Positions 1 to 64,000 of a stretch of 64,000 nucleotides of DNA are shown piece after piece (the first letter of the stretch is position 1; the number at the start of each line of letters is the position of its first letter). Source of the DNA: Alphaproteobacteria bacterium. Its GTDB lineage: Bacteria; Pseudomonadota; Alphaproteobacteria; UBA6615. The notes beneath the pieces were generated by a model. It saw only the letters and a program-made list of their open reading frames with translations. It was not told the DNA's origin and did not search any database. The position numbers and the translations under genes were made by a program. Location of the stretch: the NCBI GenBank assembly GCA_021774575.1, contig JAJFIX010000006.1, positions 1-64,000 of the forward strand, written 5' to 3'.

Positions 1-1
1 A

Positions 2-427
2 GGCGCGCTGGCCAGCCTGGTTGAACGCAAGAGCCGCTACCTGGTGATGACCAAGTTACAAGACAGAAATGCCACCACACTCACCGACAAGGCCATCCGG
101 TCTCTCCAGCATATCCCAAAGAGTTGGCGCCAGACCCTGACACTGGATAACGGCAGAGAGTTCGCCAAGTTCAAAGACATCGAAAGACGCACCGGCATCG
201 CCGTCTTCTTCGCCGATCCCTATGCCCCGTGGCAGCGCGGAAAAAACGAAAACACCAACGAGCTCATCCGGCAATACCTGCCAAAGGGGTGCGATATGCG
301 CAAAGTAACCGACAAGGATCTTGCCAACATCGCCAAAACAATCAATCATCGACCAAGAAACTGCCTCGGCTATCAGACACCTCACGAGGTCCGGCGAAGT
401 GCCCTAACTGGTGCGATTGGAACGTGA
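2..427 (+). CDS. IS30-family transposase, C-terminal part (5' end outside window)
   Basis: The frame is open from the left window edge and ends at 425-427. It encodes the C-terminal catalytic part of an IS30-type DDE transposase. Visible family marks are a start resembling GALASLVERKSRYLV, the second-aspartate block LTLDNGREF, and the YAPWQRGKNENTNELIRQYLP block carrying the final catalytic glutamate, followed by RKC/RNCLGYQTPHEV near the C-terminus. The last ten residues after TPHEV (RRSALTGAIGT) were not recognised as a usual IS30 tail, so the 3' end may be altered. It directly abuts a 100-bp remnant of another gene at 441-540, as if the element had inserted into or recombined with a copy of that gene. 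Whether the element is intact cannot be judged because its left part is missing. No terminal inverted repeat could be assigned. Confidence 0.85.
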   Translation, partial: GALASLVERKSRYLVMTKLQDRNATTLTDKAIRSLQHIPKSWRQTLTLDNGREFAKFKDIERRTGIAVFFADPYAPWQRGKNENTNELIRQYLPKGCDMRKVTDKDLANIAKTINHRPRNCLGYQTPHEVRRSALTGAIGT

Positions 428-440
428 GTTCACCTGTGCC

Positions 441-540
441 GCGAAACGCCACCTCCGCCGCCCGCTCCTGGGCGATGAAGGTGGCGGTGGCCTGGTTGGC
501 CTGGGCGTTGGTGGTGCGGAATTTTTGCTGGAGCAGGGGG
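441..540 (-). pseudogene. Remnant of a second copy of the phage-virion-like gene
   Basis: These 100 bases match 3655-3754 with only three substitutions that I can count (positions 465, 528 and 535). Read on the minus strand, they encode about 33 residues equivalent to roughly residues 107-140 of the 761-aa protein encoded at 1789-4074 (the LQQKFRTTNAQ...AERAAEVAFR stretch). Similarity stops abruptly on both sides and no start or stop frames it. It is therefore a gene fragment left by duplication, deletion or IS activity, sitting immediately after the IS30 transposase stop codon. Confidence 0.8.
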
Positions 541-655
541 GGTTGAGCGGAACCAGCGGTGATAGTAACGGGGCGTGTTAGCTAATTATCACCCCACCAT
601 ATCCTCAAGAGAGGCGGTGAGGCATAATTAAGTAAGGTGCCCCCGTTTCTTCCGG

Positions 656-1075
656 CTACTCAAAATATGTCTTTGCATAATTATGCAAAACATCAAAGGC
701 GCGCTCGGCCTCAGCCTGGGACACCAAAAAATTCACCCGAAAATCTGGCGACAAGGAACCATATGTCTCGGCCAGGGATTGGCGCAATTCGGCAATCTGG
801 TCTCGATCATAGCTCGTGGTAAGCTCGCTGTAGCTATCAATTTCACTGAAATTGATATAGGTCACTGGGCCAATGCCACGGTCGGATGAGGCCTCGTAGT
901 CGCGTGCCGCGAGCACACGCCGAGAAACCTCCAGTCCCCATTCATTATACGCCTCGGCAAATTGCGGCATTTCAACATCGACATACCGAACCGCCCATGG
1001 GGCGAAAGAGTAGAGAAGCCCCGCCGCCGCTCCTATACCAAATTTCCAATACCCAAACTGTGTAGCCTTACTCAT
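656..1075 (-). CDS. Hypothetical single-pass membrane protein (139 aa)
   Basis: I do not recognise this protein. Residues about 8-30 form a hydrophobic, glycine/alanine-rich segment (FGIGAAAGLLYSFAPWAV), consistent with one N-terminal membrane anchor or an uncleaved signal. The remaining 110 residues are soluble, acidic and apparently helical, with no cysteine pattern or catalytic motif that I can identify. It is the last gene of a three-gene minus-strand series (1789-4074, 1136-1582, 656-1075), 60 bases after its upstream neighbour. Base composition is lower in GC than the housekeeping genes further right. Together with the IS30 remnant next to it, this suggests acquired DNA. Confidence 0.6.
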   Translation of the reverse strand: MSKATQFGYWKFGIGAAAGLLYSFAPWAVRYVDVEMPQFAEAYNEWGLEVSRRVLAARDYEASSDRGIGPVTYINFSEIDSYSELTTSYDRDQIAELRQSLAETYGSLSPDFRVNFLVSQAEAERAFDVLHNYAKTYFE

Positions 1076-1135
1076 GGGTTTTCCATCCAGCGTATTACCA
1101 TTTGGTTTAACTTCATTTAGCGCTTTTCGGGCCCA

Positions 1136-1582
1136 TTACGGCACCGGGTCGCCCGTTATTTCCTGTGCGAAAACGGTGATCGTTGCCAGGGCTGTTTTAA
1201 CCGTCATCGCCGGTTCATTGTCTGCCGGTAGATAGGCAAGCCTATTCGTCGAAACGGCACGCCGCCAGAGCTCGGCCCGTTCACGCGAAGACCATGCAGT
1301 CAAGATTTCCTCGCCCCCTGGAATTTCCAGCCCCCCCTCAACCGTAGCCATAACGGCAAAGGCACGGCTGAGGACCAGTTTCTCCGCCCGGTCACGTTCG
1401 ATACAGTGAATTTCCCGGGAAATACTCTCGACCACACAGGCCCGCAAAACGTCGTAGGAGAGGTTATAGGTGGAGCTACCGAATATCATTCCAATGACAA
1501 TACCAATAGTAACCAGCGAGTATCTCGACTGAAGCCACCAGCTCCACCATGACTCCTTCTTGCGCCGCCCGCCGTTCTGCAA
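1136..1582 (-). CDS. Hypothetical single-pass membrane protein (148 aa)
   Basis: Unrecognised. The N-terminus is strongly basic with paired tryptophans (RRKKESWWSWW). One transmembrane helix follows at about residues 21-38 (YSLVTIGIVIGMIFG), so an N-in/C-out topology is likely. The rest (about 110 residues) would lie outside the cytoplasmic membrane and contains two cysteines (in RACVVES and IHCIERD), which could form a disulfide. No known domain was identified. It sits between the 761-aa gene upstream on the same strand (206-base gap) and the 139-aa membrane protein downstream. Two small anchored proteins after a large variable protein form a pattern discussed in the findings. Confidence 0.6.
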   Translation of the reverse strand: MQNGGRRKKESWWSWWLQSRYSLVTIGIVIGMIFGSSTYNLSYDVLRACVVESISREIHCIERDRAEKLVLSRAFAVMATVEGGLEIPGGEEILTAWSSRERAELWRRAVSTNRLAYLPADNEPAMTVKTALATITVFAQEITGDPVP

Positions 1583-1788
1583 AATAAGTACCCCCTCACA
1601 AGGTCACCACTTTTGGTTGGCCAAAAATAGACGCATGTCATCTGGTTGATACCGTATTCGACCGACGTTCCACAATACTCAATAGGAGCTCATCTGCCAG
1701 ATAAACAACCATACCATGTTTGCAACGCCAGTAAACCCGGACAAAAAAAACCATAAATATCCGACCCTATTCAGCCAACGACTATGGT

Positions 1789-4074
1789 TCACTCACCGTC
1801 TGAGAATTCCTGGATAATCGGCTCAAACGCCCTGTTTCCCGGGTTTAGGGAACCTGGCTTCAAGCCTAGGTCCTCCAGTGTCGGCAGATTTTCGTCGGCG
1901 GAAATGAAAACACTACCGCCATCCGACGATCGAAAAAGACGAAACCCATGTTCCAGCAGCTCTTTTGCAAATTGGCCCATATCAAAATTATCAAAATCGA
2001 TGTCAAGGGCGTCGTCGACCATATCGCCAACGTCGATTGTTTTCGTGCTTTGGCTTGTTGAAGCTCCCCCGGAAGAGGAAAATGGATCGGTATCTAGTCG
2101 ATTATTTTTTACGACCCGTATTTCCCCATGATTGAGGTCGATTTCAAAGCGCCTGCCGAATTCGTCAAACCCCGCCCGGCCACCTGTGGCAAAAATTATC
2201 TCGCCGTCAAAGGTAAAGGAAACTCCAGCTCTAATGTCAAAAAGCCAGGTGGTTTTAGCAGAAAGAGCGATCCCGAATTCTTCGGTACCTGTTTGGGTAT
2301 CGAAGTTCGGATTGGTCGTATGAAAAACCACAATACCGGCTGCCCCCATCTCAAGGGTATCCTCGTCATCATCCAGCCCTGCCCGGTCAACCAATTTTCT
2401 TGTCGCGCCGGTCCCAAAAACCGATACAGAGACCTCCTTTCCGAGCTCAACCAAAGCTCCGGATTCATCGAATTTTTCAATCTGTGCAGCGATAATTCTT
2501 TGGGTAATTCGGTCTTCGCCCGTCGTTTCTTCTGTGATCGTATTTTCTTCAGAGATCTGCGATAGGGCATCGAAAAATTTATCGAGCTCTGTCCGGTTTG
2601 GTGGATTAACTTGAGCCAACACCTCCGCGCCGGCACCATCGTCAATGAGAATTTCAGAACTGCCAATATCGGCCTGGGGCTGCCCGGCGAACTCTCCCAC
2701 GGGGTTTTCTTGGCGTTGCTGATCTACCAATATAAACCTCCCGATGTTTCCCCCCTGTGCACCAGCATCGAACCGACTGCCGAGCCCAATATCGGCTGCC
2801 CTAGGTCCCGGTCGCTCATTACCTTCACCGTCAAGAATGGTCGTGCCGCCGTGCTCGTCAAATTCCAACATCTCTTCGGGGCCGATAGGTGCCCTATTTG
2901 CCGGATCTACACCCCCGATTCCAAGCATATTTGTGACACCGCCCCCAGTCGCCTGTCCCGACTCGGCCGACCCACCGTCATTGCGCCCGGCGAAAATACC
3001 GATCGTCTCCGGGTCGCAGCGCCCGACGCACATGCCGACCTGGGCGGCGGTCAGCCGGCCCTCGATCTGGCTGGTGTGGAGCGCCTTGGCGAAATCATAT
3101 TCCAGGCTTGCATTGGTTATCTCCTGGGCGTCGGCGCGGCTGGCGAGGATTGCCCGGGCCCGGGCGGCGATGGCGGTGCGGTTCGGCTCGTCTAGGTGGA
3201 GGCCGGTAAAGACCGAGCTCATGTCGGCACCGACCCGTTCCAGTAGTTCTTTGGGTGCGGTGTCGAGCAACCCAAAGGCCGCGGCCCGGCGCACCGCCGA
3301 GATCCGGCTGTTGAGGGTCGTGTCGAAGTCTTGCGCCAGCAGCAGGCCCGAGGCGACGGCGGCGGAGAGCTCGCGGGTGATCTCGGTCTCGATCACCTCC
3401 AGACGGCCCGGCGTGTCGATCGCGTCCTGGGCCAGGTCGATCACCCGTTGGTTCGACTGGGCCCGTTGGAAGTTGACCGACTTGGACGCGTCGAGCACGG
3501 CAATCTTGGTGTCGAATTGGGCCAGCCGAGGGGCCGTTATGTCGTTATATACCGACCGGGCAGCGGGCGGCAGAGCCGAGCCAATCTCCTCGTGGGATTG
3601 GTTCAGACTGGCGATCACCGGCTCGCCGGGCAGGCCGAGGCCATCCGGGGTGGCGCGAAACGCCACCTCCGCCGCCCGTTCCTGGGCGATGAAGGTGGCG
3701 GTGGCCTGGTTGGCCTGGGCGTTGGTGGTGCGGAATTTTTGTTGGAGCTGGGGGTCGGCGGGGGATGCCGGCGGCACGGACACCGGTGCGGGTGGCGGCG
3801 GGGCCAAGACCGGGTCGAGGTTCGGGTCGGCGCCGGTGAGCAGGGTGGACTCGGCCATCGGGCGCGCTGGCGTGGGCCGGGGCGCAGGCGCTGCCGGCTG
3901 CAAGGGCCGGCCCGACTTGAACGCGGCAGCCAGGCTCTTTACCGCGCCGCCGAAGGCTTGCACCTGGGCCGCCTGCTCGGCGCCGAACTGGCCGGGGTTG
4001 GTCGCCAGTTGCTGGAACGGGATCTGGCCCTGGGCCGGTTTAACGCGGCGGCCGGGCACGGTGATACGAGCCAT
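1789..4074 (-). CDS. Large chimeric protein with a phage-virion-like N-terminus (761 aa)
   Basis: The first ~345 residues resemble an internal or tail-associated virion protein of alphaproteobacterial prophages. They start MARITVPGRRVKP, run through alanine-rich sequence and a Pro-rich linker (about 57-106), then long charged helices (about 110-340, e.g. RLEVIETEITRELSAAV, LDEPNRTAIAARARAIL). The remaining ~415 residues differ in character: Gly/Asp-rich, acidic, few Lys, predicted beta-rich in the 570-660 region (AGVSFTFDGEIIFATGG), with low-complexity stretches (SSSGGASTSQSTK). DNA encoding the C-terminal half (below about 3010) is visibly less GC-rich than the N-terminal half, supporting a fusion of two sources. 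There is no signal peptide. No other phage gene lies nearby. The family assignment of the N-terminal part is from memory of such proteins, and the C-terminal part is unrecognised. Confidence 0.6.
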   Translation of the reverse strand: MARITVPGRRVKPAQGQIPFQQLATNPGQFGAEQAAQVQAFGGAVKSLAAAFKSGRPLQPAAPAPRPTPARPMAESTLLTGADPNLDPVLAPPPPAPVSVPPASPADPQLQQKFRTTNAQANQATATFIAQERAAEVAFRATPDGLGLPGEPVIASLNQSHEEIGSALPPAARSVYNDITAPRLAQFDTKIAVLDASKSVNFQRAQSNQRVIDLAQDAIDTPGRLEVIETEITRELSAAVASGLLLAQDFDTTLNSRISAVRRAAAFGLLDTAPKELLERVGADMSSVFTGLHLDEPNRTAIAARARAILASRADAQEITNASLEYDFAKALHTSQIEGRLTAAQVGMCVGRCDPETIGIFAGRNDGGSAESGQATGGGVTNMLGIGGVDPANRAPIGPEEMLEFDEHGGTTILDGEGNERPGPRAADIGLGSRFDAGAQGGNIGRFILVDQQRQENPVGEFAGQPQADIGSSEILIDDGAGAEVLAQVNPPNRTELDKFFDALSQISEENTITEETTGEDRITQRIIAAQIEKFDESGALVELGKEVSVSVFGTGATRKLVDRAGLDDDEDTLEMGAAGIVVFHTTNPNFDTQTGTEEFGIALSAKTTWLFDIRAGVSFTFDGEIIFATGGRAGFDEFGRRFEIDLNHGEIRVVKNNRLDTDPFSSSGGASTSQSTKTIDVGDMVDDALDIDFDNFDMGQFAKELLEHGFRLFRSSDGGSVFISADENLPTLEDLGLKPGSLNPGNRAFEPIIQEFSDGE
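3655..3754. repeat. Direct repeat partner of 441-540 (about 97% identical, 100 bp)
   Basis: This segment lies inside the 761-aa gene and is the presumed source (or sister) of the fragment at 441-540. Both copies are in the same orientation, about 3.2 kb apart, so recombination between them would delete the three-gene cluster. The match starts at the GCGAAACGCC shared block and ends in a run of five G's. Confidence 0.85.
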
Positions 4075-4205
4075 GGGTAAGTCTTTTTGTTGCTGAAAGA
4101 AATATAGATTGTTGTTATTATAACATCTCTCTGTTTAGGTCAAGATGTTTCTGCAACGAACACTGGAGTTGGGTTGCGAATGGGGTTGCGGGCGATACCG
4201 CCCGG

Positions 4206-5480
4206 CTATTCAGCCGCTTTCATATTATCTGGATTGCGCGGGTCGTCGGCCCAGACCGTGTAGGGCTTTCCGTTTTGGACCTGTTCCATGGTGATGCAAT
4301 CGACGACGGGGCAGACATGCATGCACAGGTTACAGCCAACGCATTCTTCGTCAATGACTTCGTATTGTCCGCCATTCTCCTGGGCCCGCGAAATCGCCTG
4401 GTGGGAGGTGTCTTCGCAGGCGATATGGCAGAGGCCGCATTTGATGCATAGGTCTTGGTCGATACGGGCGACAATCTCGTAATTCATATCGAGATCGCCC
4501 CAATTGACGTAGTTTGGCACTGCCGCACCGCGCCACGCGTTGATGGTGGCGTATTCTTTTTGGTCCATCCAGTTGGAAAGACCGTCGATCATATCCTCAA
4601 CGATGCGGAAGCCGTGATGCATGGCGGCGGTGCAAATCTGCACCGGGCCCGAACCAAGGGCGATGAACTCGGCCGCATCGCGCCATGTCTCAACCCCGCC
4701 AATGCCCGATATCGGCAAGCCGGCGCATTCGGCATCCCGGGATATATCGCCGACCATGCAAAGGGCGATCGGTTTTACCGCCGGGCCGCAATAACCGCCA
4801 TGGGCGCCCTTGCCGTTAACCACGGGTTCGGGAGCCATGATGTCGAGATCCACCTGGGTGATCGAGTTGATCGTGTTGATCAGCGAGACCGCATCGGCGC
4901 CACCCGCCTTGGCAGCGCGGGCCGGGGTGAGAATGTTTGTGACATTGGGGGTCAGTTTGACCACCACCGGCATTCTCGTATGCTTTTTCGCCCACCGAGC
5001 AACCATCTCGATATATTCGGGCACTTGGCCAACCGCCGCGCCCATGCCGCGCTCCGACATGCCGTGGGGACAGCCGAAATTTAGCTCAACCCCGTCGGCT
5101 TCGGTTTCCTCGACCCGCTTTAGAATACGCGCCCAGTTGTCCTCCTCGCACGGCACCATCAGCGAGACCACCAGCGCCCGATCGGGCCAGTCGCGTTTTA
5201 CCTGTTTTATTTCGTCGAGATTGACCTGCAGGGGCCGGTCGGTGATCAGTTCAATATTACTGAGCCCGGCAATCTGCTGGTTATTATAGGAGACGGCGCC
5301 GTATCGGGAGGATACGTTGGCTATGGGAGGATCCTCACCAAGGGTCTTCCAAACAACGCCGCCCCAGCCTGCTTCATACGCGCGCACGACATTATAAGCT
5401 TTATCCGTCGGCGGCGCGGAAGCGAGCCAGAATGGATTTGGGGATTTGATCCCAACAAAATTGGATCTGAGGTCGGCCAT
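4206..5480 (-). CDS. preA: NAD-dependent dihydropyrimidine dehydrogenase, PreA subunit
   Basis: Catalytic subunit of the bacterial dihydropyrimidine dehydrogenase, which reduces uracil or thymine to the 5,6-dihydro form in the reductive pyrimidine pathway (cytoplasmic). Residues about 1-320 form a dihydroorotate-dehydrogenase-like FMN barrel. The NFGCPHG motif at 134-140 carries the expected catalytic cysteine (Cys137), and KLTPNVTNI and PISGIGG are flavin/phosphate-binding loops. The C-terminus has two 4Fe-4S clusters: Cys345/348/351/355 and Cys380/383/386/390. Length 424 is usual. It lies 22 bases after preT on the same strand, so the two are almost certainly co-transcribed as preT-preA. 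The divergent aminotransferase and the RutR-type operators between them support pyrimidine catabolism as the role. Confidence 0.95.
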   Translation of the reverse strand: MADLRSNFVGIKSPNPFWLASAPPTDKAYNVVRAYEAGWGGVVWKTLGEDPPIANVSSRYGAVSYNNQQIAGLSNIELITDRPLQVNLDEIKQVKRDWPDRALVVSLMVPCEEDNWARILKRVEETEADGVELNFGCPHGMSERGMGAAVGQVPEYIEMVARWAKKHTRMPVVVKLTPNVTNILTPARAAKAGGADAVSLINTINSITQVDLDIMAPEPVVNGKGAHGGYCGPAVKPIALCMVGDISRDAECAGLPISGIGGVETWRDAAEFIALGSGPVQICTAAMHHGFRIVEDMIDGLSNWMDQKEYATINAWRGAAVPNYVNWGDLDMNYEIVARIDQDLCIKCGLCHIACEDTSHQAISRAQENGGQYEVIDEECVGCNLCMHVCPVVDCITMEQVQNGKPYTVWADDPRNPDNMKAAE

Positions 5481-5502
5481 GTTCCGGTCCTCTCTTTCCC
5501 TG

Positions 5503-6852
5503 TTATTGTCTTAAAAATTTATCGATAGAGGCGGCGGCGATTTTTCCGTCTTGAACCGACTGGACCGTCAGATCCTGCCCGCTTTTGACGCAATCGCCAC
5601 CGGCATAAATTCCGGCAACCGAGGTTTGCATCGTCTCGTCAACGGAGATCCGTCCCTCGATCATCGCCAAGATCCCATCATCCCTTGTCGCCAAGGCGTC
5701 GGCCATCATCACCTGACCCATCGCGGCGAAAATAATATCGGCGTCAAGACGCTCATACTCGCCGGTCCCAACGGCATTGCCATTTTCGTCGAGTTGGGTG
5801 CGCTCAAGCTCTATCGCGGCAACATTACCATCTTTGCCGATCACCTCGTGGGGCGTCACCCAATGGCGGATTACCACGCCATTGGTCTGGGCAAATTGCT
5901 GCTCGTGCTGGGTCGCACTCATTTCGTCAGGGCCGCGCCGGTAGGCAATCGTCACATGCTCTGCGCCCAGGCATTTGGATTGCGCGGCGATATCTATCGC
6001 CGTATTGCCGCCGCCAACCACAACTATTTTATCGGCAACCGGCAGGGTCTGATAATTCGTCGACTGGCGTAGATCAGAAATATAATCGACAGCAGGCAAG
6101 ACACCTTTCAGGTCTCCACCCTCGACCGCCAAGTTTCGCGCCGCACCAAGTCCAACGGCAATAAATACCGCATCATATTTTTCTTGAAGTTCAGCCAGCG
6201 AGACATCGCGGCCAAGGGTCTGGCCGGTGCGCAATTCAATGCCGCCAATATCAAGGATGAAAGCGAGTTCTTTTTGCGCGAAATTATCGGGCATCTTATA
6301 GGCGGCGATACCATACTCGTTAAGGCCACCGGCTTTCGACCGGGCGTCAAAAACCACGACATCGTGGCCAAGAGTTGACAATCGATGGGCGCAACTCAAC
6401 CCCGCAGGCCCCGCGCCAACGATGGCAACTTTGGATTTTGTCGGCTCGCCGCGCTTAAAAGGCTGACCACCTTCGGTCATCATAAAGTCGGTCGCATATC
6501 GTTGCAGGCGCCCGATTTGCACTGGCTGTGCTTCTTGGTCCATGCGCACACAAACTTCTTCGCACAAGACTTCGGTCGGGCAAACTCTGGCGCAGGCGCC
6601 GCCAAAAATATTTTCTTTTAAAATCTCTATCGCCGCGCCCCGGACATTATTCGTCGAAATCTTGGCGATAAATTGCGGAATATCGATGCCCGTTGGGCAG
6701 GCCGCTACACATGGCGCATCGTAGCAAAAATGGCAGCGCGATGCCTCGACCAAGGCCGCCGTCGGTGTGAGCGATGGCTTCACATCAACGAAATTGCGCT
6801 CATATTCTGCCGGCGCTAACCGCCCTGCCTTGATCTCTGCTCGATCAGTCAT
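5503..6852 (-). CDS. preT: NAD-dependent dihydropyrimidine dehydrogenase, PreT subunit
   Basis: Electron-input subunit partnering PreA. It resembles the small subunit of glutamate synthase. Cysteines Cys40/43/48/52 and Cys87/91/97/101 supply the N-terminal Fe-S region (CHFCYDAPCVAACPTGIDIP; GGACARVCP). An FAD-binding GAGPAG motif lies near residues 146-151 and an NAD-binding GGGNTAIDIA motif near 280. The C-terminal AGGDC...TVQSVQDGK block is the usual FAD closing motif. The 449 residues match the family. It is first in the preT-preA operon and its start lies 173 bases from the divergent aminotransferase start, with two palindromic operators in between. Other NAD(P)H-dependent GltD-like enzymes look similar, but the partner gene makes the call specific. 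Confidence 0.93.
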   Translation of the reverse strand: MTDRAEIKAGRLAPAEYERNFVDVKPSLTPTAALVEASRCHFCYDAPCVAACPTGIDIPQFIAKISTNNVRGAAIEILKENIFGGACARVCPTEVLCEEVCVRMDQEAQPVQIGRLQRYATDFMMTEGGQPFKRGEPTKSKVAIVGAGPAGLSCAHRLSTLGHDVVVFDARSKAGGLNEYGIAAYKMPDNFAQKELAFILDIGGIELRTGQTLGRDVSLAELQEKYDAVFIAVGLGAARNLAVEGGDLKGVLPAVDYISDLRQSTNYQTLPVADKIVVVGGGNTAIDIAAQSKCLGAEHVTIAYRRGPDEMSATQHEQQFAQTNGVVIRHWVTPHEVIGKDGNVAAIELERTQLDENGNAVGTGEYERLDADIIFAAMGQVMMADALATRDDGILAMIEGRISVDETMQTSVAGIYAGGDCVKSGQDLTVQSVQDGKIAAASIDKFLRQ

Positions 6853-6915
6853 AGGCCCAACTTCCCGTTTTCCCCGGCGGCTCAGTGCCGCTAAACCCGG
6901 TCAGTCTAAGAGTAA

Positions 6916-6933
6916 CTTGACCAACCGGTCAAG
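6916..6933. promoter_or_regulatory. RutR-type operator 1
   Basis: An 18-bp perfect inverted repeat with 7-bp arms CTTGACC / GGTCAAG around AACC. The core TTGACCAACCGGTCAA differs at one position from the published E. coli RutR consensus TTGACCANNTGGTCAA. It lies 64 bases before the preT start, where a regulator would control the preT promoter. Confidence 0.75.
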
Positions 6934-6978
6934 TTTTACGGAGGCCTTCAAAAGTACCATGAATTGGGTTAGCTTCAA

Positions 6979-6996
6979 TTTGACCATTTGGTCAAA
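6979..6996. promoter_or_regulatory. RutR-type operator 2
   Basis: An 18-bp perfect inverted repeat, TTTGACC / GGTCAAA around ATTT, and the symmetry extends one more A/T pair each side. The 16-base core TTGACCATTTGGTCAA fits the E. coli RutR consensus at every fixed position. It ends 29 bases before the aminotransferase start and is centred 63 bases from operator 1 (six helical turns), so both sites could be bound on the same face. Confidence 0.85.
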
Positions 6997-7025
6997 TTTC
7001 GAGCAACCCGCCGCCGAGGTGTACC

Positions 7026-8387
7026 ATGTCTTCGTCCTCCAGTTCTGCGTCCACCAATTCCATGCCTGCCGCCCCAAGCCTGCCCAACGACTTAGAAGCT
7101 CATTGGATGCCGTTTACCGCTAATCGGCATTTTAAGAAAAACCCACGAATGTTGGTTGCCGCCAAGGGGATGCACTATACCAGCCACGATGGACGCCAAA
7201 TTCTGGACGGCACGGCCGGTTTATGGTGCGTCAATGCCGGGCACGGTCATCCAAAAATCGTCGAAGCGATCCGCTCGCAAATCGGCGAACTCGAATATGC
7301 GGGCGCCTTCCAGACCGGCCATCCGAAATCTTTTCAACTTGCGGGTATGGTTGCCAATATGGCGCCGGAAGGGCTGGACTATGTCTTCTACACAAACTCC
7401 GGTTCCGAGGCGGTCGACACGGCGCTAAAAATTGCTCTCGCCTATCATCGCGTACGCGGTGATGCGTCACGCACCAGGTTTATCGGGCGCGAGCGTGGCT
7501 ATCACGGCGTTGGTTTTGGCGGCATTTCCGTTGGCGGTATCGTCAATAACCGCAAATTTTATGGCCCCTTGCTGAACGGTGTCGACCATTTGCAAGCAAC
7601 CCATAATCTGGGTCAAAACGCCTATACCCGGGGCCAACCCGCCTGGGGCGGTCATCTCGCCGACGAATTAGAGCGCCTTGTTGCCTTCCATGATCCCTCA
7701 ACCATCGCCGCAGTTATTGTCGAGCCGGTAGCGGGATCAACTGGCGTCTTGCTGCCGCCAAAGGGCTATTTGGACCGGCTGCGCGAGATTTGTACGAATC
7801 ATGGCATTTTGCTGATTTTCGATGAAGTCATTACCGGGTTTGGGCGTTTGGGCTCCTCCTTTGGCGCGGAACATTTTGATGTAACGCCGGATCTTATGAC
7901 GATAGCCAAGGGATTGACGTCGGGTTATGTGCCAATGGGTGGAGTCATCGCCAAGTCAGAAATTTATGACGCCTTCATGTCTGGCCCAGAAAATGCTATC
8001 GAACTTTTTCACGGCTATACCTATTCCGGTCACCCGCTCGCTGCAGCAGCCGGTATTGCGACCCTGCAAGTTTACGAAGAGGAAGGATTGTTTCAGCGGG
8101 CCGCAGAGCTTTCCGCCTATTGGGAAGATGCCGTCCACGCGCTGAAGGGCCTGCCCCATATTATCGATTTGCGCAATATCGGCTTGATTGCCGGTATCGA
8201 GCTTGAGCCAATTGTAGGAAAACCTGGCGCGCGCGGTTTTGACTTATTCTTGCGGTGCTATGAGCGCGGTATCTTGGTCCGATCCACCGGCGATATTGTT
8301 GCTCTCTCACCGCCATTAATTATCGAGAAAAAGCAGATCGACGAACTATTTGCCATTCTGGCCGAAGAGATTAAGAAGACCGAATAA
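7026..8387 (+). CDS. Omega-amino acid (beta-alanine) : pyruvate aminotransferase
   Basis: Class III PLP-dependent aminotransferase, 453 aa, cytoplasmic. Family marks: the AHWMPFTANRHFKK N-terminus typical of beta-alanine/omega-amino-acid:pyruvate transaminases, TNSGSEAVDTALK (PLP phosphate), IFDEVITGFGRLG with Asp266 contacting the PLP ring nitrogen, and the Schiff-base lysine Lys295 in TIAKGLTSGYVPMGG. Beta-alanine is the end product of uracil reduction, hydrolysis and decarbamoylation. A divergent preTA operon and RutR-type operators in the shared promoter therefore point to beta-alanine transamination to malonate semialdehyde. The start at 7026 is preceded by GAGGTG. A downstream ATG at 7062 would skip a serine-rich leader of no obvious function. 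Exact substrate range cannot be read from sequence. Confidence 0.88.
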   Translation: MSSSSSSASTNSMPAAPSLPNDLEAHWMPFTANRHFKKNPRMLVAAKGMHYTSHDGRQILDGTAGLWCVNAGHGHPKIVEAIRSQIGELEYAGAFQTGHPKSFQLAGMVANMAPEGLDYVFYTNSGSEAVDTALKIALAYHRVRGDASRTRFIGRERGYHGVGFGGISVGGIVNNRKFYGPLLNGVDHLQATHNLGQNAYTRGQPAWGGHLADELERLVAFHDPSTIAAVIVEPVAGSTGVLLPPKGYLDRLREICTNHGILLIFDEVITGFGRLGSSFGAEHFDVTPDLMTIAKGLTSGYVPMGGVIAKSEIYDAFMSGPENAIELFHGYTYSGHPLAAAAGIATLQVYEEEGLFQRAAELSAYWEDAVHALKGLPHIIDLRNIGLIAGIELEPIVGKPGARGFDLFLRCYERGILVRSTGDIVALSPPLIIEKKQIDELFAILAEEIKKTE

Positions 8388-8420
8388 CTGACCGCCAAGA
8401 ACAAGGAACAAGTCCAAGAT

Positions 8421-9086
8421 ATGAGTCCCGAGACGCAGATCGAAAATCGCCCAACGAAACGCGGGCCCCGCCACGTAGCGCGTCAAGCGATGGAAGAACG
8501 TATTTTGGATGCAGCCGCCTGGGTATTCAGTCAGTCCGGGTATGACGGCGCCACAATGGCAGAAATCGCGATAAAAGCCGACCTGCCCAAGGCCAATGTC
8601 CATTATTATTTCAAGTCAAAGGCCGGACTATACAGCACTGTATTGTCGAAAATCCTCGCGACCTGGCTCGACCAAATGAACGCCTTTACCGCCGATCAGG
8701 ACCCGGCAATGGCACTAAAGCGCTATATCCACGGAAAAATTGAGCTTTCGCGGGTTTATCCTATTCCCTCGCGGGTTTTTGCCAACGAGCTACTTCATGG
8801 CGCGCCGTTTATTGACCGGGAACTAGCAACCGATCTGCGCGACGAGGTCGACCGCATTGCCGAGGTATTTAAAACTTGGAAAGAGCGGGGACGGATCCGA
8901 CCGGTCGATGCTAGGCACTTACTCATAACCCTGTGGGCCGCCACCCAAACTTACGCCGATTTCGAAGTTCAAGTTGATACGGTATTGCGAGCCAAAGCGG
9001 GGGAAAAAGCGGTGTTCCAAGCTGGCGCCGAACAGCTCACCGAAATTGTCTTGCGCGGTTTGGGCTTGGAGGTCCCGCGCGAGTGA
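8421..9086 (+). CDS. rutR: TetR-family regulator, RutR-like
   Basis: 221-aa TetR regulator. Residues about 25-70 form the HTH (ILDAAAWVFSQSGYDGATMAEIAIKA... NVHYYFKSKAGLY). The ligand domain keeps features I recall from E. coli RutR: an ILATWL segment after the HTH, the KIELSRVYPIPSRVFANELLHGAPFI block and the WAATQTYADFEVQV block. RutR senses uracil/thymine and controls pyrimidine degradation. It sits 33 bases after the aminotransferase gene. The perfect RutR-consensus palindromes at 6916-6996 are its probable targets, making the locus autoregulated. Placing it as RutR rather than another TetR subgroup rests on these motifs plus context. Confidence 0.85.
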   Translation: MSPETQIENRPTKRGPRHVARQAMEERILDAAAWVFSQSGYDGATMAEIAIKADLPKANVHYYFKSKAGLYSTVLSKILATWLDQMNAFTADQDPAMALKRYIHGKIELSRVYPIPSRVFANELLHGAPFIDRELATDLRDEVDRIAEVFKTWKERGRIRPVDARHLLITLWAATQTYADFEVQVDTVLRAKAGEKAVFQAGAEQLTEIVLRGLGLEVPRE

Positions 9087-9103
9087 CTTACATATGAGCC
9101 ATC

Positions 9104-9508
9104 ATGAGCACGTCCGCCAAATCCGCCACACAGATTGCCGCCTCCCTCACCTATAATGAGGCCGGCCTCATTCCCGCTATTGCCCAACAATATGATAGTG
9201 ACCAAGTCTTGATGATGGCGTGGATGAATGAAGACGCAGTCATCGAAACCCTGACCAATGATCGGGTCTGCTATTGGTCGCGTTCACGGTCCAAATTGTG
9301 GCGCAAGGGTGAGACGTCCGGGCACATCCAGAAACTGATCGAATTACGGATCGACTGTGACCGCGACACATTGTTGCTGCTGGTCGATCAACGCGGCCCG
9401 GCCTGCCATACAAATCGGCAAAATTGCTTCTTTGAGGCAGTGCGCGATGACGAAGTGGAGGTCATCGCCGACCCTCTGCAAACCGAAACCCCGTCAGCCA
9501 ATGACTGA
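9104..9508 (+). CDS. hisI: Phosphoribosyl-AMP cyclohydrolase
   Basis: HisI, step 3 of histidine biosynthesis: opens the adenine ring of phosphoribosyl-AMP (cytoplasmic, Zn/Mg dependent). 134 aa, a normal length for the single-domain form. Family motifs: VLMMAWMNEDAVIETL, RVCYWSRSRSKLWRKGETSGH, the metal-binding DCDRDTLLLLV and the zinc-ligand cysteine in GPACHTN. It starts 17 bases after the rutR-like gene and its stop overlaps the ubiH start (ATGACTGA), so translation of hisI and ubiH is probably coupled. It is odd to find it separated from other his genes and behind a pyrimidine-catabolism regulator. Confidence 0.95.
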   Translation: MSTSAKSATQIAASLTYNEAGLIPAIAQQYDSDQVLMMAWMNEDAVIETLTNDRVCYWSRSRSKLWRKGETSGHIQKLIELRIDCDRDTLLLLVDQRGPACHTNRQNCFFEAVRDDEVEVIADPLQTETPSAND

Positions 9509-10757
9509 GCGTCGCGCCGATATATTAATATTTGGTGGCGGTGCCAACGGCATGACAGCGGCCGCCGCCCTCGCTCACCACGGTCTCAAAATTGTTGTCG
9601 TCGAGCAGGCGGACCCAGAAAAACTGCGCAAGGCCGGTGCAGACGGCCGCACCGTCGCCCTCTCCCACGCCAGCACCAGCTTAATGCAGGCAATTGGGTT
9701 GTGGAATGCCGACGAGTTCGACGCCTGTCCAATTCTGGATATCAGGATCACCGACGGCGCAGCGCCAGTGTTTTTACATTATGACCATCGCGAACTGGGC
9801 GACGCGCCGTTGGGTCACATCGTTGAAAATTGGCGATTATGGAATGCCGCCTTTTCCCATATCTCGGGTCTTGAGAATGTAAGTTATTTGGCTCCATCGG
9901 CGGTCGTCGACCTCCAACGCGACGATTACGGCGCCCGGGCGATCCTTGATGATGGCAGCATAATTGGTGCCTCCCTCGTGCTGGCCTGCGACGGTCGCAA
10001 TTCGCATCTGCGGCAGGCGGCGGGTATTACCGCCGCGACCTGGGACTATCACCAAACCGCCATCGTGCTCACCGTTGCCCACGACGAGCCCCACGCCAAC
10101 ATTGCCCATGAACGATTTTTGCCGGCGGGACCCTTTGCAATTTTGCCATTGCATGACGACGCCAAGGGCCGTCATCGCTCGTCCATTGTTTGGACCGAAC
10201 AAAATGAATTGGCGGCGGCGCTTCTAGAATTCACCGACACACGGTTTAACGAAGAGCTCGAACGTCGGTTCGGCAGCTTCCTCGGTAACTTAAAAATCGT
10301 CGGTCGGCGATGGTCCTATCCGCTGAGCTTTCTGCATGCACATCGATATACCGATACCAGGCTCGCCCTAATCGGCGACGCCGCCCACGCCATGCACCCG
10401 ATTGCCGGGCAGGGCCTCAATATGGGATTGCGCGATGTGGCCGCGCTCACCGAGTTGATTGTCGACGCGCATCATCGGGGGCAAGATATCGGGGATAATA
10501 GCCTGCTCTCCCAATATGAACGCTGGAGACGCACCGACAATACGGTCCTGATGTTTGTTACCGACGGCCTCAACAGATTGTTTTCAAATAATGTCGCGCC
10601 GGTTCGAGCGGCGCGCGACTTAGGTTTGGCGGCAGTCAATCGTAGCCCCCGCCTGCGTCGTCTTTTCATGCGGCACGCCATGGGACTTGAGGGAGATATC
10701 CCTCAGCTACTTCGTGGGGAAGCTATTGATACGTCGCGGCAAAGCCGCCGGCCCTGA
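9501..10757 (+). CDS. UbiH/UbiF/Coq6-family FAD monooxygenase
   Basis: Aromatic-ring hydroxylase of ubiquinone biosynthesis type, 418 aa, membrane-associated in the family. An FAD ADP-binding motif FGGGANGMTAAAALAHHG lies at residues about 9-26, an ACDGRNSHLRQAAGI block near 155 (DG motif), and the C-terminal GDAAHAMHPIAGQGLNMGLRDVAAL motif is diagnostic of UbiH/COQ6 enzymes. The longer frame extends upstream inside hisI. The start at 9501 is chosen because conserved FAD-fold sequence begins right after it and it overlaps the hisI stop. Which ring position it hydroxylates (UbiH, UbiF or UbiL type) cannot be decided by motif. It converges with the hydratase gene 5 bases away. Confidence 0.88.
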   Translation: MTERRADILIFGGGANGMTAAAALAHHGLKIVVVEQADPEKLRKAGADGRTVALSHASTSLMQAIGLWNADEFDACPILDIRITDGAAPVFLHYDHRELGDAPLGHIVENWRLWNAAFSHISGLENVSYLAPSAVVDLQRDDYGARAILDDGSIIGASLVLACDGRNSHLRQAAGITAATWDYHQTAIVLTVAHDEPHANIAHERFLPAGPFAILPLHDDAKGRHRSSIVWTEQNELAAALLEFTDTRFNEELERRFGSFLGNLKIVGRRWSYPLSFLHAHRYTDTRLALIGDAAHAMHPIAGQGLNMGLRDVAALTELIVDAHHRGQDIGDNSLLSQYERWRRTDNTVLMFVTDGLNRLFSNNVAPVRAARDLGLAAVNRSPRLRRLFMRHAMGLEGDIPQLLRGEAIDTSRQSRRP

Positions 10758-10762
10758 CTAAA

Positions 10763-11728
10763 TCATTCAAAACCGAGGCCAACCTCGACCGGTCCTCCGG
10801 GCAACCCTTCATAGAGGGCTCTAACTTGCACACCCCGTTGGGTGATCTGGAGATTACCGAAGGAGCCAAGGCTAATCAGGTCGCCCTTTTTTATCTCCCA
10901 GCCTCGTCGTTCTGCCTCGCCGATCAAGAACAATGCCATATTGAGTGGGTGCCCGCCGAGATCGGCACCGGTTCCCTCAACAGTGACTCCTCTATTATCG
11001 ATCATGGTGGCCTTCATGGACCCAAGAGCATCTATCCATTCCGGCGTCGCCGTAAAGGGAATGGGATCGCCAATGACACCAAGCCTCGGCGCCACATTCA
11101 TCGCAACAACGAGAGCGCCTGAAAAGGCCGCGCCTGGCGGAATCATTAAATCCGGCACTTCGATATATGGAATGACCTCTTCGATATATTCGGCGACTTC
11201 ATTTATCGTCGTCGCCGTCGAGATATCGTCGCTACCAACACGAACCAGCAAATCCAGCTCATAGGCCATAACGGCCCCGGCGGCCATGGAAATGGCGGCG
11301 CCATTGGCAAGCATCATGCCATCAAAAAGTTGTCCGACGATCGGTGCAGGCACACCGAATTGATCCTGTGCCGCCTTACTCGCCAAACCAACCTTAAATC
11401 CAATACGCGGCCCCCGTTGTTCGGTCAGCATTGCGATTAGTCGATCTTGCTGGCATTCCGCCGCTTCTAATGTCGTCATTATTTCCAAGCCCTCGGGTGA
11501 GCCGGAATAGGGTTGAGCTGAATTGTAAGCCTGCAAAAAAGGTGTGGCGAAATCATACCCGTCGCAATCGGGCATATCGACAGACGCCGAAGCGGCTGGC
11601 GGCTCAGGCAATTCAGTAGCTTGGTCAGCCGGTTGGGCCTCTTCCTCATCCGAACAAGCGCCAAGTGATACCCCAAGGCCAATACCGATCACCGCAAAAA
11701 GGTTTCTCGACTTTGCCGCAAACCCCAT
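10763..11728 (-). CDS. Lipoprotein with 2-keto-4-pentenoate hydratase (MhpD)-like domain
   Basis: 321 aa. Residues 1-25 are a lipoprotein signal ending in the lipobox LGAC (Cys25), followed by an acidic/Pro-Ala linker (26-50). From about residue 55 the protein follows the MhpD/fumarylacetoacetase-like hydratase fold. It has RIGFKVGLASKAAQDQFG with the family lysine, GQLFDGMMLANGA, the metal-ligand region YELDLLV (E-x-D where the family usually has E-x-E), YIEVPDLM for the third acidic ligand, and LGGHPLNMALFLIGEAERRGW...KKGDLISLGSFG at the C-terminus. Known members act in the cytoplasm on aromatic meta-cleavage products, so a lipid-anchored periplasmic form is unusual. No pathway neighbours are visible. 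Its catalytic residues appear mostly kept, so it may be an enzyme or a binding protein. Confidence 0.85.
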   Translation of the reverse strand: MGFAAKSRNLFAVIGIGLGVSLGACSDEEEAQPADQATELPEPPAASASVDMPDCDGYDFATPFLQAYNSAQPYSGSPEGLEIMTTLEAAECQQDRLIAMLTEQRGPRIGFKVGLASKAAQDQFGVPAPIVGQLFDGMMLANGAAISMAAGAVMAYELDLLVRVGSDDISTATTINEVAEYIEEVIPYIEVPDLMIPPGAAFSGALVVAMNVAPRLGVIGDPIPFTATPEWIDALGSMKATMIDNRGVTVEGTGADLGGHPLNMALFLIGEAERRGWEIKKGDLISLGSFGNLQITQRGVQVRALYEGLPGGPVEVGLGFE

Positions 11729-11855
11729 AACGATCTCCCTAGATTGTGGAGGTTTTCCAACGACCAGGACGAACCCGGCAATAATGCTTATGTTAGTTTC
11801 AATCCCCTAGTCTAGCAAAACCCACCGAGTTGCATAAAAACCAAAAAGAGCTGAT

Positions 11856-12233
11856 ATGAAGATAATATTTTTCGGTTTGAAAAATTGCGACACTTGCCAG
11901 AAAGCGCGACGCTGGCTTGACGGACAAAGCATCCAATACGAGTACAAAGATGTGCGGGCCGACGCGATTGCAGTCGCCGATCTACGACAGTTGATCGGGG
12001 CTTACGGCGATTGGCAGCCATTCCTGAACCGGCGCAGTACAACATGGCGCAGATTGGACAACTGTCTTACGGAAAGCCTCGATGAAAGCAAGGCAATCAC
12101 CCTCATCATTGCCAACCCTACCTTAATGAAGCGGCCGGTGATTTCCGTCGAGAAAAATGGAAAAATAGCGGTAACGGTCGGGTTCGGCACCGCCGAGCAA
12201 AAAGGGATCCTAGACGCCGTTGGGCTACAATAA
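11856..12233 (+). CDS. ArsC/Spx-family thioredoxin-fold protein (YffB-like)
   Basis: 125-aa member of the ArsC/Spx/YffB family: thioredoxin-like fold with a CDTC motif at residues 11-14, RRW helix, NRRSTTWRRL and the NPTLMKRPV segment that is characteristic of the family. In YffB-type proteins the role is glutathione-linked reduction of unknown targets, and true arsenate reductase activity is not implied. No ars genes are nearby. It is transcribed alone and meets nrdB tail-to-tail with a 1-base gap. Confidence 0.85.
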   Translation: MKIIFFGLKNCDTCQKARRWLDGQSIQYEYKDVRADAIAVADLRQLIGAYGDWQPFLNRRSTTWRRLDNCLTESLDESKAITLIIANPTLMKRPVISVEKNGKIAVTVGFGTAEQKGILDAVGLQ

Positions 12234-12234
12234 T

Positions 12235-13194
12235 CTAATCAAAGGCCTCGTCCCACTCACCCTGGGTTGACGCTTTTGAATATTCCGTCGAGCGGTTTTC
12301 GAAGAAATTTGCATGCTCCACGCCGTTGAGCATTTCTTCCATCCAGGGCAGAGGATTTTTTTCTATCCTGTGAACCGGCTGCAAACCGAGCTGTGTCAGA
12401 CGGCGATCGGCGATATAGCGAACATAGCGCTTGACCTCATCGGCCGTGAGCCCTTCGACGACACCAAGCTCGAAGGCAAGATCGATAAATGCATCTTCAT
12501 GCATGATCACGGTCTCGCAAGCGACATGAATGTCTCGGCGCAATTCCTCGGTCCAGACTTCCGGGTTTTCATCGATGAATGTCCGAAAAAGGCGAATGAT
12601 TGAATTGCAGTGGAGGCTTTCATCGCGCGCCGACCAGGTGACGATTTGCCCCATCCCCTTCATTTTATTGAAGCGGGGGAAATTCAGCAAAATTGCAAAA
12701 CTGGCAAAAAGTTGCACGCCCTCGGTAAATCCGCCAAACATTGCCAATGTCTTGGCGATGTCGGCCTTACTGGTGGTGCCGAATTCGCGCATATAATCGT
12801 ATTTATCTTTCATCTCTTTATAGTTGAGAAATGCGGAATATTCGCTCTCAGGAATGCCGATCGTATCGAGCAAATATGAATATGCGGCCATATGAACCGT
12901 TTCCATATTGGAAAAAGCGGCAAGCATCATTTGGATTTCTGTCGGCTCGAAAACTTGAGAGTAATGCCGCATATAGCAGTCATTTACTTCGACATCGGCC
13001 TGAGTGAAAAATCGGAATATATGACCGAGCAGATTGCGTTCTTCGGCGGTCAGAACCCGGTGCCAGTCCTTGACATCATCGGCTAGCGCGACCTCTTCGG
13101 GCAACCAATGGATGCGCTGCTGCTGCAACCAGGCATCGTAAGCCCAGGGGTATTCGAATGGTTTATAGGCAATACGTGGCTCGAGCAGCGGCAT
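12235..13194 (-). CDS. nrdB: Ribonucleoside-diphosphate reductase, beta subunit (R2)
   Basis: Class I ribonucleotide reductase small subunit, 319 aa, which houses the di-iron site and tyrosyl radical and works with NrdA. Visible ligand motifs: ADVEVNDCY near residues 66-74, METVHMAAY with Glu98, His101 and the presumed radical Tyr105, and ARDESLHCNSI for the second Glu/His pair. The extreme C-terminus (STQGEWDEAFD) is the acidic tail that docks to R1. It follows nrdA by 132 bases containing two hairpins. The AUG has no strong upstream purine run, so expression may depend on the shared transcript. Confidence 0.95.
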   Translation of the reverse strand: MPLLEPRIAYKPFEYPWAYDAWLQQQRIHWLPEEVALADDVKDWHRVLTAEERNLLGHIFRFFTQADVEVNDCYMRHYSQVFEPTEIQMMLAAFSNMETVHMAAYSYLLDTIGIPESEYSAFLNYKEMKDKYDYMREFGTTSKADIAKTLAMFGGFTEGVQLFASFAILLNFPRFNKMKGMGQIVTWSARDESLHCNSIIRLFRTFIDENPEVWTEELRRDIHVACETVIMHEDAFIDLAFELGVVEGLTADEVKRYVRYIADRRLTQLGLQPVHRIEKNPLPWMEEMLNGVEHANFFENRSTEYSKASTQGEWDEAFD

Positions 13195-13252
13195 CTTGTT
13201 ATGTCTTCCTTCCCCGTTTCTTCTTTTTTTATAGACGCCAAAATCTGCTCCA

Positions 13253-13318
13253 CCGGGCCGTCAGCAATCTATCTTGGATTGGACGGCCCGGCGGCAGATG
13301 GTCCCGCTACGTGCGGGA
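13253..13318 (-). other. Two intercistronic hairpins between nrdA and nrdB
   Basis: A 10-bp perfect stem CCGGGCCGTC / GACGGCCCGG (13253-13262 with 13282-13291, 19-base loop) and a second 6-bp stem TCCCGC / GCGGGA (13302-13307 with 13313-13318). On the transcribed strand they lie between the nrdA stop and the nrdB start. The first is followed on the minus strand by an A-rich stretch (and on the plus strand it is preceded by a T-run), so it is not a clear intrinsic terminator for nrdA. It may be a processing or stability element that sets the R1:R2 ratio. Confidence 0.5.
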
Positions 13319-13326
13319 ATTCGCGC

Positions 13327-15390
13327 CTACTGGCACGCCAGGCATTCTTCGTAATCGGTTGGGTTCGAACTTGTTTCAGGTTTTGCGGCAGCAGGTTGCC
13401 AATCCGCGGCAACCGATTCCGACCGCTGTAGCGATTTCGATCGGCAGTAATAGAGACTTTTTACCCCAGATCGCCAGGCCTCGAAATGCAATTTGTGCAA
13501 ATCGCGCTTATGGATATCTGCGGGCAGAAAAAGGTTCAGCGATTGCGACTGAGAGATATGAGCCGTGCGGTCAGCGGCGAGATCAATAATCCAACGCTGA
13601 TCAAGCTCGAAAGCAGTTTTAAAAACAGATTTTTCATCGTCACTTAGGACGTCGAGATGCTGCACCGAGCCCTCATTGGCGGTAATGGAAGACCAAACTT
13701 CGTCGGTATTCTGGCCTTTTTCCGTTAGCAGTTTGGTCAGCGCCTTAGACCGAACATTGAACGACCCCGAAAGGGTTTTATGGGTATAGCTGTTGGCCGC
13801 AATCGGCTCGATCCCCGGTGATGCTCCACCGCAAATGATCGAAATTGAAGCCGTCGGCGCAATTGCCGTTTTGTTGGAAAACCGCTCCATAATTCCATAG
13901 TCGGCGGCATCGGGACAGGCGCCGCGTTCTTTTGCCAGAGCAAGACTGGCGGCATCGGCCCGTGCTTCGATATGGGCAAAAATATTTCGGTTCCACGCCT
14001 TGGCCGACGCCGATTCAAAAGGAACCGACTGTTCTTGCAAAAACGAGTGAAAACCCATGACGCCAAGGCCAACGCTCCGCTCTCGCAAAGCGGCATATTT
14101 TGCTCGGTGAAATTCATCGGGTGCCCGGTCAATAAAATCGGTGAGCACATTATCCAAGAAGCGCATGACATCCTCGATGAAATTAGGATGATCGCGCCAG
14201 TCCAGGAAGGTTTCGAGATTGAGCGAGCTCAAACAGCAGACTGCCGTCCGCTCACCACCAATATGGTCGAGGCCCGTGGGCAAGGTGATTTCGCTACAAA
14301 GATTGGATGTTTTGACTGTCAAACCGGCAAGCTTGTGATGTTCGGGCACGGCCCGATTCACGGTGTCTGAATAAACGACGTAGGGTTCACCGGTTTCAAC
14401 CCGGGCGGTCAGTAACCTAATCCACAACTCGCGTGCCTTTAAAACCCGGACGACCGTGCGATCTTTTGGACTAAGCAGCGGCCAGTCATCGTCGGCCTCG
14501 ACGGCGCGCATAAACGCGTCGGAGAGCAGAATACCATGATGGAGATTAAGCGCCTTGCGGTTCGGATCACCGCCGGTCGGCTTGCGCAGCTCAATAAACT
14601 CTTCGATCTCGGGATGATCGATCGGTAAATAGACGGCCGCCGAGCCACGCCGCAAGCTGCCCTGACTAATCGCCAGGGTCAGGGAATCCATAACTCTGAT
14701 AAACGGCACTACCCCCGATGTTTTGCCGTTCATGCCAACTTTTTCACCGATTGAGCGCAAATTGCCCCAATAGGACCCAATTCCACCGCCACGGGCCGCA
14801 AGCCAAACATTTTCATTCCACAGATCTACGATCCCACCAAGGCTGTCCGAAGCTTCATTTAAGAAGCATGAGATCGGCAACCCTCGATCGGTGCCGCCGT
14901 TCGACAAAATCGGTGTCGCCGGCATGAACCAAAATTTGGACATATAGTCGTAAAGACGCTGCGCATGATCGCTGTCGTCGGCAAAATGCATGGCACTACG
15001 TGCAAACAGGCCCTGAATGGACTCGCCCGGCAGCAAATAGCGATCTTCAAGGGTTTCCCGCCCAAACTGGGTCAGAAGAGCATCCCGCCCAGGTTCGATC
15101 TGGATGCGAATGCCTCGTTCATTCTGAATAATGTTTGGCCCCGATTGGGCCGACGTTTGGCGAACAGCTGCCCGGTGGGTTTCAGCGTGCGGAGCAGCGG
15201 CATCTTCATCGTCGTCATACCCAAGCAAATTGCCCTGGGCAGATACATCGGCCGAGGAAACAGACCCAAGGATATCGGACTCACCTATCCGAACGCTGGA
15301 ATCGATGTCGCTCCGCGCCTCAATCGGCACCTCGGAAGCGCCATTATCCACAGGCGATCCACCCCCCAAAATGGCCCCAGAACCATTCAT
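13327..15390 (-). CDS. nrdA: Ribonucleoside-diphosphate reductase, alpha subunit (R1)
   Basis: Catalytic subunit making deoxyribonucleotides. Active-site features: ISCFLN (first redox cysteine), the NLCSEITLP loop with Asn, the thiyl-radical Cys and Glu, CCLSSLNLE (partner cysteine), PTASISIICG (substrate phosphate), paired tyrosines in SLYYCRS near the C-terminus, and the swinging-arm CLACQ end. The start at 15390 is chosen over the frame start at 15414 because a GGGAG lies seven to eight bases upstream, whereas the longer start is buried against a palindrome. That gives 687 aa. The first ~85 residues are low-complexity and show no ATP-cone, so overall allosteric control may be absent or unusual. 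NrdR boxes lie upstream. Confidence 0.95.
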   Translation of the reverse strand: MNGSGAILGGGSPVDNGASEVPIEARSDIDSSVRIGESDILGSVSSADVSAQGNLLGYDDDEDAAAPHAETHRAAVRQTSAQSGPNIIQNERGIRIQIEPGRDALLTQFGRETLEDRYLLPGESIQGLFARSAMHFADDSDHAQRLYDYMSKFWFMPATPILSNGGTDRGLPISCFLNEASDSLGGIVDLWNENVWLAARGGGIGSYWGNLRSIGEKVGMNGKTSGVVPFIRVMDSLTLAISQGSLRRGSAAVYLPIDHPEIEEFIELRKPTGGDPNRKALNLHHGILLSDAFMRAVEADDDWPLLSPKDRTVVRVLKARELWIRLLTARVETGEPYVVYSDTVNRAVPEHHKLAGLTVKTSNLCSEITLPTGLDHIGGERTAVCCLSSLNLETFLDWRDHPNFIEDVMRFLDNVLTDFIDRAPDEFHRAKYAALRERSVGLGVMGFHSFLQEQSVPFESASAKAWNRNIFAHIEARADAASLALAKERGACPDAADYGIMERFSNKTAIAPTASISIICGGASPGIEPIAANSYTHKTLSGSFNVRSKALTKLLTEKGQNTDEVWSSITANEGSVQHLDVLSDDEKSVFKTAFELDQRWIIDLAADRTAHISQSQSLNLFLPADIHKRDLHKLHFEAWRSGVKSLYYCRSKSLQRSESVAADWQPAAAKPETSSNPTDYEECLACQ

Positions 15391-15416
15391 TTTTCCGCTC
15401 CCTACGGCAAGCATCC

Positions 15417-15432
15417 ATCCACAGCTGTGGAT
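15417..15432. promoter_or_regulatory. 16-bp palindrome with DnaA-box-like halves upstream of nrdA
   Basis: Perfect palindrome ATCCACAGCTGTGGAT, 27 bases upstream of the chosen nrdA start. Each arm contains ATCCACA, close to the DnaA box TTATCCACA (two mismatches at the 5' end). DnaA regulates nrdAB in E. coli, but binding here is only suggested by the similarity. Confidence 0.4.
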
Positions 15433-15450
15433 TTGATAAAATGTTGAAAA

Positions 15451-15466
15451 ATTCTATATCTAGTCC
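15451..15466. promoter_or_regulatory. NrdR box 1
   Basis: ATTCTATATCTAGTCC matches the 16-base NrdR consensus (acaCwAtATaTwGtgt) at about 12 positions including the CTATAT and TAG core. It lies about 61 bases upstream of the nrdA start and exactly 31 bases from box 2, the usual phase for paired NrdR boxes. Confidence 0.65.
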
Positions 15467-15481
15467 CCAATGACAGATAAA

Positions 15482-15497
15482 ATACCAGATTTAGGGG
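15482..15497. promoter_or_regulatory. NrdR box 2
   Basis: ATACCAGATTTAGGGG matches the NrdR consensus at about 10 of 16 positions, with the central C..A.AT.TAG pattern kept. By itself it is weak. The exact 31-base spacing from box 1 (three helical turns) is what supports it. No nrdR gene is in the window. Confidence 0.55.
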
Positions 15498-15628
15498 TCA
15501 TGTCATCGTGAACAGAACGGGAACATTGGAGAAAGATGGACGAAATGTCAAGCGCATCTGGTCAATTGGCTGATTCGATTAAAAGTCAACGCTAAATCAC
15601 AGTAAAAAAGAAAGAAAATTAGATCCAA

Positions 15629-16315
15629 ATGTGTGGTCGATATACCCTGACAACCCCGGCCGAGGCTGTCGGCACCCTATTTCAGCTCGAAAGCCGCCCC
15701 AACCTCGCCCCGCGCTTTAATATTGCTCCCATGCAAAATGTCTACGGCGTCCGAAATGCGCCGAACGGAACCCGGCAGGATACATTTTTTCGCTGGGGCC
15801 TCGTTCCGGCATGGGCAAAAGATCCGGCAATCGGCAATCGCATGATTAATGCCCGCGCCGAAACAGTGCGCGAGAAGCCTTCCTATCGCCGAGCCTTTAT
15901 CAAACGCCGATGCCTGATCGCCGCCGACGGGTTTTTTGAGTGGCAAAAGCCCAAACCGGGGCAAAAAGGCAAGCAGCCTTATTGGATCACGCTGGCCGAT
16001 AAATCGCCATTCGCCTTCGCCGGTCTATGGGAAGTTTGGCGCAGCCCCGAGGGTGAGAGCCCAGAGGGAGAGAATATCGAAAGCTGCACCATCATCACCT
16101 GCCCCGCCAATGAATTCGTCGCCCCCATCCACGCACGCATGCCAGTGATTTTGCCTGGGGATGCACATGCACAATGGCTTGAGGCAGATCCCAACCAGGC
16201 GGCTGAACTCCTAACCCCTTACCCCGCCGCCGCGATGACGGCCCGGGCCGTCTCGACACATGTCAACAGCCCCGGAAATGACGATCAAAATTGTATTGCT
16301 AATCTTTTGATTTAA
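15629..16315 (+). CDS. SOS response-associated peptidase (SRAP, YedK/HMCES family)
   Basis: 228 aa. The protein begins MCGRYTLTTPAEA: Cys2, exposed after Met removal, is the residue that forms a covalent link to abasic sites in single-stranded DNA. Other family residues are present: the asparagine in MINARAET, the glutamate in GFFEW and the histidine in HARMPVIL. The role is protecting abasic sites in ssDNA as a DNA-protein crosslink (cytoplasm). It is divergent from nrdA and shares an intergenic region of 238 bases containing the NrdR boxes. It is convergent with the M23 peptidase, with a 4-base overlap of the two 3' ends. Confidence 0.95.
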   Translation: MCGRYTLTTPAEAVGTLFQLESRPNLAPRFNIAPMQNVYGVRNAPNGTRQDTFFRWGLVPAWAKDPAIGNRMINARAETVREKPSYRRAFIKRRCLIAADGFFEWQKPKPGQKGKQPYWITLADKSPFAFAGLWEVWRSPEGESPEGENIESCTIITCPANEFVAPIHARMPVILPGDAHAQWLEADPNQAAELLTPYPAAAMTARAVSTHVNSPGNDDQNCIANLLI

Positions 16316-17136
16316 GGGGCGACCAATAGTTCTGGGTCCAGGCGCACCCCGAACCAGTTCACCCCCCAATGCAAATGCGGACCGGTCACCCGTCCCGTTG
16401 CGCCGACCGCGCCAATGATGTCACCTTGGGCGACCTCCTGGCCATCAACAACGAACACCTCGCTCATATGCAAATATGTCGAATTGACCCCATGTCCGTG
16501 GTCAATGATGAGTGTGTTGCCGGAAAAATAGAGATCGCCGCGCAAGATAACGATGCCGGTCGCTGGCGCCCGCACCGGCGTTCCTTCGGCGGCGGCGATA
16601 TCGACACCCGAATGGGGCGCCCGGGGCTGCCCATTGAAAATCCGTTGGCTACCAAAGACCCCGGTGATCGGACCGCGCACCGGCCATACAAAGCCATCGA
16701 CAAAATGGGATATATCGCGAAAGCCGGTGCGTGCCGCACTGACCATTTCCCGTTCCCTGGCGATCCGATTAAGCGTCTCCTCCGGTGGCTCGACAAAGCT
16801 CTGTGCAACCCCCTCAATGCGCTGAACATCAAATTCACGCTGGCGGACTTTGAGGTCAAAGAGTTCCACACCGCCGTCGGAAAAGTCGATCTTCAAAGAA
16901 ATTTGTGGCGGCGCATCACGCCGAAACCCAAAGGCAAAAAGCCCCTCTGACCCAACAGGAATGCGATTTTCGCCAAGCCTGACTTCGGCGCCCGGATCAG
17001 TTTGGCCAACAATCAGCCCTCCCTGAACCGGCTCTCCTTCGATAAAGGTTCTCTCTTCGGCAATCGCCGACGCAGAGGCAGCAGCAACAAGAATGGCTGC
17101 CGACAGAAAGGCACGGGCAAGACGCAACACGGGCAT
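16312..17136 (-). CDS. M23-family metalloendopeptidase, secreted
   Basis: 274 aa with a Sec signal peptide (residues about 1-26, LRLARAFLSAAILVAAASASAIA). An N-terminal beta domain follows (about 30-110), and the C-terminal LytM/M23 domain (about 165-270) carries HSGVDIAAAEGTPVRAP, the YLHMSE region and the zinc-binding HLHWG motif. It is predicted to cleave peptidoglycan crosslinks in the periplasm, and both zinc-ligand histidine regions are present. The longer open frame reaches back into tRNA-Val, so the start at 17136, immediately before the signal peptide, is preferred. It lies just downstream of the tRNA-Val terminator on the same strand. Confidence 0.93.
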   Translation of the reverse strand: MPVLRLARAFLSAAILVAAASASAIAEERTFIEGEPVQGGLIVGQTDPGAEVRLGENRIPVGSEGLFAFGFRRDAPPQISLKIDFSDGGVELFDLKVRQREFDVQRIEGVAQSFVEPPEETLNRIAREREMVSAARTGFRDISHFVDGFVWPVRGPITGVFGSQRIFNGQPRAPHSGVDIAAAEGTPVRAPATGIVILRGDLYFSGNTLIIDHGHGVNSTYLHMSEVFVVDGQEVAQGDIIGAVGATGRVTGPHLHWGVNWFGVRLDPELLVAP

Positions 17137-17149
17137 TCCCCAGTAGAGC

Positions 17150-17191
17150 CTCGAGAAAAACAAAACGCGGGCCCCCGATCCGGGGTCCCGC
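17150..17191 (-). terminator. Intrinsic terminator after tRNA-Val
   Basis: On the minus strand, a GC-rich stem GCGGGACCCCG / CGGGGGCCCGC (17167-17191, single mismatch) is followed by GTTTTGTTTTT. It lies 11 bases past the tRNA 3' end and just before the M23 start, so the peptidase must have its own promoter or depend on read-through. Confidence 0.75.
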
Positions 17192-17201
17192 GCCTGAATA
17201 A

Positions 17202-17276
17202 TGGTGGGCGCGGCAAGGATTGAACTTGCGACCCCCGCGGTGTGAACACGGTGCTCTCCCACTGAGCTACGCGCCC
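17202..17276 (-). tRNA. tRNA-Val (anticodon CAC)
   Basis: 75 nt including an encoded CCA. Acceptor stem GGGCGCG / CGCGCCC (7 bp), D-arm GTAGCTCAGTGGGAGAGC, anticodon stem CCGTG / CGCGG with loop TTCACAC giving anticodon CAC (reads GUG), and T-arm with GTTCAATCC. All arms pair. It is a complete, apparently functional gene. Confidence 0.95.
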
Positions 17277-17452
17277 GTCTTGCTTCATATAGACGGCTTG
17301 GCAGCGCGCCTCAAGATAATCATGGACTTGCCAAATTCTGGCCTCATTCCCGAGCCACCTTGGCAAAGGTTGGACAGACCGGCTTTGCGGTTTAAACTCG
17401 CTCTCTTTGACCGAGTTCCCGGCAACCTAGACAATAGTGTGGAGGCAAGCCT

Positions 17453-18358
17453 TTGCAGCGCTTCATATGGATTCTGGCCCTCATTGGGGGTGCATTATCG
17501 GCAATGATCCTGGGCCCGGCGGTTGCGCAGACGAACCAGCCGAGAATCGCCCCGCCGCCGGTCCAAACACCGGTACAGGCCCCGCGCCGTAATCAGCGCC
17601 GCGACCAGCGACAAGCGAATGGGCTGATCGGCGAATATTGGCTGACCTATGCCGTGTCAATTGCCGGGCTACCGGTGGCCGAGGCGTTCATTGTTATGGA
17701 TCTTAAGCGTGACGAATATAATGGCTTGCTCGACATCAAAACATCGGGCTTGGCTAGCCTGCTGACCAATTGGAATTTTCGGTCTGAAACGGCTGGGCGG
17801 CGCGACGGCGCCATTTTTCTACCCAACGAGCATATCACCCGATCAGAGCGGCGCGACAGGGTGCGCCAGGTGGAGATATTTTATAGCGATCAAGGACCGA
17901 GCCAAGTTGTCGCCAATCCACCATTGAGCCTTGACGCGGACCGCTCGCCGCTCACCGACGATATGAGAGTGGGGACACTCGACTTGCTCACCGCAATCTT
18001 GGTCATGGTGCAGGGCGCCGATACGGGTGCACCTTGTGGTGCTCCGCTGCCGGTCCATGACGGCCGCCATCGCTTTGACATTGTCAGCGCGCCAATCGGA
18101 AATGGCAGAATTTCGGGAAACGCCTATCGTGGTCCGGCTCAGGGGTGCGAAATTCGCGTCGACGCGATCGGCGGGTTCAAACAAAACAATGACGATTTCA
18201 GCTTCGACAAAGTCTATGAAATTTGGTTCGCCGACCCATTAAATAACGGCATGCAGATCATCGCATCAATGGAATCCGATTTATCCTTCGGCCGGGCCCG
18301 CGTCTCCCTTACCGGCGTAAAGGATTTTCAGGGTCGGTCCCTTCTTCAGGGGCGTTAG
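17453..18358 (+). CDS. DUF3108 domain-containing exported protein
   Basis: 301 aa. An N-terminal signal peptide (residues about 1-25, ending near AVAQ), a Pro/Arg-rich linker (30-60), then a DUF3108 domain (about 65-290) recognisable by the EYWLTYAVSIAGLPVAEA start and the ...LDLLTAILVMVQ segment. The domain is a beta-barrel-like fold of unknown function, widespread in Proteobacteria and thought to act in the envelope. The start is TTG at 17453, supported by GGAGG at 17441-17445 with 7-base spacing. There is no ATG before the signal peptide. The last 78 bases overlap the gph gene on the other strand. Confidence 0.88.
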   Translation: MQRFIWILALIGGALSAMILGPAVAQTNQPRIAPPPVQTPVQAPRRNQRRDQRQANGLIGEYWLTYAVSIAGLPVAEAFIVMDLKRDEYNGLLDIKTSGLASLLTNWNFRSETAGRRDGAIFLPNEHITRSERRDRVRQVEIFYSDQGPSQVVANPPLSLDADRSPLTDDMRVGTLDLLTAILVMVQGADTGAPCGAPLPVHDGRHRFDIVSAPIGNGRISGNAYRGPAQGCEIRVDAIGGFKQNNDDFSFDKVYEIWFADPLNNGMQIIASMESDLSFGRARVSLTGVKDFQGRSLLQGR

Positions 18359-19045
18359 GCCGAGGCTTTCGCTAGACCGGGACTCGGCTATTCCAGCCAG
18401 GGCATCCGGCAAATCTGCAAACCGATCAACTGTTGCCGCAACCTCGCCCCCAATAATACCGTAGCCATAGGTTACAAAAATGGCTTCACAGCCGGCACCT
18501 TGTGCCGCCAAGACATCATTTGCACTATCGCCGATCATAATTGTTTCGCCTGCCGTCACCCCAAGTCTGTCCAGGCAATATTGGACATGTCTGGGATCTG
18601 GTTTTTTTTCGATGACTATGTCGGGTCCGACCACCAGCTCGAAATATGCCGCTAAGCCGAGTCTTTGCAGGATGACGTTTGACGGTTCGGTAAGCTTGTT
18701 TGTGCACACCGCCATCCGCAGACCCGCCTTGCTAAATAGTGCCAAGGTCGCCGCAACATCCCGATAGGGCTGGGTTCGCTCGGCAATACCGGCGACATAA
18801 ATCGTCTCCAACCGATCCAGCAAATCGCTCGCTTGGTTGTTTGCCCCAGCTGCAATCAGTGAGCGTTCGAGAGTCACTCCGAGTCCATCGCCGACAAAAT
18901 CCCTGATCATCGCTTCGGTCAACGGGGCTCGGTCAATTTCCACTAACACTTTGTTCACCGCGGCTGCAATGTCGGGAGCGCTGTCGACAAGGGTGCCATC
19001 GAGATCAAAAAGGAGCGTGGTGAAGGGGTTAAATTCTGCTGTCAT
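18281..19045 (-). CDS. gph: HAD-family phosphoglycolate phosphatase
   Basis: Hydrolyses 2-phosphoglycolate from DNA repair or oxygenation (cytoplasm). HAD motif I is FDLDGTLVDSAPD (residues about 13-25), motif II is the AVCTNK segment, lysine/motif III is in KPDPRHV, and motif IV is MIGDSANDVLAA. The cap has the helix pattern of Gph. 254 aa from ATG 19045 (GGAAG upstream), where the longer frame has no family sequence. The C-terminal ~30 residues (after DALAGIAES) run past the normal end of the fold and are encoded antisense to the DUF3108 gene. Confidence 0.9.
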   Translation of the reverse strand: MTAEFNPFTTLLFDLDGTLVDSAPDIAAAVNKVLVEIDRAPLTEAMIRDFVGDGLGVTLERSLIAAGANNQASDLLDRLETIYVAGIAERTQPYRDVAATLALFSKAGLRMAVCTNKLTEPSNVILQRLGLAAYFELVVGPDIVIEKKPDPRHVQYCLDRLGVTAGETIMIGDSANDVLAAQGAGCEAIFVTYGYGIIGGEVAATVDRFADLPDALAGIAESRSSESLGLTPLKKGPTLKILYAGKGDAGPAEG

Positions 19046-19202
19046 GGGCTTCCATATTGATGCCTCGGACCTGTGAAAAAAACCGAAAAAATTCGTGACT
19101 TGGGTACGCCGCGCAAAAAAGTTATAAAAATCAGACTTCTTGAGGCATGTATCGTGGGCTTGTGGCTGCCTGGCGACGCCTGCAAGTAATGAAAAGAAAC
19201 AA

Positions 19203-20552
19203 ATGAGCAATAATACGGCCGTCATCGTTCTGGCTGCAGGACTTGGTACGCGCATGAAATCGGCGCGGCCTAAGGTTATGCACACCCTGGGCGGACGGCC
19301 TTTGATTAATCATGTGATGTCGATCATCGACGATTTTAACCCGGTCCGGACCGTTGTCGTTGTCGGGGCGGAGATGCCCGACGTTGCCAAGGCGATTGCC
19401 CCCGTTCAAACGGCTGTTCAAATGGATCGGCTCGGCACGGGCAACGCCGCTATGGCCGCCCGAAAAGAGATTGAAGGTGATAACGGCGATAGGTTTGACG
19501 GTTTGGTGCTCATCGTTTTTGGCGATACGCCCCTGTTAAGCGCCGCGACCCTGGAGCGAATGCAAAATTCGAGTGATGGCGGCGCCAGCCTCGTGGTTCT
19601 AGGTTTCCGGACGCCCCAACCCGATGCCTATGGCCGCCTGGTCGTGGACGCAGATGGGGGTCTCGACCGAATTGTTGAAGCCAAGGACGCGACCCCACAG
19701 GAACTGGCCATTGATCTCTGTAATTCCGGAGTGATGGCGGTACCGGGAAAGCATCTCTTTGCCCTGCTCGACAAAATCGGCAATGACAATGCCAAGGGCG
19801 AATATTACCTCACCGATATTGTCGCCCTGGCACGTGAAGCGGGGCTGAAATGCGAAATTGTCGAGGGCGATGAAAGCGAGCTGCTCGGCATCAACACCCG
19901 CGCCGATCTGGCACAAGCCGAAGCAATCATCCAGGATCGGTGGCGTGAAAAAGCGCTGCTTGATGGCGTCACCTTGATCGACCCTGAAACGGTTTGGTTC
20001 AGCTTCGACACTAAAATCGGGTCCGACACGGTGATCGAACCAAATGTGTTTTTCGGCCCCGGTGTGACCATCGGCGACGGCGTGCGGATTAAATCCTTTT
20101 CCCATATTGAAGGGGCGGAAATCGGCGACAGTGCGGAAATCGGCCCGTTTGCCCGGCTGCGGCCCGGCACCGTTCTCGGTCAAAAATCCCGCATCGGAAA
20201 TTTTGTCGAGACCAAGAACGCCACCCTCGGCGACGGCGCAAAGGCCGGACATCTCAGTTATCTCGGCGACGCGACGATTGGTGAGCAGACAAATATCGGC
20301 GCCGGCACCATTACCTGCAATTACGACGGCGTTGCCAAACACATGACGGTCATTGGATCCGATGTCTTTATCGGGTCGAGCACCATATTGGTTGCGCCGG
20401 TGAGCGTCGGTGACGGCGCCTTTGTCGCGGCGGCCAGCGCCATCACGCAAAATGTCGACCCCGGCAGCCTCGCCATCGGTCGGGCTCGACAAGTGACCAA
20501 GCCGGAGCGTGGCCATCAGCTAAAAGAAAAATTGCGCCAGAACAAGGCGTGA
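19203..20552 (+). CDS. glmU: Bifunctional UDP-GlcNAc pyrophosphorylase / GlcN-1-P acetyltransferase
   Basis: Makes UDP-N-acetylglucosamine for peptidoglycan and LPS. N-terminal uridylyltransferase domain with LAAGLGTRMKSARPKVMH (residues about 9-26) and the GDTPLL site; C-terminal left-handed beta-helix of hexapeptide repeats (about 250-440), including the GHLSYLGDATIG and NIGAGTITCNYDG acetyl-CoA/sugar sites. 449 aa, standard length. The start at 19203 (MSNNTAVIVLAAG) replaces a longer frame with no homology. glmS follows 27 bases later, so the two UDP-GlcNAc steps form an operon. Confidence 0.97.
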   Translation: MSNNTAVIVLAAGLGTRMKSARPKVMHTLGGRPLINHVMSIIDDFNPVRTVVVVGAEMPDVAKAIAPVQTAVQMDRLGTGNAAMAARKEIEGDNGDRFDGLVLIVFGDTPLLSAATLERMQNSSDGGASLVVLGFRTPQPDAYGRLVVDADGGLDRIVEAKDATPQELAIDLCNSGVMAVPGKHLFALLDKIGNDNAKGEYYLTDIVALAREAGLKCEIVEGDESELLGINTRADLAQAEAIIQDRWREKALLDGVTLIDPETVWFSFDTKIGSDTVIEPNVFFGPGVTIGDGVRIKSFSHIEGAEIGDSAEIGPFARLRPGTVLGQKSRIGNFVETKNATLGDGAKAGHLSYLGDATIGEQTNIGAGTITCNYDGVAKHMTVIGSDVFIGSSTILVAPVSVGDGAFVAAASAITQNVDPGSLAIGRARQVTKPERGHQLKEKLRQNKA

Positions 20553-20579
20553 TCACAGAGAAAATAATATGGAAATAAT

Positions 20580-22403
20580 ATGTGCGGAATAATCGGCATT
20601 TTGGGCCAGGGACAGGTCGCAAATTCACTGTTAGAGGGCCTGCAGCGCCTCGAATATCGGGGTTATGACAGTGCCGGTCTGGCCACTTTGGTCAACGGCC
20701 ATATCCTGCGTCGTCGGGCGGAGGGCAAACTTGTCAACCTTGCCGAGCGGCTCACCGCCGACCCGCTGGACGGCGATATTGGAATTGGCCATACGCGTTG
20801 GGCAACCCACGGCATCCCCAATGAAATCAACGCCCACCCCCATGCAACCGACCGGGTGGCGCTAGTCCATAACGGCATCATTGAAAATTATCAGATGCTG
20901 CGCGACGAGTTGGTATCTCGCGGCCATTTTTTCCAGTCCGACACGGATACCGAAGTGGTCGCGGTGCTGGTTACCGATTATCTGCGCCAGGGCTTGACCC
21001 CAAAAGAAGCGGTTGGCAAGAGTCTGGCCAAAATAGAAGGCGCGTTCGCCCTGGCCATTGTATTTGCCGGCGAGCACAACCTGATGATCGGCGCCCGGCG
21101 CGGCAGCCCACTGGCGGTCGGCTATGGGGACGGCGAAATGTATCTCGGTTCCGACGCCATGGCGTTGGCATCACTGACTCGGCAAATTTGCTATCTCGAA
21201 GAGGGCGATTGGGTCATCGTCACGCGCGATGGCGCGACGATTTACGATAATGCTGGCGAGCTAGTGAACCGGGAAGTCCGCGAGACGAAGACCTCTGGCG
21301 CGCTGATCGGCAAGGGCAATTACCGCCATTTCATGGAAAAGGAAATCTTTGAGCAACCCGCCGTGGTTGGCGACACCCTGCACTCATTGATTAATCCGGC
21401 AACCAAGTCGATCCATCTGCCCGACCTGCCATTTGATTTGGCAACCGTGCCACGGATCACGGTGATTGCGTGCGGCACCGCATCCTATGCCGGGCATGTG
21501 GCAAAATATTGGCTGGAGCAGTTGGCGCGAATACCGGTCGAACTCGATATCGCCTCGGAATTTCGCTATCGCGAAGCGCCCCTTCCGGCTGGCGGCGTCG
21601 CCCTGTTTGTCAGCCAGTCGGGTGAAACCGCCGATACCCTGGCGGCTCTGCGCTATTGCCGGGAACAGGGTCAACATATCGTCTCGGTGGTCAATGTGGT
21701 CGAATCAAGTATCGCCCGCGCTTCCGATGTCGTCCTGCATACCCATGCCGGGCCCGAGATCGGTGTCGCATCGACCAAGGCATTTACCACCCAACTCACG
21801 GTCCTTGCTTGCTTTGCCGTTGCCGCAGCGCGAGCCCGGGGCACAATCGATGGGCCCCGCGAGGCCGAGCTGGCCTACGCCCTTACCGAAGTGCCGTCCC
21901 GCATGACCGAAATTCTGACCCATGACGAAGCCCTGCGCGGCATCGCGCGAACCGTCGCCGAAGCGCGCGACGTGCTTTACCTGGGCCGGGGTGTTTCCTA
22001 TCCGATGGCCCTGGAAGGCGCCCTAAAATTGAAGGAAATTTCATATATCCATGCCGAGGGCTATGCCGCCGGCGAAATGAAGCATGGACCGATTGCCCTG
22101 ATCGACGACGACGTGCCGGTGATCGTGCTCGCCCCAACCGATGACCTATTTGAAAAGACCGTCTCAAACGTCCAAGAAGTGATTGCCCGTGGCGGCAAGG
22201 TTATTTTCTTCTCAGATCAGCCCGGCGTCGATCGCCTGGCCGACGCGGCCTATGCCAGCCTAGCTCTCCCGACCGTTGATCCCTTCGTCACGCCGCTCCT
22301 CTACGCCGTCCCCATCCAACTCCTCGCCTACCACACCGCCGTCCTCAAAGGCACCGACGTCGATCAACCAAGGAATTTGGCCAAGAGCGTGACGGTGGAG
22401 TAG
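20580..22403 (+). CDS. glmS: Glutamine--fructose-6-phosphate aminotransferase (isomerizing)
   Basis: First enzyme of the hexosamine pathway: fructose-6-phosphate + glutamine to glucosamine-6-phosphate. 607 aa. Class II glutamine amidotransferase domain starting MCGIIGI (nucleophile Cys2), with HTRWATHG and the HNGIIENY segment. Two SIS sugar-isomerase domains follow (about 285-420 and 455-595), with GTASYAGHV, SQSGETADTLAAL and SYIHAEGYAAGEMKHGP. The C-terminus LAKSVTVE is the invariant end of the family. It is co-transcribed with glmU. No glmS ribozyme is expected or seen, since the gap is 27 bases. Confidence 0.98.
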   Translation: MCGIIGILGQGQVANSLLEGLQRLEYRGYDSAGLATLVNGHILRRRAEGKLVNLAERLTADPLDGDIGIGHTRWATHGIPNEINAHPHATDRVALVHNGIIENYQMLRDELVSRGHFFQSDTDTEVVAVLVTDYLRQGLTPKEAVGKSLAKIEGAFALAIVFAGEHNLMIGARRGSPLAVGYGDGEMYLGSDAMALASLTRQICYLEEGDWVIVTRDGATIYDNAGELVNREVRETKTSGALIGKGNYRHFMEKEIFEQPAVVGDTLHSLINPATKSIHLPDLPFDLATVPRITVIACGTASYAGHVAKYWLEQLARIPVELDIASEFRYREAPLPAGGVALFVSQSGETADTLAALRYCREQGQHIVSVVNVVESSIARASDVVLHTHAGPEIGVASTKAFTTQLTVLACFAVAAARARGTIDGPREAELAYALTEVPSRMTEILTHDEALRGIARTVAEARDVLYLGRGVSYPMALEGALKLKEISYIHAEGYAAGEMKHGPIALIDDDVPVIVLAPTDDLFEKTVSNVQEVIARGGKVIFFSDQPGVDRLADAAYASLALPTVDPFVTPLLYAVPIQLLAYHTAVLKGTDVDQPRNLAKSVTVE

Positions 22404-22530
22404 ACGCTTTGGATTGGAAAATACATTTTTTGACCCTTTCACATGACCATCAAGCCCCTATTCAGGGAATTTACTTGCAAGAAATTCTAGTTTTAGTTTA
22501 GGGTAGCGACCGAACAAGGGGCGTGCTCGA

Positions 22531-23007
22531 GTGCGCCCGAAGCGTCATTTACGTACTTACCAGAGGATTGAAATTCTGGAATTCCGAGAATCTATTTCAG
22601 CCGGTTTTAGGGATTTTTTCAATTTTCGTGATCGATCCTGTCGGTCGGAGTTTTGGTACTGGTTCTTATTCACTCTTATCGGATATATCGGCTTAGGTAT
22701 CTTGTCCATTGTTGCCGGACTTGTTGGCGTCGCGATGTTCGGGCTTTTCGTTTTTATAACAATCATTCCAGGAATTGCCGTAACAGTGCGGCGATTACAC
22801 GATATCGGCAAATCCGGTTGGTGGTACCTATTCCTCTATTCTCCGGACGTAATATCTGCCCTTATAAACAAAAACGTAAATTTATCGGCGACATTGGATG
22901 TAATTTTATCGGTTTTTATATTGGCTATATTTGTTCTTTTCATTGTTTGGATGACCAGAGCGGGCGAACCAACTCAGAACAAATGGGGCAACAACCCGCT
23001 TGGTTAA
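22531..23007 (+). CDS. DUF805 membrane protein (copy 1)
   Basis: 158 aa by the GTG at 22531. The DUF805 family pattern is clear from about residue 24 (ISAGFRDFFNFRDRSCRSEFWYW), with RRLHDIGKSGWW in the middle and the closing NKWGNNPLG. Three to four transmembrane helices. DUF805 proteins are inner-membrane proteins of unknown function. The start is uncertain: family members usually begin only about 8 residues before the GF..YF block, and no ATG is available there, so the first 20 residues may be untranslated. Codon use is AT-richer than the neighbours. Copy 2 follows after 204 bases. Confidence 0.75.
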   Translation: MRPKRHLRTYQRIEILEFRESISAGFRDFFNFRDRSCRSEFWYWFLFTLIGYIGLGILSIVAGLVGVAMFGLFVFITIIPGIAVTVRRLHDIGKSGWWYLFLYSPDVISALINKNVNLSATLDVILSVFILAIFVLFIVWMTRAGEPTQNKWGNNPLG

Positions 23008-23211
23008 ACCAGCGATTAAGACGATTAATTCCAGCGTCTTTCCGATCATGTTTCTTTTGAAGGTTGCGCTACTTCATATAGAGCTCTAGCGACTCGCATT
23101 AATTTATCTGTAGGATTCCTCGGATATTGTACCAGTTGTGGCGACGGGCTCGTTCTGTCGGTCATTTTGTTGTGCGAATCTTGTTTCGCCATTCACCAAG
23201 GGAGCCGGACC

Positions 23212-23583
23212 ATGGGTTTTATGGAAGCCTTTTTTGCGGGACTACAAAAATACGCAGACTTCGGAACACGCTCTAGTCGATCGGAATATTGGTTTTGGGT
23301 CTTGGCATATGCCGTCGGCTATGTCGCGCTGAGTATATTATCCGGCATTCTCGGGTGGATTGGCCTCGGATTTGTCGGCATGATTCTTTTTGGGGTTTAT
23401 GCGCTGGGCATGATCGTGCCGTCGCTCGCGGTCACTGTGCGCCGACTGCATGATGTCGGACGATCTGGCTGGTTTGTCCTTCTCGTCTTCATTCCGCTAA
23501 TTGGCGCGATTGTTCTGTTGATCTGGGAAGTCAGTCCCGGTCAGCCAGAAGAAAATCAATGGGGCGCTAACCCTCTCGGCTGA
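23212..23583 (+). CDS. DUF805 membrane protein (copy 2)
   Basis: 123 aa, full family length: MGFMEAFFAGLQKYADFGTRSSRSEYW start, three predicted membrane helices, RRLHDVGRSGWF between helices 2 and 3, and the ENQWGANPLG ending. The ATG at 23212 has GGGAG eight bases upstream and matches the usual family start, so the longer frame from 23167 is rejected. It is related to copy 1 (same blocks, clearly diverged), so this is an old tandem duplication. The end of the gene with its stop is itself repeated (see 23572-23609). Confidence 0.88.
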   Translation: MGFMEAFFAGLQKYADFGTRSSRSEYWFWVLAYAVGYVALSILSGILGWIGLGFVGMILFGVYALGMIVPSLAVTVRRLHDVGRSGWFVLLVFIPLIGAIVLLIWEVSPGQPEENQWGANPLG

Positions 23584-23609
23584 AACCGGGCCTCTCGGCT
23601 AAACCCGGG
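23572..23609. repeat. 19-bp imperfect tandem duplication across the DUF805 stop codon
   Basis: CCTCTCGGCTGAAACCGGG (23572-23590) is followed directly by CCTCTCGGCTAAACCCGGG (23591-23609), 17 of 19 identical. The first copy contains the gene's TGA stop and the second carries TAA in the equivalent place, so it gives no extra coding sequence. Confidence 0.75.
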
Positions 23610-23615
23610 TCCTGG

Positions 23616-23652
23616 CTGACAACAAAAAAGCGGTGGCTGAAAGGCCACCGCT
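23616..23652 (-). terminator. Intrinsic terminator of the DUF465 gene
   Basis: Minus-strand reading: a perfect 9-bp stem AGCGGTGGC / GCCACCGCT (23629-23637 with 23644-23652, 6-base loop) followed by CTTTTTTGTT-type T-run. It lies 49 bases past the stop of the short minus-strand gene at 23702-23866, and also separates it from the convergent DUF805 gene. Confidence 0.85.
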
Positions 23653-23701
23653 CAAATATTGGACTTACATAAGACTTGCCCGAAAGGGTCGTTTGCCAGA
23701 A

Positions 23702-23866
23702 TTAGCCCTCTAAACCTGCGATCAAGTCTTTAATTTTAAGTTTCTCCCGCTTCATTTCCGTCATTGCACCCTCATCTGGATGAGGGCGATGGTCTTCGAC
23801 AGATAATAGGCCTTCAAGCTCCGCGTGACGTGTCTTCAACTCCGTAATCGAATGCAGTTGCACCAC
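23702..23866 (-). CDS. Short DUF465 (YdcH-type) protein
   Basis: 54 aa. From GTG at 23864-23866 it reads VVQLHSITELKTRHAELEGLL, then an EDHRPHPDEGAMTEMKREKLKIKDLIAGL tail. The spacing of RPHPDE and LK..KL.LKD.I is the signature of DUF465, small alpha-helical hairpin proteins common in alphaproteobacteria. A run AAGGGGG lies about 8 bases upstream and serves as ribosome binding site. A second GTG at 23863 would give 53 aa. Function is unknown. The gene stands alone, has its own terminator, and lies between the convergent DUF805 gene and the divergent aminotransferase gene. Confidence 0.85.
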   Translation of the reverse strand: MVQLHSITELKTRHAELEGLLSVEDHRPHPDEGAMTEMKREKLKIKDLIAGLEG

Positions 23867-24036
23867 TTGGTACCCCCTTGGTTATGGAACCGAAACATTG
23901 GAAGTGTAGCGTGCCACGGAGCGTCTGGCCAGAAATCTATGCCGAATCGGCGTAATCGACTGCTGGGGCTTGCTTGATATGCTTTCGTCATATTCTGCGA
24001 CTCGATATACTCCCTTGAAAAACTTAGGGAGAAAAT

Positions 24037-24918
24037 GTGGCTCATAATAGCGACGCTCATTTGGGCGGCAGTGCCGCCCAGGCGATCAACTTCATTGATG
24101 GCGATTGGCACGAAGGCAATCCATCGATTATTGGACCGATGACCCATGCAGCGTGGCTCGGGTCGACGGTGTTTGATGGCGCTCGTGCCTTTGAGGGGGT
24201 GACCCCCGACCTAGACCGCCATTGCACGCGCGCAATTGCATCAGCCAAGGCCCTCGGTCTCGAGCCGAAAATATCGGCTGAAAACATCTTGGACCTGGCG
24301 CTCGAAGGGGTGAAACGTTTTCCGCCGGAAACAGCGCTCTATATCAGACCGTTGTTTTTCGCTGAATCGGGCCTGCACATCCTCGAATCCGATCCGGCGA
24401 GTACGCGGTTCGTGTTGACCCTTTTCAAAGCCCCGATGCCGCCGCCCAAGGGGTTTAGCGCCTGCATGACGACGATCCGCCGTCCGGCATCGGACATGGC
24501 GCCAACCGACGCCAAAGCCGCTTGTCTCTATCCCAACAGCGCCCGGGCAACGGCCCAAGCTCGGGGCATGGGATACGATAATGGGGTGGTGTGTGACCCC
24601 GACGGAAATGTCGCCGAATTCGCCACCTCCAACCTCTTTATCGTCAAAGACGGGGTGGCAATCACGCCCGAGGCCAACGGCACTTTTCTTGCCGGAATCA
24701 CACGCAAGCGTATCCTTGGTCTACTGGAAACCGAAGGCATCGAAATCGAGAGCCGAACCATCCGACCAGAAGAACTTGAAACCGCAGACGAGATTTTTAA
24801 CACCGGAAACTACGGCAAACTGCAACCCGTCATCAGATATAATGATCGCGACTTGCAACCGGGGCCGGTGTTTCGGCGGGCGCGGGAAATGTATTGGGAC
24901 TTCGCGCATTCTAAATGA
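24037..24918 (+). CDS. Class IV (branched-chain amino acid type) aminotransferase
   Basis: 293-aa fold-type IV PLP enzyme. FIDGDWHEG / GSTVFDGARAFEG at the N-terminus is the family opening. TDAKAACLYPNSARATAQARGMGYDNGVVCD carries the Schiff-base lysine (in DAK). EFATSNLFIVKDG and GTFLAGITRKRIL are the PLP-phosphate and substrate loops. Closest in pattern to IlvE-like enzymes, which move amino groups between Leu/Ile/Val and 2-oxoglutarate, but D-amino acid or other specificities occur in this fold and the residues do not decide. It is followed by adenine deaminase with overlapping or closely spaced start, so a shared transcript is likely. Confidence 0.82.
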   Translation: MAHNSDAHLGGSAAQAINFIDGDWHEGNPSIIGPMTHAAWLGSTVFDGARAFEGVTPDLDRHCTRAIASAKALGLEPKISAENILDLALEGVKRFPPETALYIRPLFFAESGLHILESDPASTRFVLTLFKAPMPPPKGFSACMTTIRRPASDMAPTDAKAACLYPNSARATAQARGMGYDNGVVCDPDGNVAEFATSNLFIVKDGVAITPEANGTFLAGITRKRILGLLETEGIEIESRTIRPEELETADEIFNTGNYGKLQPVIRYNDRDLQPGPVFRRAREMYWDFAHSK

Positions 24919-24947
24919 ACCGGCTAAATGAGAAGCAAATCGGGACG

Positions 24948-25952
24948 ATGAAAACCTTTATTGAAAACCTGCCAAAGGCTGAATTGCACCTCCATATTGA
25001 GGGGACGTTCGAACCCGAGTTGATCTTCGCCATCGCCAAACGCAACAAGATCGCCCTCGATTTTTCGTCGATCGAGGATTTGCGCGCCGCGTACCGTTTC
25101 GCCAACCTTCAAGAATTTTTGGATATTTATTATACCGGTGCCAGCGTGCTGATCGAAGAGCAGGATTTTTACGATCTGACGACCGCCTATCTCACTAAAG
25201 CGCGGGCGCAAAACGTCACCCATTGCGAGATTTTCTTCGACCCCCAGACACATACCGACCGCGGCATACCATTTGCCACGGTAATCAATGGCATTTCTCG
25301 CGCCCTGGCGGACGCCGAAGCCCAGACCGGTCTTACCTCTAAACTCATTATGTGCTTTCTCCGCCACCTGGACGAAGAGGCGGCAATTGCCACATTGAAA
25401 GCCGCATTGCCCCATCGCGATAAATTTATCGGGGTCGGGCTCGATTCGTCGGAGGCCGGGCACCCGCCGGAAAAATTTGCCCGGGTTTATGACCAGGCCG
25501 GTTGCGAAGGGCTCAAACGTGTCGCCCATGCGGGCGAAGAAGGGCCGGCCGACTATGTGCGGCGAGCTATCGAAATCTTAAAAATAGACCGCATCGACCA
25601 TGGCAACGCCTGTCTTGACGATCCAGAGCTGGTTGTCGATATCGTTGCCCGAGACTTAGCGCTTACTCTCTGTCCGCTCTCCAACTTAAAACTCAACGGT
25701 GTGGCCAGCCTCGCCGTGCACCCGCTAAAAATGATGATGGAGGCGGGGCTTAAAGTGACCATCAATTCCGACGACCCGGCCTATTTTGGCGGATACATTA
25801 ACGAAAACTATATTGAGACCGCGATGGCTCTTGACCTCAAAAATTCCGAGATAGCGCAAATTGCCCGCAATTCCTTTGAGGCGTCGTTTTTGCCCGATGC
25901 CCAAAAGGCGGCCCGCCTCGCCGAGCTTGACGCCTATCTTGCCCAGACATGA
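24948..25952 (+). CDS. Adenine deaminase (adenosine deaminase-like family)
   Basis: 334 aa. Amidohydrolase-fold enzyme. KAELHLHIEGTFEPEL near residue 10 (HxH metal ligands; the HIEGT..PE variant is that of adenine rather than adenosine deaminases), HAGEEGP (third His), RIDHGNACLDDPEL, TLCPLSNLKLNGV and the catalytic INSDDPAYFGGYINENY. Deaminates adenine to hypoxanthine in purine salvage. The start at 24948 has GGGA upstream and conserved sequence within ten residues. An upstream ATG at 24915 overlaps the preceding stop (ATGA) and would add 11 residues, which cannot be excluded. The GNAT gene overlaps its stop by four bases. Confidence 0.88.
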   Translation: MKTFIENLPKAELHLHIEGTFEPELIFAIAKRNKIALDFSSIEDLRAAYRFANLQEFLDIYYTGASVLIEEQDFYDLTTAYLTKARAQNVTHCEIFFDPQTHTDRGIPFATVINGISRALADAEAQTGLTSKLIMCFLRHLDEEAAIATLKAALPHRDKFIGVGLDSSEAGHPPEKFARVYDQAGCEGLKRVAHAGEEGPADYVRRAIEILKIDRIDHGNACLDDPELVVDIVARDLALTLCPLSNLKLNGVASLAVHPLKMMMEAGLKVTINSDDPAYFGGYINENYIETAMALDLKNSEIAQIARNSFEASFLPDAQKAARLAELDAYLAQT

Positions 25953-26461
25953 CAGAAATCCGGCCAATGGTTTCGGCCGACGCGGCGGCCGTTCTCGATA
26001 TTTTCCGCGACGGTATCGCAACCGGTCACGCAACATTTGAGAGCGAGGCCGGAAGCTGGCAAAATTTTGATGTGGCGCATTTGCAAACCTGCCGCCTCGT
26101 TGCCGTGGCGCCGGACGGATCACTGCTCGGTTGGTTTGTTTTATCGCCTGTTTCAGCGCGCGCGGTTTACGCTGGGGTTGCCGAAGTTAGCCTCTATGTT
26201 GCCACCCGTGCCGGCGGTCGCGGCGTCGGCGGCGCCCTGATGGATGCGGGTATAACGGCGTCGGAAGAAAATAATATTTGGACTTTGCAGGCGGCGATTT
26301 TCCCAGAAAATGAGATCAGCATAGGTTTGCATAGCTCGCGCGGATTTCTCGAAGTCGGGCTTCGTCGACACATAGGCAAGATGCGCCACGGCCCAAAAGC
26401 CGGCGCCTGGCGGGACGTTGTTTTTATGGAACGCCGCAGCCAAATCACCGGTCGCGATTAA
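25949..26461 (+). CDS. GNAT N-acetyltransferase (phosphinothricin acetyltransferase-like)
   Basis: 170 aa. Begins IRPMVSADAAAVLDIFRDGI, typical of the PAT-like GNAT group. It continues with FYRL/LGWFVLSP strand, VAEVSLYVATRAGGRGVGGALMDAG (acetyl-CoA pyrophosphate-binding loop R-G-x-G-x-G) and NEISIGLHSSRGFLEVGLRRHIGK closing blocks. Cytoplasmic acetyltransferase of small amines; substrate unknown. Starts with ATGA overlap on the adenine deaminase stop, so it belongs to the same operon. Its stop overlaps the convergent lysS stop by four bases. Confidence 0.85.
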   Translation: MTEIRPMVSADAAAVLDIFRDGIATGHATFESEAGSWQNFDVAHLQTCRLVAVAPDGSLLGWFVLSPVSARAVYAGVAEVSLYVATRAGGRGVGGALMDAGITASEENNIWTLQAAIFPENEISIGLHSSRGFLEVGLRRHIGKMRHGPKAGAWRDVVFMERRSQITGRD

Positions 26462-28077
26462 TCCGCCAGCTTGCCGTCGATACCCGCCCGCAAAAGGGCC
26501 ACCGTCCCCTCGACGCCATAGAGCGCGGCAAAGGACCCAAAGCGCGGCCCCTGACTTTGGCCGAACAGAACTTCGTAAAGGGCGCGAAACCAATCGCGTA
26601 AATTTTCAAACGGCCCCTCTTTGCCGATTGCGTATACCGCTGATTGCAGCTCCTCAGCCGAACTTGTGGTCGGCATTGCCTGGAACGCTAATATTAGCGC
26701 TTCCATCGCCGCACCCTCTTCGGCTGTCGGGGCCCGATAGGTCTTAGTCGGCTGCACGAAATCGCGATAATAGGCAATCGCATGGCCAACCAATCGGGCT
26801 AGAAACGGATGGCTTTCAGCATCGGCGCCGGGCAGATAGCGTGAAATAAAGCCCCACAAAATATTTGGATCGTCTGTGTTTGCCACCGCGACCAAGTTTA
26901 GCAGCAGGCCAAAACTCAAGCCTGCCTCCGAGTCGGGCGGGTGACCGTTATGGACATGCCAGACCGGGTTTTCCAATTGCTTGGCTGGATCTTCTCCAGC
27001 GTAGCCAGCTAGTCGGCCGATATATTCATCGGTCGAGCGCGGGATAATCTCAAAGGACAGGCGCTTTGCCGTCTTCGGTTTCTGATACATGAAATAGGCC
27101 AGACTTTCCGGCGGCCCGTATTCAAGCCATTCCTCCATTGACAATCCATTGCCGCGAGATTTCGAGATTTTCTCGCCATTTTCATCAAGAAACATTTCGT
27201 AAATGAGGTTTTCCGGCGGTTTGGCGCCAAGAATACGCGTGATGCGGCTCGACAGCCGCACCGAATCGATCAGATCTTTTCCGGCCATTTCATAATCGAC
27301 ACCAAGAGCCGCCCAACGCATCGCCCAGTCGGCCTTCCACTGCAATTTGCAGCGACCACCGGTAACGGGCGTTTCAATATTTTCCCCCGTTTCGGGATCT
27401 TGGTAGAGCACCGTCCCCGCCCCAACATCGGCTTCGATGATCGGCACCTGCAAAACCTGGCCGGTGCGTTCGCAAACCGGCAGGAACGGATTGTAGGTTT
27501 GACGCCGCTCTTCACCCAAGGTCGGCAAAATCACGTCTTTGACCTCTTCGACCTTGGCCAGCAGCGCCAACAATGTCTGGTCAAACAGGCCGGTGCGATA
27601 GCATTCGGTGGCACTGTAAAAGGCGTAATTGAAGCCGAATTTATCCAAGAACGCCTTAAGCCGCGCATTATTATGCGCGCCAAAACTATCATACTCACCA
27701 AACGGGTCGGGAACAGCGGTGAGCGGCTTACCCAAATGCAGCTCAAGCATGTCTTTGTTCGGCACATTATCGGGCACCGCGCGCAAGCCGTCCATATCGT
27801 CGGAAAAAGCGATCAATTTGGTCGGGACATCGCAGATCGTCTCAAAGGCGCGGCGCACCATTGTCGTGCGCGCCACTTCGCCGAATGTGCCGATATGCGG
27901 CAATCCCGACGGCCCGTACCCAGTCTCGAACAGAGCATAGCCCTTTTCCGGGGTCTCGGGTCCGTTATTGCCGGGCCCACCTTTGCTGGAAAGCCGTTCC
28001 GCTAAACGTGCGGCCTCACGCAGCGGCCACGCTTTGGCCTCGGCACCTAGCCTTCTAAATTCTTCTGATTTGGTCAT
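26458..28077 (-). CDS. lysS: Lysyl-tRNA synthetase, class I
   Basis: 539 aa. Class I (not the common class II) lysine--tRNA ligase, found in archaea and most alphaproteobacteria. The HIGH-type signature is GLPHIGTFGEV (residues about 57-67), and the KMSKS-type signature is KISKSRGNGLS. The middle of the protein and the C-terminal helical cage follow the LysRS1 layout. Attaches lysine to tRNA-Lys in the cytoplasm. Monocistronic, divergent from acs with 132 bases between starts. No class II lysS is in the window. Confidence 0.96.
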   Translation of the reverse strand: MTKSEEFRRLGAEAKAWPLREAARLAERLSSKGGPGNNGPETPEKGYALFETGYGPSGLPHIGTFGEVARTTMVRRAFETICDVPTKLIAFSDDMDGLRAVPDNVPNKDMLELHLGKPLTAVPDPFGEYDSFGAHNNARLKAFLDKFGFNYAFYSATECYRTGLFDQTLLALLAKVEEVKDVILPTLGEERRQTYNPFLPVCERTGQVLQVPIIEADVGAGTVLYQDPETGENIETPVTGGRCKLQWKADWAMRWAALGVDYEMAGKDLIDSVRLSSRITRILGAKPPENLIYEMFLDENGEKISKSRGNGLSMEEWLEYGPPESLAYFMYQKPKTAKRLSFEIIPRSTDEYIGRLAGYAGEDPAKQLENPVWHVHNGHPPDSEAGLSFGLLLNLVAVANTDDPNILWGFISRYLPGADAESHPFLARLVGHAIAYYRDFVQPTKTYRAPTAEEGAAMEALILAFQAMPTTSSAEELQSAVYAIGKEGPFENLRDWFRALYEVLFGQSQGPRFGSFAALYGVEGTVALLRAGIDGKLAD

Positions 28078-28209
28078 ATCTCGCTCTCAATCTGATGCGC
28101 GCGCGACCCTAGGCGCGGCGTTCAAAATGGTCAAGCCGCGCTGTTGAATGCGCCCGGCACTTCTCCGATAATGGTACGAATTCATCCAGGTGACGGAACG
28201 AGGAATATC

Positions 28210-30147
<1,938 letters not shown>

Positions 30148-30164
30148 CGTGAACAAAGGTCAGG

Positions 30165-31316
30165 TTAGCGGCTCAACAAATAGACCAGCAAACTGTTGAG
30201 CCGCACCAAACCTTGCGCTGTTGCACGAGCGGAATGTGCGTCGATGGCGAGAAGCCCTTCGGCTTGCAGTGACAAAAGGCGGGTTTGGGAAAAAGCCCGC
30301 TCAAAGGGTATGCCGACCCGCGCCGCGAATGCGGCCTTGTCGATGCCCGTTGAAAGCCGCAATCCCATCATCGCCACTTCGTCGCGCAATTGCAGCACAT
30401 CGAGCATGGCCTCTTCTTGGGTACCGTGTCCATCGCGCTGAACGGCATCAAGCCACCCGGCGGGCGCGGCGATTTGGCGGGTTGCACGGACCGCCCCGTT
30501 CAACATCAAACGGCCATGCGCCCCGGGGCCAATGCCGACATAGTCACGCGCGAACCAATAAGCGAGGTTGTGCTGGCTTTCAGCCCCCGGCCGAGCATAG
30601 TTGGAAATTTCATAACGAGCGAGACCGGCATCCTGTAGGCGCGCATTGGTTTCATCATAAAATGCTGCGCCGGCCTCCTCTTCGGGCAGCTCGAAAACGC
30701 CGGCTCGGTGATCGGCAAAAAACGGCGTGCCCTTTTCAATGGTCAGCTGATAGGCGGAAATATGTTCGGGCTCATAGGTCAGCGCATCTTCAAGCTCACT
30801 TATCCAATCGGCGACTGTCTGGTCGGGTCGGGCATAAATCAAATCCATCGACCAATGGTCAAATAGCTGCGCTGCGGTTTCAATCGCCACCCGTGTTTCC
30901 GCGACATCATGCTGACGACCCAGGAAATTCAGCGCGGCGCCATTAAGCGCCTGCACACCAAGGCTCAACCGGTTGACGCCAGCTGCACGAAAGGCGGCCA
31001 GTTTACCTGTCTCCACAGACGTTGGATTGGCTTCTAAGGTAATTTCGGCGTCGTCGGCTAGATCCCAAGCTGAGGCAACGGCCTGCAAGCAGGCCGCGAC
31101 TGAGTCAGGCGCCATCAAGGACGGCGTGCCGCCGCCAAAAAAGACTGATGTCACATTTGCCGGGCCAATTCGATCTGCCCAATAGGCAATCTCGCGGCCA
31201 TAGGATCGCTGCCAAACCGCATGATCAATCGTCTCCGCGACGTGGGAATTAAAGTCACAGTAAGGGCATTTATTAAGACAATAGGGCCAGTGGATATAGA
31301 CCGCCAGTTGAGCCAA
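30165..31316 (-). CDS. hemW: Radical SAM heme chaperone HemW
   Basis: 383 aa. Radical SAM motif CLNKCPYCDF (CxxxCxxC, residues about 13-20) near the start with YIHWPYC in front, GGGTPSLM for SAM binding, and the C-terminal HemN-like region. HemW proteins insert or traffic heme to respiratory enzymes and are often misannotated as oxygen-independent coproporphyrinogen oxidase. The sequence lacks the N-terminal extension of true HemN. It is third in a tight minus-strand operon rph-rdgB-hemW (rdgB stop immediately precedes the hemW start). Confidence 0.92.
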   Translation of the reverse strand: MAQLAVYIHWPYCLNKCPYCDFNSHVAETIDHAVWQRSYGREIAYWADRIGPANVTSVFFGGGTPSLMAPDSVAACLQAVASAWDLADDAEITLEANPTSVETGKLAAFRAAGVNRLSLGVQALNGAALNFLGRQHDVAETRVAIETAAQLFDHWSMDLIYARPDQTVADWISELEDALTYEPEHISAYQLTIEKGTPFFADHRAGVFELPEEEAGAAFYDETNARLQDAGLARYEISNYARPGAESQHNLAYWFARDYVGIGPGAHGRLMLNGAVRATRQIAAPAGWLDAVQRDGHGTQEEAMLDVLQLRDEVAMMGLRLSTGIDKAAFAARVGIPFERAFSQTRLLSLQAEGLLAIDAHSARATAQGLVRLNSLLVYLLSR

Positions 31317-31967
31317 TTACGCCTCGTCCGCCTCGTCAGCATCGTCCTGAAAGAGCTCGACAACCAATTTTTGAAACGCATCCGCCCGGTGGCTCATGGC
31401 GTGTTTGATTTCGGGGCCCATCTCACCAAAGGTTTGCTTTTCCCCATGGGGCTGAAAAATCGGGTCGTAGCCAAAGCCTTGCTCGCCACGCGGCGGCCAG
31501 ACAATGGCGCCAGCAACCTCACCGGCAAAGGTCTCGGCCTCACCCTCCGGCCACGCAAGGGCCAAAACGCAAATAAATTTTGCCGTGGGACTGGTGCCTC
31601 GAGCAGACTCAGTAATATTTGAGCCTTTTTCGATCAGCATATCGTGTACCCGGCCCATGGCCAGGCCGAAATCTTTGCCGGGTCCGGCAAGTCGCGCCGA
31701 ATAAATGCCCGGCGCCCCGTCAAGCAAATCGACGGCCAGTCCGCTATCATCGGCCAGTGCCGGCAAATCTGCGGCCCGGGCCGCTGCGCGCGCCTTGATC
31801 AAGGCGTTTTCTTCGAATGTCTCGCCGGTTTCCTCGGGCTCATCTAAACCAAGTTCAAGGGCGCTCTTAACCGAAATCCCATAAGGCCCAAGCAGGTCGG
31901 AAATTTCAGCCACCTTGCCCGGGTTATGGGTCGCGATAACCAGTTCGGTATCTGCTATTCGCGCCAT
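31317..31967 (-). CDS. rdgB: XTP/dITP diphosphatase (non-canonical purine NTP pyrophosphatase)
   Basis: 216 aa Ham1/RdgB enzyme that removes ITP, dITP and XTP from nucleotide pools. [17 protein letters not shown] at the N-terminus (phosphate-binding), the [18 protein letters not shown] metal site, [21 protein letters not shown] catalytic loop and [20 protein letters not shown] substrate block are all present. Nine bases after rph and abutting hemW, a common alphaproteobacterial order. Confidence 0.95.
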
Positions 31968-31976
31968 CTGTCTTTC

Positions 31977-32702
31977 CTAACCCACCGCGCCTGCAACCGC
32001 TTGCCGCTGCGCGGTAATGAGTTCGGCAATGCCCTTTTGGGCCAGCGCCATCATCTCAGAAAATTGGGCGGCGGTAATTGGCTTATCTTCGGCCGTCGCC
32101 TGTACTTCGACAATTTCACCCTTGGCGGTCAAAACATAGTTTGCGTCCGCATGGGCCGTTGAATCCTCGGCATAATCGAGATCAAGCACTGCCTGGCCAT
32201 TATGGATGCCGCAGGAAACCGCAGCAATAAAATCCGTTATCGGCAGGACGGCGATTTTTCCCGCATCAACATGCCGGCTCAGGGCAATCTGCAAGGCCAC
32301 GGCGGCACCGGTGATAGAGGCGCATCGGGTTCCCCCATCGGCCTGAATAACATCGCAATCCAGGCGAACCTGGCGCTCCCCCAAGCCATCTAGATCAGTG
32401 ATCGTCCGCAAGGATCGGCCGATCAGCCGTTGAATTTCCTGAGTCCGGCCAGATTGCTTGCCGCGTGCCGCTTCGCGGTCCGTGCGCTCGCCTGTCGAAC
32501 GCGGCAGCATGCCATATTCCGCCGTCACCCAGCCTCGCCCGGTGCCCCGCATCCAAAAAGGCACTTTTTCCTCAATGGTCGCATTGCACAAAACATGAGT
32601 GTCGCCAAACCGCGCCATGCAGGACCCTTCCGCATATTTGCTGAAATTGGTCTCCAGGGTCACATTGCGCAACTCGTCGGTAGCCCGGCCTGAGGGTCGC
32701 AT
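31977..32702 (-). CDS. rph: Ribonuclease PH
   Basis: 241-aa phosphorolytic 3' exoribonuclease that trims tRNA precursors. Standard sequence landmarks: [11 protein letters not shown] start, [45 protein letters not shown] (phosphate and RNA-binding arginines), and [19 protein letters not shown]. It is the first gene of the rph-rdgB-hemW operon and divergent from hrcA, with 80 bases between starts. Confidence 0.97.
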
Positions 32703-32782
32703 GACGCTCTCACTTTTGATTATGTATGGTAAGGATGCTCAAGCTAATTGATCTCAACGTGGCGGCCAACTAAATTTCTATC

Positions 32783-33826
32783 ATGAATGATAATAACGAC
32801 ACCCTGACCGACCGCAGCCGCGAGATTTTGCGGCTGATCGTCGATAGTTACCTTGATACGCCCGAACCGCTGGGGTCGCGGACCTTGTCGCGCCGGCTCG
32901 ACATGAACCTGTCACCGGCGACAGTGCGCAATGTGATGGCGGACCTCCAGGACGCCGGTTTCCTCTATTCGCCCCATACTTCAGCCGGTCGGCTACCAAC
33001 CGACAAAGGGCTAAGGCTTTTCGTCGACGGTCTGCTTGAGCGCGGTCGCCTGACCGAAAATCAGCGGACGGAAATCGAGGCTCAATGCGCGGCGTCTGGG
33101 GTCGGGGTCAACCAGGTTCTCGACGAGGCCAGTCGCATGTTGTCGGGGTTGGGCAACCTTGCCGGACTTGTCTCAGCCCCCAGCACCGAAGCCGTGCTCA
33201 AACATATTGAATTTGTCTCGCTCGGCCCAGGTCGCGCTCTGGTCGTCTTGGTGACCGCCGACGGCAATGTCGAAAACAGAGTGATCGACATGCCTTTGGG
33301 CCTGCCCAACTCGACTTTGGTCGAGGCCAGCAATTTTCTCTCCGAGCGGCTGGTTGGCCTAACCTTGGCCCAGGCCCAAAAAAGGGTACAGGGCGAACTT
33401 GATGCCCACCGCCAAGATCTCAATTTGCTGACCGCGAGACTGGTCGAGGCCGGCGTTGCCACCTGGAGCGGCAGCGGCGATAGCGGCGCGCTGATCGTTA
33501 CCGGCACCGATAAACTGTTGGAAGACGTGACGGCGGTGGAAGATTTGGAACGCGTGCGCCAACTTTTTGCCGCTCTCGAAACCCGCGAAGGACTGATAAA
33601 ACTCATCGATGCGACCAAAAGCGCGCAAGGAGTGCAGATTTTCATTGGCGCGGAAAATGAGCTGTTCGGCCTTACCGGTTGCTCGATGATCATCGCGCCT
33701 TATACCGACGGCTCGCAACAGGTCGTCGGGGCAATTGGCGTGATCGGTCCGGCGCGGGTTGATTATGGCCGCATCATTCCGGTGGTCGATTACACATCTA
33801 AAATCATCGGTAAGCTCTTGCATTGA
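32783..33826 (+). CDS. hrcA: Heat-inducible transcription repressor HrcA
   Basis: 347 aa. N-terminal winged helix (TDRSREILRLIVDSYLDTPEPLGSRTLSRRL...LSPATVRNVMADL) recognising CIRCE elements. GAF-like middle, C-terminal block YGRIIPVVDYTSKIIGKLL. It represses groESL and sometimes dnaK operons when GroEL is free. No CIRCE inverted repeat (TTAGCACTC-N9-GAGTGCTAA) was seen before hrcA, grpE or dnaK in this window, so its targets probably lie elsewhere. Followed by grpE after 57 bases. Confidence 0.97.
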   Translation: MNDNNDTLTDRSREILRLIVDSYLDTPEPLGSRTLSRRLDMNLSPATVRNVMADLQDAGFLYSPHTSAGRLPTDKGLRLFVDGLLERGRLTENQRTEIEAQCAASGVGVNQVLDEASRMLSGLGNLAGLVSAPSTEAVLKHIEFVSLGPGRALVVLVTADGNVENRVIDMPLGLPNSTLVEASNFLSERLVGLTLAQAQKRVQGELDAHRQDLNLLTARLVEAGVATWSGSGDSGALIVTGTDKLLEDVTAVEDLERVRQLFAALETREGLIKLIDATKSAQGVQIFIGAENELFGLTGCSMIIAPYTDGSQQVVGAIGVIGPARVDYGRIIPVVDYTSKIIGKLLH

Positions 33827-33883
33827 TCTGCTGGAGCGTTATATGTCGCCCGACTAGCGCGCTCGCCCGAACCGTTACATTCG

Positions 33884-34528
33884 ATGGATCAACTGATGAC
33901 CGACGATAAGAAAAATACCGAAGAAGCCGAAGCCCAGACACCTATTGCCGGGGAGACGGCTGAACCCGCGAACGAAAATGAGGTTGATCTCGAGCTCGAG
34001 GTCGAGGACGAGATTGAAGAAACGGACCTAGCGCTGGTCGAGCTGGAAGCCGAGCTCACCGAAGTCAAAGACCAGATGCTGCGCGCGGTCGCCGAAACCG
34101 AAAACATCCGCAAACGGGCGCAGAAACAGACCGAAGATGCGCACAAATTCGCCACCGCCAATTTTGCCAGGAGCCTGCTCGCGGTCGCCGATAATTTGCG
34201 CCGCACAATCGATGCAGTGCCGCAAGAAGAGGCTGGCGAACACGAATTCTTAAACACTTTGCTAGAGGGCGTGCGTGGCATCGAGCGCGATGTTTTGTCC
34301 GCCTTTGACCAAAACGGTATTGAAAAAATTGAACCGGTCGGTACTGCTTTCGACCCGAATTTTCATGAGGCGATGTTTGAACTGGAAGACGCCGATCATC
34401 CGGCCGGCACTGTCGTTCAGCTTGTTGAATTGGGATATGTGTTGAACGGCCGCCTGCTGCGCGCCGCCAGGGTCGGCATCGCCAAAGCACCCAAGACACC
34501 GCCCAAGAGCGAGAACGAGCCCGGCTAA
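33884..34528 (+). CDS. grpE: Nucleotide exchange factor GrpE
   Basis: 214 aa co-chaperone that releases ADP from DnaK. Strongly acidic N-terminal ~55 residues, then a long coiled coil (about 55-120), then the beta-wing head with the NPNFHEAMFE segment and the GTVVQLVELGYVLNGRLLRAARVGIAK signature. A second ATG five codons in (MTDDKKNT) may be the true start. Convergent with the PH-domain gene, with 4-base overlap at the stop codons. Confidence 0.96.
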   Translation: MDQLMTDDKKNTEEAEAQTPIAGETAEPANENEVDLELEVEDEIEETDLALVELEAELTEVKDQMLRAVAETENIRKRAQKQTEDAHKFATANFARSLLAVADNLRRTIDAVPQEEAGEHEFLNTLLEGVRGIERDVLSAFDQNGIEKIEPVGTAFDPNFHEAMFELEDADHPAGTVVQLVELGYVLNGRLLRAARVGIAKAPKTPPKSENEPG

Positions 34529-34914
34529 CCGATCAAACCACGAATTGCGACCGGGTCGGGCAGACCGCGCAGGGTAATTTCGGGTGCATCACCGGCCGAA
34601 TAAATCTCCACATCTCCGGTGTTGAAAAGGCGTTGCAAAAGAGATTGATGCACCCTGATCGACCTCACATCGTCGCGCTGAATGCCGATGCGAATTTTTG
34701 AAAAGACCCCGGTCTCGAAATAGACTTCACGTTCGGAAATCGATAGCCGGGTCGTCTTGCTAACGATGAGCCAAACCGGCAGGGCGAACAAACCCAAGCC
34801 CAAATAACACAAGGTGACGATGCGCATCGGGCTGCCGCGAAAAACGGCGGGGCCGACGATATAATCTGCGTTGTATTCCGCTCCGTATTCCGAACTGTAT
34901 TGTGTCTCAGGCAT
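34525..34914 (-). CDS. Bacterial PH-domain (DUF304) membrane protein
   Basis: 129 aa. A Tyr-rich N-terminal 25 residues (YSSEYGAEYNADY), one hydrophobic segment at about 33-51 (VTLCYLGLGLFALPVWLIV), then a bPH/DUF304 domain: RLSISEREVYFETGVFSKIRIGIQRDDVRSIRVHQSLLQRLFNTGDVEIYSAGD. Such proteins are membrane-linked with unknown ligands. It lies between grpE and the divergent dnaK region. Placement is probably incidental. Confidence 0.82.
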   Translation of the reverse strand: MPETQYSSEYGAEYNADYIVGPAVFRGSPMRIVTLCYLGLGLFALPVWLIVSKTTRLSISEREVYFETGVFSKIRIGIQRDDVRSIRVHQSLLQRLFNTGDVEIYSAGDAPEITLRGLPDPVAIRGLIG

Positions 34915-35239
34915 TGGGGACTCCGTTGCGATTACCGGCCTCGTTTCCTAATTGTACTGTCGGCGCGGCGAAACGTCTCACATTACAGCTCAAGAATTCG
35001 CAGAATGGAGGCCGATTTATGGCTTTGAATGCTTGCGGTGAGCCATATTGCCCCCTATATGACCCTTGCAGGCGGTATGACGTCTTGTGATGTAATGCGG
35101 AAACCTGCGCTCGAGTAGCGAATATAGCATTGAAATTCTTGCCAAAATTGGCTTTTGACCAAACCTGAATAGGGATGATCGCGGCGCCGAACATATAGGT
35201 GTGGGCCGTGATGCATTTGCTAAAAGACGGGACTACGAC
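34915..35239. other. 325-base intergenic region upstream of dnaK
   Basis: No gene is supported here. A 62-codon frame at 34902-35090 lacks a ribosome site and homology. The stretch holds the divergent promoters of the PH-domain gene and dnaK, including the heat-shock-like promoter at 35031-35060 and a long (about 175-base) dnaK leader. The leader contains no CIRCE repeat. Confidence 0.6.
35031..35060 (+). promoter_or_regulatory. Candidate sigma-32 promoter for dnaK
   Basis: GCTTGCGG, a 12-base spacer, then CCCCCTATAT. This fits the alphaproteobacterial heat-shock form (CTTG... / CCCCATnT) in order and spacing, with mismatches in the second half of the -35. Start of transcription would be near 35067, giving a leader of about 173 bases before dnaK. 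Confidence 0.4.
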
Positions 35240-37183
35240 ATGAGCAAAGTTATCGGTATCGACCTAGGCACGACCAATTCCTGCGTTTCGATTATGGACG
35301 GCGATACGCCTAAAGTAATCGAGAATTCAGAGGGCACCCGGACAACACCGTCTATGGTCGCCTTTACCGAAGGGGACGAAAAACTGGTCGGACAGTCGGC
35401 AAAACGCCAGGCGGTCACCAACCCGGAAAACACCCTTTTTGCCATCAAGCGCCTAATCGGCCGCAGATTTGATGACCCGATGGTCAAAAAAGATGTCGAT
35501 CTCGTTCCTTATGAAATCGTCCAAGCTGAAAATGGTGATGCCTGGATCGGTATCAATGACGAGAAAATCAGCCCGTCGGAAATTAGCGCCTATATTCTGC
35601 AAAAGATGAAAGAGACCGCAGAAGCGCATCTGGGCAATGAGGTCACCCAAGCAGTGATCACGGTCCCCGCCTATTTCAATGACAGTCAGCGCCAAGCAAC
35701 CAAGGACGCCGGCAAAATAGCCGGACTTGAAGTTCTGCGCATTATCAACGAACCAACCGCCGCCGCCCTCGCCTATGGGCTTGAGAAACGCGAAAGCGGT
35801 ATAATCGCCGTCTTCGATCTCGGTGGCGGCACGTTCGACGTCTCGGTGCTGGAAATCGGCGACGGTGTGTTTGAAGTCAAATCGACCAACGGCGATACCT
35901 TCCTCGGTGGCGAAGATTTCGACAGTCGGATCATCAGCTATCTGGCCGACGAGTTCCTAAAAGAGCAAGGCATCGACCTGCGTGAAGACAAGCTCGCTCT
36001 GCAGCGACTGAAAGAGGCCGCTGAAAAGGCCAAAATTGAACTTTCATCGCAGACCCAAACGGAGGTTAACCTGCCGTTTATCACCGCCGATCAAGCGGGC
36101 CCCAAGCATCTCAACATCAAGCTATCCCGGGCCAAGTTAGAAGCGCTGGTCGAGGATCTGATCGCTAGGGCAATCAAGCCATGCGCTGCCGCGCTGAAAG
36201 ATGCCGGCCTCAAGGCCAGCGAAATCAACGAGGTCATTCTCGTTGGCGGCATGACCCGGATGCCTAAAATCGCCGAAGCGGTGCAGGAGTTTTTCGGTCG
36301 CGAGCCCCACAAGGGCGTCAACCCCGATGAAGTCGTTGCCATGGGCGCGGCCATTCAGGCCGGTGTTTTGTCAGGCGAAGTCAAAGACGTACTGCTGCTC
36401 GACGTGACGCCGCTGTCATTGGGCATCGAAACCTTGGGCGGCGTCTTCACCCGCCTCATCGACCGCAATACGACGATCCCGACAAAGAAATCGCAAACCT
36501 TCTCAACGGCAGAAGATAATCAAACTGCCGTTACCATCAGGGTCTTCCAAGGTGAGCGCGAAATGGCCGCCGATAACAAGATCCTCGGTCAATTTGATCT
36601 TGTTGGCATTGCTGCCGCGCCGCGCGGCGTGCCCCAGGTCGAAGTCTCATTTGATATCGACGCCAACGGCATCGTCCATGTCTCAGCAAAGGACAAAGCC
36701 ACCGGCAAGGAACAGCAGATCAAAATTCAGGCGTCCGGCGGGCTTTCGGATGATGATATTGAGCGCATGGTCAATGAAGCCGAAGAGAACGCATCGGCAG
36801 ATGCCGAGCGCCGTGAACTCGTTGAGGCCAGAAACCAAGCCGAAAGCCTGATCCATACGACGGAAAAAACGCTCGCCGAACATGGTGAAAAAATTTCCGC
36901 CGAAGACAAAACTGCAATTGAGGCGGATATCGCCGCGCTGAAAGAAGTCGCCGAGAGTGACGACAAGGCTATCATCGACGAAAAAGTGCAGGCTTTGACC
37001 CAATCTTCCATGAAGCTCGGCGAAGCGATTTACCAAGAAGCCCAGCAAGAGGCCGCCCAGCAGGGTGAAGAGGGCGCCAGCGCAGACGGTGGCGGCGCGC
37101 CCGAAGATGAGGCGACCGTTGTCGATGCTGATTTCGAAGAAGTCGACGACGAAGACGACAAAAACGACCAGAAATCGGCGTAA
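35240..37183 (+). CDS. dnaK: Molecular chaperone DnaK (Hsp70)
   Basis: 647 aa. ATPase domain begins [15 protein letters not shown] (phosphate 1), [28 protein letters not shown] (phosphate 2), [13 protein letters not shown] and the [11 protein letters not shown] end. Substrate domain with [14 protein letters not shown]. The C-terminal lid is Ala/Glu-rich and ends in the acidic [10 protein letters not shown] tail that binds J proteins. The start at 35240 is the family start; 13 upstream codons in frame are not conserved. dnaJ follows after 39 bases with GAGGAGG before its start. Confidence 0.99.
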
Positions 37184-37222
37184 AGCCCGTACCGACTGAG
37201 TCTCTCGAGGAGGGCGGGCTGA

Positions 37223-38362
37223 ATGGCCAAGCGCGATTACTACGAGGCCCTCGGCGTTAGCCGAGGTGCGGAAGACGGCGATATTAAAAAGTCGTACCGC
37301 AAACTTGCCATGAAGTATCACCCGGACCGAAATCAAGACGATAAGGGTGCCGAGCAAAAGTTCAAAGAGTTGAGCGAGGCCTATGAGGTCCTAAAAGACC
37401 CTGAAAAGAGGGCCGCCTACGACCGGTTCGGCCATGCGGCATTTGAAAGCGGCGGCGCACCCGGCGCTGGCGGCCAAGGCGGCGGCTTCGGGGGTGGATT
37501 TGCCGATATCTTCGATGAAATGTTCGGCGATTTCACCGGCGCTCGGCGGGGCGGCGGTCAGTCGCGCACCCGGGGTAGCGATCTTCGCTACAATCTGGAT
37601 GTCGATATGAGGGATGCCTTCAACGGCAAGCAGGTGAAAATCCGCGTCCCTTCGGCAGTAAATTGCGACGCTTGCAGCGGATCCGGCGCCGAGGGCGGCA
37701 GTCGGCCTGTCACCTGCCCAACTTGCCAAGGCGCCGGTCGGGTTCGGGCGAGCCAAGGCTTTTTTACCGTCGAGCGAACGTGCCACGCCTGCCAGGGTGC
37801 CGGACAAGTCATTGAAAATCCATGCAAAACTTGTTCTGGACAGGGACGGGTCACCAAAGAAAAGACCCTCAGCGTCAATATTCCTGCCGGGGTCGAGGAC
37901 GGCACTCGGATCCGGTTGGCAAGCGAAGGCGAAGCGGGTCTGCGCGATGGGCCAGCAGGCGATCTCTATATCTTTATTTCGATCGCCGCCCACGATTTTT
38001 TCCAGCGCGACGGCGCCAATTTACACGTCCAAGTGCCGGTTGAAATGGCCACGGCGACCCTTGGCGGCAGCATTGACGTACCAACAATCGACGGCAAGCT
38101 GGCCCGGGTAACGGTTCCGGCGGGTACCCAGTCCGACAATCAATTCCGGCTCAAAGGCAAGGGCATGTCGGTGATGCGCTCAAGCTCTCGCGGCGACATG
38201 TTTGTCCATGTTCGGGTTGAAACGCCGATTAATCTAACCAAGGAACAAAAAGAGCAAATGGAGAAATTTGCCGCTGCCGGATCAGCCAAAAAGCCCAATA
38301 GTCCCGAGACGAAGCGGTTTTTCGCCAAGGTCAAGGAAATGTGGGACGACGTTAAGGATTAG
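37223..38362 (+). CDS. dnaJ: Chaperone protein DnaJ
   Basis: 379 aa type I J protein. J domain (about 3-70) with the catalytic KYHPDRN; Gly/Phe-rich linker (about 75-110); four CxxCxGxG zinc repeats at about 145-215 ([32 protein letters not shown]); C-terminal client-binding and dimer domains. Stimulates DnaK ATPase. It is in an operon with dnaK. A short GC stem (AGCCCG with CGGGCT) brackets its Shine-Dalgarno, leaving it in the loop. Confidence 0.99.
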
Positions 38363-38409
38363 GCACGGTAATCGCCTGTGGTCATTTTCCCCACCATCAA
38401 GTAACTAGA

Positions 38410-38431
38410 CTCCCAACAATTCTCTTGGGAG
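38410..38431 (+). promoter_or_regulatory. Hairpin enclosing the dapB Shine-Dalgarno
   Basis: Perfect 7-bp stem CTCCCAA / TTGGGAG (38410-38416 with 38425-38431, 8-base loop). The 3' arm contains GGGAG, the dapB ribosome site, 7 bases before the ATG at 38439. The folded RNA would mask it, so dapB translation may be restricted unless dnaJ-dapB ribosomes or heat open the stem. Confidence 0.5.
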
Positions 38432-38438
38432 CACCCGC

Positions 38439-39251
38439 ATGAGCAGCGAATTAAAAATCGGCGTCGTCGGCGTCGGCGGCCGGATGGGCCGGATGAATGT
38501 CGCCGCCATTCACGAAGACACGGCATGTCGGTTGGTAGCGGCAGCAGATGCCCCCGGCTCCGACAGCGTTGGTGCCGATGCCGCAACGCTGGCCAACCTG
38601 CCCGCAGCCGGCGTTATCGTCGGTGACGACCCGCGCGCCGTATTTGCCGCGTCCGACGTGATCATCGATTTCACCGTACCGATTGGGACGCGCGCCCATG
38701 GGGCGCTGGCCGCCGAGATGGGTGTGGCGCTTGTCACCGGAACCACCGGCCTGGCAGATGATGATCGCGATGCGCTGGCCCTGGCTGGACAGTCGGCACC
38801 GATTATGTGGGCGCCAAACATGTCGCTTGGGGTCAATCTTTTACTCGATTTGGTCCGCCAGGCTGCCGAAGCGCTGCCCGATACGGATATCGAAATTGTC
38901 GAAATGCACCACCGGCATAAAGTCGATGCGCCGTCGGGCACAGCCCTGGCACTAGGCCAAGCGGCGGCGGCCGGACGCGGCGTAGATCTCGAACAGGTAC
39001 AAAAATTGTCCCGAGAGGGCATAACCGGTGCCCGGCCAACCGGCGAGATTGGCTTTGCCACATTGCGCGGCGGCGATGTCGCTGGCGAGCATTCAGTCAT
39101 ATTGGCCGCCGATGGCGAACGTATCGAGCTGATCCATCGCGCGACCAACCGGCTGATTTTCGCCCGTGGCGCGGTGCGGGCGGCCAAATGGCTGGCAACA
39201 AAGCCCGCCGGACTTTACACGATGGCCGACGTGCTGGGCCTAAAGGCGTGA
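38439..39251 (+). CDS. dapB: 4-hydroxy-tetrahydrodipicolinate reductase
   Basis: 270 aa. Lysine/meso-diaminopimelate pathway. N-terminal NAD(P) motif GVVGVGGRMGRM (about 8-19), DFTVPIGT, TGTTGL, and the catalytic EMHHRHKVDAPSGTALALG block with the His-His-x-x-Lys signature. The product feeds peptidoglycan crosslinking. It comes after dnaJ (76-base gap) and its stop overlaps the GTG start of nth. Confidence 0.97.
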   Translation: MSSELKIGVVGVGGRMGRMNVAAIHEDTACRLVAAADAPGSDSVGADAATLANLPAAGVIVGDDPRAVFAASDVIIDFTVPIGTRAHGALAAEMGVALVTGTTGLADDDRDALALAGQSAPIMWAPNMSLGVNLLLDLVRQAAEALPDTDIEIVEMHHRHKVDAPSGTALALGQAAAAGRGVDLEQVQKLSREGITGARPTGEIGFATLRGGDVAGEHSVILAADGERIELIHRATNRLIFARGAVRAAKWLATKPAGLYTMADVLGLKA

Positions 39252-39898
39252 CCCGGCAGTTATCTCGGGCCAAAGTAACCGAATTTTTTGCCACCCTCGC
39301 CGCCACCACCCCCGAACCCAAGGGCGAGTTGCAATACGTCAATCATTACACGCTCCTGGTCGCCGTCGTGCTTTCAGCTCAAGCGACCGATATTGGCGTC
39401 AACAAGGCGACAGGACCGCTATTTTCAAAAATTCAGTCGCCGCAGCAAATGCTGAATCTTGGGGAAAAGGAGTTGGTCGGATATATAAAATCTATCGGCC
39501 TTTATCGCACCAAGGCAAAAAATGTCATCGGTCTCAGCCAACTGCTATTGGAGCGACATGGCGGCGAGGTGCCGCGCAGCCGCGACGAGCTGGTTGCACT
39601 ACCTGGCGTCGGGCGCAAAACCGCCAATGTTGTGTTAAATATCGCCTTCGGCGAGCCGACAATCGCCGTCGACACCCATCTCTTTCGGGTGTCCAACAGA
39701 ACCGGCATTGCGCCGGGTTCCACGCCGCTGGCCGTCGAGAAAAAATTGCTTAAGGCGGTGCCCGATGACTTTATGCGGCATGCCCATCACTGGCTCATTC
39801 TGCATGGGCGTTACGTTTGCACGGCGCGCAAACCGAAATGCGACACCTGTGTTGTCCGCCAAATTTGCCGATTTACCGATAAAACCGAAGGCAGATAG
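39248..39898 (+). CDS. nth: Endonuclease III
   Basis: 216 aa DNA glycosylase/AP lyase for oxidised pyrimidines. HhH motif LPGVGRKTANVVLN with the Schiff-base lysine, then VDTHLFRVSNR with the catalytic aspartate. A 4Fe-4S loop at the C-terminus, C-x6-C-x2-C-x5-C (CTARKPKCDTCVVRQIC). The GTG start at 39248 overlaps the dapB TGA (GTGA), indicating coupled translation. The longer frame from 39188 lies inside dapB and is rejected. Confidence 0.96.
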   Translation: MTRQLSRAKVTEFFATLAATTPEPKGELQYVNHYTLLVAVVLSAQATDIGVNKATGPLFSKIQSPQQMLNLGEKELVGYIKSIGLYRTKAKNVIGLSQLLLERHGGEVPRSRDELVALPGVGRKTANVVLNIAFGEPTIAVDTHLFRVSNRTGIAPGSTPLAVEKKLLKAVPDDFMRHAHHWLILHGRYVCTARKPKCDTCVVRQICRFTDKTEGR

Positions 39899-39904
39899 CG
39901 CGCC

Positions 39905-40345
39905 TTAGCCGACCCCGGCAAGATCAGCAAAACAATCCTGTTGGTCGTTTTCGGAGAGGGAGATATTTTGTTCCGGCCCGCGCATCTCCATATGCTCGAC
40001 CCGGTACGGCCCCTCTGCCCCGTCGGTATAGAGAAACATATCGACGATACAGCCAGCCTGACGATACTGCCAAACCTCGGCTGGCTGTTCTTGGCGCACG
40101 AACGAAGGCTCGCCAAATGCCGTGGCAACATCCTCTGTCGACATGCCAATGACTTGGTCAGGCGTGCCGCGCCAGGCGACCGATCGCGCCCGGACAACTG
40201 TTCGCGGCCGAGTTTCCGCCGGCGAAACAAAGAAAGACGTCACGGCATCGGCCCCATCGGAAACAGACCCGCAGGCGGCCAGGGTCAAACAGAAAAAAAC
40301 CGGCGTCAGCGACCGGCACATATATTTTACCAAACAAACGCTCAA
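39905..40345 (-). CDS. SmpA/OmlA-like (BamE-type) lipoprotein
   Basis: 146 aa. Lipoprotein signal with lipobox LAAC (Cys25). The mature part includes WRGTPDQVIGMSTEDVATAFGEPSFVRQEQPAEVWQYR, the pattern of SmpA/OmlA domains (the G.P...R.EG...W.Y signature), followed by a disulfide-capable pair of cysteines. It may assist outer-membrane protein assembly, but short proteins of this fold have diverse jobs. The TTG start at 40345 is supported by GGGGG eight bases upstream; an ATG at 40321 has no such site. It is convergent with nth. Confidence 0.72.
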   Translation of the reverse strand: MSVCLVKYMCRSLTPVFFCLTLAACGSVSDGADAVTSFFVSPAETRPRTVVRARSVAWRGTPDQVIGMSTEDVATAFGEPSFVRQEQPAEVWQYRQAGCIVDMFLYTDGAEGPYRVEHMEMRGPEQNISLSENDQQDCFADLAGVG

Positions 40346-40451
40346 ATTCGTTTCCCCCAGGTTGTGTACGTCAATTCCGAATTAATCGGCACCCAGAGGT
40401 ATCAAGTTTTGGCGAATCTTGTCTAGCACCAGCTTAATTTCGGCAAAGACA

Positions 40452-40493
40452 AATAGAAAACCCGCGCGGGGTATATATCCCCCGCGCGGGTTT
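40452..40493 (-). terminator. Strong hairpin terminator of the bactofilin gene
   Basis: Perfect 14-bp stem AAACCCGCGCGGGG / CCCCGCGCGGGTTT (40458-40471 with 40480-40493, 8-base TATATATC loop). On the minus strand it is followed by TTTTCTATTT. It sits 37 bases after the bactofilin stop and also separates it from the lipoprotein gene. Its symmetry lets it work in both directions. Confidence 0.9.
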
Positions 40494-40529
40494 CCTCCGC
40501 CATGTGACACCCGGTAATATCCCGGTTCT

Positions 40530-41429
40530 CTACCTTTGTGGCAAAGAGCCAAGATCCCCCAGGATCACCCCCCCCGGTTCAACTTCGATCCGAGCATAAC
40601 GAATTTTGCCCGAAACCCGGCCAGTAGCCGAAATCATAAGACGGCCCGTCACCGTCAATTCGCCATCAAATTGCCCATCGATCTGCGCGCATTCGACTTT
40701 CGCAGAGCCGATATAGGCGCCGTTTTCCGTGACTTCCAGCAGACGACCGCCATCAAGCTCGGCTTCCATCCGGCCCTCGACAACCATCGTCCCGCAATTG
40801 GTGATGCGACCGTCCTCGACCCTAATCGCTGCACCAATGTGCAATGTATTCGGATCTCCCTCGACCGCCCGCTCCACCCGGTCAATTTGATGACCTTCAG
40901 GCTGACGATTTACATGTTGGCTATTTGCCGGCGGACGGGAGCTTGCTTGGGTGCGTGCCGGAGTGGCTTCTCTCGGCTGGATTGCCGGCTCAAGAGGTGC
41001 TTCGGGCTCGCGAGCGGTGACCTCAAGGCTTTCCCCAGCGCTGTCATTTACTGGGGCGCCATTTATCAGGGCGCGATCATTTAATAAGGATTGGCGAAGA
41101 TCATTGGCAGCGAGGGCGCCGCGCTTATCGTTTGCCGTGAGCAAAGCCGACATATCCGTTCGATTTTGGTCTGTACGATCCTTGATCACACCAGACTCAA
41201 CCGGTGTCGGTGCACCGAGTTGCTTCGACCGCAGAAATCCGAGCTCGGGCTCACGGGCAACACCGTCGGCAAGTTGATCAGGGACATCTCCGAGGCTGGG
41301 CGCCGCCGTCGCACGCAGAGTGGTGACTTTCGGTTCGTTCAAACGAGTGCGAACGATTGGATCCGACCCGCGCCGCGACCGATCGGCAAAGGGATTAGCC
41401 CTGCGATCAGCAAGTCTCGGTTCTGTCAT
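40530..41429 (-). CDS. Bactofilin-family protein with long disordered N-terminus
   Basis: 299 aa. The C-terminal ~110 residues form the bactofilin beta-helix: repeated hydrophobic strands NTLHIGAAIRVEDGRITNCGTMVVEGRMEA...GAYIGSAKVECAQIDGQFDGELTVTGRLMISATGRVSGKIRYARIEVEPGGVILG. Bactofilins polymerise into cytoskeletal sheets that localise peptidoglycan enzymes. The first ~185 residues are polar, Arg/Pro/Ala-rich and probably disordered, longer than in typical bactofilins. Monocistronic, with a strong terminator. No partner M23 gene is adjacent. Confidence 0.85.
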   Translation of the reverse strand: MTEPRLADRRANPFADRSRRGSDPIVRTRLNEPKVTTLRATAAPSLGDVPDQLADGVAREPELGFLRSKQLGAPTPVESGVIKDRTDQNRTDMSALLTANDKRGALAANDLRQSLLNDRALINGAPVNDSAGESLEVTAREPEAPLEPAIQPREATPARTQASSRPPANSQHVNRQPEGHQIDRVERAVEGDPNTLHIGAAIRVEDGRITNCGTMVVEGRMEAELDGGRLLEVTENGAYIGSAKVECAQIDGQFDGELTVTGRLMISATGRVSGKIRYARIEVEPGGVILGDLGSLPQR

Positions 41430-41780
41430 AAATATCTTCTCCGCCAGCTTATGTTTTCCCGGAGATCTTCGCCCCTCGGGAGATCAACGCCACACCAGGA
41501 TATACGACAACGGACCCATTTATTCTGCCAGGTAACAGCAAAGACACCTTTAAGTTGAGTGTCAATTTGCCGCCAATGGGACCTGATTTGTCGCATCCAC
41601 CCCAAGCGTCTGATCGCAAGGATCATTGCAGTTTTTATCTTGGCACGCAAGTGTTTGTAATTATTTAATTTCTTAGGTGGTTATCCACAGCTTGTTTCTG
41701 ACTCTGTGCAGACTGCAAACGAGTAACTATAGTGCGCGCAGCGACAGACCATAAATTACCTTCACAAAAATGGACGCCTT
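41430..41780. other. 351-base divergent intergenic region with one DnaA box
   Basis: Gene-free region between the divergent bactofilin and adenosine kinase genes. It contains a perfect DnaA box TTATCCACA at 41681-41689, in an AT-rich patch (41650-41690). A single box and no box cluster or replication genes argue against an origin. Otherwise it holds the two promoters. No repeat or RNA was recognised. Confidence 0.6.
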
Positions 41781-42803
41781 ATGACCAATGATACAAGTAG
41801 TGGTATACCTTCGAATGCCACCCACAAAGTTTTGTGCATCGGCAATGCTATTGTCGACATCCTCTGCGAGGTCCCGGAGGCGTCTATCGGCGAGCTTGAA
41901 CTGACCAAGGGCGCGATGACACTAATTGACGATCAGCGGGCCGACGATCTCTATAAAGCGATGGGACCGGCGATCGAGGCTTCGGGTGGGTCGGCGGCCA
42001 ACACGGCCGCGGGAATCGGCTCTCTAGGCGGCAAATGCGCGTTCATCGGCAAAGTTCGGGACGATCAGTTTGGAGAAATTTTCACCCACGATATCCGGGC
42101 CATCGGCGTGGATTTTGACAGCCGCCATGCGGTTGACGGGCCACCGACCGCACGCTGTCTGATTTTCATCACGCCCGACGCACAGCGAACCATGAACACT
42201 TATCTGGGCGCCTGCGTGAATTTGACCCCGGCAGATATTGATCGGGCAGTCGTTGAAGCCGCCGAGGTGACCTATATGGAGGGCTATCTCTGGGATCAGC
42301 AAAGCGCCAAGGAAGCCTTCGTCAAGGCGGCCGAAATCGCTCATGCGGCGGGCCGAAAAGTTTCGCTTACCTTATCGGATTCCTTTTGTGTTGACCGGCA
42401 CAGATCGAGTTTTCGCGACCTCATCCGCAATCATGTCGATATCCTGTTTGCCAATGAAGACGAGGTTGCCTCGCTTTATGAAGTGTCCGAATTCGACGAC
42501 TGTTTCCAGCATGTCAGGGCCGACTGCCATGTCACCGCCCTCACCCGCTCAGAAAAAGGATCGGTGATTGTTTCGGGCGACGAGGTTCATATCGTCGATG
42601 CCGAACCGGTCACCGAGGTGGTCGACACCACTGGCGCCGGCGACCAATACGCCGCCGGGTTTCTTTATGGCTACACCCACGGCAAAGACCTGGTCACCTG
42701 CGCGCGCCTCGGCGGCATCGCTGCGGGCGAAGTCATTGCCCATGTTGGCCCACGACCGCAAGTCAGCCTCATCGACTTAGCCAAACAAAAGCAGATTATC
42801 TAG
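41781..42803 (+). CDS. PfkB-family adenosine kinase
   Basis: 340 aa ribokinase-fold sugar/nucleoside kinase. VLCIGNAIVDILCEV at the N-terminus, GGSAANTAAGIGSLGGKCAFIGKV (substrate lid), and the ATP/anion-hole motif DTTGAGDQYAAGFLYGYTHG near residue 280 with its catalytic aspartate. This subgroup in alphaproteobacteria is usually annotated adenosine kinase. The substrate is inferred from subgroup resemblance, and other PfkB sugars are possible. It ends one base before the convergent SBP gene. Confidence 0.85.
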   Translation: MTNDTSSGIPSNATHKVLCIGNAIVDILCEVPEASIGELELTKGAMTLIDDQRADDLYKAMGPAIEASGGSAANTAAGIGSLGGKCAFIGKVRDDQFGEIFTHDIRAIGVDFDSRHAVDGPPTARCLIFITPDAQRTMNTYLGACVNLTPADIDRAVVEAAEVTYMEGYLWDQQSAKEAFVKAAEIAHAAGRKVSLTLSDSFCVDRHRSSFRDLIRNHVDILFANEDEVASLYEVSEFDDCFQHVRADCHVTALTRSEKGSVIVSGDEVHIVDAEPVTEVVDTTGAGDQYAAGFLYGYTHGKDLVTCARLGGIAAGEVIAHVGPRPQVSLIDLAKQKQII

Positions 42804-42804
42804 C

Positions 42805-44592
42805 TCAATCGGTAACCCAGAATGTTTCCATAACCGGACCATTCGTCGAAATCGTTTCGGGCAGCTTTACCCTCTGCCACCGGGCCATATTAAATCCGGC
42901 CTGGTGGTAGAGCGGTACGACATAGAAATTCCACATCAGCACACGGTCCAGGGCGCGCGCGGCAAAGATTAATTCGGACCGAAAGCGCGCGCCAACCAGG
43001 GCATCGATCAATGTATCGATGGCAGGATCGGCGACCCCGGCAACGTTGCGACTGCCCGGCGCCATGGCGGTCGCCGTCGACCAGTAATTCTGCTGCTCAT
43101 TACCCGGCGATAGGCTGACGCTCCACCGTCGAATGACCATATCGAAATCAAACTCTTCGAGCCGTGTCTGATACTGGGTACTCTCAGCCAGCACGACGGC
43201 AACCTCGATGCCGAGGCGTTCCAGGTTTTCCGCGTATGAGAGCGCCAACCCTTCATTGGCGGTATCGCGCAGCAGGATTTCCAGCGTGAACGGTGCTCCG
43301 GCCGAATTTACCAACTTTCCGTCGGTAAACGTCCAACCCGCTTCGGCCAGCAAAGCCTGTGCAGTTATCAAATTTGCGCGCTGGTCACCCTCATTCTCAA
43401 CGGTCGGCGCGGCCCAGGCAGGGCCGAATACCGCTTCGGGTACTTGACCCCAGAGCGGCGCGAGAAGCTTGAGTTCATAATTCCCCGGTTCCGATGTTGG
43501 CGCGATCGCCGAATTATCAAACATGGAGGCTGTGCGCTGAAATGCCGAATGCAGCAGCACACGATTTACATGCTCAAAATCAAAGGCAAGGATAAACGCC
43601 TCGCGCACCCGACGGTCCTGATAGGCGGGGCGACGCAGGTTAAATGCAAACCCCCGCAAACCCGAGGGCAGACCATGGGAAACGGTTTTTAGTTCGACTT
43701 CGCCGTCGGTCACCGCCGGAAAATCATATTGGGTGGCCCATCGGCCGGCATCGAATTCATAGCGAAAATCGTAATCCCCGGCCTTAAATGCCTCCAGCGC
43801 GACATCGCCATCCCGATAATAATCGTAGCGAATACGCTCGATATTATGATGGCCACGATTGACCGGCAGATCTGTCCCCCAATAATTGGGATCGCGCCGA
43901 TAGGTGATCGACCGGCCCGCATCCAGAGTATCGACCAGATAGGGTCCGCTGGTTACCGGTGGTTCGAGAACCGTCTCGCTGAAATCGTGACTTTCCCAGT
44001 AGGCTTTGGAAAAAATCGGCAGAAAACCAGCGACCAATAGCGGCAATTCCTGGTCCGAGCCATCGGCGAATATGAACCGAACAACCCCCGGCGCCGTTTC
44101 CTCGACCTGCTGAATTTTACCAAATGTCGTGCGGGAATTGGGGCGCCCCTTTTCGACGACGATTTCCCAGCTAAAAATAACATCGGCGACGGTGATCGGC
44201 GTGCCATCGGAAAAATGCGCCCGTCCGTCGAGGGTGAACTCAATCCAGGATCGATCCGGCGCCATCTCCGCCTTTTCGGCGATCAGGCCGTAGAGGGAAA
44301 AGGCCTCGTCCTGGGCCCGCTTCATCAAGGTCTCATACATCAGAGGGCGCGCACCGGCGGCGGCCAAACCCCGCCCGTTCCAAGAGTTGAGCGTATCGAA
44401 GGTGCCGGTTGCCGCCAGGACGATATCGCCACCCTGAGGTGCCTGGGGATCGGCGTAATCAAAATGCGAAAACCCGTCGGAATATTTCAGCTGCCCGTGC
44501 ATGGCAATGCCATGGGCCGGCTCGGCCATTACAGGTGCCGGTAGATACAAAGCACCGGCGGAAAGAGCCACTATGATGAAGGCGCGAAACAT
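42805..44592 (-). CDS. Extracellular solute-binding protein, family 5 (YejA-like)
   Basis: 595 aa periplasmic peptide-binding component of an ABC transporter. Signal peptide at residues about 1-23 (AFIIVALSAGALYLPAPVMA). The mature N-terminus AHGIAMHGQLKYSDGFSHFDYADPQAPQGGDIVLAATGTFDTLN is the YejA/NikA-type opening used for oligopeptides or microcin-type substrates. The start at 44592 has GAGAGGGGACAGG upstream; the longer frame is rejected. No permease (YejB/E) or ATPase (YejF) gene is next to it, so its transporter is encoded elsewhere. Confidence 0.9.
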   Translation of the reverse strand: MFRAFIIVALSAGALYLPAPVMAEPAHGIAMHGQLKYSDGFSHFDYADPQAPQGGDIVLAATGTFDTLNSWNGRGLAAAGARPLMYETLMKRAQDEAFSLYGLIAEKAEMAPDRSWIEFTLDGRAHFSDGTPITVADVIFSWEIVVEKGRPNSRTTFGKIQQVEETAPGVVRFIFADGSDQELPLLVAGFLPIFSKAYWESHDFSETVLEPPVTSGPYLVDTLDAGRSITYRRDPNYWGTDLPVNRGHHNIERIRYDYYRDGDVALEAFKAGDYDFRYEFDAGRWATQYDFPAVTDGEVELKTVSHGLPSGLRGFAFNLRRPAYQDRRVREAFILAFDFEHVNRVLLHSAFQRTASMFDNSAIAPTSEPGNYELKLLAPLWGQVPEAVFGPAWAAPTVENEGDQRANLITAQALLAEAGWTFTDGKLVNSAGAPFTLEILLRDTANEGLALSYAENLERLGIEVAVVLAESTQYQTRLEEFDFDMVIRRWSVSLSPGNEQQNYWSTATAMAPGSRNVAGVADPAIDTLIDALVGARFRSELIFAARALDRVLMWNFYVVPLYHQAGFNMARWQRVKLPETISTNGPVMETFWVTD

Positions 44593-44721
44593 CCTGTCCC
44601 CTCTCTGGAATAAAATTTGCAATTTAGGGTCTATGAAAATACAGCCTTGCGCCGCGCCGGTTCCAGTGACCAGGTTATTTTGTCATACTGAACTAAACCT
44701 AGCCATTCGAGGACACTGCAT

Positions 44722-45270
44722 ATGGCCGACCAAGCTCTCATTATCGTTGATTTTCAAAATGACTATTTCCCCGGCGGCCTCATGGAACTAGACGGCATCG
44801 AGGCGGCAGGCCGAAACGGCAAAGCCATCCTCGATAAATTTCGCGCCGCCGGTGAGCCTATCTTTATAGTTCAGCATTTGTTTGAGTCCGCTGAGGCGCC
44901 GTTTTTCAGGCCCGATACCCAAGGGGCAGAACTGCATTCCGACTTTGCCCCAATTGACGGCGACCGGCTGATCGTCAAGCACAAGGCCAACAGCTTTCAA
45001 AACACCCAATTGCGCCAGGAGTTAGAGGCGCTAGGCATACCTGACGTCGTGATTTGCGGCGCCATGAGCCATATGTGCATCGATGCCACGGTGCGGGCGG
45101 CGGCAGATTTTGGTTTTACCTGCACCGTCGCCCATGACGCCTGCGCAACTTGCGACCAGACGTTTGAAGGCACGCAAACTCCAGCCAAACTGGTACAGGC
45201 TTCGTTTATGGCCGCTCTAGCATTTGGCTATGCCGACATCATTTCGACCGACGCGCTTCTTACCCGATAG
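44722..45270 (+). CDS. Isochorismatase-family cysteine hydrolase
   Basis: 182 aa. Fold and catalytic residues of the nicotinamidase/isochorismatase group: Asp in IIVDFQNDYFPGG, Lys in VKHKANSF, and the nucleophilic Cys in GAMSHMCIDATVRAAADFG, with DACAT after it. Substrate could be nicotinamide or another small amide; the family is broad and the metal-site histidines of true PncA are not clearly all present. Single gene, convergent with the VOC protein. Confidence 0.85.
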   Translation: MADQALIIVDFQNDYFPGGLMELDGIEAAGRNGKAILDKFRAAGEPIFIVQHLFESAEAPFFRPDTQGAELHSDFAPIDGDRLIVKHKANSFQNTQLRQELEALGIPDVVICGAMSHMCIDATVRAAADFGFTCTVAHDACATCDQTFEGTQTPAKLVQASFMAALAFGYADIISTDALLTR

Positions 45271-45275
45271 GCGGG

Positions 45276-45647
45276 TCAGTCGGCGTCGGGAGAAAATCCC
45301 GGGTTATCGATGACGCCGAAAATATTGCCAAATGGGTCGCGGACACTGCCAATGCGAATGCCGCCACCGACATCGCGAATTTCTTCGTTGGCGACCGCCC
45401 CCATATTGATGAGCCGGTCCCAGGCTTCATCAATATCGTCAAACCCCCAATAGCCAATCGCGCCCCTGACCGGCGGTGCGCTATTCTCGGTCGGGAGCAA
45501 TCCGAGCTCATATCCGGCGACATTAAAACCGACATAGAACGGCTCATCAAAATAGGGCGGCGTTGCAAAAAAGCCCTCATACCAATCTCTGACCGCTGTG
45601 AGATCGGCAACCCGGAATATGAGCGTTCGAAGCCCTAGAGGGCGCAT
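45276..45647 (-). CDS. VOC-family (glyoxalase/bleomycin resistance-like) protein
   Basis: 123 aa. One pair of betaalphabetabetabeta units: RTLIFRVADLTAVRDWYEGFF ... YWGFDDIDEAWDRLINMGA ... RDPFGNIFGVIDNP. The metal-site Glu near the C-terminus appears to be replaced by the aliphatic GVIDN context, so activity is uncertain. Starts one base after the maeB stop (TAGgATG), so it is translated from the maeB transcript. Confidence 0.82.
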   Translation of the reverse strand: MRPLGLRTLIFRVADLTAVRDWYEGFFATPPYFDEPFYVGFNVAGYELGLLPTENSAPPVRGAIGYWGFDDIDEAWDRLINMGAVANEEIRDVGGGIRIGSVRDPFGNIFGVIDNPGFSPDAD

Positions 45648-45648
45648 C

Positions 45649-47991
45649 CTATGACCCGCCAAACATCGCTGCGGCGCGCGGCAAGCCCTTGGTTTTATTT
45701 TTTGCTTCCTGATGCTCGACCCTGATCGCTTCATGGGCCGCAAGGGCTGCGGCATTGAGAACATCAGAAACCGTCGAGCGCAGCTGCAATATCTCAACCG
45801 ATTTCGATAGCCCCATGAGAATAGGTCCGATATTGCTGCCCCGTCCCATCTGCTGCAAAAGCCGCGAAGTGATATGGGCCGAATGCAAGCCGGGCATGAC
45901 CAGAACATTGGCCGGTCCAGTCAACTTGCAGAATGGATAGAAGCGCTCACGCAGTTCAGGCTGCAGCGCCATATCGGCCGTCATCTCACCATCAAATTCA
46001 AAATCGACTCCCCGGCGCTCGTTCATCAGGGCAACCGCTTCCCGAATGCGGTCAACCCGCGAGCGCATCGGATTGCCGAAATTGGAAAAGGATAGGAACG
46101 CAACCCTTGGCTCATGCCCCATTTGGCGCGCCTTGGCCGCCGATTGGATGGCGATATCGACCAGCATTTCCGGCGTCGGCTCGACATGCAGGCTGGTGTC
46201 GGAAACAAATAATGTGCGGTTGCGGTCGACAAACAGTGTCAGGCCAAAAACCTGGTGTCCCGGTTGCGGGTCAAAGACTTTCGAGATATCGGAAAAGGTC
46301 GTACCAAAGCCTCTGGTCAACCCGGTCACCATTGCGTCGGCTTCCCCCGCCGCCACCATACAAGCACTAAACACATTACGGTTCCGGTTCACCCAGCGGG
46401 CGCAATCGCGATAAAGGCTGCCCTGGCGTTGCAGGCGCCCATAGAGAAACTCAGTATATTGTTCGCGTTTATCCGATAAGCGGGCATTGTGAATTTCAAT
46501 CCCGTCAATTCCACTCAGGCCCATTTCGCTCATTTTGGTTTTCACCACCTCATCGCGCGCAATGAGAATTGGCGTGCCGAGGCCCGCATTGCGGAAATTG
46601 AGAGCCGCCCGGATCGCCCGCTCATCTTCACCTTCGGCAAAAATCACCCTGCGGCGATCTTCCCGCACGGCAGCAAAAATTGCCTGGAGGCTGGAGGCCG
46701 TCGGATCGAGGCGTTGGGCCAATTCCCGACGGTAACTATCCATAGTGCCAATTGGTTTACGCGCCACACCGCTATCCATAGCCGCCTGTGCCACGGCTGT
46801 CGGCACCGCCTCGATCAAGCGCGGATCAAAGGGCGCCGGCATGATATAGTCGGGTCCGTATTGCAGACGGTCAGCGCCATATGCTGCATTAACTTCATCG
46901 GGAACATCCTGACGCGCCAGCGCGGCAATGGCTTGCGCGGCGGCAATTTTCATCTCGTCATTGATGGTCGTCGCCCGTGCGTCCAGAGCGCCACGAAAGA
47001 TATAGGGAAAGCCGAGCACATTATTGACTTGGTTGGGAAAATCCGACCGACCGGTGGCGATGATCGCCCCGCTAGCCACTTCTTTTACATCGTCTGGATA
47101 GATTTCCGGATCGGGATTGGCTAGGGCAAACACAATGGGTTTGTCGGCCATCGACCGCACCATATCTTTGGTCACGGCGTCTTTAACTGAACAGCCGAGG
47201 AAAATATCAGCCCCTTCCATCGCCTCTTCCAGTGTTCGCGCCTTGGTTGGCACCGCATGAGCCGACTTCCACTGGTTCATACCTTCTTGGCGGCCTTGAT
47301 AGATAACGCCCTTCGTATCGCAGAGAATGGCGTTTTCCGGCGGCATGCCCATCGCTTTGATTAATTCGACGCAAGCAATTGAGGCCGACCCGGCACCATT
47401 AATAACAAGTTTGGCTTCTTTGATATCGCGGCCGGTCAAATCGAGGGAATTAATCAACCCGGCCAGGGTCACCACTGCCGTGCCATGCTGGTCATCGTGA
47501 AACACCGGGATGTCCATTGCTTCGCGTAGCCGCTGCTCGATGATGAAGCATTCAGGTGCTTTTATATCTTCAAGATTGATGCCGCCAAAACTGGCCCCAA
47601 GAAACCGCACACAATTTACAAATTCATCGACGTCTTCGGTCGAAACCTCAAGGTCAATTCCGTCGAGATCGGCGAACCGCTTAAACAGCACCGCCTTCCC
47701 CTCCATCACCGGCTTTGACGCCAGGGCACCGATATTGCCCAAGCCCAAAACCGCTGTGCCATTGGATACGATCGCCACGAGATTGCCCTTGGCGGTATAA
47801 TCGTAAGCCAAGTCGGCATTTTCATGAATTTCCAGGCAGGGTGCGGCGACTCCCGGTGAATAAGCCAGGGCAAGGTCACGCTGGGTAATCAGCGGTTTGG
47901 TCGGCGCTATTTCCAGTTTGCCCGGGCGACCCGCCCGATGCATGGCGATCGAATCCTGCTGCAAACTAATAAAGCGTTGATCGTCTGACAT
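45649..47991 (-). CDS. maeB: NADP-dependent malic enzyme (malic/phosphotransacetylase fusion)
   Basis: 780 aa MaeB: malate + NADP to pyruvate + CO2. N-terminal malic domain (about 1-430): [16 protein letters not shown], the catalytic-site [25 protein letters not shown] loop and [25 protein letters not shown]-terminal phosphotransacetylase-like domain (about 430-760), usual in MaeB and thought to bind acetyl-CoA for inhibition rather than catalyse. Full length for the two-domain type. Followed by a small VOC gene. Confidence 0.97.
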
Positions 47992-48156
47992 GAGCTGGGC
48001 TCCGTTATGAGGTCACTTATAATTTTATAACCATACGCATTTCGCGCGATATCCCTTGCCGCCCCCCCAGGGGCCGGATTAGGTTCGGACATCTTAGCCT
48101 CACAGTTCGAACCAGGTCTTTTCAATTTTTCTTGCAATTGAAGTTAGTCACCCGCA

Positions 48157-50880
48157 ATGGCGCGCCCGGACAAAAAAACCACATCCAAGCCTTCGCCGAT
48201 GCTCGCCCAATATTGGGAGATCAAGGCGCAGAATCCCGATTGCATCCTGTTTTTTCGGATGGGTGATTTTTATGAGATGTTTTTTGACGACGCGAAACTT
48301 GCCGCGCCGGTGCTCAATATAACACTGACCAGCCGCGGCAATCACAACGGCGACCCGATCCCGATGGCCGGGGTACCCGTCCACGCGGCCGAACAATATC
48401 TGCCACGCCTCATTCGTGCCGGTCATCGCGTCGCGATCTGCGAGCAAACGGAAAACCCAGCGCAGGCCAGGGCGCGGGGCAACAAGTCGATCGTTAACCG
48501 CGCCGTCGTGCGGATCATCACATCGGGCACCCTGACTGAAGACGAGCTGCTCGATTCCCGGCGAAACAATTATCTTTGCGCCGTCAGCGCCGCCGGAGGC
48601 ACTCTGGGTATCGCGTGGGCCGACATCTCCACCGGCGAGTGTTTTTTACAAGAGCTTGGCGCAACCAATGCCGAGACCATGAGCCAACTCGCCGGGGCAT
48701 TGGCGCGCATAGATCCGGGGGAGCTGCTGTGCCCCGAAGAACTTTATGACCGCCAAGCTTTGGCGCCAATCTGGGCCGATTATCGAGACGTCATCTTACC
48801 GCTGCCCGATAGTCGTTTTGACAGCCGCAATGCTGAAAAACGAATTTGCGATGTCTATAAAATCGGCGAGATAGGACCGCTGGGCGATTTGACCCGATCC
48901 GAAATTGCCACGCTGGGCGCACTTATCGACTACGCCTCGCAAACCCAAGTCGGCAAAGTTCCTTATTTTGAACGGCCGCGCCGACTACGGCCCGCTGGTC
49001 AGGGCAGCGGAGTTATGGAGATCGATGCTGCGACCCGGCGTAACTTGGAACTGACCCGCAGTCTCGACGGTGAAAGCCAAACGAGCCTTATCGCCGCTAT
49101 TGACCGCACAACAACTTCGGCGGGCGCCCGATTGCTCGCCCAGCGGGTTGGGACGCCACTCACCGATATCGATATCATTACCGCCCGCCTCGATATGGTG
49201 TCCTATTATTTCGACAGCGCCAACGGCAGTAATTCATTGACCGCTGATATGCTGGAAATTTTACGCCGAACCCCTGACGTCGAACGAGCCTTGTCGCGTC
49301 TCGACCTCGGGCGCGGTGGACCACGGGACCTCGCGGCTATTTGCGCCGCTGCAAAATCGGGCGAGAACTTGATCGCCTTGCACAAACAAAATGAAACGTC
49401 CCTTGCACCGCTCCCTCACGAAATTAGCGAGGCACTGGAAAATGCCGGAGGCAACGCGGCCCTAATCGCGAAACTTGAAACCGCCCTCGGCCCGGACCTG
49501 CCATTGCTGGCTCGCGACGGCGGCTTTATTGCCGATGGCTATCACGCCGAACTCGACCTGCAGCGCAAGCTACGCGACGAGAGCCGCAAGGTGATCGCCG
49601 CCCTGCAGAAAAAATACGCGGACCAAACCGGGGTCACCAACCTAAAGATCAAACATAATAACGTGCTCGGCTACTTCATTGAGGTAACGCCGACCCAGGC
49701 TGACAAATTAACAGACGGGCAACCGACATTTTTCCATCGCCAGACCCTGGCCAGCGCCAGCCGTTTCACCACAACTGAACTCGCCGAATTGGTTGAGAAA
49801 ATAACTTTGGCCGCCGACCAGGCGCAGGCCATTGAAATGGAGTTGTTTGCCGAATTGGTCGCGGCGGTTGTTGCCGCCCGCCAATCGGTGGCCCAAACAG
49901 GGCGCGCCATCGCCGAGCTGGACGTGGCGTTAGGGCTGGCCACCCTGGCCGTCAGTGAAGATTATTGCCGCCCGGAAATTAATGCCGGTCTGAGTCTCGA
50001 TATCCAGGCTGGGCGACACCCGGTCGTCGAAAAAGCCATTCGCGCCGCGAGCATCGACCCCTATATTCCCAATGATTGCGTCATGTCGGAGAAAGCCCAC
50101 GGCGCTGATGGGGCAACGCGAATATGGCTGCTAACTGGGCCCAACATGGCGGGCAAGAGTACGTTTTTGCGGCAAAATGCCGTTATCATTGTCATGGCAC
50201 AGATGGGATCCTTTGTGCCTGCCGCATCAGCGCATATCGGCGTGGTTGACCGGGTCTTCAGCCGAGTGGGCGCCGCCGACGATCTGGCCCGCGGACGCTC
50301 CACTTTTATGGTAGAAATGGTTGAAACCGCAACCATTCTCTCCCAGGCAACGCCGCGCAGCTTTGTTATTCTGGATGAAATCGGTCGGGGTACCTCGACC
50401 TTTGACGGGCTTTCGATAGCCTGGGCGGTGATGGAGCATCTGCACGACGGCAATAAATGTAGAACCGTATTCGCCACCCATTATCACGAATTGACCAGCT
50501 TGGCCGAACGATTGGACGCGCTTTCCTGCCACACCATGCGGGTCAGAGAATGGAAGGGAAACGTCGTCTTTTTGCACGAAGTCGCCAATGGCAGCGCCGA
50601 CAGATCATACGGCATACACGTCGCCGAACTCGCCGGATTGCCAGAAAATGTCGTTGCCCGGAGCAAAGAAATCCTCACACGACTGGAGGCCAGTGAACAA
50701 TCCCACGCCTTGCGATCTCTGGTCAGTGACCTGCCACTGTTCCAGATACTGGATCAAGCACCGTCTCAGTCGGCCAGTACTGACATAGAAGCAGCGCTCG
50801 GCGAGCTCAATCTTGATGACTTATCCCCCCGCGAGGCTCTTGATACCCTGTACCGCCTGCGGGATATGCTGGATGAGTAA
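48157..50880 (+). CDS. mutS: DNA mismatch repair protein MutS
   Basis: 907 aa. Mismatch-binding FRMGDFYEMFFDDA (Phe-x-Glu motif, about 30-43), connector, levers/clamp, and ATPase with Walker A LTGPNMAGKST, DDLARGRSTFMVEM, Walker B VILDEIGRGTSTFDG and the TVFATHYHEL block. C-terminal beta-clamp/dimer tail. First gene of a co-directional run mutS-MFS-glnD-murJ-trpS. The MFS start overlaps its stop by 8 bases. Confidence 0.98.
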   Translation: MARPDKKTTSKPSPMLAQYWEIKAQNPDCILFFRMGDFYEMFFDDAKLAAPVLNITLTSRGNHNGDPIPMAGVPVHAAEQYLPRLIRAGHRVAICEQTENPAQARARGNKSIVNRAVVRIITSGTLTEDELLDSRRNNYLCAVSAAGGTLGIAWADISTGECFLQELGATNAETMSQLAGALARIDPGELLCPEELYDRQALAPIWADYRDVILPLPDSRFDSRNAEKRICDVYKIGEIGPLGDLTRSEIATLGALIDYASQTQVGKVPYFERPRRLRPAGQGSGVMEIDAATRRNLELTRSLDGESQTSLIAAIDRTTTSAGARLLAQRVGTPLTDIDIITARLDMVSYYFDSANGSNSLTADMLEILRRTPDVERALSRLDLGRGGPRDLAAICAAAKSGENLIALHKQNETSLAPLPHEISEALENAGGNAALIAKLETALGPDLPLLARDGGFIADGYHAELDLQRKLRDESRKVIAALQKKYADQTGVTNLKIKHNNVLGYFIEVTPTQADKLTDGQPTFFHRQTLASASRFTTTELAELVEKITLAADQAQAIEMELFAELVAAVVAARQSVAQTGRAIAELDVALGLATLAVSEDYCRPEINAGLSLDIQAGRHPVVEKAIRAASIDPYIPNDCVMSEKAHGADGATRIWLLTGPNMAGKSTFLRQNAVIIVMAQMGSFVPAASAHIGVVDRVFSRVGAADDLARGRSTFMVEMVETATILSQATPRSFVILDEIGRGTSTFDGLSIAWAVMEHLHDGNKCRTVFATHYHELTSLAERLDALSCHTMRVREWKGNVVFLHEVANGSADRSYGIHVAELAGLPENVVARSKEILTRLEASEQSHALRSLVSDLPLFQILDQAPSQSASTDIEAALGELNLDDLSPREALDTLYRLRDMLDE

Positions 50881-52150
50881 AGGCCTCGCCAACGCAACCG
50901 CCGCGCTCCGCGTTGCCGATTTCAGGCTTTATTTGATAACCAATTGCGTCAGCTTGATTGGCTTGTGGATCCAGCGAGTGGCGGTTCAAGCGCTGGCCTG
51001 GAACCTCACCGGGTCAATGAGTTGGCTTGGCATCATTGCCTTGGTCGACCTCGCTCCGGCGCTGGTTATTGGACCGCTTGCCGGTGCCATTGCCGACCGG
51101 TTTGACCGTAAACGTTTGGCCTATATTACCCAGGTGATATCGATATTGCAGGCGGCGCTACTTGCCGTGGTTACACTCTCCGGCGTGATCGACATCCGGC
51201 TGCTTTTCATCCTCACCGCCGTTGGTGGTATCAACACCGCTTTTTGGGCGCCGGTACGCCAGTCCATTGTGCCGAATTTGGTTCCTCGGGAGCATTTATC
51301 GACGGCCGTAGCGCTGGGATCACTCAATTTCAATTTGGCGCGCTTTATCGGCCCTGCCATTGCCGGGCCTATAATTGTGTTTGCCAATATTGGCTCGGCC
51401 TTTGCCGCAAATGCATGTTCCTATTTGGGTTTTCTCGTCGCCCTACATTTTATTAGTGTTCCGCGCGGACCTCAGTCCGCCAAGAAAGCATCAAACAACA
51501 CCGGTGCCGACGGTGACCGAGGGCTATTTTCCGACATGGTGGACGGATTGAAGTATGTCACCCGGCATAAAGGCATTGGACCGTTGCTCCTCTTTCTCTT
51601 CCTTGGGGGCACGGCCTTGCGCCCGCTGGTTGAACTTCTGCGCGGGTTTGCCGAAATGGCGCACGGCCAAGGTGAGGCAGGATTTGCGATGCTGACATCG
51701 GCGATGGGAGCCGGGGCTCTATTGGTATCGATATGGCTGGCGTTGCGAAGTTCTGAAATTGATCATTTCAAGGCTATCGTTGCTTCGGGTTTTTGCGGCG
51801 GAGCGCTCTTGATAATACTCGCCTTCATGCCATGGTTTTCCGGCGCAATTGTGGTCGTCGCGCTTGCCGCAGCCGCGATAACGGTCAACGGTGTTTCCGG
51901 CCAGATTTTGCTGCAGCTTACCGTACCTGATGCCATGCGAGGGCGGGTCTTAAGCATGTATACAGCCATTTTTCGCGGGACGCCGGCTGTTGGTGCTATC
52001 ATTATTGGTGTCATTGCGGATTTGGCGGGTATCGCCTGGCCGCTGGCCGGTGCCGGGGTTGCTGCGCTCCTTGTTTTTGCTGCCTTGGCCCTAAATCGGG
52101 CACGATTAGCAACCCATTTTACCGATGCGGAGGCGACAGACAAAATATGA
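50873..52150 (+). CDS. MFS transporter (EntS/DHA3-like)
   Basis: 425 aa, about 11-12 membrane helices. The loop motif between helices 2 and 3 is GPLAGAIADRFDRKRL, typical of MFS transporters. FNLARFIGPAIAGPIIV and PDAMRGRVLSMYTAIFRGTPAVGAI segments match the enterobactin-exporter-like (EntS/DHA3) subgroup. The substrate is unknown. The start at 50873 overlaps mutS and the stop overlaps glnD (ATGA), so it is translationally stitched between two housekeeping genes. Confidence 0.88.
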   Translation: MSKGLANATAALRVADFRLYLITNCVSLIGLWIQRVAVQALAWNLTGSMSWLGIIALVDLAPALVIGPLAGAIADRFDRKRLAYITQVISILQAALLAVVTLSGVIDIRLLFILTAVGGINTAFWAPVRQSIVPNLVPREHLSTAVALGSLNFNLARFIGPAIAGPIIVFANIGSAFAANACSYLGFLVALHFISVPRGPQSAKKASNNTGADGDRGLFSDMVDGLKYVTRHKGIGPLLLFLFLGGTALRPLVELLRGFAEMAHGQGEAGFAMLTSAMGAGALLVSIWLALRSSEIDHFKAIVASGFCGGALLIILAFMPWFSGAIVVVALAAAAITVNGVSGQILLQLTVPDAMRGRVLSMYTAIFRGTPAVGAIIIGVIADLAGIAWPLAGAGVAALLVFAALALNRARLATHFTDAEATDKI

Positions 52151-54924
52151 AGGCGGTGGCCAACCAGCGCGAAATAATCGATCGGCGGGTTTTTGCCGCA
52201 GCGCTGGATGCATTGCCTCAGGCTCATAGCGATACGGCAGAACGAAAAGCCGCGTTGCTCGATATATTAAAAACCGCTCTCGCCGATGGACGCTCCGTCG
52301 CCCGCCATCGTTTTGAGGAAGACGGCGCCAGCGCCGAAGATACGTTGCTGGGCCTGACATTTCTCGTCGACCAATTACTGCGGCTACTGTTCGATTATGC
52401 GATGGCCCACGAATATCCTGCCACGAATCCGACGTCTGGAGACCGGCTGGCCATCGTCGCCGTTGGCGGCTATGGCCGTCGGGAAATGGCGCCCCATTCC
52501 GATGTCGATCTGTTGTTTCTGCTGCCCTATAAACAGACACCCCATAGCGAGCAAATTACCGAATATATGCTCTACGCCTTATGGGATTTGGGCCTCAAAG
52601 TCGGCCACGCAACACGATCCGTCGATGAGTGCTTATCCATGTCGCGCAAAGACATCACAGTGCGCACGGGTATTCTCGAAGCCCGCTATATCTGTGGTGA
52701 CGAGGCGCTTTACGCCGATTTACGCGACCGCTTTCGCGATGAAATCGTCGCCAACACCGCGATTGAGTTTGTCGAGGCAAAACTGGCCGAGCGAGACCTC
52801 AGGCACAACAAACTCGGCGACACGCGCTACCTTGTCGAGCCCAATGTGAAAGAGGGCAAGGGCGGTCTGCGGGATCTTCAGACCCTTTATTGGATTGCCA
52901 AATATGTCTACCGGGTCGAGCGAAGCGCCGATCTAGTTGAGCGAGGATTGCTAACCAAAACCGAGTTTAGAAGATTTGCCAAGGCACAAGAACTTCTCTG
53001 GAGTGTGCGCTGCCATCTCCACTATTTGACCAATCGGGCCGAGGAGCATCTGACCTTCGACTTGCAGCAGCCGATTGCCGAGCGTATGGGATATACCGAC
53101 CATGCCGGAACCAGCGGCATTGAGCGCTTCATGAAGCATTTTTATATCTCGGCAAAAAATGTTGGCGACTTCACAAGAATTCTATGCGCCGCAATCGAAG
53201 CCGAGCATATGCGAAAACCCCGAATTCGATTGCCTCGGTTCACCAAACCAAAACAAATAGAAGGTTTTCGGGTCGATGGCGAGCGGCTCAATGTTGCCGA
53301 TGAAGCGATATTTCGGAGCGAGCCAGCAGCGATAATAAGACTATTTCACGCCAGCCACATTGCCGGGCTTGATATTCACCCCACGGCGCTGCGTCTGGTG
53401 ACACAAAATTTGAAGGCAATCGACTATCGTGTTCGCGAAGACAAGGACGCCAACGCGCTGTTCATGGAAATTCTAACGGCAAAAACCGGCCAGGAGGTAA
53501 CCCTAAAACGCATGAACGAGGCCGGAGCGCTGGGCCGATTCTTGCCGGAGTTTGGGCGCGTCGTCGGTCAGATGCAACACGACATGTATCACGTCTATAC
53601 CGTCGACGAGCACACGTTAAAGGCCATCGGAATTCTCAACGGAATAGAGCGCGGCACCCTGAAAAAAGACCACCCGCTGTCGGCCGATATTATTCACAAA
53701 GTAATTTCACGCCAGGTCCTCTACCTCTCAGTGCTCTTTCACGATATTGCCAAGGGGCGCGGCGGCGATCATTCGGTCCTTGGCGCTGAGCTCGCCTTGC
53801 AGACCTGCCCTCGCTTAGGGCTCGATGACGAGGAGACCGAAACCGTCGCTTGGTTGGTGCGTTGGCATTTGGCAATGTCAAATACGGCATTCAAGCGAGA
53901 CCTTTCCGACCCAAAAACCATCGCCGATTTTGCCGAACTCGTTCAGTCTCCCGAACGATTACGTTTGCTGCTCTGTTTAACAGTGGTTGATATCCGTGCC
54001 GTCGGTCCAACTGTTTGGAATAGCTGGAAGGCCTCATTGCTCCGCGAGCTTTATTATTCGACAGAAGAAGTCCTTTCCGGCGGTCTGCAGACGACGAACC
54101 GAGATGCCAGAGTTACCGCGGCCCAGGAGGCATTGCGCGCCGAACTCGGCGGATGGAGCGACACTGATTTCGAGGCCCATCTCGGACGCGGCTATCCAGG
54201 ATACTGGCTGGCATTTAAGCCAACGACGCTGGCCCGCCATGCCCGTCAAATTCGCGCTGCCGAGGCTGCCAAACAGCCACTTTCAATCGAAACCAAAGTC
54301 GATTCCGTGCAAGGCATAACCGACGTCACGGTTTATGCCCAGGATCACCCTGGTTTGTTCTCGGCGCTATCTGGCGCTTTTTCAAATTGCGGCGCTAATG
54401 TTGTCGCCGCACGCATTTTTACCACGCCGGAGGGCATGGCTCTCGATAGCTTTTTACTGCAAAACCGTAATCGTGAAGCCTTTGCGCGCCCCAGCGACTT
54501 GGCCAAAATGTCGGTGGCGATTGAGCGCGCACTTGAAGGATTGAAAGGCAGCCGTCGACCCTCAAAGGGTAACTTTGTCGCGGAAAGGACTAAAGTTTTT
54601 AAGGTGCCGATACGGGTTCTCATCGATAATAAGGCGAGTGCGGCGCACACAGTGATTGAGGTTAATGGCCGTGACCGACCGGGGTTTCTTTACGACGTAA
54701 CCACCGCCTTATTTGACCTTGGATTACGAATTGCCAGCGCCCAGATAACAACCTACGGCGAGCGGGCCGTTGATACGTTTTACGTCAAGGACGGTTTCGG
54801 AATGAAAATAACCCATGACGGTAGGCTAAAGCATATTCGGGAACTCGTACTCGAAGAGTTGAGAGCAAAAGAGTTATCAGGCGAAGCGTCGACCAATTCC
54901 GGACAACAAGCAGCAGCCGGCTGA
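52147..54924 (+). CDS. glnD: Bifunctional uridylyltransferase/uridylyl-removing enzyme GlnD
   Basis: 925 aa nitrogen sensor that modifies PII in response to glutamine. Nucleotidyltransferase domain (about 100-200) with VGGYGRREMAPHSDVDLLFL (G-x-G-R...D-x-D); UTase linker; HD domain with LFHDIAKGRGGDHS for uridylyl removal; two C-terminal ACT domains (about 720-800, 830-905), the second with NGRDRPGFLYDVTTALFD. Translation is coupled to the MFS gene. murJ follows after 51 bases. Confidence 0.97.
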   Translation: MKAVANQREIIDRRVFAAALDALPQAHSDTAERKAALLDILKTALADGRSVARHRFEEDGASAEDTLLGLTFLVDQLLRLLFDYAMAHEYPATNPTSGDRLAIVAVGGYGRREMAPHSDVDLLFLLPYKQTPHSEQITEYMLYALWDLGLKVGHATRSVDECLSMSRKDITVRTGILEARYICGDEALYADLRDRFRDEIVANTAIEFVEAKLAERDLRHNKLGDTRYLVEPNVKEGKGGLRDLQTLYWIAKYVYRVERSADLVERGLLTKTEFRRFAKAQELLWSVRCHLHYLTNRAEEHLTFDLQQPIAERMGYTDHAGTSGIERFMKHFYISAKNVGDFTRILCAAIEAEHMRKPRIRLPRFTKPKQIEGFRVDGERLNVADEAIFRSEPAAIIRLFHASHIAGLDIHPTALRLVTQNLKAIDYRVREDKDANALFMEILTAKTGQEVTLKRMNEAGALGRFLPEFGRVVGQMQHDMYHVYTVDEHTLKAIGILNGIERGTLKKDHPLSADIIHKVISRQVLYLSVLFHDIAKGRGGDHSVLGAELALQTCPRLGLDDEETETVAWLVRWHLAMSNTAFKRDLSDPKTIADFAELVQSPERLRLLLCLTVVDIRAVGPTVWNSWKASLLRELYYSTEEVLSGGLQTTNRDARVTAAQEALRAELGGWSDTDFEAHLGRGYPGYWLAFKPTTLARHARQIRAAEAAKQPLSIETKVDSVQGITDVTVYAQDHPGLFSALSGAFSNCGANVVAARIFTTPEGMALDSFLLQNRNREAFARPSDLAKMSVAIERALEGLKGSRRPSKGNFVAERTKVFKVPIRVLIDNKASAAHTVIEVNGRDRPGFLYDVTTALFDLGLRIASAQITTYGERAVDTFYVKDGFGMKITHDGRLKHIRELVLEELRAKELSGEASTNSGQQAAAG

Positions 54925-54975
54925 TCCGGTTTCGATTTATCCTGATCATTTAAAAACAGCTAAGCAGAACGGCCC

Positions 54976-56517
54976 ATGTCACTCATACGTTCCATCGCGA
55001 CAGTGAGCTCATGGACCATGGCGAGCCGTGTCTTGGGCTTGGTCCGCGATATTCTGATCGCGCGCTATCTTGGTGCCGGCCCTGTTGCGGACGCCTTTTT
55101 TGTGGCCTTTAAATTTCCCAATTTCTTTCGTCGATTGTTTGCGGAAGGGGCATTTAACGCGGCCTTCGTCCCGCAATTCTCCGCGATATTGGAGCGTGAA
55201 GGTAAAGCGGCAGCAAGAATATTTGCCGAGGCAGCGTTGGCCGTCATGATTTTCGTCCTTTTGCCCGCCGTCATTATCGCCCAATTTGCCATGCCACAAA
55301 TCATGATCGTTTTGGCGCCGGGTTTTCGTGGTGATCCGCAAACTTTTCTCCTCGCTGTCGAGCTCACCAGAATGACCTTCCCATATCTATTGTTTATGGC
55401 GCTTACAGCTCTGTTTGGCGGCGTATTGAACTCCTTGGGGAAATTCGCCGCGGTTGCCGCAGCTCCAGTCTTTCTGAACATTATCCTTATATTCGCTTTG
55501 GTATTCTTGAGCTTTGTGCTGCCAACGCCTGGACACACATTGGCAATTGGGGTGGCAGTGGCCGGAGCGTTCCAACTATTGCTGGTCGCTGTCTCAGCAG
55601 CGCGGAACGGAATGCCGCTATTTTTGCGTTGGCCGCAATTGACCCGCCAGGTTCGCACAACATTGCGTCTCATGGTACCGGGCGCCATTGGCGCTGGTGT
55701 CGTTCAGATTAATCTCGTCATCGACGTCATGCTCGCGTCACTCTTGCCAGCAGGCTCAATATCTTACCTTTATTATGCTGATCGGTTGGCCCAATTCCCT
55801 CTTGGTGTTATTGGGGTCGCCACGGGTGTCGCATTACTACCGCTGATGTCACGCCAACTGGGGCAAGGCGACCCACAAGCGGCAGTTTCGAGCCAAAATA
55901 GGGCGATTGAACTCGCCCTGTTGCTCACAGTACCTGCTGCTGCGGCCCTGGTCGCCATACCGGAACAGATTGTGGCTTTATTGTTTGAGCGCGGCACCTT
56001 TGACGCTGCGTCAACCGAGGCTACGGCACGAGCACTGATCGCGTTTGCTGTCGGAATTCCGGCCTATGTAGTGATCAAGGCGTTAACGCCAGGGTTCTTC
56101 GCCCGGGGCGATACGGCGACCCCGGTAATGATTGCCGGATTTGCGATGATCATAAATATCGCCGCGGCGATCATCCTAATGCAGTATTTTGCTCACGCTG
56201 GCATTGCCCTTGCCACCGCTATTTCGGCTTGGGTTAACGCATTGCTCCTCCTTCTGTTTTTAGCTCGAAAGGCCTATTTCCGCCCAGACCGCCGCTTGGT
56301 TAGTCGTGTGCCGCGAATTTTTGTTGCCTCGCTTGCCATGGCATTTGCTGTTCATTATGCAGAGGCTCAATTTGGGGTTCTATTTATTCAGGGCTTTTGG
56401 TCAAAGGCGGGCGCCATGATGGCGTTGGTGGTTGGCGGTGTTGCTATTTTTAGCCTACTCGCCCTGGGCCTTCGCGCGGTAACTCTAGCTGAAGTTCGTT
56501 CAATATTGAGGCGCTGA
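54976..56517 (+). CDS. murJ: Lipid II flippase MurJ (MviN)
   Basis: 513 aa, about 13-14 transmembrane helices. Starts SLIRSIATVSSWTMASRVLGLVRDILIARYLGAGPVADAFFVAFKFPNFFRRLFAEGAFNAAFVP, the most conserved part of the MviN family (includes the arginines of the central cavity). LYYADRLAQFPLGVIGVATGVALLPLMSR is another hallmark. It flips lipid-linked peptidoglycan precursor across the inner membrane. In line with trpS 120 bases downstream. Confidence 0.97.
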   Translation: MSLIRSIATVSSWTMASRVLGLVRDILIARYLGAGPVADAFFVAFKFPNFFRRLFAEGAFNAAFVPQFSAILEREGKAAARIFAEAALAVMIFVLLPAVIIAQFAMPQIMIVLAPGFRGDPQTFLLAVELTRMTFPYLLFMALTALFGGVLNSLGKFAAVAAAPVFLNIILIFALVFLSFVLPTPGHTLAIGVAVAGAFQLLLVAVSAARNGMPLFLRWPQLTRQVRTTLRLMVPGAIGAGVVQINLVIDVMLASLLPAGSISYLYYADRLAQFPLGVIGVATGVALLPLMSRQLGQGDPQAAVSSQNRAIELALLLTVPAAAALVAIPEQIVALLFERGTFDAASTEATARALIAFAVGIPAYVVIKALTPGFFARGDTATPVMIAGFAMIINIAAAIILMQYFAHAGIALATAISAWVNALLLLLFLARKAYFRPDRRLVSRVPRIFVASLAMAFAVHYAEAQFGVLFIQGFWSKAGAMMALVVGGVAIFSLLALGLRAVTLAEVRSILRR

Positions 56518-56637
56518 GGGTCTTAATTGGCTTGCATCGAGGGTCGCGGGGCCGAGAGGGTCACACGGCTTGACCCGATAGCCCTGTTGGCCGTAACTGC
56601 TTTGCACAGACGAAACCTATACAGGACGAGGCAATTC

Positions 56638-57666
56638 ATGGGCCGTATTTTTTCGGGCGTTCAGCCGACAGGCAATCTCCATCTGGGGAATTATTTGGGC
56701 GCAATTCGAAATTTCGTGCAGCTCCAAGGAGATTATGAGTGCATCTATTGCGTTGTCGATTTGCACGCAATTACCCTATGGCAGGACCCAACAAAACTGA
56801 GGGCGCAAACCCGGGAAATTGCCGCGGCTTTCATCGCCGCGGGCATTGATCCGATCAACAGCATTATTTTCAATCAGAGCCAGGTGCCGGCCCATGCTGA
56901 ACTGGCGTGGATATTCAACTGTGTCGCCCGGATGGGCTGGCTCAACAGAATGACCCAATTTAAAGACAAGGCTGGCAAACATCGCGAAAACGCGTCGGTC
57001 GGTCTTTACGTCTACCCAGACCTAATGGCCGCTGATATTTTGACCTATAAAGCGACCCATGTTCCCGTTGGCGAGGACCAAAAGCAACACCTTGAACTTA
57101 CACGGGACATTGCCCAAAAATTTAACAATGATTTTGAGACCGACTTTTTCCCCCTTACCGAGCCACTAATATTTGGTGCCGCGACAAGGGTGATGAGTTT
57201 GCGCGATGGGTCAAAGAAGATGTCAAAATCCGAGGAATCCGACTTGTCGCGCATCAACATGACCGACACCGATGACGAAATTGCAAAGAAGATTCGTAAG
57301 GCCAAAACCGACCCCGACCCTTTGCCCGGCCTCGACTGTTTAATTGAGAACGGTCAATTCGAACCGGCGTTCGAGAGAGCCAGACCGGAGGCCGCTAACC
57401 TCATTTCCATTTACGCCGCGCTCGCCGGGGTGAGCCTTAGCGCGGCAATCGGGGAAACCGAGGGCCAACAATTTAGTGACTTCAAGCGCCTCCTGACAGA
57501 CGTCGCCGTTGAGAAGCTGGCCCCAATCGGCTCCGAAATGCGTCGGCTACAGGATGCGCCAGACCATCTTGACGAAATCTTACGCGACGGCCGCCAGCGC
57601 GCCAATGCAATCGCTCAGCCAATCCTGCAAGACGTTCATCAGATCGTCGGATTTTTGCGACCATAG
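56638..57666 (+). CDS. trpS: Tryptophanyl-tRNA synthetase
   Basis: 342 aa class I synthetase. [23 protein letters not shown] (HIGH-type motif at residues about 15-18), [14 protein letters not shown] (KMSKS) and the Trp-site DLHAIT. The start at 56638 has GGACGAGG upstream; the longer in-frame sequence is not conserved. Last gene of the mutS-to-trpS run, a common alphaproteobacterial arrangement of murJ next to trpS. Confidence 0.98.
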
Positions 57667-58149
57667 GCCGCCCTGCGGCAACTGGTTGCCCGAATTAGCG
57701 TCAAATTGGGCAAAATTGTGTCGCGCCCAGGTATATTCAGCAAAATTTTTGAACGGCATAAACTGTTGTAATTTATAGATTAATTGACCATTCAACAGGC
57801 TGTGATGAACAAGTACTTGATTTGGATTCGATAATAAGCGAAATGATGCCGCGAAATACGATTGTGGAGATCGGGACCATTTGAACTTTTGGAGGCGCAA
57901 ATGGGTGCCCGCGGCGATACTTAAAACTGCCTTAACGTAGGAAATCTTTCTCACACATTTTCTTTGAATAGCGGCAAGGGGGACTGTGGTCGGGCCTGGT
58001 ACGGGTTTGGCGTCAGACCAAGAAATTCGGCCTGAAATACATTTATCAAAATGTATGGGCCAAAGTTTATGCCGCTCGTTGACGATACCGACTTGGATTA
58101 GGGGTGCGAACCCCTGCAAGAAGGCCGGAACACGGAGACGCGCAAGACA
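57667..58149. other. 483-base gene-free region
   Basis: No supported protein gene. It contains an 18-base palindrome (TACATTT-ATCA-AAATGTA, 58038-58055), a small hairpin around 58098-58115 (AGGGG / CCCCT), and a seven-codon ORF at 57901-57924 with a strong GGAGG ten bases before its ATG. The palindrome could be an operator for the downstream gene. The composition is AT-richer than the genes. A long minus-strand open frame across it has no homology that I can see. Confidence 0.6.
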
Positions 58150-59262
58150 ATGCAGGCAAGTGATATTAAATTCGTAAGCGACACGAGGCCCGTAGGGACA
58201 GCACAGGGTCCTGACGAACGGTCCAACGCCCAGTCCCGCAAAGCGTCGATCACCGTCATCGGCATCGGCTTGCTGGCGTTTTTTGGCGCTGTGACAACAT
58301 CCCATCAAGCTGTTTCTCCAGGCACGGCATTAAGCCGTCAGACTGCACTGCACCTCACCTCAGTGCCCGCCTTATCCGGCGCTCCGAGGTACGAGGCGAC
58401 GGCGTTGATGCGCCTTCCGGAAAATTTTGTCGCCCGCCGCCCTCAGGCTATTGGCACAGAACTTGCGGATCATCTCGGTGGCGCCAGCAGAGCCCCCCTG
58501 CTGAGCAATGTCGCATTTGATTTGTCTGCTGTCCGATCGGCAGAAACGCTGGTCCCTCGGGTATTTCTCGAATCTTTGCCCGCGGGCTTCAGTCGTTCAA
58601 TGCCGGTCGCCACGCGCAAAAGTGAATTTCTCCGCATCGTTCTGCCGATTGTTCTTTCGGTAAACGAGGAAATTCGGTCCGACCGGACAAATGCTCAGAC
58701 GCTACTGTCTAAAATGGCCGGCGGTAGTGCCCTCACGACTGAGGAATTTGAATGGCTCAACGCCTTAGCCAGTAGATACAAAATCGACCCGGTCCGCGAT
58801 ATTGCTGATTTCGGCCCGCTGCTCAACCGCGTCGACGAAATTTCGGTGTCCGTTGCTCTGGCCCAGGCGATCGAGGAAAGCGGCTGGGGCCGATCGCGCT
58901 TTGCCCGCGACGGCAATGCGCTGTTTGGTCAACGCACATGGGTTACCGGCGGCGGTATCGTGCCGACCGGGCGCGGCGCCACCCAAACTTTTGAAGTTAA
59001 AATATTTCCGACATTGCACGATAGTGTAAAGCGGTATGCCCATAACCTGAATACCCACGGCGCCTATCGGACCCTACGGGCGATGCGCGGAGACGCCCGC
59101 CGAGCCAATATACCTCTCAATGGAAACGAACTTGCTGCCGGGCTGATCAGCTATTCCGAAAGAGGAATGGCTTACGTATCAAACATACGAAGCCTCATTC
59201 GCACCAATCGCCTGGACGATTTGGAACGCGCCACTTTATCCGATGCGGAGAAAGAGGCCTAA
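58150..59262 (+). CDS. Bax-like glucosaminidase-domain protein
   Basis: 370 aa. One N-terminal membrane anchor at about residues 35-55 (ITVIGIGLLAFFGAVTT). The C-terminal ~180 residues match the glucosaminidase (GH73-like, E. coli Bax) domain: VALAQAIEESGWGRSRFARDGNALFG with the catalytic Glu (IEES), SVKRYAHNLNTHGAYRTLRAMR, GLISYSERGMAYV. Predicted to cleave peptidoglycan glycan strands at the periplasmic face. Middle region unassigned. Convergent with the deacetylase gene, overlapping it by four bases at the stops. Confidence 0.88.
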   Translation: MQASDIKFVSDTRPVGTAQGPDERSNAQSRKASITVIGIGLLAFFGAVTTSHQAVSPGTALSRQTALHLTSVPALSGAPRYEATALMRLPENFVARRPQAIGTELADHLGGASRAPLLSNVAFDLSAVRSAETLVPRVFLESLPAGFSRSMPVATRKSEFLRIVLPIVLSVNEEIRSDRTNAQTLLSKMAGGSALTTEEFEWLNALASRYKIDPVRDIADFGPLLNRVDEISVSVALAQAIEESGWGRSRFARDGNALFGQRTWVTGGGIVPTGRGATQTFEVKIFPTLHDSVKRYAHNLNTHGAYRTLRAMRGDARRANIPLNGNELAAGLISYSERGMAYVSNIRSLIRTNRLDDLERATLSDAEKEA

Positions 59263-60284
59263 TCCCCCTCACTGACGTAATATTGCATCCCTAGCCAGCG
59301 AAACCGACCGTCTTCGGCCGGCAGGGTGCAATTCAATCGCGTGCGTCCTGGACCTAATTCAATAAGTGGCTCGACGCTTACCGTCAGCGCTGTGCGGTCA
59401 ACTTCAAGAGCCCCTCGACCCGATGCGAAGCACGCCAACTGTTCAACGCCGGCGTATTCTTCCATAAGATCAAACGAAACATCCAAATTACCGGCGCTCA
59501 GATGAGGGTTATTTGGCGCAAGGTTGCGTACTGGCAAAGCGAGGGAAGACGCTGCCAATTTGAGCCGCACGACGCTGGCGAACCGACCGGTCATGGCAAA
59601 ACGCGGCAGATAGAAAAAATCGATATCACCATGCATCACACCCGAATGCTGTCCGAACGCGGCGGTAAATCCTAAATCTCGCGAAATATCCATACCTTCG
59701 GAGCCAATTTCACCATAAGGGTAGGCTAGAAGCGGCGGAACGGCACCAAGCTCAGCAAAAAATCTCTCCGATGCCAGTGTAAGATCTTTACGAAAGTCTA
59801 AAGACTCCAAATCGGCCATATGTGCATGGGTTCGGCCATGATGACCGATTGTAACCCCTTCGGCCACAAGCTCACGGATTTGCCCCCAATCCATGAACCC
59901 GGTTAAACCGTTGTCAATTGGTTCAGTTGAGACAAACACTGTATACGGCAGCCCAGCCGACGTCAGACGTGGCCGGGCAATTTCGTAGGCCGATGCAAAG
60001 GCGTCGTCGATGGTGATGGCAACGGTGCGATCCGGCAACGCCCTACGATCCCTCAACGCCGAGACAACTTGCGCAAGAGGCAATACGGTATAGCCGCCGC
60101 TGGTAAGCTCGCGTATATGCGCGTCAAATTCTTCCACGGATATGCTCGTGGACGCCAGCCGATCCTCGCCAAACCGGTGATAGAGAAGCACCACCGCCGA
60201 CTCAGCCGCGAATGTTTGATTCGATGCTAGTCCGGCGGCAAAACAGCAGACTGCCGTAGCCAGACTGATCGCGAACCTGATCAC
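59259..60284 (-). CDS. Secreted polysaccharide deacetylase-like protein
   Basis: 341 aa with signal peptide (residues 1-27). NodB-like fold: LLYHRFGED opening, AITIDDAFASAYEIA (motif 1; TFDD replaced by TIDD), GHHGRTHAHM (motif 2 with the two zinc histidines H-G-x-T-H), PLLAYPYGEIG (motif 3). The C-terminal ~120 residues form an extra beta domain. Probably de-N-acetylates a glycan such as peptidoglycan or exopolysaccharide, though some such proteins are inactive. The GTG start overlaps the dipeptidase stop (GTGA), so the two are an operon. Confidence 0.87.
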   Translation of the reverse strand: MIRFAISLATAVCCFAAGLASNQTFAAESAVVLLYHRFGEDRLASTSISVEEFDAHIRELTSGGYTVLPLAQVVSALRDRRALPDRTVAITIDDAFASAYEIARPRLTSAGLPYTVFVSTEPIDNGLTGFMDWGQIRELVAEGVTIGHHGRTHAHMADLESLDFRKDLTLASERFFAELGAVPPLLAYPYGEIGSEGMDISRDLGFTAAFGQHSGVMHGDIDFFYLPRFAMTGRFASVVRLKLAASSLALPVRNLAPNNPHLSAGNLDVSFDLMEEYAGVEQLACFASGRGALEVDRTALTVSVEPLIELGPGRTRLNCTLPAEDGRFRWLGMQYYVSEGD

Positions 60285-60871
60285 GGGGTGCCACTTTCAA
60301 ACCGAGATGAGCTGTCGGAAAAACTCATCATCGATGGGGAAATGTCTGTATCGCCAAGAAGCGAATATTCATGAGCGTCGGCAAGCTGATAATGCCACCA
60401 TTCCATTTGATAGTGGCGCCAACCAGCGGCGATCATAATGCCGAGCAATATCGCCCTATTGCGTTGCGCATTCGCCGATACACCGATATTTCCGTGATGG
60501 GAGAGCGGCGTAAAGGCGTCAAATTCGGTTCCCATGTCGAGCTGGCGGCCGGATCGATCAACCAGCGACAAATCGATCGCCACCCCCCGCGAATGCGGCG
60601 ACCCTCGGCGGGGGTCAGCCAGAAATTCCGGGTCGGGTGTATGGTTCCATAATCTCCATTGAGCTTCGCTCGGCCGAAACGCGTCGAAAATGACAAACGT
60701 GTAGTCGAGTTCATTTGCCAGCTTGATGGCCGCCTCTAAATAAGGTACGGCGTCGGTGAGCAAATAACAGTCGGCACGCGCATATACCGGCGCGCCGGTG
60801 AAATTTTTGTCCGTGGCATAGGCCAAATCGAACGACACCGGCAATTCGGCCGACTTTAAATCAACAAGCAT
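60281..60871 (-). CDS. ddpX: D-alanyl-D-alanine dipeptidase (VanX/DdpX family)
   Basis: 196 aa cytoplasmic zinc dipeptidase. FDAFRPSEAQWRLW carries the substrate-polarising arginine; SPHSRGVAIDLSLV provides zinc ligands His and Asp (S-x-H-x-x-G-x-A-x-D); EWWHYQL provides the catalytic Glu and third zinc His. There is no signal peptide. The start at 60871 is preferred because the longer frame runs antisense through tsaB with no family sequence. Cleaves free D-Ala-D-Ala for recycling in this setting; no vanHA resistance genes are present. Co-transcribed with the deacetylase. Confidence 0.9.
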   Translation of the reverse strand: MLVDLKSAELPVSFDLAYATDKNFTGAPVYARADCYLLTDAVPYLEAAIKLANELDYTFVIFDAFRPSEAQWRLWNHTPDPEFLADPRRGSPHSRGVAIDLSLVDRSGRQLDMGTEFDAFTPLSHHGNIGVSANAQRNRAILLGIMIAAGWRHYQMEWWHYQLADAHEYSLLGDTDISPSMMSFSDSSSRFESGTP

Positions 60872-60962
60872 TCGGTATTTGACCTTTTCTGATATTAGTA
60901 ACGACCAAATCAACCAATTGGCGGAAGGCTGATATTGTGACCTGCCCCACAGCGTCTTGCCA

Positions 60963-61664
60963 ATGATCATTCTCGGTTTCGATTGCAGTGGGGGCGCTTG
61001 TTCAGCTGCGATACTCCGTGGCGGTGAGGCAATTGCCCACAAATTGGTCACAGCAGACCGGGGCCATGCCGGGCTGCTAATTCCACTCATCAATGGCGTT
61101 TTGGCCGATGCGGGCTGCTCATATTCCGACATCGATTGTTATGGTGTAACGGTCGGCCCCGGATCCTATACCGGCATCCGTATTGGCCTGGCGACTGCCC
61201 GCGGCATGGCCGCTGCGTCCGCCAAGCCGTTGATCGGCGTGACAACCACGCAGGCTGTCGCCCATCGGATCGCCCGCCAATACCCATCGGAAATGACTGC
61301 TGGGCGAGCCATGGCCATTTGCCTCGACACCAAGCGCGCGGACGTCTATCTGCAATGCTTTGCCGACGACCTCACCGAACATAGTAGCCCGGCTGCACTT
61401 AGCGTCCACTCTGCGGTCGCTGCGTTACCCGATGGCAAAATCCTTGTCGCCGGTAGCTCTGCTGCCGAAATTATCGAGGCCAGCGGCCGCGCCGATGTGG
61501 TTGGACTCGCCGGCGATCAAGGGCTAACCGACGCAATTGATGTTGCGGCAATTTCGGCAGATATTGTGCTCAACCGCAAACAGAACGACATGGCGCCACC
61601 GCACGCACTTTACTTACGGTTACCGGACGTAACATTGCCTGCGGCCGGCAAATCCAAATCCTAG
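60963..61664 (+). CDS. tsaB: tRNA threonylcarbamoyladenosine biosynthesis protein TsaB
   Basis: 233 aa ASKHA-fold partner of TsaD/TsaE in making t6A37 on ANN-reading tRNAs. ILGFDCSGGACSAAIL opening, HAGLLIPLINGVLADAG, GVTVGPGSYTGIRIGLATARGMA signature (binding TsaD). The ATG at 60963 is chosen over TTG at 60957 because conserved residues begin at it. Followed by rimI (2 bases), so tsaB-rimI is an operon. Confidence 0.95.
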   Translation: MIILGFDCSGGACSAAILRGGEAIAHKLVTADRGHAGLLIPLINGVLADAGCSYSDIDCYGVTVGPGSYTGIRIGLATARGMAAASAKPLIGVTTTQAVAHRIARQYPSEMTAGRAMAICLDTKRADVYLQCFADDLTEHSSPAALSVHSAVAALPDGKILVAGSSAAEIIEASGRADVVGLAGDQGLTDAIDVAAISADIVLNRKQNDMAPPHALYLRLPDVTLPAAGKSKS

Positions 61665-61666
61665 CA

Positions 61667-62161
61667 ATGACCGCCCCGATAATACGTATCCGCTCCGTTG
61701 GCCCTGCACATGCGTCCCCTTTGGCAGAATTACATTCACGGGCATTTGCCGAAACGGGTCAAGCCGATTGGTCAGCTGCCAGTATCGCCGCCACCCTGGC
61801 GACACCTGCGACAACTGCCCGATTGGCCGATGTGATCAACGGAGTGGCCTTAAGAGATCAAACTTCGTCCGGCTTTATAATCTGCAGATTTGCGGGTGAT
61901 ACAGCGGAAATTCTGACCTTGTGCGTGGACCCGAAATATCAACGCTTGGGCCTGGGAAGTGCGCTGATACACTCCCTTGCGTCGATCTTTATCGGTGAAA
62001 CGGGCGCTTTATATTTGGAAGTTGCAGCCACAAATGCCAAGGCAATTTCATTCTATGAAAAGCATGGATTTTCCGTGCAGGGGCGTCGACCCAATTATTA
62101 TGAGACGACGACAGGGCGAACGGACGCAATTTTGATGGCGCGGCCATTTGCCCAACATTGA
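61667..62161 (+). CDS. rimI: Ribosomal-protein-alanine N-acetyltransferase (RimI-like)
   Basis: 164 aa GNAT acetyltransferase. The SxxSxxxx front, then the AEILTLCVDPKYQRLGLGSALIHSLASI acetyl-CoA loop (QRLGLGSAL), LEVAATNAKAISFYEKHGFSVQGRRPNYY (the conserved N..A..FY...GF signature). Acetylates the N-terminal alanine of ribosomal protein S18 in E. coli. Two bases after tsaB. The last nine codons including the stop are duplicated in tandem directly after the gene. Confidence 0.9.
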   Translation: MTAPIIRIRSVGPAHASPLAELHSRAFAETGQADWSAASIAATLATPATTARLADVINGVALRDQTSSGFIICRFAGDTAEILTLCVDPKYQRLGLGSALIHSLASIFIGETGALYLEVAATNAKAISFYEKHGFSVQGRRPNYYETTTGRTDAILMARPFAQH

Positions 62162-62188
62162 ATGGCGCGGCCATTTGCCCAACATTGA
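62135..62188. repeat. Perfect 27-bp tandem duplication over the rimI stop
   Basis: Two identical 27-base copies: 62135-62161 and 62162-62188. The unit is the last nine codons of rimI (MARPFAQH plus stop), so copy 2 lies in frame after the stop but is not translated. It looks like a recent slippage or misalignment event. Confidence 0.9.
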
Positions 62189-62251
62189 AACGTCAGGGCC
62201 TTTTCCTCGGCAGATCGGCACCTTATATCTGGTGCTCAAATATATGATCGA

Positions 62252-62704
62252 ATGAAAGATCAATCTGAAATGAGCAAAAATATTTCGCGCATTGAGCGAT
62301 TATGCGAGGACATGAACCTGAAGCTAACCGATCAGCGTCGGGTCATAGCGAAGATTCTTTCCGATGCAGCCGACCACCCAGATGCCGATATGGTTTATCA
62401 GCGCGCCGTTCAGTTAGACCCGCGTATTTCAATTTCAACGGTCTATCGCACGGTTCGACTGTTCGACGAGGCGGGCTTCCTGGACAAGCACGACTTTGGC
62501 GATGGCAGGGCGCGCTATGAGCAAACCGGGGACGAGCATCACGACCATCTGATTGATATCAAATCGGGCAAGGTGATCGAATTTGCCAACGCCGAAATTG
62601 AGGAACTCCAGCGACGGGTCGCCCGTGAACTGGGTTACTTGCTTGTCGATCATAGATTGGAGCTATATGCAACGCCACTAGATGATGTAAAAGAAAGCAA
62701 TTGA
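62252..62704 (+). CDS. fur: Fur-family metal-responsive regulator
   Basis: 150 aa. N-terminal winged helix with LTDQRRVIAKILSDA and the SISTVYRTVRLFDEAGFL recognition helix region. The C-terminal dimer domain has the GDEHHDHLID metal site. It has no CxxC structural zinc pair near the C-terminus, as in many alphaproteobacterial Fur/Mur proteins, so it may sense Mn or Fe. Start could be 62252 or ATG 62270. Its place beside olsB and rimI is a common alphaproteobacterial layout. Confidence 0.9.
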   Translation: MKDQSEMSKNISRIERLCEDMNLKLTDQRRVIAKILSDAADHPDADMVYQRAVQLDPRISISTVYRTVRLFDEAGFLDKHDFGDGRARYEQTGDEHHDHLIDIKSGKVIEFANAEIEELQRRVARELGYLLVDHRLELYATPLDDVKESN

Positions 62705-62752
62705 TCCAACATAATTTACGTACTTTAATTTTGATTAACTGGAGTTATTTCG

Positions 62753-63682
62753 TTGAGCGTAACCCGTATATCTCAGGGCCACATAGATAATCAGGAGAAC
62801 GGGCCCACGAGTGAGTCGACCAAATCCGCTGAACTCGCCGGCGGCATCCCCTCCCTTTGGTTTGGATCCCTGGAATTGCGGTTGGCGGTGAGCGACACCG
62901 ATATTGAAGCAATACAGGCCCTGCGTTTTCGCGTTTTTTATGAAGAACTGTCGGCGACCGCTTCTGCTGAAACTGTCATCTCACGGCGCGATGCCGACTC
63001 GTTCGACGCCATTTGCGACCATATACTGGTCTTAGATCATCAATTGGGTGACGACGCAGATGCGATCGTCGGAACCTATCGTTTGCTTCGCTCATCCGTC
63101 GCCAGTGCCCATGGCGGTTTTTATACCGCCGGCGAATTTGACATTTCATGCCTCGAAAATATTGGCGGCGAGCATGTCGAGCTCGGCAGATCTTGCGTGG
63201 CCCCGCGCTATCGAACCCGTCCAACGATGCAGCTACTGTGGCGCGGCATCGCCTATTATGTACTCGGATACGATATTAGTTTAATGTTTGGCTGCGCCAG
63301 CCTAGCGGGAACAGATTTGGACGCGCTCTCAACCTCTCTCAGCTATCTATATCAGTACCATTTAGCACCACCGGCGCTCAGGCCTAGGGCTCTTGAGGGG
63401 CAATATGTCGAGATGAATCGCGACCCGGTCGACGAATCACAAAAACGCCGCGCATTGGCTAAATTACCGCCCCTGATAAAAGGATATTTGCGCCTTGGCG
63501 CCTATGTTGGCGACGGGGCGGTTATTGATTCCCAGTTCAACACCACGGATGTTTGCGTGGTTGTTAAAACGGACCTTGTGACCGAAAAATATTCCAAACA
63601 TTATATCCGCTCTTTTAATGAAAACACTGATGGCGTTGATGCGGTCGAAGACGAGAAAAGCGACAAGAGTGGTGAATCCTGA
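62753..63682 (+). CDS. olsB: L-ornithine N-alpha-acyltransferase (OlsB-like)
   Basis: 309 aa GNAT-like acyl transferase. RLAVSDTDIEAIQALRFRVFYEELSA is the family opening. The acyl-ACP-binding blocks GTYRLLR, ELGRSCVAPRYRTRPTMQLLWRGIAYYVLGYDI, FGCASLAGTDLDALSTSLSYLY and the C-terminal LPPLIKGYLRLGAYVGDGAVIDSQFNTTDVCVVVKT are present. OlsB adds 3-hydroxy-acyl to ornithine; the resulting lyso-ornithine lipid is then acylated by an OlsA-type enzyme, found next. The TTG start has GGAG eight bases upstream (62741-62744). C-terminal tail of 20 acidic residues. Confidence 0.88.
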   Translation: MSVTRISQGHIDNQENGPTSESTKSAELAGGIPSLWFGSLELRLAVSDTDIEAIQALRFRVFYEELSATASAETVISRRDADSFDAICDHILVLDHQLGDDADAIVGTYRLLRSSVASAHGGFYTAGEFDISCLENIGGEHVELGRSCVAPRYRTRPTMQLLWRGIAYYVLGYDISLMFGCASLAGTDLDALSTSLSYLYQYHLAPPALRPRALEGQYVEMNRDPVDESQKRRALAKLPPLIKGYLRLGAYVGDGAVIDSQFNTTDVCVVVKTDLVTEKYSKHYIRSFNENTDGVDAVEDEKSDKSGES

Positions 63683-64000
63683 CGGGAAGAACGTAAACGA
63701 ATGGTCTGACGGAACGGCGCCACCCAGCTCCGCCATTCTGTCATTTATTCGCATCTGTGCGTATCTGGCCGTCACGCTCCTGCTGATACCGGCGCAGGCA
63801 TTGGCGCATTTGATTAGTCGCAACCTGGTGCGCAAAATACCCGTCTATTATCACCGACTGAGCTGCAGAATTCTCGGATTGCGCCTAAATATTGTTGGCA
63901 AGCCCGCACTTGCGGGAACGGTTTTGTTCGTCGCCAATCATTGCTCCTATCTCGACATAGAGGTATATGGCGCTGTCATTGAGGGTTCTTTCGTGGCGAA
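63669..64000 (+). CDS. 1-acyl-glycerol-3-phosphate acyltransferase family (PlsC/OlsA), 3' truncated by window
   Basis: 110 codons visible from GTG at 63669 (a second GTG at 63672); the gene runs past the right edge. Residues about 25-45 form a membrane helix (LSFIRICAYLAVTLLLIPAQAL). The acyltransferase HX4D motif appears as ANHCSYLD near residue 91. The start overlaps the end of olsB by 14 bases, so the two are translated together. With OlsB upstream, an OlsA-like second acylation of ornithine lipid is the best guess, while a PlsC role in phosphatidic acid synthesis is also possible. Confidence 0.85.
   Translation, partial: MVNPDGKNVNEWSDGTAPPSSAILSFIRICAYLAVTLLLIPAQALAHLISRNLVRKIPVYYHRLSCRILGLRLNIVGKPALAGTVLFVANHCSYLDIEVYGAVIEGSFVA

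Follow-up and report, generated by a model that had tools for sequence, protein, structure and literature searches.

Three open reading frames, all on the minus strand, were confirmed near the start of the window (the whole stretch of DNA analysed, 64,000 nucleotides): 1789-4074 encoding 761 amino acids, 1136-1582 encoding 148 and 656-1075 encoding 139; they are the three genes of the preliminary description of this DNA. The start codon of the 148-aa frame is TTG and its ribosome site AGGGGG. The 761-aa gene adjoins preA/preT and is without phage genes around it. An orphan fragment of the same gene, missed in the preliminary description, was found at 432-575, between the small genes and the flanking IS30 remnant, the end of which abuts the orphan. 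The features of the locus are as follows:

2935..4074, minus strand: effector N-terminal module, conserved, residues 1-380; 12 other copies in the same genome at 56-87% amino acid identity
1789..2934, minus strand: effector C-terminal module, variable and acidic, residues 381-761; background identity to the sister copies from residue ~370-380
1136..1582, minus strand: candidate for an immunity protein (148 aa), with a basic N-terminus and a single membrane segment (residues 23-41)
656..1075, minus strand: second candidate for an immunity protein (139 aa), with a weak membrane anchor at the N-terminus and an acidic C-terminal part
4075..4130, minus strand: leader upstream of the effector start codon, from an alignment of five copies
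432..575, minus strand: residues 96-143 of the effector N-terminus as an orphan fragment, IS30-disrupted; E 9e-15 and 75% identity in the own-genome protein search
555..652, minus strand: imperfect palindrome at the head of the orphan, common to two other orphans; fold z-scores -3.2 to -3.8 over the three copies
2..427, plus strand: IS30-family transposase, 3' part, cut by the contig start; rve PF00665, E 3e-7

The acidic nature described for the C-terminal half of the 761-aa protein was borne out (pI 4.19 and 18.9% D+E, against pI 5.58 in the N-terminal half). A fall in GC had been reported for the C-terminal half and the small genes, and the values there are 50.8% (GC3 0.491), 56.3% and 51.3%, respectively; set against the 55.3% of the window, it is the GC-rich N-terminal half (69.6%, GC3 0.847) that stands out, and not the C-terminal half. 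The C-terminus had also been called beta-rich, and strands are present in its model, but at a pLDDT below 50 this was not established. Of the two small proteins, both described as single-pass membrane proteins, the 148-aa protein is convincing as such, with a hydropathy of 1.56 at residues 23-41 and the C-terminal part predicted outside, whereas the 139-aa protein is weak (1.12 at residues 11-29).

No usable match to the window proteins came from Pfam, PHROGs, NCBIfam or PADLOC; in the first three of these the 148-aa protein had family matches at chance level only and the 139-aa protein had none. The 148-aa protein also drew an 'Erm(C)' hit from NCBIfam, which was discarded at 18.9 bits (cut-off 530). 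No relatives were found of either small protein or of the window C-terminus (residues 381-761), the latter being without a match in INPHARED, in 384 other genomes of the class and in Pfam, and the same three genes were not found inside a complete prophage.

Copies of the N-terminal module and their exchanged C-termini

The ~370-residue N-terminus of the 761-aa protein occurs at 12 further places in the same genome. Far from being a one-off chimera, the three window genes are the one intact, fully assembled member of a dispersed family. The module consists of a basic stretch of ~50 residues, a proline-rich linker and a helical domain at residues 106-364, with the junction motif C..C...ARND near residues 349-366. 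The leader, which in the five-copy alignment contains the run ATAACAACA together with CAACA..AGGACTTACCCCATG, is kept ahead of the start codon in all copies retaining the N-terminus. Across the N-terminus of the family copies dN/dS is 0.20-0.42, that is, under purifying selection, and some copies carry a frameshift or truncation (the second copy on C5 and the copy on C23).

No relatives of the N-terminus were found in INPHARED (tblastn), PLSDB, IMG/VR or GTDB genome contigs, nor among 59 relatives or 384 other genomes of the class. For the sister protein E (on C4), its C-terminus, the lipase C-terminus of another sister and the 3-TM partners, the collections and samples tried held no relatives with two exceptions, a Listeria pair and one Ochrobactrum plasmid ORF. 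The family is known from one genome only, the assembly of which is fragmented.

Past the junction, the C-termini and the downstream small genes differ from copy to copy across the family. Nucleotide identity between the two C5 copies is 97-99% and then falls to background; the window/C4 pair shares 82-91% up to residue 369 and background beyond, and the C5/C15 pair 91-97%, followed by ~40% at the amino acid level. GC3 drops at the junction in every copy, from 0.72-0.85 to 0.48-0.63.

One sister C-terminus is a class-3 lipase (GHSLGGG; Lipase_3, E 3.9e-5, above the cut-off), and the payload of the second C5 copy carries a HEAFH motif. The C-terminus of protein E shares 34% identity with the toxin end of an LXG protein from Listeria (database E 5e-9), which itself matched LXG PF04740 at E 9e-9 and, weakly, TNT at E 0.015, and the genes that follow the two proteins are related as well (131 and 125 aa, z 5.4, 1/1000 shuffles). 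With the LXG toxins of Firmicutes the family shares a payload and partner, the C-terminus of protein E and the 131-aa protein being homologous to the end of a Listeria phage-borne LXG toxin and the next gene, whereas the trafficking N-terminus is unrelated and no family member matched the LXG domain. The model of the C5/C15 payload is uninformative (pLDDT 42), so a pore-former is a lead only, and PDB sequence searches with three payloads gave no match.

The window and all copies whose sequence continues have small partner genes, and the type of partner tracks the payload: cytosolic with the TNT-like payload, membrane-anchored with the lipase and HEAFH payloads, and with three TM segments beside the payload of the first C5 copy and of C15. 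Truncated 'orphan' N-terminal copies stand after the small genes, all starting at the same codon; those in C4, C5 and the window begin at codon ~97-100, each behind a common palindromic header, and the window orphan is 96% identical at the DNA level to 3650-3754 over 105 bases.

From these sequences we take the family to be a polymorphic toxin/immunity system, on the strength of its constant N-terminus, swapped C-termini, orphans, class-3 lipase and the TNT-like toxin/immunity pair known from Listeria. At family level the modular build with its sharp junctions, the toxin domains of the sisters and the selection on the N-terminus were observed directly, and at that level the conserved N-terminus, the swapped C-termini, the partners, the orphans and the sister toxin/immunity pair lend good support to the earlier proposal of an effector with partners that derives from a captured phage structural gene.

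Predicted fold of the N-terminus and phage links in the genome

The predicted model of the N-terminus is all-helical, with a pLDDT of 65-91 over most of residues 106-350. In a Foldseek search of 350,542 PDB chains T7 gp15 took ranks 1-2 (probabilities 0.80 and 0.75, the next being ≤0.28), at an E of only 0.2. The comparison with gp15 gave Z 6.5-7.2 over 211-230 residues; at such E and Z values helical bundles also match by chance, and the tool's note calls Z <8 common for helical models. The best BFVD match was a podovirus transglycosylase protein (E 2.4e-5). No sequence homology to five Autographiviridae internal proteins C was detected using BLASTP and hhalign, and hhalign comparisons with internal virion proteins B, C and D, five members per set, showed no similarity either, so the gp15 claim concerns the fold only: the N-terminus is predicted to form a helical domain that resembles the podophage ejection protein gp15. 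The phage-virion-like N-terminus of the preliminary description is supported only by predicted fold and sister genes, and not by sequence families (Pfam, PHROG, NCBIfam).

The T7 ejection proteins gp15 and gp16 correspond to internal virion proteins C and D (PMC8954989). Likeness to gp15 lies in the predicted helical fold, with no detectable sequence homology, whereas protein E carries a gp16-like segment, residues 46-252, with homology to Autographiviridae proteins of the internal virion protein D type (E 1.6e-15). In contrast to both T7 proteins, the C-termini here are toxin-like and most copies lie outside phage gene clusters. A T7-like prophage block is present on C34, with a portal (E 7e-160) and packaging genes; a T7-type tail fibre immediately precedes the C23 copy, and a fragment of the phage gene that comes after the tail gene lies beside the C4 cluster. 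The context of the window copy is chromosomal, outside any gp14- or gp16-type gene arrangement, and since it adjoins preA/preT and not phage genes, the window gene would have to act in trans.

A polymorphic toxin/immunity family could also use its N-terminus as a signal for non-phage export (two-partner, type I, outer-membrane vesicles or lysis), the gp15 likeness then being one of chance between helical bundles. Consistent with this are the N-terminus without sequence homology to phage proteins, a Z in the range common among helical models and the copies at ordinary chromosomal sites. Nevertheless, gp15 is well separated from the other solved folds, the best BFVD matches are podovirus proteins, protein E has its gp16-like segment, one copy follows a T7-type tail fibre, and the T6SS sheath gene (VipB PF05943) was not found in the 97%-complete genome, with a positive E. 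coli control; export of this kind is considered unlikely.

Comparison with known systems and proposed mechanism

Polymorphic toxins are named after their carrying part, and the internal proteins of short-tailed phages are fired into the cell envelope. A virion-type N-terminus with exchangeable toxin domains, adjacent small immunity gene(s) and a proposed delivery by phages, the build proposed here, is also that of the MuF toxins of temperate phages (PMC5576092) and of the Bxa-type prophage toxins of Bacteroidales, which have two immunity genes (PMC11699363). MuF toxins were described as exclusively in phages and prophages, mostly in Firmicutes (PMC5576092). MuF is a head/packaging domain and its toxin genes lie in the packaging module of temperate phages, whereas here Pfam searches at E up to 1 gave no MuF match (PF04233) for the window protein or the N-termini of its sisters, the predicted fold resembles the podophage ejection tunnel, and the window copy adjoins preA/preT, with the packaging genes on C34. 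Different from both systems, the copies are dispersed on the chromosome and the partners are mostly membrane proteins.

The sharp junction between conserved and variable parts and the orphans are shared with CDI (CdiA-CT/CdiI) and Rhs systems, whose orphan C-terminus/immunity pairs retain part of the conserved region, often lack start signals and are disrupted by IS elements (PMC3150448). Unlike in those systems, the junction motif is C..C...ARND, and no CdiA, Rhs, VENN or Rhs-core domains were found in Pfam and NCBIfam scans of the family proteins. A contact-dependent system had been suggested for the locus; this is not supported, as the family proteins gave no CDI or Rhs domain match and the search of the genome for a T6SS sheath gene found none.

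Polyvalent proteins of phages and conjugative elements likewise join a virion-associated region to effector enzymes meant to enter the recipient along with the DNA, but they have many domains and lie near virion genes (PMC5512222); here each family protein has one recognisable payload and a cognate partner, orphans occur, and only some of the copies adjoin phage genes. Were the family of the polyvalent type, its proteins would be ejected with the DNA, the C-terminal enzymes would aid the phage or exclude rivals, and the small proteins would serve superinfection exclusion or self-protection of the lysogen. The gp15-like N-terminus, the gp16-like segment and several copies beside prophage genes agree with this, and lipase and TNT-like domains would suit host attack; many chromosomal copies, differing payloads and orphans without phage neighbours nonetheless fit a bacterial arsenal better, which makes phage effectors of this type quite improbable. 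A decayed prophage edge, in which ordinary ejection-protein genes were spread by repeats and are now decaying, while the C-termini differ through phage mosaicism and have no toxin function, would explain the truncated or frameshifted copies and, at the edges, the repeat arrays and the IS30 piece. It is very improbable: the family is dispersed, its N-terminal dN/dS is 0.20-0.42, the 761-aa frame is intact, the sisters have lipase and LXG-type toxin domains and a downstream gene that matches, and partner genes are conserved with payload type.

We favour, with a probability of about 0.62, a multi-copy polymorphic toxin/immunity family with a gp15-like trafficking part, podophage-like delivery and membrane-anchored immunity proteins. 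The conserved ~370-residue N-terminus would be the trafficking part, and the effector would travel with a podophage-like particle, from a resident prophage or a domesticated relative, to be ejected into a recipient cell's envelope. The toxic payload would be the variable C-terminus, in the window most likely with a periplasmic or membrane site of action. For the two small proteins, of 148 and 139 aa, we infer an immunity function: anchored in the membrane and facing the periplasm, they would shield the producing cell and its kin. Recombination at the junction may bring in new payload/immunity pairs, which may be kept behind the active gene as orphan cassettes.

The more specific proposal, a podophage gp15-type ejection-tunnel domain as toxin carrier in a dispersed Gram-negative arsenal with orphan cassettes, particle ejection and kin-protecting immunity, is tentative, and we hold it at somewhat under even odds. 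If true, polymorphic toxins would gain a new carrier class in the gp15-like ejection domain, short-tailed phages would have been turned into toxin-delivery devices of Gram-negatives, as MuF proteins appear to have been in Firmicutes and Bacteroidales, and ejection proteins would be a place to look for new toxins. The family yields a set of candidate payload/immunity pairs, including the window payload and its two small proteins without known fold.

Repeats and the IS30 piece

The palindrome at 555-652 opens with a copy of GAAGAAACGGGG.CA..TTACTTA at 629-652. Of the 18 occurrences of this motif genome-wide, 16 adjoin cassettes of this family or the IS30 piece. It was rejected as cassette-specific, as the copy at C45:307663-307711 is without a cassette, for which reason it is in appearance a REP/MITE-type element. 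Bases 1-141 of the window recur without a mismatch as the final 141 bases of contig C28; there, a repeat array takes the place of the upstream half of the IS30 transposase.

The window locus and further copies of the N-terminus

The 761-aa effector, with a conserved N-terminus of ~370 residues and a variable C-terminus (the payload), is followed by two small partner genes, the candidate immunity genes:

Upstream of 4074, (-): preT and preA, named by eye
4074-1789, (-): 761-aa effector gene, transcribed next after preT and preA
1582-1136, (-): 148-aa gene, second of the set
1075-656, (-): 139-aa gene, third of the set
575-432, (-): N-terminus fragment of 144 bases beyond the 139-aa gene, overlooked in the preliminary description
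2-427: 3' part of an IS30-family transposase, beyond the fragment

The window covers bases 1-64000 of contig C42. By DNA comparison its opening 141 bases equal those that close contig C28, and the locus therefore runs on into the C28 repeat arrays.

A protein search of the source genome (3.5 Mb, 97% complete, 46 contigs) placed effector-like sequences at 12 further places (56-87% identity; each frameshifted copy shows as two matches), always limited to the first ~385 residues: on C4, C5 (three loci), C15, C23, C28, C40 and C8 and in the window fragment. Many were found at contig ends, as expected because repeats break assembly. The C40 and C5 pieces, which overlap by exactly 141 bases, are for this reason probably one gene starting in C40 and ending in C5; contig joins depend on such 141-base overlaps, the family being observed in one genome with a fragmented assembly. 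The shared N-terminal part had a dN/dS of 0.20-0.42 and is therefore selected sequence, not merely decay. Five copies retaining the N-terminus have a leader in common ahead of their start codon.

Two N-terminal copies carried the same frameshift at about residue 208 (C5:3806-3814 and C23:12273-12282), and therefore derive from each other or from one broken parent. A queF-like fragment was present upstream of the effector start at C5:7232-7672 and C28:358-1040, with 85% identity across 690 bases, which suggests that a piece of chromosomal flank was duplicated along with the effector start.

Exchanged C-termini, payloads and partners

The copies form a modular family with swapped ends. The C5 copy pair was 97-99% identical in DNA across most of residues 181-300 and at background near residue 335. 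The window and C4 copies were 82-91% identical up to residue 369 and unrelated beyond. The C4, first C5 and C15 copies have an extra middle domain in common and diverge later, the last two passing from 91-97% DNA identity to ~40% protein identity. GC3 fell at the junction in every copy, from 0.72-0.85 to 0.48-0.63. A C..C...ARND motif lies in the conserved sequence that leads up to the first junction.

The C4 payload is a class-3 lipase (GHSLGGG; Lipase_3 E 3.9e-5, scoring above the curated cut-off); the gene after it encodes a 402-aa protein with a single membrane segment. The second C5 payload, metallopeptidase-like by eye (HEAFH motif) and without a family match in the domain family scan, precedes a 363-aa protein that has a membrane segment at its N-terminus. 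The payloads of the first C5 copy and of C15 are related to each other, and each is paired with an opposite-strand gene for a 101-109-aa protein with roughly three membrane segments, the convergent stop codons being ~2 bases apart. Pore-forming colicins and the small multi-pass proteins that give immunity to them likewise have convergent genes, and a pore-forming, colicin-like layout may be considered here as a lead; the structure model of these payloads was uninformative on this reading. On C15, a payload remnant (L015:5277-5452 against L015:6245-6420, 68% identity) was observed on the far side of the three-segment gene, which points to an earlier duplication of this payload that has since decayed.

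Protein E, a sister protein on C4, ends in a payload of ~150 residues, and its 131-aa partner, encoded next, has no membrane segment. This payload matched the end of a protein in OR847722 (L040; 34% identity, 133 residues, database E 5e-9); the complete protein, from IMG/VR, is an LXG toxin of 507 aa (LXG E 9e-9; TNT match weak). The toxin gene overlaps the next gene by 19 bases; the 125-aa product of the latter is related to the 131-aa partner of protein E (z 5.4; 1/1000 shuffles equally good). These LXG/TNT-like and 125-aa genes are a phage-borne toxin/immunity pair, found where Listeria-type phage contigs end (11 of them in IMG/VR; L050:2891-4773; OR847722). From this relatedness, at least one payload/partner pair of the family is, as judged by sequence, of a toxin/immunity type that recurs in an established polymorphic toxin class. 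Also related is a 103-aa ORF flanked by transposases on an Ochrobactrum plasmid (z 17), and C16 opens with another partner fragment (z 25). The window 148- and 139-aa proteins resembled no other partner of the family, as expected if partners are payload-specific.

We put the probability that the family is a toxin/immunity system at roughly 0.85. The window member probably belongs to it in this function too; its own C-terminus would be toxic and would be neutralised by its two partners. Two immunity proteins for one toxin are described for the prophage toxin Bxa (PMC11699363).

Orphan cassettes and novelty

Three copies (C4, C5 second, window 432-575) start not at codon 1 but at codon 97-100, each lying behind the partner gene of the unit before it. 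Their starts are preceded by a common imperfect palindrome of ~90 bases (fold z -3.2 to -3.8) opening with GAAGAAACGGGG.CA..TTACTTA. Orphan cdiA-CT/cdiI and Rhs modules similarly retain a conserved piece, often without start signals, and IS elements interrupt several of them (PMC3150448); the layout matches. The motif forms arrays, with 18 genome copies (window 629-652; C4:4774-4965; C5:3366-3411; C16:170-274; C28:11002-11151; C45:307663-307711), and resembles REP/REPIN or MITE-type elements.

Systems of this kind are already known as polymorphic toxins, including the phage-borne MuF (PMC5576092), Bxa (PMC11699363) and ESX-secreted prophage cassettes (PMC10654092); so are the injected polyvalent proteins (PMC5512222). 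The N-terminal family gave no match in the other genomes searched (INPHARED, PLSDB, IMG/VR, GTDB contigs, 59 relatives and 384 class genomes), the genome collections being searched with short peptide patterns that distant relatives would escape. No toxin family with an ejection-tunnel N-terminus was described in the accessible parts of the literature found, and the word 'toxin' is absent from a review of ejection proteins (PMC8954989).

Phage link and proposed delivery

The effector N-terminus gave no sequence match in Pfam, PHROG, NCBIfam, INPHARED or the genome collections, and no similarity to five sets of ejection proteins. Its fold was modelled for residues 106-350 (pLDDT 65-91 across most), confidence in two structure predictions being low beyond the N-terminal helices. 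T7 gp15 provided the top two of 350,542 PDB chains (Foldseek probability 0.80 and 0.75, but E 0.2), the other chains listed reaching <=0.28. A structural aligner matched model residues 101-372 to gp15 77-377 with Z 6.5-7.2 across 211-230 residues, values common among helical models. In BFVD a podovirus transglycosylase protein came first (E 2.4e-5); the named confident matches were tailed-phage proteins.

Neighbouring genes support the phage link independently. Protein E, tied to the family via the middle domain (C23 start), has a segment homologous to Autographiviridae internal virion protein D (E 1.6e-15, small set) and a PHROG internal virion protein match (E 8.5e-4). A T7-type tail fibre precedes the C23 copy. 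C34 carries a T7-like prophage block with terminase, portal (E 7e-160) and further structural genes. The assembly lacks the internal virion genes that should come next, and a piece of the gene behind the C34 tail gene is attached to the C4 cluster.

In the proposed mechanism, the N-terminus would serve as passport, the C-terminus as weapon and the small proteins as guard. The effector would travel in a podophage-like particle, packaged alongside its ejection core, and be injected into the envelope of a different cell. The C-terminus would act there, and sister cells would survive via their anchored guard proteins. We regard particle delivery as tentative, at slightly under even odds. In T7, the proteins ejected into the periplasm are gp14, gp15 and gp16; they form a DNA tunnel (PMC8954989), and this fits periplasm-facing payload partners.

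The C23 stretch (C23:4272-11220, L011) comprises a 1564-aa tail-fibre-like protein, two concanavalin/LamG-like proteins (by eye) and then the effector N-terminus copy; upstream, the opposite strand encodes three small secreted proteins that are paralogues. On one strand of C34:1-14104 (L034) are terminase genes, portal, scaffold, capsid, a 935-aa tail protein and an acetyltransferase-like gene, and on the opposite strand a 916-aa primase. At C8:7506-11917 (L014), a pair of overlapping frames, each ~780-790 aa, is rich in repeats and ends like an autotransporter; it is probably a single large autotransporter gene with a frameshift.
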